A stretch of 64,000 nucleotides of DNA from Thermanaeromonas sp. (GTDB taxonomy: Bacteria > Bacillota > DSM-521 > Neomoorellales > Neomoorellaceae), in contig NZ_JAKKUR010000001.1 in NCBI RefSeq assembly GCF_021890735.1, forward strand, positions 41,792 to 105,791, read 5' to 3'. The translations under genes and the position numbers were made by a program. Shown in pieces: positions 1 to 64,000 of this stretch. Below the pieces are notes generated by a model. It was not told the origin of the DNA. It did no database searches and saw only the letters and a list, made by a program, of their open reading frames with translations. Position 1 is the first letter of the stretch. Every line of letters begins with the position of its first letter.

Positions 1-3000
1 GCGACTTGATGGTAAACACCGAACCTTTGCGCCAGGATTTTACCACTTCCAATAATGCTTTGGCCGTGTCCAGGGAAGTGAGGCAAGGTATGCCCAGCTC
101 TGCAGCCGCTCGCCGGATTTTAAACCCGTCCCTCTCTGGTATCCTTCCACGTGTCAGGGTATTTATAATAAAATCCACCTTCCCTTCCCGTATATAATCT
201 AGAATGTGCGGGGAACCCTCCCGTAGTTTGGCGACACGCTCGACAAACAGTCCTGCCGCCGCCAGGGCGCCGGCCGTACCGGCGGTAGCCATAATTTTAA
301 AACCTAGCTCTGCAAAACCCTTAAGAAGGGGAACGGCTTCGGCCTTATCTTTATCCGCTATTGTAGCCAGCAGCGTACCCTGCACAGGTATATTACAACC
401 TGCCGCTACTAAGCCTTTATATAGAGCCCGCTCGAAGTCCACATCTATACCCAGCACTTCCCCGGTAGATTTCATCTCCGGGCCCAGGAAAGTATCTACC
501 TGTAGCAATTTCCCAAAGGAAAATACGGGCACCTTTACAGCCGCATATTTAGTAGGTGGCAACAATCCTCCCGCATAACCCTGGTCTTTTAGACTCCGGC
601 CGAGCATGATATTGGTTGCCAGAGATACCATGGGTACACCAGTTATCTTGCTTATATAGGGAACTGTACGGCTAGACCTCGGGTTTACCTCCAGTACATA
701 CACTTCGCCTTCGTAGATCACAAACTGGATATTGAGCATTCCTTTGACCTTAAGGGCCCTGGCCAAGCGAAAAGTATAATCAACAATTTTATCCTTGATC
801 TCCTTACTTAAGGAGCGGGCCGGGTATAGAGCTATACTATCCCCGGAGTGTACCCCTGCGCGCTCCACGTGTTCCATGATACCCGGTATGAGTACTTCTT
901 CTCCGTCGCTCACAGCATCCACTTCTACTTCCTTACCGGGCAGATATTTATCCACTAGAATAGGGTGCTCGGGTGTAACTTTTACCGCCGTGGTAGCGTA
1001 CTCCAGGAGTTCTCCTTCATTATGCACTATTTCCATAGCCCTTCCGCCCAATACGTAAGAAGGACGTACCAGCACCGGGAAGCCCAGTTCTTTGGATGTG
1101 CGCATTACCTGCTCTACCGAGCTTGCCGCTCCACCGCGGGGTCGGGGGATACCCAGCTCCTCTAAAAGGTTGTCGAATTTCTCCCGGTCTTCCGCACGGT
1201 CGATATCTTCCACTGCGGTACCTAAAACCCGGAAACCGGCTTCTTCCACAAACCGGGCTAAGTTTATAGCCGTCTGGCCTCCGAACTGAACAATCACTCC
1301 TTGAGGTTCTTCCCTTTCCAGTACGTTAATTACGTCCTCAGGTGTGAGGGGCTCGAAATAAAGGCGGTCAGAAGTATCGAAGTCAGTGCTCACTGTCTCC
1401 GGATTGTTGTTAATGATGATAGCCTGTATCCCTGCCTTCCGCAGGGCCCACACCGAATGCACGCAACAGTAATCGAACTCTATACCTTGACCAATACGTA
1501 TGGGTCCACCACCCAGGACTACTACTTTGGACCCCGGCAGGATCTTACCCTCATCTTCCCGGTCATAAGTCGAGTAGAAATAGGGTGTAACAGCTTCGAA
1601 TTCTGCTGCACAGGTATCGACCATTTTATATACCGGTTTAAGGTTGTAAAGCTTCCTCTGCTGCCTTATTTCCCCTTCCTTAAGCCCTGTCAAGCGGGCG
1701 ATCTGGGAGTCGCTAAAGCCCATTTCCTTGGCCTGGCGTAAAAGATCCGCCGTAAGGCCTCCTGCGCCCGCCCGCCTGAGGTTCTGCTCCATTTCCACTA
1801 TATTGCGTATCTTCACCAGGAAAAAGGGATCTATACCCGTAAGCTCGTTTAATTCCTTAATATCATAACCTCTTCTTAAAGCCTCAGCCACAGCAAAAAG
1901 CCTTTCATCATCGGCTTCCTTAAGCTTTTGCTTTAAGGAGCTATCCGTCAATCTAGCAAGGCTTTCTACATACAAGCCGTCGAGCTTAAGCTCTAAAGAA
2001 CGTACGGCTTTGAGCAGTGCTCCCTCAAAAGTGCGGTCAATAGCCATAACTTCCCCTGTAGCCTTCATTTGAGTCCCCAGGGTCCTGTCAGCCAAAGAAA
2101 ACTTATCGAAGGGGAAGCGAGGTATTTTTATTACACAGTAATCAAGTGCCGGTTCGAAACAGGCTTTAGTGCTTCTCGTCACAGCATTAGGTATCTCATC
2201 AAGGGTTAGACCCAAAGCTATTTTGGCCGCCACACGCGCTATGGGGTATCCGGTGGCTTTAGAAGCTAAGGCGCTCGAACGGCTTACACGGGGATTAACT
2301 TCTATAACATAATACCGCCAGCTCTGGGGATCCAGAGCGAACTGGATGTTGCACCCTCCCTTAATATCTAAAGCCCTAATGATCTTTAGTGCTGCGGCAC
2401 GGAGCATGTGATATTCCTTATCGGAAAGGGTTTGGGACGGGGCTACGACTATGCTATCTCCTGTATGGATCCCCATGGGATCGATGTTTTCCATATTACA
2501 AATGGTAATGCAGTTATCGGCGCCATCCCGCATAACCTCGTATTCAATTTCCTTCCAGCCAATAACGCATTGCTCTACAAGAACCTGGTTTATGAGGCTA
2601 AGTTTAAGTCCCTTTAATACAATCGCCTTCAATTCTTCTTCGTTACGGGCTACACCGCCCCCGGTGCCCCCCAGCGTGTAGGCAGGCCTCACTATCACCG
2701 GGTACCCGTTCTGCCGGGCGAAATCTAGGGCTTCCTCAATTCGAGTAACGATGCAGCTTGCAGGAACAGGCTCACCTATAGATACCATCAAAGACTTAAA
2801 CTGCTCCCGGTCCTCTGCCTTCTGTATCGCGCTTAAAGGCGTACCCAAAAGCTCTATTCCCAACTCTTCCAAAACGCCGGCCTCTGCAAGTTTAAACGCC
2901 AGGTTAAGGCCTACTTGGCCTCCTAAAGTAGGGAGGAGCCCATCGGGGCGCTCACGGCGCAATATGGGCACGACGAAATCTAGGGTTAGGGGTTCAAGGT

Positions 3001-3193
3001 ATACCCGGTCCGCCATCTCGGTATCCGTCATTATGGTAGCGGGATTAGAATTAACGAGTACAACTTCCAGGCCTTCTTCCTTCAAGGCCCGGCAAGCTTG
3101 GGTGCCCGCATAATCGAATTCAGCAGCTTGGCCTATAACTATAGGACCCGATCCTATAACCATGACTTTTTTAAGATCCTTGCGCAGGGGCAT
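1..3193 (-). CDS. carB: Carbamoyl-phosphate synthase large subunit, C-terminus cut by window edge
   Basis: This is the ATP-grasp synthetase subunit that makes carbamoyl phosphate from bicarbonate, ATP and the ammonia released by CarA; it feeds pyrimidine (and arginine) synthesis. The reading frame opens at ATG 3193 with [10 protein letters not shown] and the [15 protein letters not shown] motif of the first carboxyphosphate domain. It stays open for 1064 codons to the window edge, where residues KGSVFTIKS lie close to the usual C-terminus of this roughly 1070-residue family. It is missing from the ORF track because no stop is inside the window. It follows carA by 57 nt and is the last visible gene of the pyr operon. 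Confidence 0.97.
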
Positions 3194-3250
3194 CCCTTCC
3201 TTCACCTCCCCAAAATATATGAGCTGTCTCGAACTTTTCGGCATACTGGA

Positions 3251-4324
3251 CTATCTATTTTGTATAAGCTCTAAGAACTCCTTAAAGATATACTCGCTGT
3301 CTGTAGGTCCTGGCCCCGCTTCGGGATGATATTGAACTGAAATTACGGGGAGGAACTTGTGACGGAAACCCTCTACGGTGTCGTCGTTTAAATTAATATG
3401 AGAAACACAAACTTCCTCCGGTGGCAAAGAGCTGGCCACAACCGCATATCCGTGGTTTTGGGAAGTAATGTATACTTTACCGGTTGCAAGATCCTTAACG
3501 GGATGATTACCTCCCCGGTGGCCGAAGCGAAGTTTAAAGGTGTCACCGCCCAAAGCGAGGGCCAAGATCTGGTGCCCCAAACATATCCCTAAGATGGGCA
3601 CCTTGCCCAAAAGTCCTTTTACAGTTTCCACCCCGTAGGGCACATCCTTAGGGTTCCCGGGCCCGTTGGAAAGCACTACCCCGTCAGGCTTAGAAGCAAG
3701 AATTTCTTCGGCAGTGCTATGCGCCGGAAAAACGATGACGCTACAACCTTGCTTTACAAACCATTCTAAGATGCTACCTTTGACCCCCAAATTATAGACA
3801 GCTACCCTGGGCGAACCCTCTCCCAAGACATAAGGCCGGCTGTTGGTCACCGTAGGTACGAGCTTATCTCCACTCAAAGGAGGTTTCTCCCGTACAAGAC
3901 GCTTAATCTCTTCTAAATCCACTGGACCTGAAGTTAAAATCCCGTACATGGTACCCTTACTACGCAGGTGGCGGGTCAAAGCCCGCGTGTCCACCCCCTG
4001 GATAAAGGGGACGCCGTGCTTCTTAAGGTAAGAGATTAGGTTTTCCTGCAAACGCCAGTTGCTCGGCTCCCGGCAAATCTCTCGGGCTACCAACCCCTGA
4101 ACCTGTGGTCGTGGAGCCTCCCTGTCCTCCTCATTTACACCATAGTTGCCTATAAGGGGGTAAGTCATAACAACAATTTGGCCACAATAGGAGGGGTCGG
4201 TGAGGATTTCCTGATAGCCGGTCATGCTGGTGTTGAACACCACTTCTCCGTGGCAAAAATATCCCTCTTCCAAGGCTTCCCCCTGGAATATGGTCCCATC
4301 TTCTAAGACCAAGTAAGCTTCCAC
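3251..4324 (-). CDS. carA: Carbamoyl-phosphate synthase small (glutaminase) subunit
   Basis: This is the class I glutamine amidotransferase subunit, which hydrolyses glutamine and channels ammonia to CarB. It has 357 residues. The N-terminal CPSase small-chain domain (YLVLEDGTIFQGEA) is followed by the amidotransferase domain. The nucleophile elbow GICLGHQ and the C-terminal HPEAGPGP catalytic His/Glu are intact. It starts at GTG 4324 behind GGAGGGG with 7-nt spacing. It lies between pyrC and carB in the pyr operon and is expected to follow PyrR control. Confidence 0.97.
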   Translation of the reverse strand: MEAYLVLEDGTIFQGEALEEGYFCHGEVVFNTSMTGYQEILTDPSYCGQIVVMTYPLIGNYGVNEEDREAPRPQVQGLVAREICREPSNWRLQENLISYLKKHGVPFIQGVDTRALTRHLRSKGTMYGILTSGPVDLEEIKRLVREKPPLSGDKLVPTVTNSRPYVLGEGSPRVAVYNLGVKGSILEWFVKQGCSVIVFPAHSTAEEILASKPDGVVLSNGPGNPKDVPYGVETVKGLLGKVPILGICLGHQILALALGGDTFKLRFGHRGGNHPVKDLATGKVYITSQNHGYAVVASSLPPEEVCVSHINLNDDTVEGFRHKFLPVISVQYHPEAGPGPTDSEYIFKEFLELIQNR

Positions 4325-4398
4325 TGGAAATCCCCTCCTAAACAGCTTACTTCAAATATCCTAAAACCAGACCTGGTAACTCGGGCCGGCCTAATTCT

Positions 4399-5694
4399 CT
4401 AATACAGGACCCGTCCATTCTCCATTACTAGCCGCCCGGCCACAATGGTAACTAAAGGCCAGCCTTTAAGCTTTAACCCCTGGAAGGGTGAGTTCTTACC
4501 CAGGGAATAAAAAGTATCCACATCTACTTCTTTTTCCCAGTCGGGTGCAATAACTGTAATATCGGCTATACTTCCTTCCTTAAGGGAGCCACCGGGAATA
4601 TTTAAGATGCTGGCTGGGCGGCAGCTCCAAGCCTCTATGAGACGCTGCCAGGATAATCTTCCTTTTTCCACCAACCGGGTCACCACCAGGGGTATAGCTG
4701 TCTCCAGACCGGATATGCCGAAGGGAGCAATATCGTACTCCACGTCCTTTTCTTCTTCTGTGTGCGGGGCATGGTCCGTGGCCAGGACATCCAGTAAGCC
4801 ATCCCTTAAGGCTTCTTCCAGGGCCTGCCGGTCTTCCTCGCTCCTTAAGGGAGGGTTGACTTTAGTAGTAGTGTCGTATCCTATTACTGCCTCATCGGTT
4901 AAACAGAGATGATGGGGTGTTACTTCAGCGGTAACCTTGACCCCCTTGGATTTAGCCTCCTTTAAAATATGCAAGGACCCCGCACTGCTTAGGTGTGCGA
5001 GGTGAAGCCTGCCTCCCGTAAGCCCGGCCAGGATGACATCACGTGCGACCATAACTTGCTCGGAAGCGGCGGGTATACCTCTTAATCCCAAAATCGTGGA
5101 AACGAAACCTTCGTGCATTACTCCTCCGGCAGTAAGGTTAAGATCCTCACAATGGGATATCACCGGAATATTAAATAACCGGGTGTACTCTAGCGCCCGG
5201 CGCATAACTTCCGCATTCATAACAGGGTTCCCATCGTCGGAAATGGCTACAGCCCCGGCCTCCACCAGATCGTAAATCTCGGCCAGCTCTTCGCCTTTCG
5301 AACCTTTGGAAAGAGCACCTATGGGATAGACACGAACCACCCCAACGGCTCTCGCCCTTTCCCTTATATATGCAATAACCGCTGCATTGTCAGCTACGGG
5401 CTGGGTATTGGGCATGCAAGCCACCGCGGTGAAACCCCCGGCCGCTGCGGCCCGAGTCCCCGTAGCTATGGTTTCCTTCTGCTCGTAGCCAGGTTCCCGG
5501 AGGTGTACATGCATATCAATAAAACCGGGAGCCACAATGCAACCGCCCACGTCTAAGACTTTAGTTTCCCGGTCCTTTTCTAAATTTTCTCCTATAGCCG
5601 CTATACGGTCACCGGAAACTAAAACATCGGCCACTTTATCCAAATCCTGGGAGGGATCAATAACCCTTCCACCCCGGAGCAAGATTTTCATCAT
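4399..5694 (-). CDS. pyrC: Dihydroorotase
   Basis: This Zn-dependent amidohydrolase interconverts carbamoyl-aspartate and dihydroorotate, the third step of UMP synthesis. It has 431 residues, as usual for class I bacterial dihydroorotases. Visible metal and active-site motifs are [10 protein letters not shown] near residue 60 and ATDHAPH near residue 305. Its start overlaps the pyrB stop (ATGA-type), behind GGAGGTGG at the end of pyrB, which suggests translational coupling. A second ATG follows directly, so the start is uncertain by one codon. Confidence 0.97.
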
Positions 5695-6614
5695 CTTCCA
5701 CCTCCAATGAGCAAGTACAGCAAAGCCATGCGGACAGCCACCCCGTTGGTCACCTGTTCAGTTATGGCCGACTGCAAGCCGTCGGCTACAGCCGGAGAGA
5801 TCTCTATTCCGCGGTTCATGGGGCCGGGGTGCAGGACCAGTGCACCGGGCTTGGCCAGCCGGAGCCTTTCTGGTGTGAGCTGATAAAGGAGGGCGTATTC
5901 CCGTAGGGAAGGGAACAGCCCCTTTTTCTGCCGCTCCCTCTGGATGCGTAGGACGTTTACTACGTCAGCACCTCTCAAAGCTTCCTCCACCCGGTAAAAT
6001 ACCTTTACCCCTAAGTTCTCTATCCCTTCCGGTATCAGGGTCGGTGGCCCGACTACCCTCACTTCCGCTCCCATCTTAGTTAATCCCCAAATGTTGGACC
6101 GGGCCACGCGGCTATGAAGTATATCTCCTAAAATTACCACTTTAAGCCCCTCTATACGACCCATCTTTTCCCGAATAGTAAACATATCCAGGAGAGCCTG
6201 CGTGGGATGTTCATGCATGCCGTCTCCGCCGTTGATTACCGAAGCCTTGATATACCTCGCTAGTAGTACCGGACTCCCTGCCGCGGAATGCCGGATGATC
6301 ACCGCATCAGCCCCCATGGCGGCCAGGGTTTGGGCTGTATCCCGTAAGGACTCTCCTTTAGCTACACTGCTAGTAGAAGTAGCTATGCTCACAGTATCCG
6401 CGCCCATATATTTGGCGGCCAGCTCGAAGGAGGTGCGGGTGCGGGTGCTGGGTTCATAGAAAAGGGTGACCACCAGCTTCCCCCTCAACGTGGGGACTTT
6501 CTTAATATCACGCTGGATTATTTCTTTCATAGGTCCGGCGGTATCCAGTATAAGTTCGATCTCTTGGCGAGTGAGATCCTTAAGCCCTAACAGATGCTTG
6601 CTCTTAAGAACCAT
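5691..6614 (-). CDS. pyrB: Aspartate carbamoyltransferase catalytic subunit
   Basis: This enzyme condenses carbamoyl phosphate and aspartate to carbamoyl-aspartate, the committed step of the pathway. It has 307 residues and carries the carbamoyl-phosphate signature [12 protein letters not shown] near residue 52 and the HPTQALLD motif near residue 135. No PyrI regulatory subunit is present, as in Bacillus-type enzymes. The gene lies directly behind a PyrR-controlled terminator, and its AAGGAGGT ribosome-binding site is the descending arm of that terminator. Confidence 0.97.
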
Positions 6615-6621
6615 ATAAATT

Positions 6622-6657
6622 AAAAACCTCCTTATCGCCCGAGGCTAATAAGGAGGT
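6622..6657 (-). terminator. PyrR-controlled attenuator terminator between pyrR and pyrB
   Basis: On the minus strand, arms ACCTCCTTAT and ATAAGGAGGT form a 10-bp hairpin followed by TTTTTAAT. The 3' arm contains the pyrB Shine-Dalgarno, so the folded hairpin would both end transcription and mask the ribosome-binding site. The PyrR-binding sequence lies just upstream (6675-6688). Confidence 0.88.
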
Positions 6658-6674
6658 CTCCTGCCGTCCTTATT

Positions 6675-6688
6675 AGCCTCACGGGACT
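6675..6688 (-). promoter_or_regulatory. PyrR-binding RNA motif, pyrR-pyrB intergenic
   Basis: AGTCCCGTGAGGCT on the minus strand matches the known PyrR target AGUCCnGnGAGGCU. PyrR bound with UMP or UTP stabilises this anti-antiterminator and lets the terminator at 6622-6657 form. An overlapping antiterminator through GGCTAATAAGG is expected from the Bacillus model but is inferred here. Confidence 0.9.
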
Positions 6689-6692
6689 AATT

Positions 6693-7304
<612 letters not shown>

Positions 7305-7351
7305 TTAGCACCACATTATCCAGGTAAGGAGTTTTTTGTTCACTCCTTGCT

Positions 7352-7365
7352 AGCCTCACCGGACT
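7352..7365 (-). promoter_or_regulatory. PyrR-binding RNA motif in the pyr leader
   Basis: AGTCCGGTGAGGCT on the minus strand matches the PyrR target consensus. It is followed by AAGGAGT and ACTCCTT, which can pair with each other and may be part of the antiterminator fold. This is the first of two PyrR sites, giving autoregulation of pyrR. Confidence 0.9.
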
Positions 7366-7392
7366 AACTTAAAGGATGCTCGCTTACTCTAA

Positions 7393-7420
7393 TTTATATT
7401 ACTCTTATCTGCCCTGTCAA
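7393..7420 (-). promoter_or_regulatory. SigmaA promoter of the pyr operon
   Basis: TTGACA, a 16-nt spacer and TATAAA lie on the minus strand about 20-30 nt upstream of the leader PyrR motif, which is the expected layout for a transcribed attenuator leader. Confidence 0.8.
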
Positions 7421-7627
7421 TAGCTAATTGTTTTGAGTTACTGCCATTTTTTTCAGGAGAGGGCTGCTTGTACTTGCAAACGAGCGCTCTTCACCCAAGC
7501 GGCCACCCCCAACAAGGCAGCCGCCGGGCAAGCCATAATCTGGCCAGCAACCTAGAAGGTATCTCCCCGGCTTATACGCCTAACCAGGCTTTCTGCTTTG
7601 GCCATCAACCGCCTTTTAACTTCGCCA
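7421..7627. other. Intergenic stretch with short coding-like fragments, no assignable gene
   Basis: This lies between the radical-SAM stop and the pyr promoter. On the minus strand one frame reads about 20 codons (LMAKAESLVRRISRGDTF), then TAG, then about 30 more codons rich in Ala/Val, then TGA. The two pieces look protein-like, but neither has a clear ribosome-binding site. They may be the remains of a small gene or chance coding potential. The plus-strand ORF 7468-7764 has no supporting signals. Confidence 0.3.
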
Positions 7628-8443
7628 CTAAAGCTTCAAATTATACTTGTACCTCCGGGAAAGAGTCTCCAGCTTCTTCGCTAAAAGTTTCAGGTACCCG
7701 CGCGGGTCGCGGAGAAAGCGCTCTAGATGTGTTAACGCCCAGGAAAGCTTTTGTTCATAGGTAATCCGCAGCCGCTCTACGGCTGCCGGGTAGGGGTTTA
7801 AAGGATCCAGATAGACCTCTCTAACCCCGATATCCCTTAGACTGGCTAGAAGCTCTTCCAGCGCCCCCGGTGCATCGGTTAATCCCGGAAGGATAGGGGC
7901 TATAAATACCCACACGCTTATACCTTCACCAGCAAGCTTTTTTGCAGCTTGAAGGCGCGCTGAAGGCGGAGCGGCTCCCGGCTCCACAATATTCGCAACA
8001 GCATCATCCGGGGTGGTTAAGGTAAAACCGACCGAACAGTTTCTAAGTTGTTTAAAGAGCTCTATGTCCCGGACTACAAGGTCCGATTTGGTAAGTAGGT
8101 CGATGTTTATTTCCGGCCTTTCTTCCGCAAGAACCCTCAGCGAGGCCCTAGTAAGTCCGTATTCGCCCTCTGCCGGCTGGTAGGCATCTGTCACAGTGCC
8201 TAAGATAACCTTACCTAAAGGAGCTCGCTTCCGCCTTATCTCGCGGCTTAACACCTCCGGAAAATTGATCTTGGCATACACAAATTCTCCCCACTTGGCT
8301 TCCCGGCCGTAAAACCTGAGCACCGTATCTGCGTAACAGTAACGACATGCATGGGAACATCCTGAGTAAGGGTTCAAACAGTAACGGTAGCCCGGGATCC
8401 CCGTCCTGTTAAGGGCAGTCTTGCAATAGCCGGGCTTTAGCAT
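7628..8443 (-). CDS. Radical SAM protein, SplB-like (Rv2578c-type) family
   Basis: This is a predicted radical S-adenosylmethionine enzyme of 271 residues. The [4Fe-4S]-binding motif CSHACRYCYAD lies near residue 29 in the CxxxCxxC spacing. The fold features NPYSGC at the N-terminus and the middle motif LLTKSDLVVRD resemble spore-photoproduct-lyase-like and Rv2578c-type proteins. The true substrate is unknown, and DNA repair should not be assumed, since dedicated SplB proteins are longer. It starts at ATG 8443 behind GAAGG and overlaps the end of panB by 7 nt, so it probably shares the pan transcript. Confidence 0.85.
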   Translation of the reverse strand: MLKPGYCKTALNRTGIPGYRYCLNPYSGCSHACRYCYADTVLRFYGREAKWGEFVYAKINFPEVLSREIRRKRAPLGKVILGTVTDAYQPAEGEYGLTRASLRVLAEERPEINIDLLTKSDLVVRDIELFKQLRNCSVGFTLTTPDDAVANIVEPGAAPPSARLQAAKKLAGEGISVWVFIAPILPGLTDAPGALEELLASLRDIGVREVYLDPLNPYPAAVERLRITYEQKLSWALTHLERFLRDPRGYLKLLAKKLETLSRRYKYNLKL

Positions 8444-9294
8444 CTTTTACCTTCGCCGGCCGCTAACTGGCTTAAAATTTCTTCATTCATCCCAAAAGAG
8501 TGCTCCGGCCCTGGGAATACCCCTTCAGCAACTTCGGAAGCATATCTCTTAAGAGCTTCCAGGATCTGAGGCGCAAGATCCGCATATTTCTTCACAAATT
8601 TAGGTACAAAGCGCTTAAACATACCCAGCATATCGTGTATGACCAGTACTTGTCCATCGCAATAGGGTCCAGCGCCTATACCTATAGTCGGTATGCTTAC
8701 CCTTTCCGTAATGGCCCTCGCCAATGGAGAAGGTATGCACTCAAGTACTATAGAAAAAGCTCCTGCGGCTTCTAGAGCTTGAGCCTCTTCTAGTAACCTC
8801 CTAGCTGCCTCTATATCTTTCCCCTGTACTTTAAACCCGCCTAATTGGGTAGCCGTCTGTGGAGTAAGCCCTATATGCCCCATAACCGGGATTCCGGCAC
8901 TGACCAACGCTTCTACGGTCTTCACTACATTCAAACCGCCTTCCAGTTTGACCGCATCCGCTCCACCTTCTTTAAGGATCCTGTTGGCGTTATGGATAGC
9001 GCTTTCTATACTTTCGTTGTACGACCCAAAGGGCATATCACCCACTACAAAGGTATTACGTGCTGCCCTTACTACGGGCTTAATATGGTGTAACATCTCT
9101 TCCATGGTGACTGGCACAGTACCTTCGTAACCGAGGACTACCATACCCAGAGAATCTCCGACAAGGATCATTTCAATATCCGTTTCCTCGACCAGTAGAG
9201 CCGTTATATAGTCATAGGAAGTTACCATCCGGATCTTTTTTCCCTCTCTTTTCATATTCAGCAACTCCGGAATAGTCACCTTTCTCTTGGGCAT
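8437..9294 (-). CDS. panB: 3-methyl-2-oxobutanoate hydroxymethyltransferase
   Basis: PanB adds a hydroxymethyl group from methylene-tetrahydrofolate to alpha-ketoisovalerate to give ketopantoate, the first step to pantothenate and CoA. The signatures MILVGDSLGMVVLG and DAVKLEGG are present. I place the start at ATG 9294 (MPKRKVTIPEL, 285 residues), because AGGAGGT stands 8 nt before it; the track start at 9312 lies at the ribosome-binding site itself. The ketopantoate reductase lies directly upstream on the same strand, matching the next step of the pathway. Confidence 0.96.
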   Translation of the reverse strand: MPKRKVTIPELLNMKREGKKIRMVTSYDYITALLVEETDIEMILVGDSLGMVVLGYEGTVPVTMEEMLHHIKPVVRAARNTFVVGDMPFGSYNESIESAIHNANRILKEGGADAVKLEGGLNVVKTVEALVSAGIPVMGHIGLTPQTATQLGGFKVQGKDIEAARRLLEEAQALEAAGAFSIVLECIPSPLARAITERVSIPTIGIGAGPYCDGQVLVIHDMLGMFKRFVPKFVKKYADLAPQILEALKRYASEVAEGVFPGPEHSFGMNEEILSQLAAGEGKRC

Positions 9295-9330
9295 ATCTAT
9301 GACCTCCTGCAACCAAAAAAGCTTAAGCTT

Positions 9331-10248
9331 TTATAGATATGTTTTCTCCAAAGCCTTAATGAGAAGCATTAAGCTCTCGTTGTAAGGGGTGGGGATCCCT
9401 AAAACTTTTCCCTCCCTAACGATCGTCCCGTTTATCACGTCTATCTCGGTCGGGCGCAAGCGCTCAACGTCTTGCCTCATAGAAGAAATATTGTTTGCTG
9501 TAGCTCGGGCCACTTCCTTTACGTACCCGAGAGGATCGGAAACTACCAGTCTAATACCTTTAGCCTCCGCAACTTTCAATGCCTCCAGTACCGCTTTCTC
9601 CATAAGTACCTCTGCCGGCCCAATCTCCAAAAGTTGCCCATTACGCACCTTAAGAAGGGCTGTCAGAGCGTTAATACCTACATTAGCCAACAGCTTAGTC
9701 CACAATACACCCATCACATTGTCAGTAACCACAGGACGAAGTCCAGCCCGTTCAAAAACCTGTGCAATAAGATTAAGCCTATCTGTAATTTTGCCATCCA
9801 ACTCACCCAGATACGTATCCCCGCTTCCGGCGTAACTGATCCTGCCCGGCTCTAAGACATTAGCCCCAAAAGCAGTTGACCCTGCCAGCACCTTCTCCCT
9901 TCCTACTATCTCTGCTATCTTCTCCGCGTTACCCACGCCGTTCTGTAAGGTCAGAACCATTGTATTCTTCCCTATGGTAGGAAGGCCGTTCCGCAGGGCC
10001 TCCTCGGTAGAATAAGATTTAACAAAAACCAACACAAGCTCGGCTTCCCCCACCAAAACCGGATCTGTAACGGCCCTAATTTTTATATTCTTCTCTTTGC
10101 CTTGGGACACAAGAATTAATCCTCTGTTGTTTATAGCCTCAACGTGTTCCCTCCAGACATCCACCAACCATACCTCTTCTCCCGCCTCCGCCAAAAAACC
10201 CCCGAAGAGGCTACCCATACTACCTGCGCCCAGGATGGCAATTTTCAA
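9331..10248 (-). CDS. panE: 2-dehydropantoate 2-reductase (ketopantoate reductase)
   Basis: This NADPH-dependent enzyme reduces ketopantoate to pantoate. It has 305 residues, a Rossmann motif GAGSMGSLFGG at the N-terminus, a middle LTLQNGVGNAEKI motif and the C-terminal helical ApbA/PanE domain with the TEIDVINGTIV stretch. It begins with TTG 10248 behind GAGGTG. It forms a two-step pantothenate unit with panB downstream. Paralogues of this family can act on other ketoacids, but the neighbour supports PanE. Confidence 0.93.
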   Translation of the reverse strand: MKIAILGAGSMGSLFGGFLAEAGEEVWLVDVWREHVEAINNRGLILVSQGKEKNIKIRAVTDPVLVGEAELVLVFVKSYSTEEALRNGLPTIGKNTMVLTLQNGVGNAEKIAEIVGREKVLAGSTAFGANVLEPGRISYAGSGDTYLGELDGKITDRLNLIAQVFERAGLRPVVTDNVMGVLWTKLLANVGINALTALLKVRNGQLLEIGPAEVLMEKAVLEALKVAEAKGIRLVVSDPLGYVKEVARATANNISSMRQDVERLRPTEIDVINGTIVREGKVLGIPTPYNESLMLLIKALEKTYL

Positions 10249-10334
10249 CCCTATTCACCTCTAACTTGTTTGCTCCCATTTAGCCTAATATCTATAAAAC
10301 GTGTTACGGATCTGCACCTCAAAAAAAGGACCCA

Positions 10335-10502
10335 CTATTCTACATTATCCTCTTTATCCTTTACTTCTTCCTTAAAACCGCGAATTGCCTTACCGAGGCC
10401 CTTACCCAGCTCGGGCAGTTTGCCGGGGCCAAACAAAATCAACGCCAGCACAAGAATAAGTATCCAAGCCCAAGGGCTTAAAATGCTACCAAAAATAAAC
10501 AT
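10335..10502 (-). CDS. tatA: Twin-arginine translocase subunit TatA (55 aa, not in ORF track)
   Basis: A minus-strand ATG at 10502 opens a 55-codon frame ending at TAG 10335. It encodes one N-terminal membrane helix ([14 protein letters not shown]), the hinge [20 protein letters not shown] and a short charged tail, the exact layout of TatA/TatE pore proteins. It would form the Tat export pore for folded, often cofactor-bearing proteins. No tatC is nearby in the window. It is too short for the ORF track. It lies upstream of panE on the same strand and is divergent from the ABC exporter. Confidence 0.93.
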
Positions 10503-10584
10503 GCAACGAGCTCCTTCCCGGGATTAAATCTTTCTAACCGAGTATCTATCACCATAGATAACATAAGAGCTGCTCCCGAGCAAG

Positions 10585-10613
10585 TTGCTGCGGATCTTTC
10601 AACAGGCTATAAT
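10585..10613 (+). promoter_or_regulatory. Candidate sigmaA promoter for the ABC exporter
   Basis: TTGCTG, a 17-nt spacer and a perfect TATAAT lie 67 nt upstream of the ABC ATPase start on the plus strand. The -35 box is weak, so the call rests on the -10 box and spacing. Confidence 0.55.
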
Positions 10614-10679
10614 AATAGCTGCCGTCGAACTCTTTCTCCATGGAACGAACAAACCGGAGGAGCAAAGAGACGATTACAA

Positions 10680-11618
10680 ATGGGTGTGTATCCGGATATT
10701 GTTGTCGAGGCCAAAAACCTCGTTAAATCCTATAACGGAATCCCGGCAGTAAAGGGAATAAATTTCGTTATAAGAGCGAGGGAATGTGTGGGGTTTCTGG
10801 GACCTAACGGGGCTGGGAAAAGTACCACAGTTAAGATGATCTACTGTTTTCTTCCTATAACCGCCGGCGAGCTGTATGTTTTAGGCCTTGATGCCCGCCG
10901 TCACCAGCGGTCTATTAAATCGCAAGTAGGAGTTGTCGCCCAGGAAGATAACCTGGATCCCGAGCTGACTGTGAAAGAAAACCTGCTCCTTTATGCCAGC
11001 TACTTCGACCTGCCGGGCCGGGTGGCCCAGCAGAGGGCGGAGGAATTGATGAATTTTATAGACCTAAAGGATAAAGCTTCAACCCCTGTGGAAGAGCTTT
11101 CTGGCGGCATGAAGCGGCGCCTAGCCATCGCTCGAGCCCTGCTCAACAATCCCAAACTTCTCATTCTTGATGAACCGACGACCGGTTTGGATCCGGAAGC
11201 CCGGCGCCTGATATGGGAAAAGCTGTGCCAGTTAAAAGAACGGGGGGTAACCCTCCTCTTGACCACCCACTACATGGAAGAAGCCGCTTACTTGTGCGAC
11301 CGGATTCTGATTATGGACGAAGGCCAGATACTGGCCGAAGGCTCGCCAGGGGAATTGGTGAACAAATATATTGGTAAAGAAGTAATAGAGCTGGCCCCCG
11401 TTCAGGAGGCCCAAGCGGAAAAGCTGGTTGCTGCCTTGGCCTCCAAGGTTTTGGGATACCAACTCGTGGGAGAAACCCTCTTTTTGTACTCCAACAACGG
11501 CCGTAGCATCTGGCAGGATATCAGCGGGCGCCACCGCTATCTTCGCCACCAGATATTACGGCCGGCTACCTTGGAAGATGTGTTTCTCAAGCTAACGGGC
11601 CGGGGACTAACAAAGTAA
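10680..11618 (+). CDS. ABC transporter ATP-binding protein, NodI/DrrA-like
   Basis: This is the ATPase of an ABC-2 type exporter, 312 residues. Walker A GPNGAGKST, the signature LSGGMKRRLAIARAL, Walker B LLILDEPTTGLDP and the switch His (TTHYMEEA) are all intact. A C-terminal extension of about 80 residues is typical of the drug/lipo-oligosaccharide exporter group. It stands alone on the plus strand with the permease 28 nt downstream. The substrate cannot be told from sequence. A GGAGGAG lies 17 nt before the ATG, farther than usual, so a nearby GTG (10686) is an alternative start. Confidence 0.93.
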   Translation: MGVYPDIVVEAKNLVKSYNGIPAVKGINFVIRARECVGFLGPNGAGKSTTVKMIYCFLPITAGELYVLGLDARRHQRSIKSQVGVVAQEDNLDPELTVKENLLLYASYFDLPGRVAQQRAEELMNFIDLKDKASTPVEELSGGMKRRLAIARALLNNPKLLILDEPTTGLDPEARRLIWEKLCQLKERGVTLLLTTHYMEEAAYLCDRILIMDEGQILAEGSPGELVNKYIGKEVIELAPVQEAQAEKLVAALASKVLGYQLVGETLFLYSNNGRSIWQDISGRHRYLRHQILRPATLEDVFLKLTGRGLTK

Positions 11619-11646
11619 ACTCTGCTTCAGAAGGAGGCTTAGCCGG

Positions 11647-12414
11647 TTGAGGCTAGAGATCTCCCACCGCACGTGGAAGGTCTTCTGGCGAAATTTTGTC
11701 GTATTCCGGAAGACCTGGTTGGCCAATATAATGTTTAACTTCGTAGAACCCCTTCTCTATTTAGGGGCCATGGGACTGGGGTTAGGAGCCTATGTACCTT
11801 CCATCGAAGGGTTAACCTACCTCCAATTTATAGCCCCTGGTATCATCGCCTCTTCTGCCATGTGGGCTACAGCTTCAGAATGCACCTACGATAGCTTCAC
11901 ACGGATGCATTACCAAAAGATCTACCATGCTCTCGTCGTTACCCCAATAAGCCTTGAAGAGATCGTCCTGGGCGAGCTACTCTTCGGCACCTTTAAAGGG
12001 GTTTTATACGGAACGGTAATACTATTGGTGGAGGCCGCGTTAGGCCTCATCCTTTCTCCCTTAAGCCTCCTTATCCCTCTTGTACTAGCTTTATCGTGTT
12101 TTACTTTTGCTGAATTGAGCATGATATGGACGGGCTTGGTACCTAAAATCGATACTTTTAGTTATTATTTTACCTTGATCATTACCCCCATGTTCCTTTT
12201 CTCCGGTGTTTTCTTCCCTGTACAAGCGATGCCTTCTTTTGCCCGGGGGCTTGCCTTTTCGTCTCCCCTTTACCATACTGTGGAATTAGTACGTCCCCTG
12301 GCCTTAGGGCAGGCGACTAGCACTGCCTGGCTCCATATCCTCTGGCTTGTAGGGTTTTCTGTTCTTTTCTTTTATCCTCCTATCTACCTCTTCAAGCATA
12401 GGCTATTAAAATAA
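11647..12414 (+). CDS. ABC-2 type transporter permease, NodJ family
   Basis: This is the integral-membrane partner of the preceding ATPase, 255 residues with about six predicted hydrophobic segments. The N-terminus (RTWKVFWRNFVVFRKTWLAN) and the conserved NFVEPLLYLGAMGLGLG region resemble NodJ-type permeases. It starts with TTG 11647 behind AAGGAGG. Together the pair should form a homodimeric exporter of lipid-like or small-molecule cargo; the cargo is not identifiable. It ends 16 nt from a convergent minus-strand gene with no clear terminator between. Confidence 0.9.
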   Translation: MRLEISHRTWKVFWRNFVVFRKTWLANIMFNFVEPLLYLGAMGLGLGAYVPSIEGLTYLQFIAPGIIASSAMWATASECTYDSFTRMHYQKIYHALVVTPISLEEIVLGELLFGTFKGVLYGTVILLVEAALGLILSPLSLLIPLVLALSCFTFAELSMIWTGLVPKIDTFSYYFTLIITPMFLFSGVFFPVQAMPSFARGLAFSSPLYHTVELVRPLALGQATSTAWLHILWLVGFSVLFFYPPIYLFKHRLLK

Positions 12415-12430
12415 CGCTATAAAACCGAGC

Positions 12431-13651
12431 CTACCTGTTTAAGGGTCTTAAGTTTACCCTCTGCCGGGAATAGTTAAGCCCCAATAAGCTACATAATCTG
12501 AGAGCTAGCCTTACGGGCCACAAAGAAAGTTGCTTCTTTAACTCCTGTTTTTCCCGTTGGAGTTCAGCCACCGCCCTTTCTAGGTCTTCATTGGCGATTA
12601 AGGTAGTCTGTAACCGATATTCCTGTTCCCTTAATTGTTGTTTTAACTTAGCCTGCTCAGCCTGGGCATCAGCCACGGCCTTATTTAGGGCGCCTTGCAG
12701 TTGCATAAGCCGGGTTTCCAGGTGGCTCACCCTTTTCTTTAGGGCATCCCTTTCTACACGTAAGCTCACTAGTTGTTCCTCTACATGTGTCAACTCCTGC
12801 CTAAGTTCCTCTTTTCTTTGGTGTAGCTTTTCCAAATCAGCGAGAAGGTTTCTGTTTTCCCGGCGTAGTTCTTCCACTTCCTGGCGCAAGGCTAGTACTT
12901 CCTCATTATCTTCCTGGGATCCACTGGCTTCCCGGTTACTACTTGCCGTGCGGCTTGACCTACCCCCTTCCACCAAGGTGAGAGTAGCTACCTCGGCTCC
13001 TGCTGCTACTTCTTCGGAAACCGAAACAAGTTCAGCGGCAAAGGGCGTAAACTTCCCGCCCTCGTAGGAAGGCAAGGGAAGAAGTTTATCCCAAAGATCC
13101 TTCTGCTTTTGCTCCTCAGGTTCTTTAGGTGGGTTAGCCAAAGGATATATGGGCTCTTCAACTTCTGGCGCCCTTTTTGTTTCCTCGGAAGGTTCTACGT
13201 AGGACCAGTGGATTAACCCCCATCTCCCATCCTTAAGCCGGACGAATCTACCATCATGGACGAGCTTCTGCTCCCCTTGCACCTCAGGCTGACCCATATC
13301 CCGCAAGTGCCCGTTGATCTCATCAAGGCGTAGAGCTTCACCTTTGCTCTGCAGGAGCCTGTGAGCCGGATCGTTCTCTTTTAAGCCATCCAGCCGAAGG
13401 CACCACAATCCCTTGCCTTCATGGCGAAAGCAGGGATTCCTGCTTAAACAACGGTTGACATTCTTCTGGATTTTAGCCGTAGATTGGCCGCTTAAAAGCT
13501 TTTTTTGGGCTGCAGTAACCAATTCGTCTACAGGCTGGGGCGAATATTCAAAAAGGCGCAATTTCAAGAGGTCTGTGAGGGAATCTAGCCTGCCCGTAAC
13601 CTGAACTTTAGCCACTTTAGGAACAGGAGCGGGCTTCCCTTTTTTGGCCAT
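12431..13651 (-). CDS. Uncharacterised protein: N-terminal winged-helix-like repeats plus long coiled coil
   Basis: I do not recognise a named family. Residues about 20-90 and 95-155 look like two successive HARE-HTH/RpoE-delta-like winged-helix units: each ends in a hydrophobic strand with Trp (KGLWCLRLDG, DGRWGLIHW), and the first has the IQKNVNRCLSRNPCF motif. After an acidic/Pro linker, residues about 240-370 form a strong heptad coiled coil, followed by a basic tail. I place the start at ATG 13651 (406 residues), since AGGAGAGG is too close to the GTG at 13660. An 11-bp inverted repeat masks this ATG. It follows rluD on the same strand. A nucleic-acid-binding or structural role is only inference. 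Confidence 0.75.
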   Translation of the reverse strand: MAKKGKPAPVPKVAKVQVTGRLDSLTDLLKLRLFEYSPQPVDELVTAAQKKLLSGQSTAKIQKNVNRCLSRNPCFRHEGKGLWCLRLDGLKENDPAHRLLQSKGEALRLDEINGHLRDMGQPEVQGEQKLVHDGRFVRLKDGRWGLIHWSYVEPSEETKRAPEVEEPIYPLANPPKEPEEQKQKDLWDKLLPLPSYEGGKFTPFAAELVSVSEEVAAGAEVATLTLVEGGRSSRTASSNREASGSQEDNEEVLALRQEVEELRRENRNLLADLEKLHQRKEELRQELTHVEEQLVSLRVERDALKKRVSHLETRLMQLQGALNKAVADAQAEQAKLKQQLREQEYRLQTTLIANEDLERAVAELQREKQELKKQLSLWPVRLALRLCSLLGLNYSRQRVNLRPLNR

Positions 13652-13715
13652 TGGTGTCACCTCTCCTTTAGATATTTCTATAACTTGGTATCAGAGGAAT
13701 TATTTGACACCAATG
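13649..13715 (-). repeat. 11-bp inverted repeat across the 5' region and start codon of the coiled-coil gene
   Basis: The minus strand reads CATTGGTGTCA at 13715-13705 and its exact complement TGACACCAATG at 13659-13649, whose last three bases are the start codon. A third, internal copy TGATACCAA (13693-13685) can pair with the same upstream arm through one G-U pair. The two pairings are mutually exclusive. This suggests a translational switch in the transcript from rluD into the next gene. Confidence 0.6.
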
Positions 13716-13727
13716 ACCCCAATTCCT

Positions 13728-14675
13728 TCAGGAAAAAAGTAGGGTTATGTCAATATTTGTTTCGCCCGATAAAAGTTCTAGTACATGTAAAAAAGCCTGG
13801 GGTAAAGGGGCTGTAAATTCCAGATAATCCCCGCTACGAGGATGATAAAACCCCAGTTTTGCAGCATGAAGAAGCTGGCCTGGAACTTTAAAGGCCTGTT
13901 TCTTCGGTCCGTATAAGGCATCGCCCACTACCGGGTGTCCCACATAAGCCATGTGGACACGTATCTGGTGGGTTCTCCCAGTTTCCAGGCGCACCTCCAA
14001 CAAGGTAAAACCGTCAAAACGCCTAAGAACACGGTAATACGTCAGGGCTGGACGCGAATTTTTTAAAGTTACCGCCATCCTCTGGCGGTCCACAGGATGA
14101 CGGCCGATAGGAGCCTCTATTTTCCCTGCGGCCTCTTTAATTTCTCCATATACAAGTGCCAGATACACACGTGTTACCTTCCTGGCTTTGATCTGAGCAG
14201 CAAGGGACCTGTGAGCGAAGTCGTTTTTTGCCGCGACCAGTAGACCCGAGGTGTCCTTGTCCAGCCTGTGAACGATCCCGGGGCGAATGGCACCACCCAT
14301 CCCGGATAGGCCACCACAATGATAAAGCAAGGCATTTACAAGGGTTCCGCTCTCGTTCCCTGGCGCCGGGTGCACTACCATTCCCTGGGGTTTATTAACT
14401 ACGACCAAATCTTCATCTTCGTAAACTATATCCAAGGGGATGGGTTCCGGCCGGGCCTTAAGGCTCGGGCGCGGCGGTACCTCTCCCCAGATCTTTTGCC
14501 CCGGCCGTACCTTATGGCTGGCCTTTGCCGTGTTCCCCTCCACCAATATTAGGCCCTGTTCTATAAGTTCCTGGATACGCGAGCGGGAAATACCGGGCAG
14601 CTTCTCTGTAAGCCACACGTCCAGGCGCTTTCCGGCCTCCTCAGGTCTGACCTCTACAGAAAAGCGCCCGGTCAC
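13728..14675 (-). CDS. rluD: Pseudouridine synthase, RluA/RluD family
   Basis: This enzyme isomerises uridines to pseudouridine in RNA, in this subfamily usually 23S rRNA. An N-terminal S4 RNA-binding domain (RLDVWLTEKLPGISRSRIQELI) precedes the catalytic domain with GIVHRLDKDTSGLLV, which carries the catalytic Asp, and RTHQIRVHM. I use GTG 14675 as the start (315 residues): its GTGA overlaps the lspA stop, and the length fits YlyB-type proteins. The track start at 14714 would run 43 nt into lspA. The lspA-rluD pair is common in Firmicutes. Confidence 0.94.
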   Translation of the reverse strand: MTGRFSVEVRPEEAGKRLDVWLTEKLPGISRSRIQELIEQGLILVEGNTAKASHKVRPGQKIWGEVPPRPSLKARPEPIPLDIVYEDEDLVVVNKPQGMVVHPAPGNESGTLVNALLYHCGGLSGMGGAIRPGIVHRLDKDTSGLLVAAKNDFAHRSLAAQIKARKVTRVYLALVYGEIKEAAGKIEAPIGRHPVDRQRMAVTLKNSRPALTYYRVLRRFDGFTLLEVRLETGRTHQIRVHMAYVGHPVVGDALYGPKKQAFKVPGQLLHAAKLGFYHPRSGDYLEFTAPLPQAFLHVLELLSGETNIDITLLFS

Positions 14676-15121
14676 TGGGCTCCCTCTTTCTCCTCCCTTC
14701 TCCACAGCTCCCATATGGTAAGCCCTACCCCCAAAACGATTGCCACATCAGCTAGGTTAAATACCGGCCACACCCGAAAATCCAAAAAGTCCACTACATA
14801 ACCGAAGCGTATCCGGTCCAAAAGGTTACCCAGAGCTCCACCGAGCTGGAGAGCCAAAGCGAGCTTAAGGGTAAGCCGGTGAACAGGAAACTGCTTGTAA
14901 GCTATAACAATTAGCGCTATGACAGCCAGGGTGGAAATTATAAATAAAGGGGTTTGGTAAGCCAAAATGCCAAATGCCGCACCGGGATTATTGATGTAGG
15001 TCAGGTGAAATATATTCTTCAACACGGGAATGCTTTGGTTGGGCTCTAACCACTGGCGTACCAGCAGCTTGCTTATCTGATCAGTTAAGAGAACTACCAG
15101 GGTCAGCAATAACACAGGCAT
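14672..15121 (-). CDS. lspA: Lipoprotein signal peptidase (signal peptidase II)
   Basis: This membrane aspartic protease removes signal peptides from prolipoproteins after lipid modification. It has 149 residues and four hydrophobic segments. The conserved NNPGAAFGIL, the first catalytic Asp in VVDFLDF and the second in FNLADVAI are intact. It overlaps the start of rluD by 4 nt and follows thiD by 30 nt. Confidence 0.96.
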   Translation of the reverse strand: MPVLLLTLVVLLTDQISKLLVRQWLEPNQSIPVLKNIFHLTYINNPGAAFGILAYQTPLFIISTLAVIALIVIAYKQFPVHRLTLKLALALQLGGALGNLLDRIRFGYVVDFLDFRVWPVFNLADVAIVLGVGLTIWELWRREEKEGAQ

Positions 15122-15151
15122 GTTCCGCCTTTACCTCTCTCCTTAAGCCAT

Positions 15152-15952
15152 TTAATTATCTTCCCAAGAGTAATACGGTGCTAAATGATGAAGGCAGCCG
15201 TAACCTGCACCTACCGGTCTGCCGGCGAGCATGGCTTGACGGACATACTCTTTTGCCTTCTCCACCGCCTCGGGTACCTCCCACCCTCTGGCCAGAAAGG
15301 CTGTTATGGCGGCTGCAAAAGTGCAGCCTGTACCGTGGATGCTAGAAGTAGTAAGGCGGGGGCTGCTAAAACGTAACACTTCCTTCCCGTCAAATAATAT
15401 ATCCAGAGCTTCTTCCCCCGCTAAATGGCCACCCTTAACTACTACAAACTTAGGCCCCCACTCCCGTATCTGCCGGGCCGCCTCCACCATATCTTTTTCA
15501 CTTTGTATGGATAAACCGGTGAGGGCCTCGGCCTCATCTATATTGGGAGTAACTACCAGGGCTAAGGGAAAAAGCTCCTTCTTCAGTACTTCCCTAGCTT
15601 CAGGAGTTAAAAGGAAGTGGCCGCTTTTGGCTACCATCACAGGGTCCACAACTAACCTTGTAACACCGTATTCTTTGAGCTTAGCGGCCACTGTGCTAAC
15701 TATTTCAGCATTGGCCAGCATACCCGTCTTTACCGCGTCAGCCCCTATGTCCCCCAAAACAGAATCTAATTGTCGGGCTACAAAATCAGCCGGCAGATCG
15801 TAGCTCCCTTGTACTCCCAAGGTATTCTGGGCTGTAACCGAGGTAACAACACTGGTGCCGTATACTTTGAGGGCAGCAAAAGTTTTAAGGTCCGCCTGCA
15901 GCCCCGCTCCCCCTCCGGAGTCCGAGCCAGCTATAGTTAAAGCTTTGTACAT
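15152..15952 (-). CDS. thiD: Bifunctional hydroxymethylpyrimidine kinase / phosphomethylpyrimidine kinase
   Basis: ThiD phosphorylates HMP and HMP-P for thiamine synthesis. It has 266 residues of the ribokinase fold. Signatures are the N-terminal [33 protein letters not shown] and the catalytic anion hole in [13 protein letters not shown]. No other thiamine genes are nearby, and pyridoxal kinase activity is a known overlap in this family. No TPP riboswitch is visible in the 69 nt upstream. Confidence 0.93.
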
Positions 15953-16021
15953 TTGTTACCCCTCTCCCTAGGTTTGTGTCGCTTAAGTTTATAATATCAT
16001 ACTTTTTCTCGCCCGTAGAGG

Positions 16022-16753
16022 TTAATCCTCTAACTTATCCCACCCCTCATCTCCGACAACCCGCTCCCGTGGAGCTCCCTCATCATCAAAGTAAGCTCCC
16101 GTATCCTTGTAAAACATGCCATCTGCTCCCTTAAAATAAGGAATACCGTCCACCGGCTCTACATATCCCCGGTCTTCGTCTAAGTCCAAGGGGCCATAGT
16201 AAGCCCCTACTCCTGCCTCGGAAGCATGTTCGGTAGTCTTGGCCAATTCCTGCCAGGCATCCTCCCCATCATATTCCTGTTCATCTTCAGCGTCAGGTTG
16301 CTCCCTGGGGCTGGTGTCATGGGTTATCCCGCCAAAAGGGGGGGCTATCACATCCTCTTCGATGGGGCGGGGGTGGCGCTCGCCCAATCCTTCCGTTACT
16401 TTCCGACATTCCAGGCAAAGAGTGCTTTCAGGAGCGGCCTCTAGTCGCTCCAGCGGTATTTCACGCCCGCATTCCTGACAGCGCCCGTAAGTCCCCTGAC
16501 GGATACTGGCTAAGGCGTCTTCTATTTTCTTAAGTTGAATGATAATGTTGTCCCGTAAAGCGAGATCCTTGCTTCTTTCAAATAGCTCGCTTCCCAGGTC
16601 CGCCGGGTGGTTATCGTAGCTAGAAAGTTCCTCTACCGAATCCCTGAGGGACTGGGCAAGCCCTCCTCTCTTAATCGAGTCTAACTGCTCTTCATAAGAA
16701 GCCCGAAGGGCTAAAAGTTTCCTGCGGAAGTATTCTAGTTTTTCTCTTTCCAT
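16022..16753 (-). CDS. TraR/DksA-type zinc-finger protein, YteA family
   Basis: This is a 243-residue protein with an N-terminal helical hairpin (residues 1-90), then a DksA-type C4 zinc finger CQECG-x17-CLEC near residues 94-118, then a long acidic tail with YEPVDGIPYFKGADG-like sequence. The tail resembles the YteA sporulation-associated group of Firmicutes. DksA relatives bind the RNA polymerase secondary channel; whether this one does is not known. It lies between thiD and the DUF5665-like gene with separate spacing. Confidence 0.88.
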   Translation of the reverse strand: MEREKLEYFRRKLLALRASYEEQLDSIKRGGLAQSLRDSVEELSSYDNHPADLGSELFERSKDLALRDNIIIQLKKIEDALASIRQGTYGRCQECGREIPLERLEAAPESTLCLECRKVTEGLGERHPRPIEEDVIAPPFGGITHDTSPREQPDAEDEQEYDGEDAWQELAKTTEHASEAGVGAYYGPLDLDEDRGYVEPVDGIPYFKGADGMFYKDTGAYFDDEGAPRERVVGDEGWDKLED

Positions 16754-16780
16754 ACCGGCCGTTCCTCCTGCACTTAAGTT

Positions 16781-17080
16781 TTAAGGGAGGTAAATCTCCT
16801 TCTGGACCATACGCACAATTTCGGCGATGAGTTTGCCAATTAAGGGGAGATTCTGAAGAGCCAGCTCCCTCACCAGGTAGATGATAAGTGTTCCTAACAC
16901 GGTCACCCCTAACGCTATGCCCAAACCGCGCGCTACGCCGGCGATAAAATTGAGGTAGACCAGGCGGGCCGGACGGCGGTAAAGTTCGACCCATTCAGCT
17001 AAACTGGCCTTCTCCAGGGCTAGTATAAGTTCCTCCACCTTTTCTACAAGCCCTTCTTTTCCCGGCCCACGATCATCCAC
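16781..17080 (-). CDS. DUF5665-like small membrane protein
   Basis: This 99-residue protein has one central hydrophobic helix (GLGIALGVTVLGTLIIYLV), a charged N-terminus and the preceding Arg/Tyr-rich YRRPARLVYLNFIAGVARG segment. That layout is typical of the DUF5665 family found in spore-forming Clostridia. The function is unknown. It is 27 nt upstream of the TraR/DksA-type gene and likely shares its transcript. Confidence 0.75.
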   Translation of the reverse strand: MDDRGPGKEGLVEKVEELILALEKASLAEWVELYRRPARLVYLNFIAGVARGLGIALGVTVLGTLIIYLVRELALQNLPLIGKLIAEIVRMVQKEIYLP

Positions 17081-17138
17081 CTTCCATCCCCTCCTGCTAA
17101 ATATTACCCTTCCCGGCCGGGCTTTAAACAGGAAAATA

Positions 17139-17163
17139 AAAAATCCTGCCCGTCAGGGCAGGA
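17139..17163 (-). terminator. Rho-independent terminator after ileS
   Basis: On the minus strand TCCTGCCC, a 4-nt loop and GGGCAGGA form an 8-bp perfect hairpin followed by TTTTTTATTTT. It lies 35 nt past the ileS stop. Confidence 0.92.
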
Positions 17164-17197
17164 AATCACGCCAAAGCTATCTCATCTATTTTTCGCA

Positions 17198-20005
17198 CTA
17201 TTTTTCGCACGATAACTCTCCTTGAACGTTCAAGGACCGCAGCACCGCAGCGCACCGCAAGCAAACGTCCGGATAGGCAGCCTCCTTGCCCACGTCTTCC
17301 GTAACCCGCCAGCATCTGTCGCATTTACGCCCAGAGGCCGGCTCTACATAAATCTGTAGCCCTTCTATCTCAGTAGCCCCTAGACTGCCTTCCGGTGCCT
17401 CTTCGCCAGGTACATGCAAGACAACCTGGGAAACTATGAAGGCCGTAGGCAGCTCATCCTCCAGGGGCTTAAGGAAGCTGTATAGTTTTTGGTCAGGGTA
17501 TAGATGCACGCACGCATTTAAAGAATTGCCCAGGCCCTGTTCCCGGCGTGCCTCCTCCAAGGCACGGTTAACTTCTTCCCGAACCTTAAATACCCTGGTC
17601 CACTTGGCCTCCAGCTCCTCATCCATATATTCCTTCCTGACAGACGGCCAGGGGCAAAGCTGTACGCTCCAGGGCTTATCCTTCCCGGGCAGGTGCTGCC
17701 ACACCTCTTCCGTGGTGAAAGCCAAGATAGGAGTGAGGAGGCGTACCAAAACATTTAATATCTGATAGAGAGCAGTCTGAGCGGAGCGCCGACCAAGGGA
17801 TTTGGCTTCCCATGTGTAAAGGCGATCCTTTAAAATATCCAAATACGTGGCACTTAAATCTGACACACAGAAGTTAGATATAGTATGATAAACAATATGG
17901 AACTCGTATTCCTCATAAGCGTGGGTAACTCTTTCTATTACGCGCTGTAACTTCCCTAAGATGAAGCGATCGAGTTCCAACATCTGGTCGTAGGGAACCG
18001 CATCTCGCTCCGGGTCAAAATCATACAGGTTTCCGAGAAGGAAACGGAAGGTATTGCGTATTTTCCGGTAAGCGTCCACCACCTGGCGGAAAATGTTAAA
18101 AGAAGCCGCCACATCCCGGCGATAGTCGGAAGAAGCGACCCATAGCCGCAGGATATCTGCGCCCATAATCTTAATAACATCCGCCGGATCGATGCCGTTC
18201 CCTAAGGACTTGGACATCTTCCGGCCCTCCTCATCCACCAGGAAGCCGTGGGTAAGGACTGCCCGGTAAGGCGCCTGACCCCTGGTAGCTACCGCAGTGG
18301 AAAGGGAGGAATTAAACCAACCGCGGTACTGGTCGCTCCCCTCTAAATATAGATCAGCGGGCCAGGAAAGTTCCGGGCGGGTTTCTAAAACCGCAGCATG
18401 GCTTGATCCAGAATCAAACCACACATCCATAATATCCGTCTCCTTGCGGAACTCCCGGCTTCCGCACTCCGGACAGGCAAGCCCCGGCGGAACTAGTTCC
18501 GCCGCCTCCCGGGCAAACCACACATCTGAGCCGTACTGCCGGAACAACCCTTGAAGGTGCTTTATAGTGGTATCGTTTATAATTTCTTTGCCGCAACGCG
18601 CACAGTAGAAAATAGGTATAGGAACCCCCCAGCTGCGCTGGCGGGATATACACCAATCGCTCCTCTCAGCCACCATCCGGTAGATACGCTCTTCTCCCCA
18701 GGCGGGGATCCATTTTACCTTTCTTATAGCCTCCAAAGCTTCCCGCCGGAAGCCGTCTATAGAGGCGAACCACTGTTCTGTTGCTCGAAAAATCACAGGG
18801 TGTTTACAACGCCAGCAATGGGGGTACTGGTGGGTTATGAAACCAAAATTTAGTAAAACCCCTCTCCTTTCTAGTTCTTTAACTATCTCCTTGTTGGCTT
18901 CTTCGACAAAAAGGCCCTGGAGCTGGGGAACTTCAGAAGTAAAGCGTCCCTGATCATCCAAAGGTGAAAGCACGGGAAGCCTATAGCGCTGCCCGATTTC
19001 AAAGTCCTCCAAACCGTGGCCGGGAGCTGTATGCACGCAACCCGTACCTTGATCCATGGTGACGTGCTCCCCCACTATAACGAGAGACTCCCGATTCATG
19101 AGAGGATTGCGGCATACTACCCCCTCTAGCTGAGCTCCTTGGAAGCGCCCTACTACGCGGAAATCTTTTAGCTGTAAAAGCTCCGTCATCCTCTCATGCA
19201 AGGGCTCTGCCCAAAGGAGCTTTTCTGCTTCAACGTCTACTACGAGGTAAGTTGCTTCAGGATGCAGGGCAATAGCCACGTTTGCCGGTAAAGTCCAGGG
19301 CGTGGTAGTCCAAATCACTATAGAAGTAGTGCCGGATTCCAGAATACCTCGCCCGTCTATAACGGGAAACTTAACGTATATAGAAGGTGAACGCTTTTCC
19401 TCATATTCCACTTCTGCCTCAGCCAGGGCTGTCTCGCAGTCGGTACACCAATAAACAGGTTTGCGCCCCTTGTATATATATCCCTTTTTAGCCATCTCTC
19501 CAAAAATACCGATCTGGACGGCCTCGTATTCTGGTTCCAAAGTGAGATAAGGGTGCTCCCAATCCCCTCGCACTCCCAAACGTTTAAATTGTTCCCTCTG
19601 GATATTTACATATTTTAGGGCATATTCCCGGCAGCGCTTGCGAAATTCCAACACATCCACCTTCCGCCGGTCGAGCCCCAAATTCTTAATGGCCTGCTGT
19701 TCTATGGGAAGCCCGTGGGTGTCCCAGCCGGGCACATAAGGCGCATCATAGCCGTTCATAGAGCGGTACTTTATTATAATATCCTTTAAAATCTTGTTCA
19801 AAGTATGCCCTAAATGTATATCTCCGTTGGCATAAGGCGGCCCGTCATGAAGGATGAATTTGGGTTTTCCTCGGTTGGCCTCCTGGACTGCCTTATACAA
19901 TCCCTTTTCTTCCCAGAACTTTAGAATCTGTGGCTCCTTCTGAGGGAGGTTGGCCCGCATGGGAAAATCGGTCTTCGGCAAGTTTAAAGTTTTGCTATAA
20001 TCCAT
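17198..20005 (-). CDS. ileS: Isoleucyl-tRNA synthetase
   Basis: This class I aminoacyl-tRNA synthetase charges tRNA-Ile. The HIGH-type motif [10 protein letters not shown] and KMSKSLGNG are present, the CP1 editing domain lies between them, and a C-terminal zinc-binding module ([12 protein letters not shown]...CLRC) marks the bacterial type. I favour ATG 20005 ([14 protein letters not shown], 935 residues) over the track start at 20032. Only about 78 nt separate this start from divIVA, so there is no room for the T-box leader often found before ileS in Firmicutes. Confidence 0.97.
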
Positions 20006-20082
20006 TACCGTATACTCACTCCTAAAACCCAAAATTTGCTTTAGTTTTAAGTATACCGCCTTAAAATAACTCCCGTCAAATG

Positions 20083-20580
20083 TTAAGCCTGAAGTGCCTC
20101 TTGGCCATCATCTTTTTCTACCGCAATTGAAGAAATCTCGTCTTCGCTATCTAGAAGCTTAAGCTGGGCAAGAAGGAAAGAGCGCAGGCGGGCTTTAAAG
20201 GCACGAGCCTGTTCCTCTAGGGAAGCCAAGCGCCGTTCAGCCTCAGCTACTTTATTTAGGGCCTGACTCATGATCTCCTGGGCCCTGGCTTCAGCTTCCT
20301 TTAAAAGAGTCTCAGACTCTCGCCTGGCGTTTTCCCGCGTCTCCTCGGCCGCCCTTTGGGCAACAACCAGGGTCTCTTTTAGAGTGTTTTCCAGACGGGT
20401 AAACCGCTCAAGCTCTTCCTCTAGCCGCAATACTTTATCCCGGAGCTCCTGGTTTTCCCGGAACACCTGGGTGTAATCCTTTAAAAGCTGCTCCAGGAAT
20501 TCATCTACCTCTGGGCAGGAATAACCCCGGAATGAACGGCGGAACTCCTTCTTGTTTATATCTAAGGGTGTGAGAACCAC
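20083..20580 (-). CDS. divIVA: DivIVA-domain cell-division/polarity protein
   Basis: DivIVA binds curved membranes at poles and septa and organises division and sporulation partners. It has 165 residues. The N-terminal lipid-binding motif [27 protein letters not shown] is typical, and residues 35-140 form a long coiled coil. It starts with GTG 20580 behind GAGGG. It sits in the conserved sepF-yggT-divIVA-ileS order of Firmicutes. Confidence 0.95.
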
Positions 20581-20614
20581 GTTCCCTCAACTCCCGGTTT
20601 CACTTTAAATTTTG

Positions 20615-20646
20615 CTAAAGAAAACCTATTCTAAAGAAAACCTATT
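20615..20646. repeat. Tandem 16-bp duplication at the yggT stop codon
   Basis: CTAAAGAAAACCTATT occurs twice in a row without a gap (20615-20630 and 20631-20646). On the minus strand each copy contains the last codons and the TAG of yggT, so the gene ends in the first-read copy and a second, non-coding copy follows. Confidence 0.85.
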
Positions 20647-20885
20647 ATAAAATGTTCTAAGAGCTGAATCACCAGAATGGCCACTAGAGGAGAAAAATCC
20701 AGGGGCAAGGGGGTGGAAGGTAGGAGGCGGCGGAAAAACCCGAGTATAGGTTCAGTCATGTCGTAAATAAAGCTTATAACCGGATGGCGGGGATTATGGG
20801 GGATAAAAGAAATGAAGACTCGGGCCACGATGAGCCACTGTAATATCTCCAGGGCTACCTTTACAATAGTTGCCAGGGAGATCAT
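20631..20885 (-). CDS. YggT family integral membrane protein
   Basis: This is an 84-residue protein with two hydrophobic segments flanking the conserved region ISFIPHNPRHPVISFIYDMTEPIL, diagnostic of YggT/Ycf19 proteins. The family is linked to division-site and membrane organisation, but its biochemical role is unclear. It overlaps the proC stop by 4 nt and lies in the sepF-divIVA block. Its stop codon lies inside a 16-bp tandem duplication. Confidence 0.92.
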   Translation of the reverse strand: MISLATIVKVALEILQWLIVARVFISFIPHNPRHPVISFIYDMTEPILGFFRRLLPSTPLPLDFSPLVAILVIQLLEHFIIGFL

Positions 20886-21694
20886 TCCTTATGCCCCTCA
20901 CTCAAGGCCCTGGCCCGTTCAGCCCCCGCCTTTACAGCTTCCATAAGGGCTCCCCGTACCGCACGCCTTTCCAAAACTTCTAGCCCGGCTATGGTAGTGC
21001 CCCCTGGCGAAGCCACCCTGTCCTTCAGCACTGCAGGGTGCTCCCCGGTCTGAAGAACCATCTTCGCGGCCCCTAAAAGTGTCCGGGCTGCCAGCTCCAA
21101 AGCTACATCCCGGGATAGCCCGCACCATACTCCTCCGTCAGCCAGGGCCTCTATCATTAGATAAGCATAGGCAGGGCCACTACCACTCAAACCTGTAACC
21201 GCATCGAGCTGTTCTTCCGGTAACAGTACCGCTCGTCCTACACTACCAAAGATGGCCAGAGCCAATTCCTTCTGCTCTGTACTGACCACGGGGTTGGCAG
21301 CTAAAGCCGTTATCCCTTCTCCCACTAAAGCAGGAGTATTAGGTACAGCACGTATAATGGCCAGATTAGGCCCCAGCCAGTTCATAAGTTGCTTTAAAGC
21401 AATGCCTGCCGCCACGGAAATAATCAGGTGGGAAGGCTTAAAATTTAATCCCTGCACCGCCTCCGGAAGGTTTTGGGGTTTTACGGCCAGTATTATAACT
21501 TCTGCCTTATCCAACACTTCTTGGCTATTATACGCTATCTGTATTCCGTATTCCTCTCCAACATTCTCCAGACGTTCCCGACAGATATCGTAGGCATAAA
21601 TTTTACCGGGAGAAATAAGGCCGCTCTTGATTAACCCTGCTATCAGGGCACCTCCCATGGCCCCTGCGCCGATAAACCCGATGGTCTGGTTCAT
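20882..21694 (-). CDS. proC: Pyrroline-5-carboxylate reductase
   Basis: ProC reduces pyrroline-5-carboxylate to proline with NAD(P)H. It has 270 residues, an N-terminal Rossmann motif GFIGAGAMGGALIAGL, AVKPQN in the nucleotide domain and the C-terminal signature VTGLSGSGPAYAYLMIEALADGG. It sits 3 nt from sepF and overlaps yggT. Its location inside the ylm division block is a known Firmicutes arrangement. Confidence 0.96.
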   Translation of the reverse strand: MNQTIGFIGAGAMGGALIAGLIKSGLISPGKIYAYDICRERLENVGEEYGIQIAYNSQEVLDKAEVIILAVKPQNLPEAVQGLNFKPSHLIISVAAGIALKQLMNWLGPNLAIIRAVPNTPALVGEGITALAANPVVSTEQKELALAIFGSVGRAVLLPEEQLDAVTGLSGSGPAYAYLMIEALADGGVWCGLSRDVALELAARTLLGAAKMVLQTGEHPAVLKDRVASPGGTTIAGLEVLERRAVRGALMEAVKAGAERARALSEGHKE

Positions 21695-21697
21695 ACT

Positions 21698-22132
21698 CTA
21701 CCTTCTTCCTCCAGAAGAATTTAATTCCCAAAAAAATGCACCACCGCCGGGTTTAAGCTCTTGGTCAACACTTAAGTCAATGTTGCTCGGTGTAAAGAGA
21801 AAAATACCATGGCTTACCTTGCGTACCTGTCCGCCCAGGGCAAAAGCGGCTCCGCTTAAAAAATCCACGAGCCTGCGAGCCTCTTCAGGTTCCATCCTCT
21901 CCAGGTTAACAATTACCGGGCGATAGTTCTTTAGATTTTCAGCCAAGGCAGCTCCCTGCTCGTACGATTGGGGGTGTACTACCACTAAGCGCATCGCCCC
22001 TCGGGCGGTAGGTAGCCCCACCACTTTAGCTGTTCTGGGCAGAGGAGGGGCCTCTACAGCAACGGGCTCTCTTTCCTCTTCCTCTTGCTCGTATCCCAAC
22101 CAATTAAGAAAAGCTTCCCAAATCTTGCCCAT
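21698..22132 (-). CDS. sepF: Cell division protein SepF
   Basis: SepF tethers FtsZ to the membrane and shapes the septum. It has 144 residues. An N-terminal amphipathic helix ([14 protein letters not shown]) is followed by an acidic linker and the conserved core with [28 protein letters not shown] and [10 protein letters not shown]. It lies between yggS and proC, the standard order. Confidence 0.96.
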
Positions 22133-22147
22133 ACTTTCCCTTACCCC

Positions 22148-22837
22148 CTATTCGCGCGGGCCAAAAATAGCAGTGCCTATCCGTACCATGTTGGAGCCCT
22201 CTTCTATAGCTACCTCGAAATCATTACTCATACCCATAGATAAGTATCTCATCTCCACTTTTGGTAATCGCAAGGCTTCAACCTCCCTGGCCAGCTCCCT
22301 CAAACGCCTAAAAACGGGCCTTACTTCTTCGGGATCATTAACTAAAGGAGCAACGGTCATAAGTCCAAGAATACGCAGGTGGTCGAAACCTACCACTTCC
22401 TTTAAAAAAGAGGGAACCTGTTCCAAAAAGAGCCCGAACTTTGTACTTTCTTGGGCCACATTAACCTCCACCAGAACATCAACCACGCTGCCGGCACTCC
22501 CCGCCCGTTTATCTAGCTCGCGGGCAAGCTCTATGCTATCTAAGGAATGTATAAGCTTTACCCGGTTAAATACGTGCTTGACCTTGTTGCGCTGGAGATG
22601 CCCTATAAGATGCCAGTTAATCCCCAGATCACTTAAGAGAGGCTGCTTTTTAAGTAGTTCCTGCACCCGGTTTTCTCCTAGGTCCTTCAACCCCAGGGCC
22701 ACAGCCTCCCTTATAATTTCAGGCGGAACAGTCTTAGTCACTGCCACTAAAGTGATCTCGTCAGGGTTGCGCCCTGCTTTACCCGCAGCTCGCGCTACAC
22801 GGTCCCAAACCCGTTCTATATTTTCCTTCAGACCCAC
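22148..22837 (-). CDS. yggS: YggS family PLP-binding protein (PLP homeostasis)
   Basis: This is a 229-residue single-domain fold-type III PLP protein (PLPBP/YlmE). The PLP-lysine lies in LVAVTKTVPPE near residue 34, and the core motifs GENRVQE, WHLIGHLQRNK and MGMSNDFEVAIEEGSNMVRIG are intact. It is not an enzyme with a known reaction and modulates PLP and amino-acid pools. It lies upstream of sepF in the ylm order. Confidence 0.95.
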   Translation of the reverse strand: MGLKENIERVWDRVARAAGKAGRNPDEITLVAVTKTVPPEIIREAVALGLKDLGENRVQELLKKQPLLSDLGINWHLIGHLQRNKVKHVFNRVKLIHSLDSIELARELDKRAGSAGSVVDVLVEVNVAQESTKFGLFLEQVPSFLKEVVGFDHLRILGLMTVAPLVNDPEEVRPVFRRLRELAREVEALRLPKVEMRYLSMGMSNDFEVAIEEGSNMVRIGTAIFGPRE

Positions 22838-22915
22838 ACCACAACCCTCTCCTTTCCCTAAAATTTCTTTCTACAGTTCTGCCGGGAAATCCTGCCGGTG
22901 AGCTTTTAAGTTTCC

Positions 22916-23863
22916 TTACAGCCAGCGTGTCCAGAAAGGGTTTAGGATAACTTCTACGTTAGGTTTTATACCTTGCACGCTCATCTTATCCCCTACTGTT
23001 CCTACAATCTGTACTTCTTGGAAGCGAACCCCCTTCCCCGACAATATGTAAACTCCCTTAGAACCGTCAGGAAGAATCACCAGAGCCTTTCGCGGCAGTA
23101 TAAATCCTGAATAATGCTCTACCACGGCTTCTACTTCTACCAATCGTTTGTCTAACCATTCGCTACCCCAATTATCTAGGCGCAGAACCACGACCTTTTG
23201 GTTATTCACTGTATAAAGCTTAACCATTTTAACCTTAAGCCTATCTTTTTCACCAGGCCAAACTAAGGTCACCTGCTTCTTTTCTTCCCACTCTTGGGGT
23301 AACCCGTCCACCACGGCGCACAGGAAAAGGGGATGTAGATTGTTGGCTAGCCTTATCAAGGGCTCGCCGGTTCTTACTGTTTCTCCCGGGCTGTTAGGGG
23401 TGGCTTTTTGAGCCAGAGAAAAAATGTCATGATGAGATATTTTTTCCCATACACCTGGCTTAAGGGTGTTCTCCAACCCGTCAGGGTGAAAGCAGACTAG
23501 ACCCGCGAATGGAGCCACAATATTCCTTACCCCTGTATCACCAGGCTCCACACCGGCAAGCTTAACCCGGGCTATGGTCCCCCCAGCAGCTACCCTTTCG
23601 CCTTCCGGGACTACCCTCTCCAAAGTTCCTCCTGCTGGAGCAGTAAGAAACGTTTCCTCCCTGATAACCAATGCTTTCAAATGCGTCGTCTTTTCTAACA
23701 CACCTGCCTGCGGCCGCTCGGTATCCAAGGCCCGCCACGCTACCAGCCTCATTATCCCCAACCCGGCTTGATAAAGCACAAGACTTAAAAAAGCCAGGCC
23801 CAGAAGAGCAGGAAAAAGATAATGGCGCCTGAAAGTTTGCTGCCGTCTTTTTCCCTCCTTCAT
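22916..23863 (-). CDS. HlyD-like membrane-anchored adaptor protein
   Basis: This 315-residue protein has one N-terminal membrane helix (YLFPALLGLAFLSLVLYQAGL) and an extracytoplasmic part. A biotinyl-lipoyl-like half motif (APAGGTLERVVPEGERVAAGG) and a second one with IVAPFAGLVCF are typical of HlyD/RND membrane-fusion folds. No inner-membrane pump or outer-membrane partner is adjacent. Its start overlaps the pgeF stop by 4 nt, so it is translationally tied to the ylm block. Its role in a Gram-positive division cluster is unknown. Confidence 0.8.
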   Translation of the reverse strand: MKEGKRRQQTFRRHYLFPALLGLAFLSLVLYQAGLGIMRLVAWRALDTERPQAGVLEKTTHLKALVIREETFLTAPAGGTLERVVPEGERVAAGGTIARVKLAGVEPGDTGVRNIVAPFAGLVCFHPDGLENTLKPGVWEKISHHDIFSLAQKATPNSPGETVRTGEPLIRLANNLHPLFLCAVVDGLPQEWEEKKQVTLVWPGEKDRLKVKMVKLYTVNNQKVVVLRLDNWGSEWLDKRLVEVEAVVEHYSGFILPRKALVILPDGSKGVYILSGKGVRFQEVQIVGTVGDKMSVQGIKPNVEVILNPFWTRWL

Positions 23864-24675
23864 TCCCCGTCAAGCCTCCAGCCCAAAAGGGCACCAAGAC
23901 GTCCGGTATGGCCCCCAGAACCTCGGTGGGAAAAGAAAATATCGGAATGGCAAGCAGTACAAAGACTTGCTACAGCTATTCTTTCGGGGAGCAAACCCAT
24001 ATCTAAAAGGGTTAAGCGGGTGGCTTCCCAAAGGTCAAGGTGAAGGCGTCCACCTTCACCGGGCTTTAAAACTTTTCCCGCCCAGGAAAAACTTTTGAAA
24101 CTTTCCTCCACTTCTGGTCCCACTTCGTAACAGCAGGGCCCTATGGAGGGGCCAACAACCGCCCAGCAGTCCCTTCCCCGGGACCCGAAGACCTCGTTCA
24201 TTAGCTCTACGGCCCTGGCAGCAATCCGTTTGACCGTACCCCTCCAGCCCGCATGTACTAATCCGATAACCTGCCTTTTAACATCCAACAAGTATACCGG
24301 AACGCAGTCCGCGAAAAAGGCCGCCAGTACTACGCCCTTATCGGCGGTGATGAGGCCGTCCACTCCCTTTAAGCTTGTACCGGGGTCCTCCGCCCCGCTC
24401 CCTGCCTGTCCGCTGTCCACCACCGCCACTTTTGCTCCGTGTACCTGTTCTCCAGCGACCCACTTTTCGAGGGGAAGGCCACTAACTTCAGCCAAAAGCC
24501 TCCGGTTCGCCAAAACTTTGGCGTAATCATCACCTACGTGAAATCCCAGATTAAGGCTCTTGTAAGGCCCTTCCGATTGTCCTCCTTGGCGGGTGCTAAA
24601 AATAGCTGTAACCGGAGCTAGTTTCTCTAAGAAAGATACCCTAAAGAAAGGCAAAGGGCCTCCAACTTGCTTCAA
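23860..24675 (-). CDS. pgeF: Polyphenol oxidase / purine nucleoside phosphorylase-like (YlmD, YfiH, laccase-domain)
   Basis: This is a 271-residue single-domain protein of the Cu-oxidase_4/PgeF family. Family members correct misincorporated amino acids in peptidoglycan precursors (E. coli) or act on purine nucleosides. The metal-site motifs GEQVHGAKV, FFADCVPVYL and GLVHAGWRGTV are present, with a late CTACH. The track start is TTG 24675, which has a weak ribosome-binding site; a start a few codons later is possible. It is the head of the HlyD-yggS-sepF run. Confidence 0.92.
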   Translation of the reverse strand: MKQVGGPLPFFRVSFLEKLAPVTAIFSTRQGGQSEGPYKSLNLGFHVGDDYAKVLANRRLLAEVSGLPLEKWVAGEQVHGAKVAVVDSGQAGSGAEDPGTSLKGVDGLITADKGVVLAAFFADCVPVYLLDVKRQVIGLVHAGWRGTVKRIAARAVELMNEVFGSRGRDCWAVVGPSIGPCCYEVGPEVEESFKSFSWAGKVLKPGEGGRLHLDLWEATRLTLLDMGLLPERIAVASLCTACHSDIFFSHRGSGGHTGRLGALLGWRLDGE

Positions 24676-24723
24676 GACACCCAGCAGTTACTCACCTCTG
24701 GCGTCTATTATATAATATCTCCT

Positions 24724-24765
24724 TGCTGATACGAAAGGCCGGGTTTTTCCCCGGCCCAGGTTTAT
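24724..24765 (-). terminator. Terminator-like hairpin after ylmC
   Basis: On the minus strand GGCCGGG, GAAAAA and CCCGGCC form a 7-bp GC-rich hairpin with a short T tail (TTTCGTAT). It lies between ylmC and pgeF. The T-run is weak, so read-through is possible. Confidence 0.6.
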
Positions 24766-24791
24766 TTAAGCCCAGTTTTACCTGTAAGCAC

Positions 24792-25061
24792 CTAAGTTCT
24801 CTTAAGATGTTTTGGGGCCACTACGCTGGGGTTCTCTACCAAGATAACGTCTATACCTACTTTTATCACCTTTTCCCACGGAATTACAAGATCCTCATTG
24901 TGGCCGAAAAAAAATAAAAACTTTCCGCCTTGCCCGGGCAAAACAAGGGCTTTAATTTTTCCCTCTGCTACGTCCAGCTCCACATCTTTAATAAAACCCA
25001 GCCTCCGACCGTCTACCACGTTAATAACATCCCTCTGGCGGAGTTCAGAGACTTTAATCAC
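24792..25061 (-). CDS. ylmC: YlmC/YmxH family PRC-barrel protein
   Basis: This small PRC-barrel protein has about 90 residues. Residues IKVSELRQRDVINVVDGRRLGFIKDVELD and IPWEKVIKVG match the YlmC/YmxH sporulation-linked family. The track begins at TTG 25076, but GTG 25061 (V-IKVSEL) matches the family N-terminus and has a G-rich ribosome-binding region. It lies between spoIIR and pgeF, its usual place. Its molecular role is unknown. Confidence 0.88.
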   Translation of the reverse strand: MIKVSELRQRDVINVVDGRRLGFIKDVELDVAEGKIKALVLPGQGGKFLFFFGHNEDLVIPWEKVIKVGIDVILVENPSVVAPKHLKRT

Positions 25062-25145
25062 CCCCGCCACCCCCAAGATTTAAAAATACCCTCACCTTTA
25101 ACACCATTATATGCAAGGGGGCTAAGGATATTTTATCTTGGAAGC

Positions 25146-25781
25146 TTACCACCACCAGAGGGATGCCAGGCGCTGCGTAGAAGCCCGTAAAACTTCCAGG
25201 ATTTTAAACCGCAGTTCTATTGAGGTTTCGAGAGAGCCTTCTTCAGGCCAGGCCACAACCTCCCGGCTCGTTTCTCCCTCTGCTACATCCACTAGGCAAA
25301 GGGGCGGGAAAAGAACACACCACCAGTTTTCCCCCTTCCCCTCCCCGATTATCAACCGCAAGGCTTCATACCTGCCTGCAGGGAGCACCAACTCTCTATA
25401 GGAACGGGTAGGAAAATTGAAATCGCCCACTTGGGCCCGGACAGAGTAAGTATACCCTTCCTTTTTAAGCTCTTGCTGGGCGACCCACACCAGACCCGGT
25501 AAATTTTCAGCCAACCACTTGCGAGCTTCTTCCGGCTCCCTAGCTTTCGCTAATTCTTCCCCGGCCTTTTTAATAATGGCATCCCGTACCTTCAATTTAA
25601 GGTTTTGATCTTCAGGCGTGTCGCTGTTAGCAATAACGTGCAGTCTTATAAGGTTGTCGGGCTGCAAAGGAACATTAAGTACAGCCGGGGTCTTGGGTTT
25701 TAAGAAAATTGCTGCAGTTAAAGCTACCAGCATGGTCACCGTCAGACACCACAATAAAAACTGGCCTTTTAAGGCCTTCAC
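25146..25781 (-). CDS. spoIIR: Stage II sporulation protein R
   Basis: SpoIIR is secreted by the forespore and triggers SpoIIGA to process pro-sigmaE in the mother cell. It has 211 residues, an N-terminal membrane/signal segment (FLLWCLTVTMLVALTAAIFL) and the family motif LIRLHVIANSDTPEDQ. It starts with GTG 25781, 20 nt after sigG, so it probably reads from the sigG promoter; forespore expression would fit its known role. Confidence 0.95.
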   Translation of the reverse strand: MKALKGQFLLWCLTVTMLVALTAAIFLKPKTPAVLNVPLQPDNLIRLHVIANSDTPEDQNLKLKVRDAIIKKAGEELAKAREPEEARKWLAENLPGLVWVAQQELKKEGYTYSVRAQVGDFNFPTRSYRELVLPAGRYEALRLIIGEGKGENWWCVLFPPLCLVDVAEGETSREVVAWPEEGSLETSIELRFKILEVLRASTQRLASLWWW

Positions 25782-25801
25782 CCTCTTTCTTCCCTCCCCT
25801 T

Positions 25802-26575
25802 TTAAATATATTTACGCATGTGATTTAAAGCAGCTTTTTCCAGTCGGGAAACTTGGGCCTGGGAAATGCCTATCTCTTCAGCTACCTCCATCTGCGTCTT
25901 GCCTTCGAAAAAGCGGAGGCAAAGGATAAGCCTTTCTCTTTCACTTAATCTGTTAAGCGCTTCCCTGACCGCTATACTTTCCAGCCAATTGCTATCGTGA
26001 TTTTTGTCATCCCCTATTTGGTCCATTACGTAGATGGGATCTCCCCCGTCATGATAAATGGGCTCGAAAAGGGAGACCGGCTCTTGAATGGCGTCCAGGG
26101 CCAATACTACCTCTTCCGGAGGCAAGTTGATCTCCTGGGCGATTTCGCCTACCGAGGGTTCCCGGGCGTACTTGCTAACCAAAGCATCCCTGGCCTGGAG
26201 GGCCCGGTAGGCTACATCCCTCAAAGATCTGCTTACACGAATGGGATTGTTATCCCTCAAATAACGCCGGATCTCTCCGATAATCATGGGCACTGCATAA
26301 GTGGAAAATTTAACGTTTTGTTCGAGATCAAAATTGTCTATGGCCTTCATCAGGCCTATGCAACCTACTTGGAAAAGGTCATCTACATATTCCCCCCTGT
26401 TGGTAAAGCGCTGGATAACACTTAAAACTAATCTTAAATTGCCCTGGATAAGCTTTTCTCGAGCGCTTTTATCTCCGGCTTTCATCCGCTTAAAAAGCTC
26501 CCGCATCTCCTCGTTAGTGAGCAGGGGAAGCTTGGAGGTATTTACCCCGCAGATTTCTACTTTGTTGACCATCAT
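25802..26575 (-). CDS. sigG: RNA polymerase sporulation sigma factor SigG
   Basis: SigmaG directs late forespore transcription. It has 257 residues. The N-terminal KVEICGVNTSKLPLL is the hallmark of SigG, region 2 has DLFQVGCIGLMKAIDNFD, and region 4 ends in EEIGISQAQVSRLEKAALNHM. A sigmaF/G-type promoter lies just upstream, and spoIIR follows. The double ATG start (26575 or 26572) is not resolved. Confidence 0.98.
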   Translation of the reverse strand: MMVNKVEICGVNTSKLPLLTNEEMRELFKRMKAGDKSAREKLIQGNLRLVLSVIQRFTNRGEYVDDLFQVGCIGLMKAIDNFDLEQNVKFSTYAVPMIIGEIRRYLRDNNPIRVSRSLRDVAYRALQARDALVSKYAREPSVGEIAQEINLPPEEVVLALDAIQEPVSLFEPIYHDGGDPIYVMDQIGDDKNHDSNWLESIAVREALNRLSERERLILCLRFFEGKTQMEVAEEIGISQAQVSRLEKAALNHMRKYI

Positions 26576-26615
26576 GGGTGCAAAACCTCCGTCCCCTTTA
26601 AAGGTCAGCAGTTAA

Positions 26616-26644
26616 ATTATTACCACCCTGGCACGTTTTTATAC
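26616..26644 (-). promoter_or_regulatory. SigmaF/SigmaG-type promoter of sigG
   Basis: On the minus strand GTATA, a 15-nt spacer and GGTAATAAT match the known sigmaF/sigmaG consensus (GYATA and GGnnAnAnT). It starts a few bases beyond the T-run of the sigE terminator and ends 40 nt before the sigG start. Confidence 0.8.
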
Positions 26645-26649
26645 GAAAA

Positions 26650-26675
26650 TAAAAAACCCGCTTATTCCATGCGGG
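26650..26675 (-). terminator. Terminator overlapping the sigE stop codon
   Basis: On the minus strand CCCGC, a 9-nt loop containing the sigE TAA, and GCGGG are followed by TTTTTTATTTT. It separates sigE from sigG, which has its own promoter. Confidence 0.82.
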
Positions 26676-27387
26676 CTATTTCTCTGCGCAACCTTTTAAT
26701 AATCCTTTTCTCCAATCGTGATATATAAGATTGGGATATACCCAGGATATCGGCTACCTCTTTTTGGGTCTTTTCTACCCCGTCCACAAGTCCGAAACGG
26801 AACTCCATGATCTTTCTTTCCCGGGGGCTGAGCTTGTGCATGGCTGCATGTAGGAGCTTCCGTTCCATTTCCTCTTCAATGGATTTGTAAATTATATCGT
26901 TATCAGTACCCAAAACATCCGACAAGAGCAATTCATTTCCGTCCCAATCTATATTTAAAGGCTCGTCAAAAGATACTTCCACCCTGGTTTTGTTATTGCG
27001 CCTAAGGTGCATCAAGATCTCGTTCTCAATACAGCGTGAAGCATAAGTAGCAAGTTTTATACGCTTTTTGGGATCGAAGGTGTTCACTGCTTTAATAAGG
27101 CCGATCGTACCTATAGATACCAGATCTTCTATCCCTACGCCGGTGTTTTCGAACTTGCGAGCAATATACACTACCAAACGCAGGTTCCGTTCAATCAAGG
27201 TAGTTTTAACCCCAGTATCTCCTTTTTCCAACCGGCTTAGTAAATTGTTTTCCTCGTCACTAGTAAGGGGCGGGGGTAACGCTTCACTGCTACTTACATA
27301 GAAGATCTCCTGCAACCACCGGATGGTGGCCAAAACTTTACTTAAGTTTAGCCTTAAAGCCAAATTCAACCGGTTCCAAGCGCTCAT
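26662..27387 (-). CDS. sigE: RNA polymerase sporulation sigma factor SigE (pro-form)
   Basis: SigmaE is the early mother-cell sigma factor. It has 241 residues. The first about 30 residues carry the pro-sequence and hydrophobic face cleaved by SpoIIGA; region 2 reads [20 protein letters not shown], and region 4 ends [21 protein letters not shown]. It lies 25 nt downstream of spoIIGA, the conserved spoIIG operon. Confidence 0.98.
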
Positions 27388-27412
27388 AGAGCATACCCCC
27401 TTAAATTCCGAA

Positions 27413-28342
27413 TTATACCCTGGTCTCTACCTCCAAAAGGTCGGGATGCAGTAAAGCCCGGTAGTTACCACCCGGGGCCAACCGGTTCCAGCATAAGCCT
27501 ACTATAACATCCGTTATTTTGATGAGCTGCTCCTCCCAAAAAATGATGACTTCGTCTGGTTTAAAACCTAGAAGCAATCCACCGGTACGCCCCAAGGAAT
27601 GAAAGGGTATGATACGTACCTTGGTCGCCCAAGCTGTACCTGCCAGGGACGTTACAATTTTCTCCAGCTCGGGTTCCTCTCCAGCCCGTACCCTTGAGCG
27701 GATTTCTTCAGGAAGAATGGGCTTTAAAGCCTGGTACTCGACTATAATCACCGGACGACCGGTAAGAGGATCCCGCAAATTATTCCCGGTATCCACCAGA
27801 GCTTTAAGGGCCAGCCTTTTCCCTTCCAACCCGATCACTATGGGCAGCTGCAACAGGGCTTGCCAAAAATTCTTTTTTATAGTGGCGCTCCCCCAGTTGA
27901 CCAGAAAAACGGCCGCCAAAACACCTAAGACCAACCACGCAGAAGGCAAAGGATGAACAAGGAGGCCCCTCCCGGCCAGAGCCGGGGCTGCAAGAAGATT
28001 GTTACTCAAGTACAACCCGCCGACCACAGCCCCGCCCATAATGAAAGAAACCAGATAAAAGCACCCGAAGACCTGTAATAGTTTCTGCCAGGTTAAAGGA
28101 TAAAAGGCCAGCAACAACATAAGAAAGGAAAATAATATCTTAACCAAAAACCACAGCCAGGGCTCCCGGTGGGGAAAAAACAGGGTCAAAGCATAGGCCG
28201 CGCCCAGGGTAGCACCAGCCAGTAAACGCCACCCGTTCGTACTTACCTGGGCCAACCTCCCGGTAGCCCACAGAATTATATAATCCATTATAAGGTTAAC
28301 AAGGAGGACCATGTCTAGGTAGACAATTTGTACTCCCGCCAC
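27413..28342 (-). CDS. spoIIGA: Sigma-E processing peptidase SpoIIGA
   Basis: This is the membrane aspartic protease that activates pro-sigmaE. The N-terminal half has five hydrophobic helices, and the soluble C-terminal half carries the catalytic [15 protein letters not shown] motif. I place the start at GTG 28342 (309 residues, equal to B. subtilis SpoIIGA) because GGAGG lies 8 nt before it; the track start at 28366 is less supported. A Spo0A-type promoter lies upstream. Confidence 0.96.
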
Positions 28343-28422
28343 GGTCCTTTCCTCCAGTTCCTCCACTCAATTATTACCATCATATGAGGCAACTGGCATT
28401 TTAAGACCAATTTCCCATCTCC

Positions 28423-28455
28423 ATTATACAGAAGTCTTGAGGAAAAAAATGTCAA
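28423..28455 (-). promoter_or_regulatory. Spo0A-type sigmaA promoter of spoIIGA-sigE with long spacer
   Basis: On the minus strand TTGACA and TATAAT are both perfect but are separated by 21 nt, too long for unaided sigmaA. The B. subtilis spoIIG promoter shows the same over-long spacing and needs Spo0A. It lies about 80 nt before the spoIIGA start. Confidence 0.72.
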
Positions 28456-28468
28456 GAACTGGTGAGAC

Positions 28469-28499
28469 AAAAAATTAAGGCTGCCTTTTCGGGCAGCCC
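28469..28499 (-). terminator. Rho-independent terminator after ftsZ
   Basis: On the minus strand GGGCTGCC, CGAAAA and GGCAGCC form a 7-bp hairpin followed by TTAATTTTTTG. It closes the dcw cluster. Confidence 0.92.
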
Positions 28500-28522
28500 C
28501 ACATCATTCACTTTTCCCACGC

Positions 28523-29587
28523 TCAACGCCTTCTTAAGAAGGCAGGTATATCTAAATCTTCAAGGTTAAAGCTTTTAACTTCTACCTCCCTTGTTGCCGC
28601 CACTTGCTTTACGGCGCTTTCCCGCCTGTGGCCCTCAAAACCGGTAGCAATGACAGTCACCCTGACCTCATCTTTAAGGTTTTCATCGATAACTGCCCCG
28701 AAAATGATGTTGGCCTCGGGATCAGCCACCGAAGCTATGATCTCTGCCGCCTCATTAACTTCGAACAGGCCCAAATTGGGCCCTCCCGTAATGTTAAGGA
28801 GGACACCCCGGGCACCTTCGATGGAAGTTTCTAAAAGGGGGCTGGATATGGCCATCTTAGCCGCTTCTACAGCCCGCTTCTCACCCGTTGCCCGCCCTAT
28901 ACCCATTAAAGCCGAACCCGCATCGCTCATTATGGTCTTTACGTCGGCAAAGTCCAGGTTTATCAGGCCAGGAACTGTAATAAGATCGGAGATGCCTTGT
29001 ACCCCCTGTCGCAGTACATCGTCTGCAATCCGGAAGGCCTCCGTAATGGATGTTTGCTTGTCCACAACTTGAAGCAGTCGGTCGTTCGGAATCACTATTA
29101 AGGTGTCTACCTTGGTTTTAAGCTCGGCAATACCATTTTCAGCCTGGAGGGCGCGGCGGCGCCCCTCGAAGCTAAAAGGGCGTGTTACGACGCCTACGGT
29201 TAAGGCCCCTACCTCTTTGGCTATCTGGGCTATAACCGGTGCAGCACCCGTTCCCGTACCGCCACCCATTCCTGCGGTGATGAAAACCATGTCGGCTCCT
29301 TGTAAGCGTTGAGCCAACTCTTCCCGGCTTTCTTCAGCCGCCTTCTTGCCGATCTCGGGATTGGCACCAGCCCCGAGGCCTTTAGTCAACTTCGCACCGA
29401 TCTGGATCTTCTGTTCTGCCTGGCATAAACGCAAGGCCTGGGCATCGGTATTGATGCTGATAAATTCCACTCCCTTAAGTCCAGCTGCTATCATCCGGTT
29501 GACGGCATTGCTACCGCCCCCACCTACCCCTACTACTTTTATTACTGCAAACTGGTGATTGAGTTCCCCATCTTCAAACTCTAGCAA
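28523..29587 (-). CDS. ftsZ: Cell division protein FtsZ
   Basis: FtsZ is the tubulin-like GTPase that builds the division ring. It has 354 residues. The nucleotide motif [10 protein letters not shown], the tubulin signature [13 protein letters not shown] and the T7 synergy loop [11 protein letters not shown] are intact. The C-terminal peptide [18 protein letters not shown] matches the conserved tail that binds FtsA and SepF. It follows ftsA by 25 nt and ends the dcw cluster with a terminator. Confidence 0.98.
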
Positions 29588-29612
29588 CTTCCATACCCCC
29601 TTCTCCCCCGGG

Positions 29613-30887
29613 CTATTGAAATAGCTCTCTTAGCCATGCCCTAAAATAACCCCAGAGGCTTCCCCAGAACCCTTCCCTGCTGGCTGCAGCCTGGGATTTG
29701 GATAGCTGTTTTATCCCGTGTATTACCAATCCCACCGCCGTGGCATAAGCCGGGCTAGCCACCATATCTGCCAAGCCGCCCAAACGGCTCGGAAAGCCTA
29801 TCCTTACCGGAAGCTCTAAAATTTCACTCGCCAACTGTGCCATACCCGGAAGCAAGGCCCCGCCACCTGTCAAGACCACACCTCCGGGAAGCAAACCCTT
29901 AAAATCGGCCCGGCTTATTTCCTGGCGGACTAACCCCAATATCTCTTCTACCCGCGGCTCTATGATTCCCGCCAGCATCTTTTGAGAGACCGTATGGGTG
30001 CCTTCTCCCCCTACATTAGGCACCTGAAACAGTTCGTTCTCGGGAACTGAGCTAGAAGGTAGCCTGCCCCACTCTTTTTTGATCCTTTCAGCCTGGTTTA
30101 TGGGCGTGCGCAAGCCTACCGCTATGTCGCTGGTAATGTGCTCTCCCCCCACAGGCAACACAGAAGCAAACCACAAGCCGCCTTGAGCAATAATGGCTAT
30201 CTCTGTGGTCCCCCCGCCCAGATCGACTACCACCGCCCCCAGTTCCCTTTCTGCTACCTGGAGTACAGCCTCTGCCGAAGCAAGGGGATTGAGCACAAGT
30301 TCCTGTACCTCTATCCCGGCCCGCTGGACACTCTTAACCAGGTTCTGTACTGCCGCTCCAGCCGCCGTTACGATAAGGGTCTCCACCTCTAGCCGGGAAC
30401 CTGTCATACCTACAGGGTCAGTTATACCACCGTAGCCGTCTACAATGTACTGCCGGGGAAGTACGTGGATAATCTGGCGTTCAGAAGCTAAAGGTATAAC
30501 TTTGGCCGCCTGCAAGACCCTTTCCACATCTTCTATCGTTACTTCCCTATTTTCCCCGGCAACTGCTACTATCCCCCGGTTGTTTATAGATTCTATATGA
30601 GGCCCTGTGATCCCCACAAAAGCCCTTTGCAGGCGGTGCCCGGCCATCCTCTCGGCCATATCTACAGCTTGCGCTATAGCCTGGGCAGTGTGTTCTATGT
30701 CTACGACAATACCCCTCCGGAGGCCCCCAGAAGGAACTTCCCCTAAACCTATGACACTGAGGTGTCCCCCTGCCTCAACCTCTGCGGCTATGGCTACTAT
30801 TTTGGTACTGCCAATATCCAAACCCAATACTACTTCTCCTTTGGGCAAATCTGGCACCCCCGGAGTTTTAAAAAGGAAATTCAACAC
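29613..30887 (-). CDS. ftsA: Cell division protein FtsA
   Basis: FtsA is the actin-like ATPase that anchors FtsZ to the membrane. It has 424 residues. The phosphate-1 motif [28 protein letters not shown] and [14 protein letters not shown] are the actin-fold nucleotide motifs, and the C-terminal [17 protein letters not shown] is an amphipathic membrane-targeting helix. It lies between sbp and ftsZ. Confidence 0.97.
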
Positions 30888-30922
30888 AACCCCTTATTTT
30901 CCCTTTTAGCTCTCAGATAAAT

Positions 30923-31252
30923 TTATCGCTTTAAAAGATGTCTGCGTATGATAGCTAGATTTTGAAAGAGGCGGGCACCGAAAACAAATACGGCAGCCAA
31001 ATACAGCTCCACCCCCAACTGATCGCCGATATAGGCTAGAAAAGCAGCAAGCAGGGTATTAGCAAAAAAGCCGGAAAGGAAGATGGAATGGTCAAAACTG
31101 TCTTCTAAAGTAGCGCGTAAGCCCCCGAATACAGAATCCAGGGCAGCCAATACGGCGACGGACATGTACTTAGCGTAAGCTACAGGTATCTTTACCGGGA
31201 TAAGCAACCCCACCAATATTCCTATCAAAAGCCCTAACAGGGGTAGCCACAT
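30923..31252 (-). CDS. sbp: Small basic protein, DUF1290 family
   Basis: This 109-residue protein has three hydrophobic segments and the conserved AVLAALDSVFGGLRATLE stretch typical of Sbp (DUF1290), regularly located between ftsQ and ftsA in Firmicutes. Its biochemical role is unknown. It starts 6 nt after ftsQ. Confidence 0.94.
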   Translation of the reverse strand: MWLPLLGLLIGILVGLLIPVKIPVAYAKYMSVAVLAALDSVFGGLRATLEDSFDHSIFLSGFFANTLLAAFLAYIGDQLGVELYLAAVFVFGARLFQNLAIIRRHLLKR

Positions 31253-31258
31253 GTCTGT

Positions 31259-31990
31259 TCACCTTTTTTCCCTAAATTTTATAACCGGCGGCCCGTCAAA
31301 GCTTACATCTATGTATTCTAACAATCCTAATTGTTGCGTTTCCCTTAATACCCCCTCTAAGCGAACCCATTTCTCTTTTACCGAACTAGCATTGCCAAAT
31401 TTCACTTTAACCCTTTCGGGTAAATAAAGCAACAGGTTTTCGGGGTCTATAACCTGGATCTCTTTTATCTTTTCCCTGGCCTCAAGGGGAAGAACCTTTA
31501 AAACCTCTAAAGCCGGTTTAAGCCGCGGGTCCTCAACCTTAGCTCCGGGGCCCGCATCATCTTTTACCTGGATCCCGGAAATAAAGGGGAGCTTACTAAG
31601 AGCTATCATACTTGAGCCTTCCATAATATAGCCTTCACCATCGACAATCCAAAATACACCGTGTCCGGGAACAAAAGCTAGAGGCTCCCTTTCTGTAACG
31701 TAGATTACCAAAGCGTGGGGCCACTTGCGCTTAACGCTTGCTTCTTTAAGTAGAGGGTGCGCCTTAAGGCGTTCAACCACTCCTTCGGTATCTATGCGCC
31801 ACAGGTTAACACCGTATTCTAACCCAGCTAAGCTTAAGAGCTCCTCCGTAGGGATCCTTTTGTTACCTTGCACCTCCACCTTCTGCAGACTAAAAAAGTC
31901 AGATTGTAGGAAAAAAAAGAAGGAAATACAACATAACATACATATCATTAGCCGCCGGGCACGATAAGGGCGGCGCTTATTTATCGCCAT
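31259..31990 (-). CDS. ftsQ: Cell division protein FtsQ/DivIB
   Basis: This bitopic divisome protein has a short cytoplasmic basic tail, one membrane helix (LMICMLCCISFFFFL) and an extracytoplasmic POTRA domain (LQKVEVQGNKRIPTEELLSLAGL). The track opens at 32110, but that would overlap murA by 71 nt, and the first 40 residues do not look like FtsQ. ATG 31990 (MAINKRRPYRARR, 243 residues) fits better. It has no clear ribosome-binding site, and its ATG overlaps a TATAAT box. Confidence 0.9.
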   Translation of the reverse strand: MAINKRRPYRARRLMICMLCCISFFFFLQSDFFSLQKVEVQGNKRIPTEELLSLAGLEYGVNLWRIDTEGVVERLKAHPLLKEASVKRKWPHALVIYVTEREPLAFVPGHGVFWIVDGEGYIMEGSSMIALSKLPFISGIQVKDDAGPGAKVEDPRLKPALEVLKVLPLEAREKIKEIQVIDPENLLLYLPERVKVKFGNASSVKEKWVRLEGVLRETQQLGLLEYIDVSFDGPPVIKFREKR

Positions 31991-32015
31991 TATAACAGAA
32001 GGCTCAGGTTTGTCC
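31989..32015 (-). promoter_or_regulatory. SigmaA-like promoter overlapping the ftsQ start
   Basis: On the minus strand TGGACA (5/6 of the -35 consensus), a 16-nt spacer and a perfect TATAAT end inside the proposed ftsQ ATG. A transcript from here would lack that ATG, so it would serve downstream genes (sbp, ftsA, ftsZ) or a later ftsQ start. Confidence 0.45.
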
Positions 32016-32039
32016 AAGGTGAGGCCAAAAAAGGGAAAT

Positions 32040-33296
32040 CTATTCTGTGCCTTCCCGCCATAACTTGGCTCCCAAAGATTGTAGCTTTTCCTCCAGTCTC
32101 TCGTAGCCACGGTCTAGATGTTGCACCCCTTCCACAGAGGTTAAACCTTGGGCCATTAACCCGGCAATTACTAAAGCCGCGGCCCCCCTCAGGTCCCTAG
32201 CTTCGACAGGAGCACCGCTTAAAGCAGGCACTCCTGTAACGACAGCAATTCTCCCTTCAATTTTAATATCGGCACCCATTCTCTTAAGTTCGGCCGCGTG
32301 GTGGAAACGATTCTCAAAAATGCTTTCAATAATTATACCGGTTCCCTGGGCGGTAGTCATTAAGGCCATAATTTGCGGTTGCATGTCAGTAGGAAACCCC
32401 GGGTAGGGTAAGGTTTTACAATCTACCGCTTGTAACCGGTTCGTCACTTCCAAATAAATACCGTCTTTCTTACACCCTACGTATGCCCCCATCTCCTGTA
32501 ATTTCGCTATCACAGCGGCAAGGTGTTCCGGCTGGGCCCCCTTCACAAAGGCCTTCCCCCTGGTTGCCGCTACAGCCACTAAAAAAGTTCCGGCTTCTAT
32601 TCGGTCAGGTATGATACGGTGTCTCGCTCCCCGCAGTTCTGATACTCCTTCTATCCTGATAACATCCTGACCCGCCCCTTGTATCCTGGCTCCCATTTTA
32701 TTGAGAAAATTTTGTAAGTCAACAATTTCAGGTTCTCGCGCCACATTCCTTAACACAGTCACCCCCTCAGCCAGCACAGCCGCCATCATGAGGTTTTCCG
32801 TTGCCCCGACACTGGGAAAGTCCAGGTGTATATCAGCTCCATGTAACCTCGGTGCCGTAGCTTCAATAAAACCCTGGCTTTCCCGAATCGTAGCACCCAT
32901 AGCCGCGAACCCTTTAAGGTGCAAATCTAAAGGTCGTGCCCCTATAGCACACCCTCCCGGGTAGGCCACCCGGAAACGGTGCCACCGACTAAGCAAAGGA
33001 CCCATCACCAGGTTTGAAGCTCTTAGCCGCCTGGTTAACTCGGGCTGGACCTCCTTTTCCTCAGCTAAGGAAGGGTCTATATAGAGGCTGTCGCCCTCCT
33101 TTTTAACCTCCGCTCCCAGGGTTTTTATAACTTCTCCCATCACTTTTACATCAATTAAATCAGGTACTCCTTCCAGGTAACAGGGATGCCGGGTTAATAA
33201 AGTGGCTGCCATAATGGGGAGAATGGCGTTCTTGGCCCCGCTAACCTCGACCTCTCCTTCTAACTTATAACCCCCGACAATATTTAAAATTTCCAA
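32040..33296 (-). CDS. murA: UDP-N-acetylglucosamine 1-carboxyvinyltransferase
   Basis: MurA transfers enolpyruvate from PEP to UDP-GlcNAc, the first committed peptidoglycan step. The catalytic Cys lies in YPGGCAIGARPLDLH, so fosfomycin sensitivity is expected from the family. I place the start at TTG 33296 (M/L-EILNIVGGYKLEG, 418 residues), 7 nt after AGGGGAGGG; the track start at 33332 runs into murB. Confidence 0.96.
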   Translation of the reverse strand: MEILNIVGGYKLEGEVEVSGAKNAILPIMAATLLTRHPCYLEGVPDLIDVKVMGEVIKTLGAEVKKEGDSLYIDPSLAEEKEVQPELTRRLRASNLVMGPLLSRWHRFRVAYPGGCAIGARPLDLHLKGFAAMGATIRESQGFIEATAPRLHGADIHLDFPSVGATENLMMAAVLAEGVTVLRNVAREPEIVDLQNFLNKMGARIQGAGQDVIRIEGVSELRGARHRIIPDRIEAGTFLVAVAATRGKAFVKGAQPEHLAAVIAKLQEMGAYVGCKKDGIYLEVTNRLQAVDCKTLPYPGFPTDMQPQIMALMTTAQGTGIIIESIFENRFHHAAELKRMGADIKIEGRIAVVTGVPALSGAPVEARDLRGAAALVIAGLMAQGLTSVEGVQHLDRGYERLEEKLQSLGAKLWREGTE

Positions 33297-33313
33297 GGCC
33301 TTTCCCTCCCCTT

Positions 33314-34231
33314 CTAGGGGCCCTCTCCCCAAATTTCGATCTCTAGGTCAAGGTAAATACCGAAACGTTTAAACACTTCTTCCCGCACTCTCTCTATCAA
33401 GCCCAACACATCGGAGGCCGTAGCCCTTCCGCGGTTAATAATAAAGTTGGCATGGATGGTAGAAACTTCGGCATCCCCCCGGCTCCAACCCTTGGCTCCT
33501 ACCTGTTCTATCAACCACCCGGCAGCATAACCTGGGGGATTCTTAAAGATGCACCCGGCGTTGGGCCAAGCCAAAGGCTGTTTCTTCTTGCGCAAGGCTA
33601 GCCTTTGAGCTATCAACCTATCAATTTCTTCAGGGTGCCCCGGTTTTAGGGCCAACAGTACAGCTACCACTACTTGGCCGGAACCCTTAATCCTACTCTC
33701 CCGGTATCCAAATCCCAGCTGGCTACCGTCTGCAATTACGAAGCGGCCTTCTTTATCCAAGACCTCCACCCTTGCCACTACATCTTCCATGGAGCCTGCG
33801 GGCGTTCCGGCATTCATTACTGTGGCCCCGCCTAAGGTGGCTGGAATTCCGGCAGCAAATTCCAGCCCGGAAAGACCGGCTTTCTGGGCCTTTGAAAGAA
33901 CCCTAGCCAGCAAAACCCCAGCCTCTGCCCAAATATTTGCATCCTTCACCTCTAGACGGGATAGACCGGTGGTCTTTATTACTAAGCCCCGGACCCCCTT
34001 TTCTCGTACTAGAAGATTGGACCCATTACCCAGAATATAAAAGGGCAGGCCCTTCTCGCGGCTAAAACTTATACAAGCCTCTATATCTTCACGGTTCGTA
34101 GGTAAAGCTAGAAGATCGGCCGGCCCGCCTATACGGAAAGTGGTGTGCCGCGACAAGGGCTCCTCAAGTAATACCCGGCCGGCGATAGAACGCTGTAATT
34201 CCCCAGCCAAAAGAGTAAGATAATCGCCCAT
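33314..34231 (-). CDS. murB: UDP-N-acetylenolpyruvoylglucosamine reductase
   Basis: This FAD-dependent enzyme reduces enolpyruvyl-UDP-GlcNAc to UDP-MurNAc. It has 305 residues of the short type II form found in Firmicutes. FAD-binding motifs LGNGSNLLVREKGVRGLVI and LEFAAGIPATLGGATVMNAG and the late GWSRGDAEVSTIHANFIIN with catalytic residues are present. It lies between murC and murA. Confidence 0.96.
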   Translation of the reverse strand: MGDYLTLLAGELQRSIAGRVLLEEPLSRHTTFRIGGPADLLALPTNREDIEACISFSREKGLPFYILGNGSNLLVREKGVRGLVIKTTGLSRLEVKDANIWAEAGVLLARVLSKAQKAGLSGLEFAAGIPATLGGATVMNAGTPAGSMEDVVARVEVLDKEGRFVIADGSQLGFGYRESRIKGSGQVVVAVLLALKPGHPEEIDRLIAQRLALRKKKQPLAWPNAGCIFKNPPGYAAGWLIEQVGAKGWSRGDAEVSTIHANFIINRGRATASDVLGLIERVREEVFKRFGIYLDLEIEIWGEGP

Positions 34232-34243
34232 ATCCTTTAACCT

Positions 34244-35638
34244 TTATCCTCCCACCTGGGGTATCTTCCCCGCCTGGAGGTAACGCGCTAGGTGTTCTCC
34301 AATCTGGTATACATCTCCTGCTCCCAATGTGAGGATGAGATCCCCGGACCTTAAATCTTTCCTCAAAAACCTTAAAGTATCTTCTCCAGAGGGGATGTAG
34401 TAAACTGCGGGATGCCCTATTTCTTGCAGCGCTTGAACTATTAGCCGGGCATGGACTCCGGGCAAAGGTTTCTCCCCGGCGGCATATATATCGTTTACAA
34501 TTACCACATCTGCTTCTTGCAAGGCACGACCTAACTCGCGGTGCAAGTAAAAGGTACGTGTATACCGGTGGGGTTGGAACACTGCAATAATACGCCTCGC
34601 TCCTACCTGGCGTGCAGCCGCTAAAGTAGCCCGGATTTCGGTAGGATGGTGCGCATAATCGTCTACCACCCAGATGTCACCGGCGTCCTGCAAAATTTGG
34701 AACCTCCGCTCTACCCCCCGAAAGGACCCTAATGCCTCTTGAAGTATCATCCAAGGCAATTCTAGCTGGTGTGCTACAGCTACAGCAGCTAAAGCGTTAA
34801 GGACGTTGTGCCTACCAGGTACTTTAAGCTCTAGTTCCCCCAGGTATTCCCCATGATAATAAATTTTACTCCTGCTACCCAGACCCTTAAGCTCGATATC
34901 CCGGGCCTGGTAATGGGCTTCCGGGCAGAAACCATAAGTTATTAGCGTCCTTTTTATCCCCGGAGTCAATTCCCGCAATAAAACATCTTCCAGGCAAAGC
35001 ACAACCTTTCCCTTAGGTTTTACCCCTTGCAAAAACTCCTGGAAGGCCTCTACAATGTTTTCTAAGCTCCCGTAATGGTCCAGATGATCATCTTCGATGT
35101 TAGTGGCTACCGCTATTTCGGGATGGAGCCATAAAAAGGAACCGTCGCTCTCATCAGCTTCCGCTACAAAAAAGTCGGAATTCCCCAGGCGAGCGTTGCT
35201 CCCCAGAGGAGGAACATAGCCCCCAACGACCACCGTGGGATCGAGTCCGCCTTGCCACAGGGCAAGGCTGACCATAGCCGAGGTGGTCGTCTTTCCGTGG
35301 GCTCCCGCTACCGCGATCCCCCTTTTGGAGGACATTAGCTCGGCCAGCAGTTTCCCCCTTTTAATTATCTCCAGCCCCCGCCTTTCTGCCTCTTTCACCT
35401 CCGGATTTTCCGGGGAAATGGCCGAAGAGATTACCACCCGCCGAACCTCGGGATGGAGGTTACTGGCGTTATGGCCCTGGTAAATCAGCGCGCCGCGTTT
35501 TTTAAGAAGTTCTGTATACCTGTTTTCTTTTATGTCCGAACCCGAAACCTTATGTCCTAACCCCAAAAGCAACTGCGCAAGTGCGCTCATGCCTACCCCG
35601 CCAATACCAACAAAGTGGGTCCAACCTTCTACCGGCAA
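34244..35638 (-). CDS. murC: UDP-N-acetylmuramate--L-alanine ligase
   Basis: MurC adds L-Ala to UDP-MurNAc. It shows the N-terminal Rossmann-like [15 protein letters not shown], the ATP loop [15 protein letters not shown], and the central [11 protein letters not shown] favour TTG 35638 (464 residues), preceded by AAGGAGATGG at 4-8 nt; GTG 35677 in the track has only a weak site. It lies between murG and murB. Confidence 0.95.
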
Positions 35639-35700
35639 GCTTCCATCTCCTTCCCCCCACCAGCAGCCTGGTTTCACCTGTATGATATGCTTTAGCTACT

Positions 35701-36822
35701 TTAAGGGTGACATTCCTCTGCCAGCGCAAGTATTTTATCTACAATCTTCTCCAAAGCATCTGGTCTACCCAAACGAGCACTCGCCTGAGCCATCTTTTTA
35801 AGCCTTTCAGGGTCGGCCAAAAGGCTTTCTACTGTGCGCAGGAGCTTTCCCGCCGCCAACTCATTGTCACGTATTATTATGGCTGCCCCCTTTTCGGCCA
35901 ACGCACGGGCGTTGTACTCCTGGTGATTGCCGGCCGCATACGGGTACGGTATAAGAACGGCCGGTAAACCCTTGACCAGAACCTCGGCTAGAAAAGAGGC
36001 TCCCGCCCGACCTATTACGAGATCCGCCGCGGCCAAAGCTAGATGTATATCGTGTAAATAAGGTACAATGGTAATATTTCCATTTCCATCCACATATATC
36101 CCCAACTTTGCAGCCTCGGCTTTTAATTGCTCATAATCTTTACGGCCCGCTACATGTAAAATCTTAAGGGAGGGCCGCCCCTGGTAAGCGCGAAAAAGAG
36201 AAAGCGCTGCATAATTTAAACTCCGGGCGCCTTGGCTTCCTCCCACAATCAGGATAAAAAATTGGTCCGGTCCAATTTTAAGCTTAGCTCTCGCCTCTTC
36301 CCTGTTCGTCGCTAAGATCTCCGGCCTCACGGGTAGACCTGTAGTGACTAATTCCACCCTGGAAGGAAAATATTTTTTGGCCTCCGGAAAGGTGAGGCAA
36401 ACTGTCCGGGCCACCCTAGATAAAATGCGGTTGGTAAGGCCAGGAAAGGCGTTCTGTTCATGGAGGATAACGGGGATCCGCAGAATAGCAGCCACCATAC
36501 ATACGGGGGCACACACATAACCCCCTGTACCCACTACCACCTGAGGCCGGAAGAGACGAAGTAAACTATAAGCTTCCCACAAGCCCTGCCCCAGCCGGGC
36601 CAGGGCTTTAAAATTCTTCCAAAGGCGCCTTCTCTCAAGTCCCTGTACCTTTATCGTAGCGAAAGGGAGCCCTGCCCTGGTAACCACTTCAGCCTCTAAG
36701 CCCCGGTCGGTGCCGATATATAAGATCTCTATCCCCGGCTTAGCCTTAAGAAGACCCTGGGCGATAGCCAGAGCTGGATAAACATGCCCTCCCGTACCCC
36801 CACCGGTAACTACTACTCGCAA
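35701..36822 (-). CDS. murG: UDP-GlcNAc:undecaprenyl-PP-MurNAc-pentapeptide GlcNAc transferase
   Basis: MurG makes lipid II from lipid I at the inner membrane face. The N-terminal motif VVVTGGGTGGHVYPALA and the C-terminal donor-site motifs VGGSQGARSLN and GRAGASFLAEVL are present. I use TTG 36822 (373 residues), 12 nt after AGGAGG and fitting the family N-terminus; the track start lies 12 codons upstream and overlaps the ftsW end. Confidence 0.96.
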   Translation of the reverse strand: MRVVVTGGGTGGHVYPALAIAQGLLKAKPGIEILYIGTDRGLEAEVVTRAGLPFATIKVQGLERRRLWKNFKALARLGQGLWEAYSLLRLFRPQVVVGTGGYVCAPVCMVAAILRIPVILHEQNAFPGLTNRILSRVARTVCLTFPEAKKYFPSRVELVTTGLPVRPEILATNREEARAKLKIGPDQFFILIVGGSQGARSLNYAALSLFRAYQGRPSLKILHVAGRKDYEQLKAEAAKLGIYVDGNGNITIVPYLHDIHLALAAADLVIGRAGASFLAEVLVKGLPAVLIPYPYAAGNHQEYNARALAEKGAAIIIRDNELAAGKLLRTVESLLADPERLKKMAQASARLGRPDALEKIVDKILALAEECHP

Positions 36823-36844
36823 GGGAAGGCACCCCCTCCTGTAT

Positions 36845-37942
36845 CTAGGTCCGTACATAGCGGGAAATATTAAGCAGTATACCTATCCCCGCCAGGGTAA
36901 AAACAAGGGAGGAACCCCCGTAACTTACCAGAGGCAAGGTTATACCGGTGACAGGCAGTAGCCCTGTAACTACCCCCATGTTGATCAGGGCTTGAAGGGT
37001 TATCATAATGGTGATACCTGCAGCAAGAAGAGAGCCAAAGGCATCCGGTGCCTTCATGGCTGTCCGGAAACCCCGCCAGAGCAAAAGGCTAAAGGCGGCC
37101 ACCACCAGGGCCGTACCTATAAACCCCAGCTCTTCACCTAAAATGGCAAAAATAAAATCCGTATGTTCCTCGGGAACATAATAGAGTTTTTGCCGTCCCT
37201 GACCGAGCCCTGTACCAAAAGGACCTCCTGACCCTAAGGCTAAGAGGGACTGTATAGTCTGGTACCCCTTCCCCTGGGGATCAGCCCAGGGGTTTAAAAA
37301 AGCCGTGAAGCGCGCCATGCGGTAGGGAGCTATAACTATGGCCAGGGCGACCAGGGCAAGGCCCGCCAGAAATAAGACCGCCAGGTGCCTGCGGTCAGCT
37401 CCGGCAGCGACCAACAGCAAGTAAGATGTACCTGCTACGGCTACGGCTGTCCCCAAATCGGGTTGGGCGAGGATTAACCCGCATACGAAGAAGATAAGTA
37501 AAAGATATGGTCCCAAGCCCCTTATGAAGGAACTACCGAGGTGGCGCGAATCTTCGGCAAGCCTTGAGGCCAAGAATATCACTATAGCCAGTTTAACTAC
37601 CTCGGAGGGCTGGAAAGAAAGGGAGCCCACCCCCAGCCACCGGCTAGATCCTTTGGCGCTGATACCTACAATAAGTACTAAAATAAGGAGCAGTAAAGAT
37701 ATCCCTAAAAGGGGGTTGGCCAGCCGGCGGAAAACGGTGTAAGGCATGCGCATCAAAGTAGCCATGCCCGTAAGACCCAACCCAGCCCAGGCGAGCTGGC
37801 GTTTAAGAAAATAAAAGGCATCACCTAAATTGTTGGCCGCGGTTACAGCGCTAGCGCTGAATACCATGATAATACCCATACTCAAAAGGACCAAAACGCT
37901 TAAAAGAAGCCCAAAATCAATTGTGCCGGCCCGCCGCAGCAC
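36845..37942 (-). CDS. ftsW: FtsW/SpoVE peptidoglycan glycosyltransferase (SEDS family)
   Basis: This multi-spanning SEDS glycosyltransferase polymerises lipid II together with the cluster PBP. About ten hydrophobic helices are visible, with the motifs [29 protein letters not shown] and the C-terminal [12 protein letters not shown]. The start is taken as GTG 37942, 7 nt after GGGGAGG; ATG 37948 is an alternative. The track start at 38005 lies within murD. Position alone cannot separate vegetative FtsW from sporulation SpoVE. Confidence 0.93.
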
Positions 37943-39311
37943 AATCATTCCTCCCCTCGGATAGAGAACGCACCAAGGTCTTGAAAAGATTGCCCCTCTC
38001 CTCATAATTCCGGAACATATCCCAGCTGGCGCAAGCCGGGGAAAGTAGAACTACATCGCCGGGACTAGCAAGTTCCCTGGCGCGTTCTACGGCTTCTCCT
38101 AAATCCCGTACCATAAAAATAGAGGTTAGTCCGGCCTTTTGGGCGGCCTGTCTAATAGCAGGTGCTGCCTCACCCAAAAGTATAAGGTGTTTCACCCTCC
38201 CCACCATCTTCTGGGCAAGGAAACTGAAATCGCTGCCCTTATTTTTACCTCCAGCAATCAAAATAAGGGGCTCGGAATAAGCCTCTATGGCTTTAATAGT
38301 AGCCTCGGGGTTAGTCCCTTTAGAATCATTTACGTAAAGAACACCATCCACACACGCTACGGGTTCTAAGCGGTGTGGAACTCCTGGGAAGGTTTTTAAA
38401 GTATAGCTTAAGGTGGAAGGTGAAATTCCCAGGATTCCTCCAATAGCTGCCGCCGCCAAAGAGTTTTCTAGATTATGTACACCTTTAAGGGCTAGTTCCT
38501 CCACGCGGCATATAGGGTGTACTCCATTCCCTAGGTCAAGGCAAATAACTCCATCCTTGACAAAGCACCCCAAACTTAAAGGTTCTCGGTGGCTAAAATA
38601 CACCAGGTGCCCTTTGACCTGTTTTTCTAGATTTCGCGTGTTAAGGTCATCATAATTTAGTACAGCAAAGTCCTCAGGCCCTTGCAAACTTAAGAGCCTA
38701 GCTTTAGCTTTAACGTATTCCGAAAAACTTCCGTGCCGGTCCAGGTGGTCAGGGGTGATGTTAAGTATAACAGCTACATTGGGGTGAAAAGTCTCTACCG
38801 TCTCCAGTTGGAAACTGCTTACCTCCAAGACGAAATACTGTCCCGGAAAGGCTTCGCCTACTTTTTCTATCAAGGGTACACCAATATTACCCGCTACTAC
38901 CACGGGATACCCCGCATCTTTAAGCACCTGCCCCGCCAGCGCGGTAGTTGTTGTTTTACCGTTGGTCCCGGTTATGGCTATTATTTTTACGCCAGCGGGA
39001 AGAAGCCTAAAAGCAAGCTCCAGTTCCCCCCATATGGAGATACCCGCTTGCCTGGCCGCTTTCAAAGGAGGCTCCTCTAGGGGTACTCCAGGGCTAGCTA
39101 CTACAAGGTCTGGGCAGACTTCCCCAACTTCAGGGTAACCCCCTACAAACACAGTTACCCCTAGTTCTTTAAGGGGCCTGATCTCCTCTTCGCTTTTCAC
39201 ATCCTTATCACAGGCGCAAACTTTGGCCCCCAACCCGGCCAGCACCCGGGAGGCTGCCATACCGCTTTTTCCCAATCCGACTACCAACACTCTTTTAGAA
39301 TGCCATTCCAT
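37917..39311 (-). CDS. murD: UDP-N-acetylmuramoylalanine--D-glutamate ligase
   Basis: MurD adds D-Glu to UDP-MurNAc-L-Ala. It has 464 residues, the N-terminal [17 protein letters not shown], the ATP loop [28 protein letters not shown] and the C-terminal [18 protein letters not shown] with the catalytic groups. Its end overlaps the ftsW start by about 26 nt. Confidence 0.97.
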
Positions 39312-39356
39312 ACTTTCAACTACCTTTCTTAAGCGTGATTAATTTCAACCCTCGTT

Positions 39357-40316
39357 TTAGCTCCAGGACAAGCCATATAGCCCCAAGCCACAAAAAACCA
39401 GGCCTAATACCCAAAAAAACAAGACTACCTTGGTCTCGGACCAACCCACCAGTTCGAAATGATGATGCAAGGGGCTCATGCGGAAAAGGCGCCGACCCGT
39501 TAAACGAAAGTATACTACTTGCAAAATCACGGATAACGCTTCTAAGACATAAACTCCGCCTAAAATAGGAAGAACAAGTTCTGTCCTCGTTAAAACACTC
39601 AAAATACCCACAGCCCCTCCTAAAGCCAGGGAGCCCGTGTCACCCATGAACACACGCGCAGGATGGAAATTGTACAGTAAAAACCCCAAACATCCACCCG
39701 CTAGCGCCCCTGCAAAAATCACGAGCTCAACCTTGTCCAAAGCTAGGGTAAGAATGAAATAGGCCAGGGACACTAACAGAGTAGTTCCCGCCGCCAGCCC
39801 GTCCAATCCGTCTGTTAAATTCACAGCGTTGCTGGTCGCCACCAACACCACCGCGGCTAAAGCAGGATAGTACCATCCCAAGTCCCACTGCACAGAGCTG
39901 AAAGGGAGTGTTACCTCAGTACCCCGGTCTAAATAAAGCATGGCCACTATTCCCGCTAATAAACCCAAAGCTAGCTGCCCGGCCAGCTTCTGCCTGGCCA
40001 AAAGCCCTAAGGGGCGCCGCATAACCACCTTCAGCATATCATCTATCCAACCCAGTAGGCCATAACCCCAAGTAATACCTAATAAAGTAAATGAAAGTAG
40101 ACTGCGTTCACTTAAAATCAAGACGGCCAGGGTCAGCCCTATAAGGAATATAAGTCCTCCCATGGTGGGAGTTCCTGCCTTGCTAAGGTGTCTCCGGGGC
40201 CCGTCATCCCGTACTGTCTGGCCAGCTTTCATCAACTGTAATACTCTTATAAGCGGAGGCGCTAGAAGGGCGGTAAACGCAAAACTTAAAAGGAGTGCAA
40301 CAAGCCCTGCTTTCAT
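39357..40316 (-). CDS. mraY: Phospho-N-acetylmuramoyl-pentapeptide transferase
   Basis: MraY attaches UDP-MurNAc-pentapeptide to undecaprenyl phosphate, making lipid I. It has 319 residues and about ten membrane helices. Catalytic motifs GWIDDMLK, NAVNLTDGLDGLAAG and FMGDTGSLALGG, and the late SPLHHHFELVGW, are all present. It overlaps the murF stop by 4 nt. Confidence 0.97.
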   Translation of the reverse strand: MKAGLVALLLSFAFTALLAPPLIRVLQLMKAGQTVRDDGPRRHLSKAGTPTMGGLIFLIGLTLAVLILSERSLLSFTLLGITWGYGLLGWIDDMLKVVMRRPLGLLARQKLAGQLALGLLAGIVAMLYLDRGTEVTLPFSSVQWDLGWYYPALAAVVLVATSNAVNLTDGLDGLAAGTTLLVSLAYFILTLALDKVELVIFAGALAGGCLGFLLYNFHPARVFMGDTGSLALGGAVGILSVLTRTELVLPILGGVYVLEALSVILQVVYFRLTGRRLFRMSPLHHHFELVGWSETKVVLFFWVLGLVFCGLGLYGLSWS

Positions 40317-41695
40317 CCTCTCACCTCTTTTAGCTCCTCTAAAGCCTGCTCCAACTTTACCGCCCTCGAACCCTTAAGAAGCGCTACATCCCCGCGCTGC
40401 AGGTACCGGGCAAGGAACCGGCCAGCCTCGCTAGGATGAAGAAAGGAAAATACCTGCTCCTTTGGCATCCCAGAGGCAATTGCCCCGGTAGCTATCTCCC
40501 GGGCCAGCTCCCCCACAGTCACCAGAACTGCTACCCCCGCCTCTGCAGCTCGTCTCCCCACTTTCCGGTGAAGCTCCGGACCTTCTTCCCCTAGCTCAAG
40601 CATGTCGCCCAACACAGCGATCTTCCGGCCTGGCAGCTCTTTTAAAACCTCCAAAGCGGCTACAACGGATTCCGGGTTCGCATTATAAGTATCGTTGTAA
40701 ATCACGGAACCCCGGGGGCCCGGCAGAACTTCCTGCCTTAGGCTTTCGACCGGCCATTCCTGCAACCTAGTCACCATATCATCTATATTTACCCCCAAAA
40801 TGTATCCCACGGTTAAGGCGGCTAGGCTATTTAAAACGTTATGCTTCCCCGGTACCGGAAGATGGACCTTCGCTTCTTTTTCCGGAAACCTTGCTACAAA
40901 TTCTACGCCTTCTAATCCCCTCGTTGCCATGTCCCGTGCTTGAACGGTGGCTCCATTCTCAAAGCCGTAAAATACAGTACGCACGGGTAGCCCCTCCGCC
41001 AGGCGCCGGCACCAAGGGTCATCTCCATTTAAGACGGCCAACCCGCCTTCAGGAAGTGCCTCCAAAAGTTCCCTTTTGGCCCGGGCTATGTTTTCCACCG
41101 AGCCTAGCCTTCCCAGGTGGGCCGTACCGATATTTGTTATGACACCCACCGTGGGCCGGGCTATCCTACAAAGGGAGGCGATCTCCCCCTTTCCCCGCAT
41201 CCCCATCTCCACCACCACAACCTGGTGGTCGGGTTTAAGATTTAGCAGGGTCAGGGGGAGGCCTATTTCATTATTGAAATTACCAGGATTTTTCCATACC
41301 TTAAACTTGGCCTCTAAAACCCGGGCCAAGAGATTCTTTGTAGTAGTTTTACCGCATGAGCCCGTAACCCCTATAAGCTCTCCTTTGAATACGGTTTGCC
41401 GATGATAAAGGGCCAAATCCTGAAGGGCCTTTAAAGTATCGCGCACCAAAATAAGCCCGCCCCGGCCTATCCCCTCCACCCGCCTGTCCACCACAGCCGC
41501 TACTGCTCCTTTAGCCAAAGCCTCTCCCACAAAATCGTGACCGTCAAACCGCTCACCTTTTAGGGCGAAAAATACTTCTCCTCCCCTAATCTGGCGGCTA
41601 TCCGTGCTGATGCCTTGTACTTTAACATCGGGTTCTCCTAGGAGCAGCTCTCCTCCCAATACACGGCAAAGGTCTCCAACGCTAAAGGAGATCAT
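40313..41695 (-). CDS. murF: UDP-N-acetylmuramoyl-tripeptide--D-alanyl-D-alanine ligase
   Basis: MurF adds D-Ala-D-Ala to the tripeptide precursor. The ATP loop GVTGSCGKTTTKNLLA and NYNDTYNANPES-type motif (YNDTYNANPESV) are present. The start ATG 41695 (MISFSVGDLCRVL, 460 residues) gives an ATGA overlap with the murE stop, which is more convincing than the track start three codons upstream. Confidence 0.97.
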   Translation of the reverse strand: MISFSVGDLCRVLGGELLLGEPDVKVQGISTDSRQIRGGEVFFALKGERFDGHDFVGEALAKGAVAAVVDRRVEGIGRGGLILVRDTLKALQDLALYHRQTVFKGELIGVTGSCGKTTTKNLLARVLEAKFKVWKNPGNFNNEIGLPLTLLNLKPDHQVVVVEMGMRGKGEIASLCRIARPTVGVITNIGTAHLGRLGSVENIARAKRELLEALPEGGLAVLNGDDPWCRRLAEGLPVRTVFYGFENGATVQARDMATRGLEGVEFVARFPEKEAKVHLPVPGKHNVLNSLAALTVGYILGVNIDDMVTRLQEWPVESLRQEVLPGPRGSVIYNDTYNANPESVVAALEVLKELPGRKIAVLGDMLELGEEGPELHRKVGRRAAEAGVAVLVTVGELAREIATGAIASGMPKEQVFSFLHPSEAGRFLARYLQRGDVALLKGSRAVKLEQALEELKEVRG

Positions 41696-43182
41696 CTTTC
41701 CCACCCCAGACGTCTCAGTTCTTCCCGGGCTACTTCTCTATCATCAAAGGGTAAAACCTTATCACCAATTACCTGGTAAGTTTCGTGGCCCTTCCCTGCA
41801 ATGACGACGGTGTCTCCCGCCCTCGCCATTTCTAATGCCCGGGCAATGGCTAGGCGCCGGTCTACTTCCACCATATAATCCCTATCTTTAACACGTTGCA
41901 CACCTGGAAGAATATCCTTTATGATGGCTTCGGGATCCTCGCTCCGGGGGTTATCAGAGGTTATAATACAGAAGTCGCTTAGCCTGGCCGCCGCTTCCCC
42001 CATAAGAGGACGCTTCGTCCGGTCCCGGTCGCCACCGCAACCGAATACTACTATAACCCGTCCTGGTGTCACCTGCCGAGCTGTCTTAAGCACGTTTTCT
42101 AAACCGTCCGGAGTATGGGCGTAGTCCACTATCACCATAAAATCCTGGCCTGCGTCTACTTTCTCAAAGCGCCCCGGCGCTCCTTCTAGCTGGCTTAATA
42201 TATCGGCTAATAACGGCGGTTCTATCCCTTCCTGCCATCCTACAGCCCACGCAGCCAAGACATTATAGACATTAAACTGGCCTACTAGCTTCAACTGTAA
42301 CGTATAGCGTTTGCCGTCACAGACCACTTCCAACAGAGTCCCCGTACTTCTAAGTTGTATATTTTCCGCCCGGACCATAGCCGCTGTGTTTAAACCGTAG
42401 GTAATAACCGGCACCTTCGTTAAAGTGATAAGCCTTTGGCCCCAGACATCATCACAATTTATTACGGCATACTTATAACCCGGCTTGTGGCCCTCTTTTA
42501 AAGAAGTAAAAAGCTTGGCCTTGGCGTTAAAGTAATCCTCCATAGTCAGGTGAAAATCCAGGTGATCCTGGGTCAAGTTGGTGAATACGGCGACATCGAA
42601 TTCCGTACCCCGCACGCGGTCTAAACTTAGGGCATGGGAAGATACCTCCATAACTACAGCTTTAGCCCCATTGTCGGCCATCCAAGCTAAAATTTTCTGG
42701 AGATCTAAAGATTCGGGGGTAGTGTGTTCCGTAGTTAGCACTCGCCCCCCCAACCGGTTGGTTACCGTACCCAGCAGGCCTGTAGCACAACCAGCAGAGT
42801 TCAAAATTCCCTCAATAAGATAAGTAGTTGTGGTTTTCCCGTTGGTTCCCGTGACACCGAACAAGCGTAGCCGCCGTGAGGGATACCCGTAAAAGTAAGC
42901 TGCCAGGTCGGCCAGAGCTTTGCGAGAATTCTCCACCTTAATCCACGACATCCCCGGGGGCAAGGGCGCCTCCTTTTGGATCACCGCTGCCACTGCCCCC
43001 CGTTCTGCCGCATCCCTAAGAAAAAAATGACCATCGGTACGGAAACCAGGTATGGCTACAAAAAGAAACCCGGGCTCCACCCGGCGGGAGTCATAATGGA
43101 TCCCGCGTATGGGCAAATCCTGCCGCCCACCGCGATCCAGAACTTCCACCACAGAACACAGTTCCTGCAAGCTAAACATAAA
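41692..43182 (-). CDS. murE: UDP-MurNAc-L-alanyl-D-glutamate--meso-diaminopimelate ligase
   Basis: MurE adds the third residue of the stem peptide. The ATP loop [17 protein letters not shown] is intact, and the substrate-determining motif DNPRSEDP is the meso-DAP type, so this organism should have DAP-containing peptidoglycan. The start ATG 43182 (496 residues) lies 9 nt after AGGGGG; the track start at 43230 adds 16 unlikely residues. Confidence 0.97.
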   Translation of the reverse strand, partial: FMFSLQELCSVVEVLDRGGRQDLPIRGIHYDSRRVEPGFLFVAIPGFRTDGHFFLRDAAERGAVAAVIQKEAPLPPGMSWIKVENSRKALADLAAYFYGYPSRRLRLFGVTGTNGKTTTTYLIEGILNSAGCATGLLGTVTNRLGGRVLTTEHTTPESLDLQKILAWMADNGAKAVVMEVSSHALSLDRVRGTEFDVAVFTNLTQDHLDFHLTMEDYFNAKAKLFTSLKEGHKPGYKYAVINCDDVWGQRLITLTKVPVITYGLNTAAMVRAENIQLRSTGTLLEVVCDGKRYTLQLKLVGQFNVYNVLAAWAVGWQEGIEPPLLADILSQLEGAPGRFEKVDAGQDFMVIVDYAHTPDGLENVLKTARQVTPGRVIVVFGCGGDRDRTKRPLMGEAAARLSDFCIITSDNPRSEDPEAIIKDILPGVQRVKDRDYMVEVDRRLAIARALEMARAGDTVVIAGKGHETYQVIGDKVLPFDDREVAREELRRLGWER

Positions 43183-43279
43183 CAACTGCCCCCTTTGTTT
43201 CCCCCTCACCCGCCGGCGCAACTGAATCAAAGGCTGTCATTTCTATTTTTAACCATCTACATATCTTTTAGACAACAGG

Positions 43280-45403
43280 TTAGGGTCCTAAAGTAGGACG
43301 GGTGGGTTCGTAAAACTTTACTTTTACCTGCGTACCGCGCGGTACGCGGGTACCTGGTACGGGATTTTGCTCGCCTGCTTGGCCGCTGCCTTCCGGCCAC
43401 AACTTAAGACCCAAAGCTTCTAGGACTTCTGCCGCCTCAGGAATACGGAGCCCCGTTAAATCCGGCACCCTGGGCTCTTCACCCTGCCCTTGGAGAAAAA
43501 GGATAACCTTACTACCTTGGGGGACCATCACACCTTCCTTAGGTATCTGGGCTACCACCACCCCGCCCTCTCCTTCTACCCGGGCTTCTAACCCCAAGGC
43601 TGCCAACTTGGCTTTAGCTTCCTGCACGGACAACCCCGTAAGGCTAGGAACTTCTACCGACTTCTTTTCTCCTTCTTCCTTGGGGGTCTCAACATACTGT
43701 GGAGGTATTTTTAGATAACGGAGCGCATCGGCTACCACCCTCTGAAAGATGGGCGCGGCCACTACTCCACCATAGTAGGGATAACCCTGGGGTTCATCTA
43801 CTATAACTAGAGCCAGTATCTGGGGATCGTTGGCCGGAGCAAACCCTATAAATGACGCAACATACTTTCCCTCTTGGTAACCTCCCGGTCCGGGCTTCTG
43901 GGCCGTACCGGTCTTTCCCGCCACGCGGTACCCGGGAATATAGGCATTTCTCCCCGTTCCTCCGCTCACTACCCCCTCCAGAAGCTGGCGAAGAACCTGG
44001 GCTGTAGCTGGAGATATTATCTGCCGTTGTACCTCCGGCTCTATACGCCGTACCACTTTCCCCTCGCTGTCCAAAATCTCCTTAACCAAGTGGGGCTTTA
44101 CGATCTTCCCCCCGTTAGCCACGGCAGCTACAGCCACGGCGAGCTGTATAGGAGTAACGGCTATGCCCTGGCCGATGCCAATGGTGGCAATGTTGATGGG
44201 CTTTAATTCTTCCCGGGGAATAAGTATCCCTGTCCCCTCACCCGTCAAATCGATCCCGGTGGGGCTTCCGAAACCGAAGCCCTGTATGTAATCATAAAAA
44301 CTCCCCGCTCTCTTCTCCTCCAGTTTTAAAGCTACGCTAACAAAAACGGGATTACAAGAATTCTTTACCCCTTCGGCAAAAGTCTGGCTGCCGTGAGCTA
44401 AGGGATAGGCCCAGCATCTAATGGAGTCCTGGCCTACCTGGATGTAACCCGGATCGTAAAATTTATCCTCAGGTTTTACCACACCTTCTTCCAGGGCTGC
44501 AGCTGCAGTTATGATTTTAAAAGTTGAACCCGGCTCGTAGGCATCCCTTACTACAGGATTGCCCCAGACCTCCGGAGGCGACTCGGAGAAACGATTGGGA
44601 TCAAAGGTAGGCCTGCTGGCTAGGGCTAGGATCTCTCCGGTATGGGGGTTCATAATTAGAATACTGGCCTTGCGGGGCTTGGTGGAGCTATGCATGAGCT
44701 GATCTAATTCTCTTTCCGCTATATATTGGAGGGTCTGGTCGATGGTTAAAACTAAGCTGTGCCCGTTCTGGGGTGGTACGTAATGGTGGGTAGCCTGAGG
44801 TATCTCACGGCCTAAGGCATCGAACTCCCGGGCGATCTGTCCGGGTACACCGCTAAGCTCCTTATCGTACATAGCCTCCAGCCCCTCGAGGCCCTGGTTA
44901 TCTATACCAGCAAATCCCAGAACGTGGGCAGCTAGTACGCCATTAGGGTAATACCTGCGGTTTTCCGGCACCACCACTATACCTGGAAGCTTAAGCTCCC
45001 TTATTTTGCGCGCTTTCTCCAAGTCTACGCGGCGAGCTATAAATTCAAAGCCGGTAGGACGTGTGATTTTTTCTAATATCTCCTCTTGAGGCTGTCCCAG
45101 AATCTCAGCTAGCTTAGCAGCTATCTCCTGCTGCCGGCCAGAGTCCCTGACCTCCGGCGGAAAGACTCCTATGTAGTCACTAGTTATATTTATCGCCAAC
45201 TCCCGCCGGAGGCGGTCATAAATAATGCCCCGCTGGGCTGGTACCGGAACAACGGCCAACCTGTTCTGCAGGGCCTTTTTCTGTAAATCCCCTCCACGAA
45301 CTAACTGTAACCAAGTAAGGCGCAACATAATAATGAAAAGGCCGGCCGAGAGAAGCAAAAAGACAACCAGTAGCCGCTTCTTGAGGTTTATACTGGTATA
45401 CAT
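43280..45403 (-). CDS. ftsI: Class B penicillin-binding protein with two PASTA domains (FtsI/SpoVD type)
   Basis: This is the division- or spore-cortex-type transpeptidase that cross-links peptidoglycan made by the SEDS partner. It has 707 residues: a membrane anchor near residues 10-30, a pedestal domain, a transpeptidase domain with EPGSTFKIITA (catalytic Ser), KNSCNPVF and AGKTGTAQKP, then two C-terminal PASTA domains (residues about 575-700). Two PASTA units resemble B. subtilis PbpB; SpoVD has one. Clostridia often carry a single gene here, so the sporulation role stays open. Confidence 0.95.
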   Translation of the reverse strand: MYTSINLKKRLLVVFLLLSAGLFIIMLRLTWLQLVRGGDLQKKALQNRLAVVPVPAQRGIIYDRLRRELAINITSDYIGVFPPEVRDSGRQQEIAAKLAEILGQPQEEILEKITRPTGFEFIARRVDLEKARKIRELKLPGIVVVPENRRYYPNGVLAAHVLGFAGIDNQGLEGLEAMYDKELSGVPGQIAREFDALGREIPQATHHYVPPQNGHSLVLTIDQTLQYIAERELDQLMHSSTKPRKASILIMNPHTGEILALASRPTFDPNRFSESPPEVWGNPVVRDAYEPGSTFKIITAAAALEEGVVKPEDKFYDPGYIQVGQDSIRCWAYPLAHGSQTFAEGVKNSCNPVFVSVALKLEEKRAGSFYDYIQGFGFGSPTGIDLTGEGTGILIPREELKPINIATIGIGQGIAVTPIQLAVAVAAVANGGKIVKPHLVKEILDSEGKVVRRIEPEVQRQIISPATAQVLRQLLEGVVSGGTGRNAYIPGYRVAGKTGTAQKPGPGGYQEGKYVASFIGFAPANDPQILALVIVDEPQGYPYYGGVVAAPIFQRVVADALRYLKIPPQYVETPKEEGEKKSVEVPSLTGLSVQEAKAKLAALGLEARVEGEGGVVVAQIPKEGVMVPQGSKVILFLQGQGEEPRVPDLTGLRIPEAAEVLEALGLKLWPEGSGQAGEQNPVPGTRVPRGTQVKVKFYEPTRPTLGP

Positions 45404-45460
45404 GTTAGCCTGCCCCTTGTTCAGTCCCCCAGCTTTGGCTCCCCTTATCCCCGGTAATTT

Positions 45461-45955
45461 CTAACTGTCAGCAGCTTCGGCCGGCCGGGCCCCCGCTAAC
45501 CATTGTTGCAAAGCCTGGCCGACCCTTAACCAGAAGGAATGCATTTTCGTCTCCTGGGAGTACTGGGTGGCTGGGGAATTCTCAGCTACCTTAGGATCAT
45601 CATCCCAGGTTGAAGTGCTAAGGCGCACATCTTGGGGCGCCGGCTTAACCATCCCCAACTTGGTGGTAGCTAACTCCGCCACCCGTTCGGGAGACTTAAG
45701 GCGTGCTACCTCCAGCTCTAACTGTTCATTAGCTTGCTGCAAGGCAAGGATCTCTCTTTTGATCCTGGTCAGCTCATATCCTTTTAGTGTTAAGAAGACA
45801 CATTGTACAGTCCAGGTTAGACCTATGGCAAAGGCCAGCAAGACTAATACTACGGCCATTGCTTTCGGCTTGCCTCGAGCTTTGCTTCTTTGGGGATAAG
45901 GTTGCACCAAGGGTTGCTGGGGCCAGGATAACTTAACCTGAGGTGCCGCTAACAC
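45461..45955 (-). CDS. ftsL: Cell division protein FtsL-like
   Basis: This is a bitopic divisome protein of 164 residues: a cytoplasmic basic region, one membrane helix (AVVLVLLAFAIGLTWTVQCVFL), and an extracytoplasmic leucine-zipper-like coiled coil (residues about 75-115) ending in the LGMVKPA motif common to FtsL/DivIC. Sequence identity in FtsL is low, so the call rests on topology and location between rsmH and the PBP gene. Confidence 0.88.
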   Translation of the reverse strand: MLAAPQVKLSWPQQPLVQPYPQRSKARGKPKAMAVVLVLLAFAIGLTWTVQCVFLTLKGYELTRIKREILALQQANEQLELEVARLKSPERVAELATTKLGMVKPAPQDVRLSTSTWDDDPKVAENSPATQYSQETKMHSFWLRVGQALQQWLAGARPAEAADS

Positions 45956-45958
45956 AAC

Positions 45959-46867
45959 TTATTCACCTTCCTCCTTTTTTAGAACACGCCTGGCAGCCCG
46001 CAACTTTGCGCTGCGTGCCCGGGGGTTAGATTCAATCTCTTCTAAAGAAGGCACTACAGGTTTCGGGGTCAGTATTTCTAACAGCCTTCCGCTAAGCTCT
46101 TTAAAGGTTTGCTTTACAATCCTGTCCTCTAAGGAATGAAACGATATGACTACGATCCGTCCTCCCGGATTGAGCACGCGTTCTAGCTCAGCAAGCGTCC
46201 TCCGCAGCTCCCCTAACTCGTCGTTTACTGCTATACGTAAGGCTTGAAAAGTCCTTTTAGCAGGATGGGGGCCGCTCCTTCTAAATCTGGCGGGGATGGC
46301 AGCCTTAACGATGTCCACAAGCTGCAAGGTGCTCAATATAGGTCTTTTCTCGCGGGCCCTAACTATGAAGTGGGCTATACGCGCCGCCCAGCGTTCTTCA
46401 CCGTACTCCTTTAAGATACGGGTCAGTTCCTCCTCCGGCCAGGTATTTACGATTTCCGCTGCTGTTAGTTCCTGCCGGCGGTCCATGCGCATATCCAGGG
46501 GAGCGTCAACCTGATAGGTGAACCCGCGCTCTGCATTTTCCAGGTGATAAGAAGACACTCCTAAATCGAAAAGCAAGCCATCGGCTCCCTTTAACCCTTC
46601 TACCTCCAGGATAGAGGATAACGAGCTAAAGTTAGCGTGAAAGAGTTTAAACCTCCCCTCGAAGGGTTTAAGTTTTAGGCCGGCTGCATGTACGGCCTCT
46701 TCATCCCGGTCCAGGCCTATAAGGAAGCCTCCGGGCTGCAGACGCTCCAAGAGAGCATACGCATGCCCCCCACCGCCCACGGTAGCATCTATAAAAATCT
46801 CACCTGGCCTGGGATCGAGGAAACGCAAAACCTCCGACAAAAGAACAGGTTTATGAACAAAATTCAA
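45959..46867 (-). CDS. rsmH: 16S rRNA (cytosine1402-N4)-methyltransferase
   Basis: RsmH (MraW) methylates C1402 of 16S rRNA using SAM. It has 302 residues. [13 protein letters not shown] at the N-terminus, the SAM loop [15 protein letters not shown], the [18 protein letters not shown] motif and the C-terminal [14 protein letters not shown] are diagnostic. It follows mraZ by 20 nt. Confidence 0.98.
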
Positions 46868-46887
46868 GTAGGATAAGACACCCCATT

Positions 46888-47319
46888 CTAAAAGCCTAAA
46901 TCACCCATCTTCTCCGCTAGAGCTTCGTACTGGGCGGCAGTCTCCGCCAAATATTTCTCCCATAGCTCCCGGCTCCAAATTTCTACGCGGGTAGAAACCC
47001 CGGCGATGACCACTTCCTTTTCTAAGCGGGCATATTCCCTTAGGCTTGCCGGCAGCAATATTCTCCCCTGGCGGTCGAACTCACATTCCGTAGCTCCGGA
47101 GAAAAAAAAGCGCATAAAAGCCCGGGCATCAGCTCTGGTGAGAGGCCAGGATCTGAGCTTCTGTTCTATCTCCTCCCAGTTTTTACGGGGATAAACGAAG
47201 AGACAATTATCCAGGCCCTTCGTAACAATAAACCGGTCTCCCAGCCCCTCGCGGAAGCGGGCCGGGATGATGAGGCGACCCTTTTCATCTATGGTGTGGT
47301 AATACTCTCCGATAAACAA
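46888..47319 (-). CDS. mraZ: Transcriptional regulator MraZ
   Basis: MraZ is the AbrB-fold DNA-binding regulator that controls its own dcw operon. It carries two MraZ repeats with the [16 protein letters not shown] and [16 protein letters not shown] signatures. I choose TTG 47319 (143 residues, [12 protein letters not shown]) because the length equals the family norm; GTG 47334 in the track is an alternative with a weak AGGG site. A periodic operator lies directly upstream. Confidence 0.96.
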
Positions 47320-47340
47320 GGACCCGGGCCCCACTTTCTT

Positions 47341-47375
47341 TCCCTATTTCACCACTATCAACCACTTTCCACCAC
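47341..47375 (-). promoter_or_regulatory. MraZ-type operator: 10-bp-spaced GTGG repeats
   Basis: On the plus strand ACCAC begins at exactly 47351, 47361 and 47371, so on the minus strand GTGG repeats every 10 nt, with a degenerate fourth AGGG near 47343. The minus-strand units read AAAGTGGTTG and ATAGTGGTGA. Known MraZ boxes are three or more such direct repeats, one helical turn apart, in front of mraZ. Confidence 0.8.
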
Positions 47376-47420
47376 ATATATTCTTCACCAGGAGGAAAAT
47401 TCCTGCCAAGGAAAAATAAA

Positions 47421-47462
47421 AAACTCCCTCCAGACTTTTAAATAAAGCAAGGGAGGGAGTTT
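47421..47462 (-). terminator. Terminator between the MetE-like gene and mraZ
   Basis: AAACTCCCTC and GAGGGAGTTT pair over 10 bp around a 22-nt loop, with T-rich flanks on both strands; on the minus strand the tail is TTTTTTATTTTT. It isolates the dcw cluster from the gene upstream. Confidence 0.85.
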
Positions 47463-47491
47463 TCTCATGCTCGGTTTAAAAACTCGTACAG

Positions 47492-48577
47492 TTATTCCCC
47501 AGCCATTGCTTCCGCGACCTCAAATGTAAGTTGGTAGACCCGTCTAGCCAATTCTTCATCTAGTACACCGGTACCGCAAGAAGGAGTTACCAATCCTTGC
47601 CGGTAAAGGCGGCTAGAGTTTACTCCCCTTTTCACCAGTTCCTCGATATAATTTTTGAGGAGAGCGCACAAGGTGGCACAACTTTCTTCCCAGGCCTTCT
47701 CATAGGTGGGTACGATACCCCACGCCAGGGTCCCTCCTTCATTAAGAAAATCCTCGACCTGGGAAGCATACACCTTTAGGCTCTCAAAATAGTTATAGGC
47801 ATCGAAGCTTATTATCCGGAAACCGGATACCATAAAAATGGACCAGTCTACGCCGCTGCAGGAGTGTGCTCCGGGGATCCCCGGGGCGTTGATAATTTCT
47901 AAAGCCACCTCTTTTAAAGCTTCTATCACTTCCTCCCGGTTTAAGGCTACGTGGGTCGAGGTACCGTAGGCGGATAAAGCCGGGTCATCCACAAAGATTA
48001 TGGCCGGTAGGCCCCTTGTTCCTAAAACCTTGGCCTGCCAGCGTGCCTGCATAGCCGTAGTTTTTACGATTAAATCCCGGAGCTGAGGGTCATAAAACGC
48101 GTAACGTCCCTCGGCATCGGTTAAGTATAATCCCGCTGTTAAAGGGCCGGCCACCTGTCCTTTAAGAAATAAAGCTTGCCCTGTTCCTTCACGCGACAGG
48201 AACTCAACAAAAGCATAAAAACCCCGGCCGGCCTCCCTAGGGATGGCAAAGTACTCTAAGGCCCGGGAGTGTCCCGAAGCGGCATCCAAAAGTAGCGTAT
48301 AAAATTGAGTAAGCTTCTCCGGCCAATCTGAAGCCCTGGTATTAAAGTAAGGCAACCCCTCACCCTCGGGTACTACAATCAGCCCCAACCGTACCAAAGG
48401 AGCTAGGCTCTGGTATACAAAATGCTCCACCCGTCCCCTCTTGGGTAACTGCGGCCAATGGGGGATCTGAGGCATGCTTTTAAAAATTAGCTCCAGCGCA
48501 GGCTCGGGCTCTTTAAAAGGTAAGCTGCCGATACCGCAGGGCCAAAAATTTCCCGGCACCTGCACGGTTTCCACCAC
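47492..48577 (-). CDS. Cobalamin-independent methionine synthase-like / UROD-MetE superfamily protein
   Basis: This 361-residue protein resembles the C-terminal catalytic half of MetE. Likely zinc ligands are HSCSG near residue 242 (His-x-Cys) and PSCGTG near residue 340 (Cys), matching the HxC...C metal site. The N-terminal GIGSLPFKEPEPAL is typical of short MetE-like proteins in anaerobes. The N-terminal folate/homocysteine domain of full MetE is absent, so it may use a corrinoid protein or another methyl donor; that is inference. GTG 48577 is followed by another GTG, so the start is uncertain. It diverges from the GNAT gene. Confidence 0.8.
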   Translation of the reverse strand: MVETVQVPGNFWPCGIGSLPFKEPEPALELIFKSMPQIPHWPQLPKRGRVEHFVYQSLAPLVRLGLIVVPEGEGLPYFNTRASDWPEKLTQFYTLLLDAASGHSRALEYFAIPREAGRGFYAFVEFLSREGTGQALFLKGQVAGPLTAGLYLTDAEGRYAFYDPQLRDLIVKTTAMQARWQAKVLGTRGLPAIIFVDDPALSAYGTSTHVALNREEVIEALKEVALEIINAPGIPGAHSCSGVDWSIFMVSGFRIISFDAYNYFESLKVYASQVEDFLNEGGTLAWGIVPTYEKAWEESCATLCALLKNYIEELVKRGVNSSRLYRQGLVTPSCGTGVLDEELARRVYQLTFEVAEAMAGE

Positions 48578-48637
48578 CTTTCAAGGCAGTACTCTTGCGT
48601 TTAATCTTTGTGGAGCGCGTGGTATTATAAACATTGA

Positions 48638-49156
48638 GTGATTATGGAAGTAATCTGCCTTACCGAAGCGGCTCAGTTTAATAGAATGCGCCATGCCCTT
48701 ACCGATATTTATCTTTCCGGCTACGCCACCATACCGGAATATGCTTACACGACCACGCAGGACATCTGGCATTACCTCAAGTGGCTCTTCCACCGGAGCC
48801 GGGGAGGGTTTTTCCTCTTGCTGCACTCGGAGCTACCCCGGGGGTTTATATGTACCGATCCGGACTGGAGGGATTTGGACGACAAAAGGATCGGCGAAAT
48901 CCATGAACTAGTAGTTACCCGGGAATTTCAGGGTAGGGGTGCGGGTAGCCTCCTCCTGCACTGTGGCATTCGTTTTCTATATTCTAGAAAACATAGACGT
49001 ATCGGCTTGTGGGTGGGAGCCCGTAATTACCGTGCCATCCACTTTTACCTCCGCCACGGTTTCAGGTACGGACCTGTAAGGGGAGTCTGGCAACGCATGT
49101 ACCTCGATACCGATAAAGTAGAACTACAAACCGCCAGCGGCCTTCCCCTGCAGTAG
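48638..49156 (+). CDS. GNAT family N-acetyltransferase
   Basis: This 172-residue protein has the acetyl-CoA-binding motif A LVVTREFQGRGAGSLLL and motif B with LWVGARNYRAIHFYLRHGFRYG. The substrate is unknown. The track start is GTG 48638, with ATG 48644 equally possible. It sits alone on the plus strand between two minus-strand genes and ends 2 nt from the convergent ROK gene, with no terminator between. Confidence 0.9.
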   Translation: MIMEVICLTEAAQFNRMRHALTDIYLSGYATIPEYAYTTTQDIWHYLKWLFHRSRGGFFLLLHSELPRGFICTDPDWRDLDDKRIGEIHELVVTREFQGRGAGSLLLHCGIRFLYSRKHRRIGLWVGARNYRAIHFYLRHGFRYGPVRGVWQRMYLDTDKVELQTASGLPLQ

Positions 49157-49158
49157 GT

Positions 49159-50115
49159 CTATTCATTACACCCCTTTTCCAAGAGGCTTAAGGCTAAATA
49201 GGCCGCTCCTACAAACCCGGCTTTATTGCCCAGACGGGCCGCAAGCAAGGGTAACGGCCTTATCTGCCACGGGCCTAAAGCCTCAACAAACCTCTCCTTA
49301 AGAGGCTTTAAAATCACCTCTCCCGCCTGAGCCACCCCCCCTCCTATAATAACCACTTCCGGCCCTAAAAGAAAGACGGCATTGGCCAGGGCTATTCCCA
49401 GGTAACTTGCCGCCCTATTTACTACTTCCAGAGCCAGCTCGTCGCCCTCGCGGGCCGCAAGTAAAACATCCTTGGCCTCCAAGCCCGGTTTATGTTGTAA
49501 TGAAGAAGGCCGCCCTCTTTTCAATTCACGCTCTACCTGGTGGACTATGGCCGTGGCTGAAGCCAGCGTTTCCAGACAACCCCGACCTCCACACTGACAT
49601 AGGGCGCCCTCGGGATCTACCTTAACATGTCCCAACTCGGCTCCGTAACCCCAAAAACCCCGGCGGACTTCGCCGTCTAATATTACCGCGGAGCCTATAC
49701 CCGTACCAATGGTAACCATCAAAATATCCTTGTAGTTCCGGCCGGCCCCTTGCCACATTTCCCCTAAAGCAGCGACATGGGCATCATTATCTAGGGACAC
49801 CGGAATCCCCAGGACCTTTTCCATTTTCTCTTTTAACGGGAAGTTGGACCAGTGAAGGTTGGGGGCTAGCCTTACTAAGCCTTTTTCCACATCTACTGAA
49901 CCAGGAATACCCACGCCTGCCCCCTGGAGCTCGCTTTCCTTTATACCTGCAGTGACCTTGAGTACTTCGGTCAAGGTTGCCATCTGGGCTAAAACTACTT
50001 CCGCTCCATCTTGAGCTTTAGTAGGGACTTGCCCCTGGGCCAAAATGCGCCCTTCCTTATCTACAATTCCCCCCTTTATACTGGTACCACCCAGGTCGAT
50101 GCCTAAAAAATACAC
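49159..50115 (-). CDS. ROK family sugar kinase (glucokinase-like)
   Basis: This enzyme phosphorylates a hexose, most likely glucose, by family precedent. Its ATP phosphate motif is LGIDLGGTSIKGGIVD, and the ROK zinc motif is CQCGGRGCLETLAS; both are intact. DNDAHVAALGE contains the catalytic Asp. GTG 50115 (318 residues) is preferred because AAGGGGA lies 7 nt before it and the product then starts right at the fold (VYFLGIDLG); the track start at 50151 lies 12 codons earlier. Confidence 0.93.
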   Translation of the reverse strand: MYFLGIDLGGTSIKGGIVDKEGRILAQGQVPTKAQDGAEVVLAQMATLTEVLKVTAGIKESELQGAGVGIPGSVDVEKGLVRLAPNLHWSNFPLKEKMEKVLGIPVSLDNDAHVAALGEMWQGAGRNYKDILMVTIGTGIGSAVILDGEVRRGFWGYGAELGHVKVDPEGALCQCGGRGCLETLASATAIVHQVERELKRGRPSSLQHKPGLEAKDVLLAAREGDELALEVVNRAASYLGIALANAVFLLGPEVVIIGGGVAQAGEVILKPLKERFVEALGPWQIRPLPLLAARLGNKAGFVGAAYLALSLLEKGCNE

Positions 50116-50235
50116 CCCTGTTCCCCTTTCTTTAGCAGGAATTTTCTGCACACTAACGAATTTTTATCATAACATCCAACACATGTAAAGTTCGCCTGGC
50201 GGGGAAAACTAACTTACCGAGGGGGAATCTAGAAT

Positions 50236-51564
50236 ATGAAGATAGCCTTAATTGCTCCAGCCTGGGAAGATCCCTTGTGGAAAAGCGAAAAGGAAAAATC
50301 TATTTTTCCACCTTTAAACCTGATCACACTAGCTGCTTTGACCCCGCCAGAACATGAGGTCATAGTAATAGATGAAAGCGTCACGGATATCGATTGGGAA
50401 GAAAAATACGACTTAGTAGGCATATCGGCCATGACCGCCCTGGCCCCGAGAGCATACACCATCGCCGATGCTTTCCGGAGCCGTGGGATACCGGTAGTCC
50501 TCGGGGGCATGCACCCCTCCACCCTCCCCGACGAAGCCAAGATGCACGCCGATGCAGTAGTCATCGGTGAAGCTGAAATTACTTGGCCCCTCCTGCTGGA
50601 AGATTTATCTCGCGGTGAGTTAAAGCCCTTCTACCGCCAGGAAAAAATAACCCCGCTAAGAAATATGGCGGTTGCCCGCCGGGACCTTTTGGATCGGGGC
50701 CGCTACCTTGTCCCCGACACTCTTCAGACTACACGGGGATGCCCCCATTCCTGCTCCTTCTGTACCGTAAGCCAGTTTTTCGGTCGCCGCTTCCGCTTCC
50801 GGCCGGTGGAAGAAGTGGTAAATGAAGTAAAAACTCTGGAAGGCGAAGTTATTGCCTTTGTAGACGACAATCTCATAGGAAATCCTTCTTACGCTAAACG
50901 CTTGTTTAAGGCCCTCGCTCCCCTTAAGATTAAGTGGTTTAGCCAGGGGTCTCTTAATATAGCAAGGGATGAAGATCTCCTGCGCCTGGCTGCGGAGAGC
51001 GGCTGTATCGGGTTGTTTATTGGCTTTGAATCCCTTTCCCCCGATAACCTTGCCGCAGTCGGGAAATCCTTTAATAAGGTTGAGGAATACAGTGCAGCCA
51101 TAAAAAGGATCCACGACCACGGTATCGCCATTGAAGGAGCTTTCATTTTCGGCTTTGACGAAGACGATGAAAGTATCTTCGAGCGTACGGTAAAATTCGC
51201 CCAGGAAAACAGGTTAGAAGCAGCTCAGTTCGGTATCCTAACCCCCTTTCCCGGTACCCCTCTCCGTCAAAAACTGGAAAAAGAACACCGGATATTGAGT
51301 AATGATTGGAGCGAGTATACCATAAACAAAGTAGTCTTTGAGCCCAAACGTATGAGCCCCAAAACCCTTCAAGAAGGTTTCAACTGGGCCTGGCAGGAAT
51401 TCTATTCTTTAAGCTCCATCTCGCGCCGCCTCGGACTGGTTAAAAAGCATGCCGCCATACTGTGGGCCTTGAACTTAAATATACGCAAACGTTTCCAGCA
51501 CTTCCTGGACCGCTTAAGCAACTTAACCCTTCCTTCTCCTTCGCTGGCTAAACAAAGCAGCTAA
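50236..51564 (+). CDS. B12-binding radical SAM protein
   Basis: This 442-residue protein has an N-terminal cobalamin-binding-like Rossmann domain (residues 1-140; VVLGGMHPSTLPDEA and ADAVVIGEAE) and a radical-SAM domain with RGCPHSCSFCTVSQFFG (CxxxCxxC) near residue 163. Relatives methylate or rearrange unreactive carbons, for example in lipid or cofactor synthesis, but nothing here fixes the substrate. AGGGGG lies 10 nt before its ATG. It ends 3 nt from the convergent TPR gene. Confidence 0.9.
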   Translation: MKIALIAPAWEDPLWKSEKEKSIFPPLNLITLAALTPPEHEVIVIDESVTDIDWEEKYDLVGISAMTALAPRAYTIADAFRSRGIPVVLGGMHPSTLPDEAKMHADAVVIGEAEITWPLLLEDLSRGELKPFYRQEKITPLRNMAVARRDLLDRGRYLVPDTLQTTRGCPHSCSFCTVSQFFGRRFRFRPVEEVVNEVKTLEGEVIAFVDDNLIGNPSYAKRLFKALAPLKIKWFSQGSLNIARDEDLLRLAAESGCIGLFIGFESLSPDNLAAVGKSFNKVEEYSAAIKRIHDHGIAIEGAFIFGFDEDDESIFERTVKFAQENRLEAAQFGILTPFPGTPLRQKLEKEHRILSNDWSEYTINKVVFEPKRMSPKTLQEGFNWAWQEFYSLSSISRRLGLVKKHAAILWALNLNIRKRFQHFLDRLSNLTLPSPSLAKQSS

Positions 51565-51567
51565 ACT

Positions 51568-52257
51568 TTACTCGTTCCCTTGTCCGGAGCTTTTCTGGGC
51601 CATTTCCTGGGCTTGTTTTATCATCTCCCGGACGTGTTCGGCAGTTTCTTCGTCCGGATTGTTATTCAATATCTCTTGCCATTGATTTATAGCTCCTTGG
51701 TAGTCGGACTTCACCCAGGCCAAAAACATGGCGTAGGACATCCTGGCACTATTGTCCTTGGGATCTGCAGCGACGGCCTGGCGGTAGTTAGCTTCCGCCA
51801 GGTTATTATCTCCCAAAAAAACCGCTGTTTTGGCCAGCCTTAGGTAAACCCCTTTTTCCTGGGGATTAAGTTCTTGTACCTTTTGGTAACTTGCCAAGGC
51901 TCCCTTAAAAGCAGTTTCTGCCTTAGCCGTGTCATTACCGGTAAGAAGATATAGAGACCCCAGCGTATAATGTCCATCGCCCAACTTTAGCCACAAACCG
52001 GCATCCTCCGGCTTCTCCTGAACCTGCTTTTCCAGTTCCTTAACTTCTTCCTCTGTCTGTTTTATCTGTTGCTGGGCTGCCTTCTGCCAAGCCTCAACCT
52101 GGCTTTCCAGTTCACTAGTCGCCTGGCCTGTATTTGCGGAGTTACTGGAGGGAAGGGCCCAAAACACATAGCTGGCAATGAGTCCTAAACTAATGATTAC
52201 TGTTAATGCTATGCCAAGTACAGGTCGCTTCCTGCTCAAGTTCCTCAAATTGCTCAT
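51568..52257 (-). CDS. Membrane-anchored tetratricopeptide-repeat protein
   Basis: This protein has about 229 residues: an N-terminal membrane helix (VLGIALTVIISLGLIASYVFWAL), a short coiled coil (residues 50-85), then about four TPR units (LWLKLGDGHYTLGSLYLL, GVYLRLAKTAVFLGDNNLAEANY and others). TPRs mediate protein contacts; no partner is evident. ATG 52257 follows GGTGGG closely, and GTG 52266 in the track is an alternative. Its function is unknown. Confidence 0.85.
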   Translation of the reverse strand: MSNLRNLSRKRPVLGIALTVIISLGLIASYVFWALPSSNSANTGQATSELESQVEAWQKAAQQQIKQTEEEVKELEKQVQEKPEDAGLWLKLGDGHYTLGSLYLLTGNDTAKAETAFKGALASYQKVQELNPQEKGVYLRLAKTAVFLGDNNLAEANYRQAVAADPKDNSARMSYAMFLAWVKSDYQGAINQWQEILNNNPDEETAEHVREMIKQAQEMAQKSSGQGNE

Positions 52258-52350
52258 GAAACCCACCAGTATACAACCCCTTCCTCAAAGGCTTACCACC
52301 AAGGATTTTACAACGTACTTACCTAAGTGGCAAGAAGAACGCCTTGCTCA

Positions 52351-52382
52351 AAAAAATAAAACGCCCCTTGATTCCAAGGGGC
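52351..52382 (-). terminator. Rho-independent terminator after the FmdB-type gene
   Basis: On the minus strand GCCCCTTG, a short loop and CAAGGGGC form an 8-bp perfect hairpin followed by GTTTTATTTTTTT. It separates the zinc-ribbon gene from the TPR gene downstream. Confidence 0.92.
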
Positions 52383-52422
52383 TCACTTATCTCACAGGGC
52401 CCACGGCCCTGTAAAACTACGC

Positions 52423-52620
52423 TCAGCTAAAGGGACTACCCGCGGGAGTGCTGCAGCCGCCAACCTTAGAGCTGCCACCCAGTATGGTTATACCGCTAAA
52501 GAGCTGCTTTAAGTTCCGGCCTTTACAGGAAGGGCAAGTCGCTTTATCCTTTTCTTGCCAGGAAACCCGAACCGAAAACTTTTCCCCGCAATCCTTGCAC
52601 TGAAACTCATAAAGTGGCAT
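52423..52620 (-). CDS. FmdB/CxxC_CxxC zinc-ribbon protein
   Basis: This 65-residue protein has the FmdB-type N-terminus MPLYEFQCKDCGEKFSV and a second CxxC (CPSC) near residue 30, forming one zinc ribbon; the Gly/Ser-rich tail has one more Cys. Members are often regulatory or accessory proteins of unknown biochemistry. ATG 52620 is preceded by GGGGGTGAGAGGG; the track start at GTG 52629 lies within that site. A strong promoter lies 34 nt upstream. Confidence 0.9.
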   Translation of the reverse strand: MPLYEFQCKDCGEKFSVRVSWQEKDKATCPSCKGRNLKQLFSGITILGGSSKVGGCSTPAGSPFS

Positions 52621-52653
52621 CCCTCTCACCCCCTAGGTCCTGTGACTGTTTCT

Positions 52654-52682
52654 ATTGTACTGTGTGTAATTTACGCTGTCAA
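52654..52682 (-). promoter_or_regulatory. SigmaA promoter of the FmdB-type gene
   Basis: On the minus strand TTGACA, a 17-nt spacer and TACAAT (5/6) lie 34 nt before the ATG. The rest of the gap 52683-52820 shows a short TCCGC/GCGGA hairpin and nothing else that I can assign. Confidence 0.82.
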
Positions 52683-52811
52683 TAGAGAGCATTTATCCTT
52701 GGCCCGCCTAACTTTCCCTTTTTATCCGCTAACTGCGGACGAAGGTTTTTGCTCCGAATGGCCGCACGTCTTAAATGCCTAAGACCAGGAATCTCACTAA
52801 CACCAAAATAA

Positions 52812-52832
52812 AAACCCCGTTAACAACGGGGC
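52812..52832 (-). terminator. Rho-independent terminator after the 37-aa ORF
   Basis: On the minus strand CCCCGTT and AACGGGG, with a 3-nt loop, form a hairpin followed by TTTTTATTTT. It lies 20 nt past the stop of the small ORF at 52852-52965. Confidence 0.85.
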
Positions 52833-52851
52833 CCTACGCTGGATGTCTGTT

Positions 52852-52965
52852 TTAATTCTTATCTTCTGCTACCTTCTCTACATTGATACCCAACCATTTC
52901 AGGCGCTCAAGCCAGTTTTCCGGGTTAAGCTCTGGATATACGCTGAGTTCGCTTTCGTGGTTCAT
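52852..52965 (-). CDS. Small 37-residue ORF with strong ribosome-binding site, unknown function
   Basis: This frame is not in the ORF track. ATG 52965 follows TAGGAGG with about 8-nt spacing and encodes an acidic peptide (MNHESELSVYPELNP..., then NWLERLKWLGINVEKVAED) with no Cys, no membrane segment and an amphipathic second half. A terminator follows at once, and a promoter with an inverted repeat precedes it. I recognise no family. The complete set of expression signals makes a real small protein likely; a regulatory leader peptide is less likely because no gene follows before the terminator. Confidence 0.68.
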   Translation of the reverse strand: MNHESELSVYPELNPENWLERLKWLGINVEKVAEDKN

Positions 52966-53006
52966 AATCGCCGCCTCCTAGGTGCAAAACTTAATCTTTG
53001 TTCTTT

Positions 53007-53036
53007 ATTCTATAATACCTTTAGGTATTTTCGCAA
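53007..53036 (-). promoter_or_regulatory. Promoter with inverted-repeat operator for the 37-aa ORF
   Basis: On the minus strand TTGCGA and TAGAAT lie 18 nt apart (or TATAGA at 16 nt). The spacer holds the inverted repeat AATACCT-AA-AGGTATT (53014-53029), with 7-bp perfect arms, placed where a repressor would block RNA polymerase. Confidence 0.6.
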
Positions 53037-53104
53037 GTACTATGGGTTAAAAAGTAACTTTCTGGGTCTAGAGTGCAAAAATATTATTCCCAACGGGTGA
53101 ATCT

Positions 53105-53785
53105 TTAAACCCAATCTTTAAGAAGTTCCGGCCGTAGGACGGTTATCCGCTGCCTCTCTACTTTAATAGCTCCTAGGCGCTTAAATTCTCCTAAAATCCT
53201 GGCGACGGTCTCTCTGGAGGCGCCTATTAGATTTGCTATTTCTTGCTGGCTTAAGGACAAGACAATGGTCACTCCATCGTCTTCCTTCTCCCCGTATTCC
53301 TCGGCAAGATTAAGCAACATACTAGCCAGCCGGCCGTAAGCTCCCTTGAGGGCTAAATCCCGGATATGGAGCTGAGCTTGTCTTAACCTCCGGCTCATCA
53401 CTTTAATAATCTTTACTGCTATCTCACCATGCCGGCGCAACAGTTCTTCCATATCTTCGTTCCGGATATAACCTACTTCAGTATCCTCCAAAGCCTGGGC
53501 AGTAGCAGGATAAGGACCCCCGTCGAAAAGGACAACTTCGGCAAAAATCTCCCCTTCCCGAACAAAATGGAGAATTTTTTCCCGTCCGTCCTCTAATACC
53601 TGGAAAAGTTTAATGGCTCCTGATTTAACAAAGTAAAACGCCTTCCCCGGCTCTCCTTCGAAGAAAATATAGGCATTCTTAGGGTACCGCCTGGTCAGAG
53701 CTAGGCCAGCGATCTTCTTAAGGTCTTCCTCCTCCAGATCGGCAAAAACAGGTATCTGCTTCAGATACTTCCAGGCTTCCTTCAC
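53105..53785 (-). CDS. Crp/Fnr family transcriptional regulator
   Basis: This 226-residue protein has an N-terminal cyclic-nucleotide-binding-like beta barrel (residues 10-120) and a C-terminal Crp-type helix-turn-helix (LSQQEIANLIGASRETVARILGEFKRLGAI). The four-Cys cluster of oxygen-sensing Fnr is absent, so the effector is not an N-terminal iron-sulfur cluster; it may be a nucleotide, haem or another ligand. Its start overlaps the Fur-family gene stop by 4 nt, so the two regulators are co-expressed. Confidence 0.93.
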   Translation of the reverse strand: MKEAWKYLKQIPVFADLEEEDLKKIAGLALTRRYPKNAYIFFEGEPGKAFYFVKSGAIKLFQVLEDGREKILHFVREGEIFAEVVLFDGGPYPATAQALEDTEVGYIRNEDMEELLRRHGEIAVKIIKVMSRRLRQAQLHIRDLALKGAYGRLASMLLNLAEEYGEKEDDGVTIVLSLSQQEIANLIGASRETVARILGEFKRLGAIKVERQRITVLRPELLKDWV

Positions 53786-54213
53786 CTACTATCCTCCCCC
53801 GCTCCTCCGGGCTTATCTGTCCTGCTACTCCGGCAATGCGCGCACAAGCCATAAAATTCTAATCTGTGGTAATAAACATCGCCTACCCCGGTTTTCTCTA
53901 CCTCCCTTTCCAGCTCACCGCGCACTGGTATATCCACATCCTCCACCCGGCCGCATTTCAAGCACACGAAATGATAGTGGTTTTCAGGGTTACCGTCATA
54001 CCGGCTGTAAGTGCTACCGTAACTTAACTCCATGATCTGCCCATCTTCCTTAAGAATGGCCAGATTCCTGTAAACTGTACCCAGGCTTATGCTCGGGAGC
54101 ACCTTGCGGGCTTGGTCGTAAATCCAGTCGGCTGTGGGGTGGGACTTTGTACTGCGCAGAATCTCCAATATCAGCCTCTTTTGTTTGGTCATACGCCTGA
54201 TTACCCGCTTCAT
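53782..54213 (-). CDS. Fur-family regulator, PerR-like peroxide sensor
   Basis: This 143-residue Fur-fold repressor has an N-terminal winged helix (SISLGTVYRNLAILKEDG) and a dimerisation/metal domain. Two CxxC pairs (CLKC, CAHC) give the structural zinc site. The SRYD...ENHYHFVCLKCG and YYHRLEFYGLC stretches resemble PerR, whose His/Asp ligands bind Fe or Mn and sense peroxide. It is followed by a Crp-like regulator and preceded by a strong promoter with a Fur-box-like sequence. Confidence 0.92.
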   Translation of the reverse strand: MKRVIRRMTKQKRLILEILRSTKSHPTADWIYDQARKVLPSISLGTVYRNLAILKEDGQIMELSYGSTYSRYDGNPENHYHFVCLKCGRVEDVDIPVRGELEREVEKTGVGDVYYHRLEFYGLCAHCRSSRTDKPGGAGEDSR

Positions 54214-54238
54214 ATAATCACCCGCACAGGCTTAAAAT

Positions 54239-54253
54239 CAATAATAGTTATCA
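54239..54253 (-). promoter_or_regulatory. Candidate Fur/PerR box before the PerR-like gene
   Basis: On the minus strand TGATAACTATTATTG has the 7-1-7 layout and matches the PerR consensus at about 10 of 14 positions. It lies just downstream of the predicted start of transcription, a common site for autorepression. Confidence 0.45.
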
Positions 54254-54267
54254 ATCTAGTCGATTCC

Positions 54268-54296
54268 ATTCTAACTTTCGTTATCCGTGCTGTCAA
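54268..54296 (-). promoter_or_regulatory. SigmaA promoter of the PerR-like/Crp operon
   Basis: On the minus strand a perfect TTGACA, a 17-nt spacer and TAGAAT (5/6) lie 54 nt before the ATG of the PerR-like gene. Confidence 0.82.
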
Positions 54297-54323
54297 CTCG
54301 GCTTTCCCCATTACAGGCCATAA

Positions 54324-54347
54324 AGAAAAAGCCCGGTCATCCCGGGC
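54324..54347 (-). terminator. Rho-independent terminator after the CaCA exchanger
   Basis: On the minus strand GCCCGG, a 5-nt loop and CCGGGC are followed by TTTTTCTTT. It lies 54 nt past the stop of the exchanger gene. Confidence 0.9.
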
Positions 54348-54400
54348 TGTACTATGCGCAAATATATAATTAAGGGAGAGCCGCCTCTGATTTCCGCTAC

Positions 54401-55405
54401 TTATCTTATAACTCCGGCAAAAACCAAGACTACAAATATCAGGTAAAATGCCCCACCGCCCATAAGGGTATACGGCGTTAAATGTTTCTTCCAGCGGATC
54501 TGCAGGTATACAGCCCCTGCTGAAAGAATGGCTAGAACCGCACTGATCATCGCACCAACAGTAAGGTCCCAACTGGTCATGGTTATTCCCAGTGCAGGCA
54601 GGAGGGAACTTTGGAAAACCATGGCCCCCGTAATGTTACCCAAAGCTAAGGTATCCTTCCCCCTACCTATCCAGATGATACTATTAAACTTCTCGGGAAG
54701 CTCTGTAGCTATCGGTGCTATGATGAGGGATAATACAAAGGCCGGTACACCTAACAGGTTAGATAAATGCTCCACGCCTCTGACAAAAATGCGCGCCCCT
54801 CCTATAATCAATCCCAGGGCTACTAAAACCTGAAATACGACCAACCCTAAGGCAGGGTCTTCGCTACGCCGCGCAAAATAAAGCGGGTGTAACTCCTCTT
54901 CTTCGTTATTGCCGCTTTCCCGGGTTACGGTAAGATAGGCGTAAACAAAGTAGGCTATGGCGAGGAAAATGGCTATTATCTGCTTCCATAGATGTGTTTT
55001 TAATAGGGCAGCCAGGATAGCTACAGCATAAACAAGCAAAAAGAAGGCCAGGTCCCGCCCCATGATCACTGTATTAATGCGCATGCGGGGAAAATCATGG
55101 CGCCTGCCCCGGTAGGCAATTACGGCGAGACCTACAATGAAAAAGGCTAAAGTACTAAGCATAAAAGGTGCTCCTAAAATAGCCCCGATACCTACCTCTT
55201 CTCCTACGTGACCGCCTCCAAACAGGATGGCTACCACCGGGATCATGCTCTCGGGGAGGGCAGTCCCCACGGCTGCAAGTATGCTGCCCACAGCTCCTTC
55301 ACCGAGGTTGAGTTTTTTGCCCAACCATTCCACACCATTAGTGAACACTTCTGCTCCGAGTAAGATGATTCCGAGGCTGATAACGAGCAAGACTATATCT
55401 GCCAT
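54401..55405 (-). CDS. CaCA-superfamily sodium/calcium-type cation exchanger
   Basis: This 334-residue membrane protein has about ten helices in two homologous halves. The alpha-repeat motifs are AAVGTALPESMIPVVAI near residue 45 and IIAPIATELPEKFNSI near residue 230, each with the conserved acidic residue. It exchanges cations across the membrane. The Mn2+ riboswitch in its leader suggests that manganese efflux is at least part of its job, though the family name is for calcium. It is a single-gene unit with its own terminator. Confidence 0.92.
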   Translation of the reverse strand: MADIVLLVISLGIILLGAEVFTNGVEWLGKKLNLGEGAVGSILAAVGTALPESMIPVVAILFGGGHVGEEVGIGAILGAPFMLSTLAFFIVGLAVIAYRGRRHDFPRMRINTVIMGRDLAFFLLVYAVAILAALLKTHLWKQIIAIFLAIAYFVYAYLTVTRESGNNEEEELHPLYFARRSEDPALGLVVFQVLVALGLIIGGARIFVRGVEHLSNLLGVPAFVLSLIIAPIATELPEKFNSIIWIGRGKDTLALGNITGAMVFQSSLLPALGITMTSWDLTVGAMISAVLAILSAGAVYLQIRWKKHLTPYTLMGGGAFYLIFVVLVFAGVIR

Positions 55406-55470
55406 ACACCTTCACCCCCGATTAATCATAAGCTTCACAGGAACTTCTTAAAAATCTCAAATCTTACCTG

Positions 55471-55516
55471 AAAAAATTAAGAGACCTCCCCCCCCTAACT
55501 TGGGCGGTAAGGTCTC
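55471..55516 (-). terminator. Riboswitch-controlled terminator before the CaCA exchanger
   Basis: On the minus strand GAGACCT and AGGTCTC pair (inner GC-rich CCGCCC/GGGGGG also available) and are followed by TTAATTTTTT. The 5' arm overlaps the 3' end of the aptamer, so ligand binding would stop the terminator from forming. Confidence 0.85.
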
Positions 55517-55610
55517 GCCCTTATGTAAACCGGATCCGGGCCATATACGCCGTGCTGACGGATCCTGGTACCGGGTCGTTCTGTATGAGTCCCGGCGGCT
55601 ACTCCCCTTA
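55508..55610 (-). promoter_or_regulatory. yybP-ykoY Mn2+ riboswitch aptamer
   Basis: On the minus strand the 5' conserved block AAGGGGAGTAGC and the 3' block GGCGAGACCTTA are both present, with P1 pairing TAAGG/CCTTA and GC-rich helices between. These are the universally conserved loops of the Mn2+-sensing yybP-ykoY class. The layout (aptamer then terminator) predicts that manganese turns the exchanger on. Confidence 0.92.
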
Positions 55611-55702
55611 GAGCCCACACCATGTATGTTACTTGTTTTCAGCTCCTCTATGGAAGCTGTAGAGTATCCTCTGCCACCCTTACCGTGTGTGTTAGATGTC
55701 CC

Positions 55703-55740
55703 TTAGAGCACAATCTCCCAACCTATTTGTGCTACTCTAA
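55703..55740 (-). repeat. Inverted repeat at the 3' end of the Hdr-Flox operon
   Basis: TTAGAGCACAA pairs with TTGTGCT...CTAA across a 3-nt bulge and covers the stop codon of the PHP gene. There is no T-run, so it is a stabilising or weak terminator hairpin. The 55615-55700 stretch next to it shows nothing I can assign. Confidence 0.5.
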
Positions 55741-56487
55741 TGCTATAACTTCCCTTCTTCTCTCCCTAAAGGTCACAAGTTTGGTATAACCTATTCTTTT
55801 GAGTAGGCGAATGGCTTTCTCCCGGCTTCTACCCACCTCCTCCGGACTATGAGCATCCGAAGACACGGTTACCGGAATGTTAAGCTCAAAGCAGCGCTCC
55901 AACAGCTCCACCGAAGGGTATATTTCTCCCACCAGCTTGTACAATCCTGCAGTATTTACCTCCACTGCCACACCGGCCCGGGCGACAACCCTAAGGGCAG
56001 GCTCAGCCAGCTCCACCACAGGCCTTCGCGGCCTATGTCCGTATAACTTTATCAGATCTAAGTGCCCAATTATCTGGAAAAAACCGCTGGAAGCAGCCCG
56101 GGCAACCAGTTCAAAATAAACACTGTAAAGCTCGTCCATATCCCAATCAGCATAAAAGGCCTCTCCGCCCGGGCTGTCAAACCCCCAAGCCCCAATATCG
56201 TGAACAGAAGCGATAAGGTAATCCCAGGGGCGGGAGGCAACAGTCTCTAAATCACACCTGTCAGGCCGGAAGCTAACCTCCAGCCCCCTCTTTATTTCTA
56301 TAGGAGATAACCGGCGTAACTCTTCAAAAACCTTAAAATCCAGGCCGTAGAGGTATTCATCGTGCTCGGCAAAACCGAGTTCTCTCAAGCCCTGCTTTTG
56401 AGCCGCTTCAACATAAGGCCACAGCCGTTCTATCGTATGAGGCGGACCGATATGTCCCAAGCCATGGACATGCAGATCAGTACTCAT
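55732..56487 (-). CDS. PHP-domain phosphatase, HisJ/histidinol-phosphatase-like
   Basis: This 251-residue protein of the PHP metallo-hydrolase fold has the metal motifs DLHVHG at the N-terminus, EHD near residue 41, GLEVSFRPD near residue 68, IGHLDL near residue 140 and the C-terminal SSDAHSPEEV. Similar proteins are histidinol phosphatases, but no his genes are here. It overlaps the end of floxA by 11 nt and is the last gene of the redox operon, so its place there is unexplained. Confidence 0.85.
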   Translation of the reverse strand: MSTDLHVHGLGHIGPPHTIERLWPYVEAAQKQGLRELGFAEHDEYLYGLDFKVFEELRRLSPIEIKRGLEVSFRPDRCDLETVASRPWDYLIASVHDIGAWGFDSPGGEAFYADWDMDELYSVYFELVARAASSGFFQIIGHLDLIKLYGHRPRRPVVELAEPALRVVARAGVAVEVNTAGLYKLVGEIYPSVELLERCFELNIPVTVSSDAHSPEEVGRSREKAIRLLKRIGYTKLVTFRERRREVIALE

Positions 56488-57310
56488 TGGGCAACTCCTT
56501 AAGCTGCGCCAAAGTGAACACCGGGCCGTCCAGACATACGTATTTGCTTCCCAAGTTGCACCGCCCGCATTTTCCGATACCGCACTTCATGCGCATCTCC
56601 AGGGTGGTAACAATCTGGTCGTCTTTGAAGCCCAACTTCTCCAGTACCTGCAGGACAAACTTAATCATTATGGGCGGCCCGCAAGTTACCGCTACCCTGC
56701 CTTGAGGCGTAGGCTTAAGCTCCTCCACAAAGGCGGGAACAAAACCTTCGTGCCCGGTCCAGGTGTCGTCTCCTTTGTCTACTGTGACGTCTACACGGCA
56801 ATTCTCCACTTTAGGCCAGTTTTCAAAAAGATCCTTCTTAAAGCACAGGTCAGCCGGTGAGCGGGCCCCGTAGATGATCCACAAATGCCCAAATTTATCA
56901 CGGTGTTCAATACAGTAATTGATCAGGGAGCGTACCGGGGCCAGCCCTATACCGCCGCCGATGAAGAGAACGTCTTTACCGTAAAACATTTCCAGGGGGA
57001 ACCCGTTGCCATACGGACCCCGTATGCCAACGGTCTGGCCTACCTCAGCTTCATGAAAGGCCTCCGTCAGGGTGCCCACTTTTTTAATAGAAATCTCCAG
57101 GTGTTCAGGCCCCTGCGAAGTAATAGAAAACATGGCTTCTCCCACGTTTAATAATGATAACATAGCTAGCTGGCCAGGTAAAGGAGTAAATGGTTTACCT
57201 TGGTCGGTAGTTATATAAAAAGTCTTTATATCCGGCGTCTCCTCAACGATGTTTATGATCCGGCCGAGCTGCGGTACCAAAGGATTCCCGTTTCTAAAAC
57301 TTTCAGCCAT
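56477..57310 (-). CDS. floxA: FAD/NAD(P)-binding oxidoreductase subunit (FloxA / HydG-like)
   Basis: This 277-residue protein of the ferredoxin-NADP reductase fold has an FAD-binding beta barrel (residues 15-100, with RGPYGNGFPLE), an NAD(P)-binding Rossmann domain (FIGGGIGLAPVRSLINY) and a C-terminal [2Fe-2S] cluster motif CGIGKCGRCNLGSKYVC. It resembles the gamma subunit of sulfhydrogenases and FloxA of the FloxABCD-HdrABC complex. In this operon it would take electrons from NADH. It overlaps both neighbours. Confidence 0.9.
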   Translation of the reverse strand: MAESFRNGNPLVPQLGRIINIVEETPDIKTFYITTDQGKPFTPLPGQLAMLSLLNVGEAMFSITSQGPEHLEISIKKVGTLTEAFHEAEVGQTVGIRGPYGNGFPLEMFYGKDVLFIGGGIGLAPVRSLINYCIEHRDKFGHLWIIYGARSPADLCFKKDLFENWPKVENCRVDVTVDKGDDTWTGHEGFVPAFVEELKPTPQGRVAVTCGPPIMIKFVLQVLEKLGFKDDQIVTTLEMRMKCGIGKCGRCNLGSKYVCLDGPVFTLAQLKELPNEY

Positions 57311-58307
57311 CCAAGGCCACCTCCTTTATGGCCTGGATTATTTTGGTGATATCCATATGCACCGGACAGCGTTCCAAGCAACGGCCACATCCCACGCAAC
57401 CCAGCTTACCATAGCGCTCGGGGAAGTACCGGAGCTTGTGTAAAATGCGGTTGCGTACCCGTTCTTTCCTTGTCGGTCGGGGATTATGGCCGCCGGCCAT
57501 GCGGGTGTACTCTGCAAACATACATGAATCCCAGCACCTAAATTTAAAACCCTCATTGCCCCGGTTTTCGCTCTGAATGTCGAAACAGTGACAGGTGGGG
57601 CAGAGAAAGGTACAGGCCGCACAACCTACACATTTGTGCCACAGGTCATCCCAGAAGGGATGCTCAAACATCCTTTGGAGCTTTTCCGTAACCCCTTCCG
57701 GGTCTACCTCCAACGAAGGACGAGCCCCAGCAGGAGGTTCCTCAGATACCTCGGTCAATAGAGTTCCTACCTTATCCAGAAGAGCCTTGCCCCTTTCACT
57801 GGTGGCTTGCAAGAGGTACCCGTCGTCTTTCTCCCAGGCCTGGATATCCACTCCCTCGGCCCGGGCCGGGTCGACGCCTAAGGAGGTGCAAAAGCAAGTA
57901 TCTAGTGCTTCCCGGCAGGCCAGGGCTACTACCAAGGTATTCTCCCGCCTCCGGCGGTAGAATTCATCCACATACCCTTTGGTAAGGAAAACGTCGTCTA
58001 AAAGCAAAAGACTCCGTGCGTCGCAAGAGCGCACCCCGACCAGCACGCACTTTTGTTGGGGAAGAGAAAGCTCCTCTAAAAAAGCCGCCTGGCCTTCTAC
58101 ACGGTATCGGTACATTTCTTCCGTACGCGGGAAAAATAACTCCTTGGGCGGCAAAACTGTGCTTCCGGGTTTAAAAGTTACTTCTGCCTGCCCGGTCCAG
58201 GGGCGGAAGGTGCTGACACCGTCCTCTTCCTGGGGAGTATATACCACAGCCTCCTCCGACCATACAGATAAAACTTGGGGTAATTTATCTCTTTTAACCT
58301 TTAACAT
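57303..58307 (-). CDS. floxB: 4Fe-4S dicluster subunit (FloxB / HydB-like)
   Basis: This 334-residue protein resembles the beta subunit of sulfhydrogenases and AsrA. Two ferredoxin-type cysteine sets lie in the C-terminal half: CVGCAACTFLCPTCHC near residue 225 and CVGCGRCLERCPV near residue 310, each four Cys. The N-terminal part is family-specific. It should pass electrons between the FAD subunit and the rest of the Flox module. It overlaps floxA by 8 nt. Confidence 0.88.
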   Translation of the reverse strand: MLKVKRDKLPQVLSVWSEEAVVYTPQEEDGVSTFRPWTGQAEVTFKPGSTVLPPKELFFPRTEEMYRYRVEGQAAFLEELSLPQQKCVLVGVRSCDARSLLLLDDVFLTKGYVDEFYRRRRENTLVVALACREALDTCFCTSLGVDPARAEGVDIQAWEKDDGYLLQATSERGKALLDKVGTLLTEVSEEPPAGARPSLEVDPEGVTEKLQRMFEHPFWDDLWHKCVGCAACTFLCPTCHCFDIQSENRGNEGFKFRCWDSCMFAEYTRMAGGHNPRPTRKERVRNRILHKLRYFPERYGKLGCVGCGRCLERCPVHMDITKIIQAIKEVALDG

Positions 58308-58321
58308 TTCAGCACCTCCCT

Positions 58322-59227
58322 CTAGACAAAGTAATCAGGATCCTCTGTCCGGTAGGTACCCAAAGGTGGCGGGGTTTCCGTATCCAGGCCGGCTTCATAC
58401 GGTCCGAAGAGTTCGTTAAGATCTTTGATTATCTTCCTGTGCAGGCTCATGATGGGAATCCCCACCGGGCATACCCGCTCGCACTCCCCGCACTCAATAC
58501 AGCGTCCCGCCACATGCAATGCCCGGGTTAAACCGTAAAATTCATTTTCAGTTTTAACTATGCGCTTGCTGCACCAACCGGATTGGGAACGATCGAAGAT
58601 GCACTCCCGGCAGTTGCACGCCGGGCACACGTTGCGGCAAGCGTAACAGCGCAAGCACCGTTCATACTGCTTTGCCCAAAACTCATAACGTTCATCAGGA
58701 CTTAAAGCCAGTAAGCGTTCTACTTCCGTAAAGCGGTCCCGGGGCTCCTTTTCCCCTCTACCGGGTAACTTCTCGCCTGTATTGATGATCTCGTCAAAAA
58801 TCACAGGTTCCGGACGGGTACAAAAAGTACATCTTTCTTCTAAGTCAATCGTTTCCAAGGCCTCCGGGCCTTTCCCCCGGGCCTTACGAGCATCCCGCAC
58901 CCCGGGACATGTGATACCGATGATATATACTTTCTCCCTCTCTATCTGCTGGTCCTGCAGGAGCCTGTTTATACCCTTCGAATCGCATCCTTTTACGAAC
59001 AGCGCTACTTTCCCCTCCAGCTGGGTAAAATCCAGGAGATACTTGGCCAAATTGTTGGCGCAAAAATCATCCCAAATTAAGCGCTCCACTTCCTCCGGAC
59101 GGCGTACGAAAGCCGGCGAAGAATGATACCATAAAGAACCCTTCTCCCAACCGATAACCCATTCAACCTCACCTTTGGCAAGGAGCTCCTGGGCGCGTTC
59201 CCGCATCCTTTCGGTGATCTTGTTCAT
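58322..59227 (-). CDS. floxC: 4Fe-4S dicluster subunit (FloxC-like, F420-hydrogenase beta-type N-terminus)
   Basis: This 301-residue protein has an N-terminal region with KGCDSKGINRLLQDQ as in coenzyme F420 hydrogenase beta-like proteins, a Cys pair CTFC near residue 138, and two ferredoxin motifs: CLRCYACRNVCPACNC near residue 195 and CIECGECERVCPVG near residue 245. It starts at ATG 59227 in an ATGA overlap with the true mvhD stop. It links MvhD/FloxD to FloxB in the proposed electron path. Confidence 0.87.
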   Translation of the reverse strand: MNKITERMRERAQELLAKGEVEWVIGWEKGSLWYHSSPAFVRRPEEVERLIWDDFCANNLAKYLLDFTQLEGKVALFVKGCDSKGINRLLQDQQIEREKVYIIGITCPGVRDARKARGKGPEALETIDLEERCTFCTRPEPVIFDEIINTGEKLPGRGEKEPRDRFTEVERLLALSPDERYEFWAKQYERCLRCYACRNVCPACNCRECIFDRSQSGWCSKRIVKTENEFYGLTRALHVAGRCIECGECERVCPVGIPIMSLHRKIIKDLNELFGPYEAGLDTETPPPLGTYRTEDPDYFV

Positions 59228-59661
59228 ACCACATCCCTCAGCTTCCTATTGGGGCCTAATGCCCTGATCTCTTCGGTCATTTGGGTAATTATTTCTGCAA
59301 AACGAGGGCCTTCCGAGCCCGAAACCCAGCGCACCCTAAACCGAGCGGGCTCAATGCCTATAAATTCTAGAACACGCTCTAACACCAGCAACCGCCGGCG
59401 GGCGTGATAATTGCCACTAACATAGTGGCAGTCGCCCGGGTGTCAACCGGCCACCAGCACACCATCCGCTCCGCGTTGGAAGGCACGGAGAACAAATTGC
59501 GGATTTACCCTCCCAGAACAAGGTACCCGTATAATGCGGACATTGGCCGGATAACTAAGACGGTTTAGCCCTGCCAGGTCCGCGCCAGCATATGCGCACC
59601 AGTGGCAACAGAAAGCAATTATCTTAGGCTCCCAACGACTGGCCTCTTGATTTACAGACAT
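59224..59661 (-). CDS. mvhD: MvhD/FloxD iron-sulfur subunit, predicted selenoprotein (Sec73)
   Basis: This is the small [2Fe-2S]-type linker that passes electrons to HdrA. ATG 59661 ([18 protein letters not shown]) overlaps the hdrA stop by 10 nt. The ORF track stops it at TGA 59443-59445, but the frame continues for 72 more codons to TGA 59224 with strong family similarity: [17 protein letters not shown], then [12 protein letters not shown] and IRALGP. The UGA sits where related proteins have Cys. A perfect 8-bp hairpin with a UGU loop begins 12 nt after the UGA. Without recoding, half of the conserved domain would be lost. Confidence 0.92.
59412..59430 (-). promoter_or_regulatory. SECIS-like hairpin for mvhD UGA
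   Basis: On the minus strand TGCCACTA, the loop TGT and TAGTGGCA form a perfect 8-bp hairpin. The apical loop begins 20 nt after the UGA, within the 16-37 nt window known for bacterial SECIS elements, and contains G and U. Confidence 0.75.
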
Positions 59662-61634
59662 GCTGCATCCACCTCCGCTAGTATCTGCTCGTTGGTAAAC
59701 CCGCGCAGGTTCAGGGCACCAGACCTGCATACAACGGTGCAGGAGCCGCAACCTTGGCATAATCCCATATTGACACTGGCTACCCGGCGGGCTACGGTCT
59801 TACCTGCCACCCTTTCGGTAATGGTCTTCATATCGATGGCCTTATATGGGCAGACAGGCTGGCAAAGGCCGCAACCCGAACATAAATTTTCGTCCACCGT
59901 AGAGATCATGGGATCGGTAGCCATCTCATCTTTGCTTAAAAGCTGGCACACCTTCACTGCCGCGCCACTAGCCTGGGCCACTGTATCCGGTATATCCTTG
60001 GGCCCCTGACAAGCCCCCGCTATGAACACTCCTGCCGTATAGGTTTCCACCGGACGCAGTTTAGGATGGGCTTCCTGGAAAAAGCCGTCCTTATCCGTGG
60101 CCAACCCCAACATCTTGGCCAATTCTTCCCATCCGCGACTGGGCACCATAGCTGTGGCCAGAACCACCAGGTCCGCAGCCACCGTGACCTGCCTACCTAA
60201 CAGGGTATCCTCGCCGCAGACGATAAGTTTGTCTCCTTCCTGATAGATACGGCTTACCCGACCTCGAACGTATACTGCTCCTTCGTGGACGGTCCGCGAA
60301 TAGAATTCTTCATAAGCCTTGCCCGGTGTACGGACGTCCATGTAGAATACAATAGCCTGGGCGCCCGGTATCTTCTCTAGCACCTGGTGGGCATGTTTGG
60401 CCGTATACATACAGCACGCCCGGGAACAGTAACTTTTACCCTTAGCCTCATCACGCGAACCTACGCATTTGATAAATACTACAGTCTTAGGCTCCTTACC
60501 GTCTGAGGGCCGTACGATCTTACCGCCTGTGGGGCCAGAGGCGCTGTTCATACGTTCAAAATGCATACCGGTGATGACGTCTGGGTAGCGGCCATAACCG
60601 TACTCTCCGTATACTTGCTCCCAAGGGAAAAGTTCATAGCCCGTAGCTACAACGATGGCCCCGAAGCTTTCCGTGACTACCTCATCCTGCTGCTCGTAGT
60701 CTATCGCCTTTGTAGGACAAACCTTCTGGCATACCCCGCACTTCCCCTTGGTGAACTGGCGGCAGTGCTCCTTGTCGATAACCGGCACGGCGGGAACGGC
60801 CTGCGGAAAAGGTATATATATGGCCTTACGCTTGCCCAAGCCTAAATCAAACTCACTGTCCACCTTAGTCGGACACTTCTCCCAGCACGTACCACAACCC
60901 GTACACTTGGTAGCGTCCACCATACGGGCTTTCTTGCGGATCGTTACCTGGAAATTACCTACGTACCCCGCTACCTGTTCCACCTCAGCATAGGTTATAA
61001 CCTGAATTTGAGGGTGCTGCGCCGCAGCAACCATCTTAGGCGTGCTTATTCAGGCAGAACAATCAAGGGTAGGGAACGTCTTATCCAGCTTGACCATGTT
61101 CCCCCCTATGGTAGGCTCACGGTCCAGGAGGACCACCTCATATCCTGCATCGGCAATATCTAAAGCCGCCTGCATACCCGCTATGCCAGCCCCTATTACT
61201 AAGGCCCGCTTGGTAATGGGGATGGTACTGGGTTTAAGGGGCGCATTGAGGCAAGCCTTGGCCACAGCTACGCGTACCAATTCTATAGCCTTTATTGTAG
61301 CTCCTTCTTTGTCCTTGGCATGAACCCACGCACACTGTTCACGGATATTGGCCATCTCTAAGAGGTAGGGATTTAGCCCCGCACTTTCCAGGGTTTTACG
61401 AAAGGTGGGTTCGTGCAGCCTGGGGGTGCAAGAGGCTACCACTACGCGGTTCAAGCGCTGTTCCTTAATGGTCTTACGAATAAGCTCCTGACCGGGGTCC
61501 GAACACATATACTGGTAATCAGTAGCAAAAACTACACCGGGAAAGCTCCGGGCCGCCTCTGCTACCCGCTTAACATCCACCACCGAAGCAATATTTGTCC
61601 CGCAGTGGCAAACGAATACCCCTACCCGCTTCAA
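59652..61634 (-). CDS. hdrA: Heterodisulfide reductase subunit A (HdrA), predicted selenoprotein (Sec195)
   Basis: HdrA is the FAD protein that performs flavin-based electron bifurcation. The track splits it into 61050-61634 and 59652-61034, but both lie in one frame around TGA 61050-61052. Read through, the 660-residue product shows the N-terminal [14 protein letters not shown], the FAD motif [19 protein letters not shown], then [16 protein letters not shown], and four iron-sulfur motifs including [24 protein letters not shown] and [11 protein letters not shown]. The residue at the UGA is Cys or Sec in known HdrA proteins. Its start overlaps hdrB by 4 nt. Confidence 0.95.
61013..61032 (-). 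promoter_or_regulatory. SECIS-like hairpin for hdrA UGA
   Basis: On the minus strand GGTTGCTGC, loop GGC and GCAGCACC form an 8-bp stem with one bulged T, the same bulge as in the E. coli fdhF SECIS minihelix. The loop begins 26 nt after the UGA. Confidence 0.72.
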
Positions 61635-62530
61635 GCCGTCTCCCTCCTCGTTGCAGGATGTCGTAAAATCTCCTTGCTCTCTAATAAGGGTAACGGGTTA
61701 ACAAAATGCTTGGACAAGCCTAACTCCTTGGGCGGGTAACCCAGTGCTATCCCTATAAGTTCGGTAAAGTAGAATATAGGAATATCAAGGCTCTCCTGGA
61801 ATCGGCGCTTGGCCTCCCCTTGACGCATGTCGAGATTAAGAAAACATAGCGGACAGGCCACGGCTATACAATCTGCGCCACTGGCCTTGGCATGTTTTAA
61901 AATCCGGAAGATGGGCCACAGCCCTATATCCGTCCGTGATGTAGCAAGGCTAGCGCTGCAGCACTCGGTCTTAAAAGCCCAGGGTACCGGCGTAGCTCCC
62001 AAGGCTTCCACCAGCCGGTCCATAGTCTGCGGATCCTCAGGGTCATCAAATCCCGTAAGCCCCGGTGGCCTCACCAGAAGGCACCCGTAATAGGCTGCTA
62101 CTTTAAGCCCCGTAAGGGGCCGGGTTACCAAGCCCTGGATTTTTTCCAATCCCACTCCGTTCACCACAACATCCAAAAAAGCCCGCACTTCGACCCGTCC
62201 CTGGTAATCCATCCCGATTATTTCTTTGATAGTGTTGCGCATCTCTTCTGACCCGCGTACCGCCACTTGGGAAGCCTTTAGCCGGTTAAAGCAAGCAGCA
62301 CAAGGAACGGCCACATCCAGGCCCTCCCTTTCGGCAATGGCCAGATTCCTAGCCGGAAGGGCAAGGGCCAGGAGATGATCGGTATTATGAGCTGCCGAGG
62401 CTCCACAACAGTTCCATTCCGGGATCTCCCATAGCTCCAAGCCCAGATGCTTGGCCACCAACCTGGCAGAGATATCGTATTCCACTGCTGTGGCGTGAAG
62501 GGAACACCCGGGGTAATAGGCGTACTTCAA
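61631..62530 (-). CDS. hdrB: Heterodisulfide reductase subunit B (HdrB)
   Basis: This subunit carries the catalytic non-cubane iron-sulfur clusters. It has 299 residues and two CCG domains: PGCSLHATAVEYD...WNCCGASAAH...CAACF in the N-terminal half and GCLLVRPP...ECCSASLATSRTD...CPLCF in the C-terminal half, the CX~35CCGX~35CxxC pattern. It would reduce a disulfide-type acceptor; the acceptor here is unknown (DsrC-type, or another thiol). It overlaps hdrC and hdrA by 4 nt each. Confidence 0.95.
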   Translation of the reverse strand: MKYAYYPGCSLHATAVEYDISARLVAKHLGLELWEIPEWNCCGASAAHNTDHLLALALPARNLAIAEREGLDVAVPCAACFNRLKASQVAVRGSEEMRNTIKEIIGMDYQGRVEVRAFLDVVVNGVGLEKIQGLVTRPLTGLKVAAYYGCLLVRPPGLTGFDDPEDPQTMDRLVEALGATPVPWAFKTECCSASLATSRTDIGLWPIFRILKHAKASGADCIAVACPLCFLNLDMRQGEAKRRFQESLDIPIFYFTELIGIALGYPPKELGLSKHFVNPLPLLESKEILRHPATRRETA

Positions 62531-63099
62531 TGCTCAGCACCTCCTCGGGAGCGCACCCTTTGGAAGATGGCTTTAACTGCCGCGCTATCCTTAATCCGGG
62601 AAGGGAAAGGGCTTATTTTACCGTTCAAAAATAGGGCGGGAGCCAATCCGGCATCCTTGAAGGGCTGGCCAGACTGGAGGTTAAACTGCACTATAAGCCC
62701 CATCTCGTGCACCCTTCCGTAACGTTCCACAGAACCTAAGAAGGCTCGGTCGAAAAGGTGTACCTTCTTATCCGTTACCAGGCCCGCACGGCCAGCCTCC
62801 TGGCGCAAAGCTTCCATAAGCCGCGGCAGGTCTACCTCTTTAGGACAACGCGTATAGCACGTCTGGCAATGTGCGCATATCCATATAGTCCGGCTCCTTA
62901 AAGCTTCATCAACAAAACCCAGCTGTAGCAAGCGTATTATCTGCCGGGGAACGTAGTCCATAGCGAAGGCCATGGGACAGCCGGCCGAACATTTGCCGCA
63001 TTGATAGCAATTTTTTACGTCCACACCGCTTCTTCTCTCTACGCGCTTAAGCAAATCCCAATTTTGAGCCATTATGCTGGATAACTCGCGGGGCTCCAT
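62527..63099 (-). CDS. hdrC: Heterodisulfide reductase subunit C (HdrC)
   Basis: This small ferredoxin-like subunit passes electrons from HdrA to HdrB. It shows two four-Cys motifs: CYQCGKCSAGCP near residue 30 and CAHCQTCYTRCP near residue 75. ATG 63099 (190 residues) has GAGGTG at 7 nt; the track start at 63108 is a GTG inside that site. It is the first gene of the operon, and an upstream inverted repeat (TTTGAG-G-CTCAAA, 63145-63157) could be an operator. Confidence 0.94.
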   Translation of the reverse strand: MEPRELSSIMAQNWDLLKRVERRSGVDVKNCYQCGKCSAGCPMAFAMDYVPRQIIRLLQLGFVDEALRSRTIWICAHCQTCYTRCPKEVDLPRLMEALRQEAGRAGLVTDKKVHLFDRAFLGSVERYGRVHEMGLIVQFNLQSGQPFKDAGLAPALFLNGKISPFPSRIKDSAAVKAIFQRVRSRGGAEH

Positions 63100-63144
63100 A
63101 CTTTTCACCTCTTTATAAATCCAAACTGTAACTTTTTATTCTCC

Positions 63145-63157
63145 TTTGAGCCTCAAA
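63145..63157 (-). promoter_or_regulatory. Inverted repeat upstream of hdrC
   Basis: TTTGAG-C-CTCAAA forms a 6-1-6 inverted repeat in the 150-nt gap between the divergent hdrC and Na/Pi transporter genes. No good sigmaA promoter is evident beside it, so a regulator site or alternative promoter is possible. Confidence 0.4.
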
Positions 63158-63249
63158 ATCCTCTTGGTTTCACACAAAGTCCAGGTCTAAAACAAAAAAA
63201 TCCACCGTAGAGTCTTGTACGGTTGGGGCAATTCAAAGGGGGACGAACC

Positions 63250-64000
63250 ATGGGGAAAATACTTTTCGGGCTTACCGCAGGCATAGGGCTACTTTTATTG
63301 GGGGTTAATTTATTACGCTCCGGCCTCGTCTCTTTAAGTCACAGCCGCCTGGAAAGGCTTTTGCAAAGGGCCACCGATAACCCCTGGAAGGGCTTCTTCT
63401 GGGGAACCTTAGCTACGGCCCTGGTGCAATCCAGCACGGCCACCACGGTGTTGATCGTAGGTATGGTAGACAGCAAAACAATCTCCTTTTATCAAGGCTT
63501 AAGCCTGGTCTTGGGTGCCAATGTAGGAACTTGTTTGACCGTCCATCTCCTGGCCTTTAACCTGCAAACCCTGGCCTGGCCGGCCGTAATCTCGGGTTTC
63601 CTTTTTCTCATCCTGCGTTTCTCCCGGCCAGTGGGCTTAAGCCTGCTGGGCTGCGGACTTATATTTTCCTCCCTCTACCTTTTGTGTTGGGCTTCGGCAC
63701 CCTTAAAGCATAGTACGAGTTTGCCCGGGCTTTTAACCGCCTTGGGCACCTCCCCTTGGCAGGCTTTACTGGCAGGGATGGTCTTTACTGCCTTCCTTCA
63801 CTCCAGCAGCGCTGTTACAGGAATAACCATGGTACTGACCGCCGAAGGAGTAGTTACCATGCCCGGCGCCTTGAGCATAGTTCTCGGTGCTAATATAGGC
63901 ACCTGTAGTACGGCTTTGATAGCTGCTTTGTTTTCCTCTCGTGCGGCCCAGCGTACAGCCTTGGCCAACCTCTTAATCAATATCGGAGGTGCTTTGCTAA
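63250..64000 (+). CDS. Na/Pi-cotransporter family protein (NptA-like), 3' part beyond window
   Basis: This plus-strand frame opens at ATG 63250 behind AAAGGGGG (7 nt) and stays open to the window edge (250 codons). The product is strongly hydrophobic, with about six helices so far. It carries two copies of the Na/Pi repeat signature: TALVQSSTATTVLIVGM with LGANVGTC near residue 60-95, and AFLHSSSAVTGITMVL with LGANIGTC near residue 180-220. Such proteins move phosphate, or act with a PhoU-like domain in other roles. It is divergent from the hdr operon. Confidence 0.93.
   Translation, partial: MGKILFGLTAGIGLLLLGVNLLRSGLVSLSHSRLERLLQRATDNPWKGFFWGTLATALVQSSTATTVLIVGMVDSKTISFYQGLSLVLGANVGTCLTVHLLAFNLQTLAWPAVISGFLFLILRFSRPVGLSLLGCGLIFSSLYLLCWASAPLKHSTSLPGLLTALGTSPWQALLAGMVFTAFLHSSSAVTGITMVLTAEGVVTMPGALSIVLGANIGTCSTALIAALFSSRAAQRTALANLLINIGGALL

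Follow-up and report, generated by a model that had tools for sequence, protein, structure and literature searches.

A probable yybP-ykoY-class riboswitch in the leader of a CaCA exchanger gene from Thermanaeromonas sp.

A CaCA-superfamily exchanger gene of Thermanaeromonas sp. very probably has a yybP-ykoY-class (Mn2+) riboswitch of the transcriptional ON type in its leader, and the gene product is most likely a Mn2+ exporter. The window, i.e. the whole 64,000-nucleotide stretch that was analysed, contains, at 55616-55472 of the minus strand and ahead of the exchanger gene, a complete yybP-ykoY aptamer plus a terminator. This reading builds on conserved blocks, fold, covariation, overlap of aptamer and terminator, gene identity and recurrence of the element before related exchangers, all of them observed in the analysis. 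The features are:

55502-55616, minus strand: possible outer P1 extension, GGGC (55616-55613) with GCCC (55505-55502), from pairing in the window
55606-55610, minus strand: P1.1 5' strand (UAAGG), pairs with 55508-55512; structure and covariation
55600-55605, minus strand: L1 5' strand GGAGUA of the GGGGAGUAGC block, invariant in alignment A4
55597-55599, minus strand: P1.2 5' strand, pairs with 55517-55519; structure and covariation
55571-55595, minus strand: P2 hairpin CCGGG...CCCGG; structure and covariation
55529-55569, minus strand: P3.1/L3/P3.2 arm, P3.1 with one bulged A (55566); structure and covariation
55552-55558, minus strand: L3 loop UCAGCAC, third base (55556) the counterpart of the invariant Mn2+-contacting adenosine (PMC6754395)
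55551-55539, minus strand: P3.2; structure
55508-55516, minus strand: L1 3' strand GAGA and P1.1 3' strand CCUUA, common to the terminator 5' arm
55472-55516, minus strand: intrinsic terminator, stem GAGACCT (55516-55510) with AGGTCTC (55487-55481), upper CC/GG and CCC/GGG, loop AAGTTA, tail TTAATTTTTT
54401-55405, minus strand: CaCA-superfamily (Na_Ca_ex) exchanger, 334 aa, 10 predicted TM helices; PF01699, AF2, Foldseek
54330-54348, minus strand: predicted terminator after the exchanger gene
54268-54296, minus strand: promoter-like site TTGACA-17-TAGAAT before a Fur-family gene, a consensus match only

All parts of the aptamer are present: P1.1, L1 (GGAGUA/GAGA), P1.2, P2, P3.1, L3 (UCAGCAC) and P3.2. 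The conserved blocks lie at 55607-55598 (GGGGAGTAGC) and 55516-55511 (GAGACC) on the minus strand, where the earlier note had placed them. With both strands searched, GGGGAGTAG occurred once in the 64 kb, as did a correctly spaced pair of L1 and GAGACC blocks. The GGGGAGUAGC block and the 3' GAGACC block are closed by P1.1 and P1.2, and the 7-nt L3, with adenosine at its third position, lies between P3.1 and P3.2. This adenosine is the A63 column, which is invariant in alignment A4. Its equivalents are found in the loops UCA41AUUC of L. lactis and ACA48UACU of X. oryzae, and the N7 of the adenosine contacts Mn2+ (PMC6754395). P4, which is variable in the class and not defining, was not found in the window aptamer structure, which leaves a three-way junction; a three-way-junction member has been reported (PMC9495176), so a four-way junction is not required. 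The outer P1 extension has GCGG/CCGC-like counterparts in Moorella leaders. The global MFE fold of the aptamer alone (z = -1.1) lacks P1.1 and is therefore uninformative.

The RF00080 match, whose absence the earlier note had named as a refutation, did not appear with Rfam 15, neither in the window at the gathering cut-off, nor with permissive filters over a 461-base stretch, nor in the whole genome, and the test proved insensitive. RF00080 scored above its cut-off in just 3 of 101 relative genomes, and its weaker matches there sit squarely before exchanger, UPF0016, TerC and P-type ATPase genes. RF00080 does pick up related exchanger leaders, at scores under the cut-off: 25.5 bits for that of Moorella mulderi, and 38.5 and 37.1 bits for those of two relatives further away. 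In the RF00080 consensus line the GGGGAGUAG block is unpaired and GAGACC has no partner, so that few of the defining features of the aptamer add to the score, and as most related leaders also fall under the cut-off it does not discriminate here. The absent match was rejected as a refutation, since relatives with the same element miss the cut-off too and an independent covariance model finds the site.

This model, R1, was trained on 15 leaders that RF00080 had picked out elsewhere, in other genomes. Those with an assigned gene precede UPF0016, TerC, P-type ATPase or LemA genes (L032, L039, L047 and L083 have none assigned). None is known to precede the exchanger family studied here; the UPF0016 gene of L034 has a distant CaCA gene further downstream. 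On the 64-kb window R1 matched 55503-55614 of the minus strand at 37.7 bits (E = 6.4e-9; next match E = 0.066), and across the whole genome nothing but the window site reached significance (E = 2.1e-7, followed by a match at 0.32). The site is thus recovered by a model trained on other members of the class. At L084 (1680-1773, minus strand) and at L085, a yybP-ykoY-type aptamer (RF00080 approximately 25 bits) stands directly before a gene that we take, by eye, to belong to the LemA family, an unusual target for the class.

The same element occurs upstream of approximately 30 related exchanger genes elsewhere. In the exchanger search set R1 matched 24 loci, the window included; out of 80 loci taken from GTDB species genomes it matched 18, of which five come from genomes already present in the first set. 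In L081 and L133 the switch does not stand immediately ahead of the exchanger gene: in L081 a UPF0016 gene comes first, and in L133 the match lies about 850 bases upstream. Most R1-matched leaders have a terminator with a T tract that begins at [GA]AGACC; no obvious terminator was seen at this motif in L015. Over the 24 leaders, 60 double-changed cells were counted, compared to 23.4 +/- 4.3 after shuffling (0/500), and no shuffle out of 500 reached the observed value on any of five measures. When the window-derived structure was laid on the R1-fitted alignment, 78.6% of the cells were paired and every slid version was worse. Helices P1, P2 and P3.1 all covary with the relatives, and P1.1 shows both-side changes in 3 of its 5 pairs. 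The structure of R1 (RNAalifold) has no P2 and lacks most of P3.1, keeping a fragment of the P3 arm only, so the covariation of P2 and P3.1 was not fitted to those helices. Our own parser gave a figure of 93% and adenosines in 37/37, both partly built in by its rules, which maximise P3.1 pairing and require CA in L3; the adenosine column is invariant in A4 without parser bias.

The overlap of the aptamer end with a terminator could be confirmed in the window, and the ON-switch logic of the earlier note is supported. The GAGACCT/AGGTCTC stem is followed by TTAATTTTTT, and the aptamer's 3' P1 strand doubles as the terminator 5' arm. When a longer stretch of leader is folded, the terminator state comes out as the MFE structure (-62.0 kcal/mol, z = -2.0). 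Hand-set structures of the two states are near-isoenergetic (-42.3 with the outer P1 vs. -44.4 for the terminator), which suits a switch but is no proof of one. At high cytosolic Mn2+ the ion would bridge L1 and L3, with adenosine 55556 as a soft ligand. Bridging would stabilise P1.1 (55610-55606 with 55512-55508), which would then hold the CCUUA strand needed by the terminator. At low Mn2+ this strand would join the GAGACCU/AGGUCUC terminator, and transcription would stop before the gene, whose product would most likely export Mn2+. The same exchange between P1.1 and terminator is described for the L. lactis switch (PMC11087558). We infer that the leader binds Mn2+, that antitermination takes place in vivo and that the exchanger transports Mn2+; both the Mn2+-induced antitermination and the export of Mn2+ are likely.

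That the downstream gene encodes a CaCA exchanger, as the earlier note had it, was borne out by Pfam (PF01699, Na_Ca_ex, E = 2.9e-25) and by an AF2 model (pLDDT 86), for which Foldseek returned the H+/Ca2+ exchanger CAX (4kpp, E = 2e-8, TM 0.78) and also NCX_Mj as the closest solved folds. The protein has two alpha-repeat (Na_Ca_ex) domains and about 10 TM helices in a CaCA fold. Its alpha-repeats are divergent (GTALPE and ATELPEKFNS), and GAPFML and GAMVFQ replace GSCICN and GSNIAD. The score against the Na+/Ca2+ antiporter (NCX type) equivalog TIGR00367 was 80.1 bits, below the cut-off of 179.65. The canonical ion ligands of NCX_Mj are not all kept, Ser being replaced by Ala/Glu and Asp by Gln at aligned positions; both membrane Glu are kept. 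Several of the Ser and Asp residues on which NCX relies are missing. Alpha-repeat sequence and fold cannot reveal the substrate of the exchanger.

In Bordetella pertussis the gene of the CaCA protein BP3410 is controlled by a yybP-ykoY riboswitch, the BprK leader; induction by Mn and export of Mn2+ have been measured for BP3410, and strains with functional BP3410 hold approximately 5-fold less cell Mn (PMC8546581). BP3410 resembles NCX_Mj (38.3% similarity reported, PMC8546581), whereas the alpha-repeats of the window exchanger are divergent. By analogy with this precedent Mn2+ export is a likely function, as the earlier note proposed, and the combination of a CaCA gene with a yybP-ykoY switch is already known in kind. 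The window riboswitch is genuine and probably functional, of a known and not a new kind. It shares with the L. lactis yoaB leader (RF00080 class) the L1 and L3 motifs, a P1.1 shared with an intrinsic terminator and the ON logic (PMC11087558, PMC6754395). In contrast to yoaB, which encodes a P-type ATPase, the window leader has no P4, falls below RF00080 detection and targets a CaCA exchanger.

The serious rival is Ca2+ as ligand or substrate: the same aptamer/terminator switch, with Ca2+ (or Ca2+ and Mn2+) as both signal and substrate of a calcium-homeostasis exchanger. We consider it rather unlikely. The three-way junction without P4 resembles that of the S. pneumoniae mgtA (CaxP) aptamer, which stands before a Mn2+/Ca2+ transporter and is reported to bind Ca2+ more tightly than Mn2+ (PMC9495176, PMC11434433), and the closest solved folds, CAX and NCX_Mj, point the same way. 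The mgtA transporter is a P-type ATPase, that of the window a secondary exchanger. Against the rival, Mn2+ is reported to be still the stronger activator of mgtA transcription (PMC9495176). The window L3 keeps the adenosine that contacts Mn2+ through its N7, leaders found by the same model elsewhere precede the Mn2+-linked families UPF0016 and TerC, and BP3410 shows that a CaCA protein is able to export Mn2+ (PMC8546581).

Some features of the leader count against a working Mn2+ switch. The tail TTAATTTTTT is interrupted, and no good promoter was found directly upstream; the Moorella leaders, unlike that of the window, have TTGACA...TATGAT. Together with the bulged P3.1 and the missing Rfam match, these would fit a degenerate riboswitch in which the fold persists and control of the gene is lost. 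With all core positions intact and the helices covarying, such decay is improbable, and in the same-genus copy L002 (90% identical protein) the terminator arm is kept with full pairing and a TTATTTTTT tail. A plain attenuator or a chance resemblance, as the lack of an RF00080 match might suggest, is hardly credible given the R1 matches in window, genome and relatives, the L3 adenosine and the covariation, RF00080 being a poor judge of this part because the GGGGAGUAG and GAGACC blocks are not partners in its Rfam 15 consensus.

The earlier note had also drawn a local metal-stress theme from a PerR-like neighbour, and this found no support. The Fur-family gene lies behind the predicted terminator and its own promoter-like site. 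It matches the FUR Pfam family and scores 117.4 bits against the 200 of the PerR equivalog NF047406. Neither the same-genus relative nor Moorella has it next to the exchanger, and relatives usually lack it at this place; a PerR link was rejected as not conserved. Conserved upstream of the exchanger, with or without a switch, is a pair of PHP and AsrB-like genes: a PHP-domain phosphatase (55732-56487) and an AsrB-like flavoprotein (56477-57310, both minus strand) lie directly upstream in Moorellaceae and other families. A hairpin (TTAGAG-GCACAA / TTGTGC-TCTAA, 55740-55703, minus strand) without a T tract spans the end of the PHP gene, and the sequence of its 3' part (GCTCTAAGGG) recurs where the aptamer starts (55614-55605).

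Many exchanger orthologues, some of them 60-69% identical, have no riboswitch, which counts against the Mn2+-exporter reading and means that the family as a whole is not bound to Mn2+ control. A tree was made of 119 exchangers, of which 33 have a switch, by a quick method and with many open forks; on it the switch label must change at least 11 times, 4 of the changes being forced by well-supported branches. Paralogues with and without a switch coexist in some genomes. Mn2+ control has thus been gained or lost repeatedly in this family. Also counting against this reading, the genome encodes an MntP homologue (G000:C129:12700-13179, L171; 118.8 bits) at which R1 detected no yybP-ykoY switch; two Mn2+ exporters may therefore coexist under different control. 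More tentatively, the divergent GTALPE / ATELPEKFNS clade, having repeatedly gained and lost yybP-ykoY control, might consist, where that control is present, of Mn2+ exporters with a non-NCX ion site, or else the three-way-junction aptamers might form a Ca2+-tuned subclass; we regard this as possible and would not count on it.

The interest of the finding lies in the target gene of the switch and in a blind spot of Rfam. RF00080 is built without the P1 pairing, and most of the leaders analysed here escape it or receive too low a score. As the Rfam 15 model misses many real members, the number of Mn2+ switches known upstream of CaCA genes is probably too low, and a rebuilt model would find many more. 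For the organism, the exchanger gene is probably switched on in manganese (possibly calcium) excess, and a likely metal signal can be assigned to an exchanger family annotated as calcium/sodium antiporter in Moorella relatives and other Bacillota.
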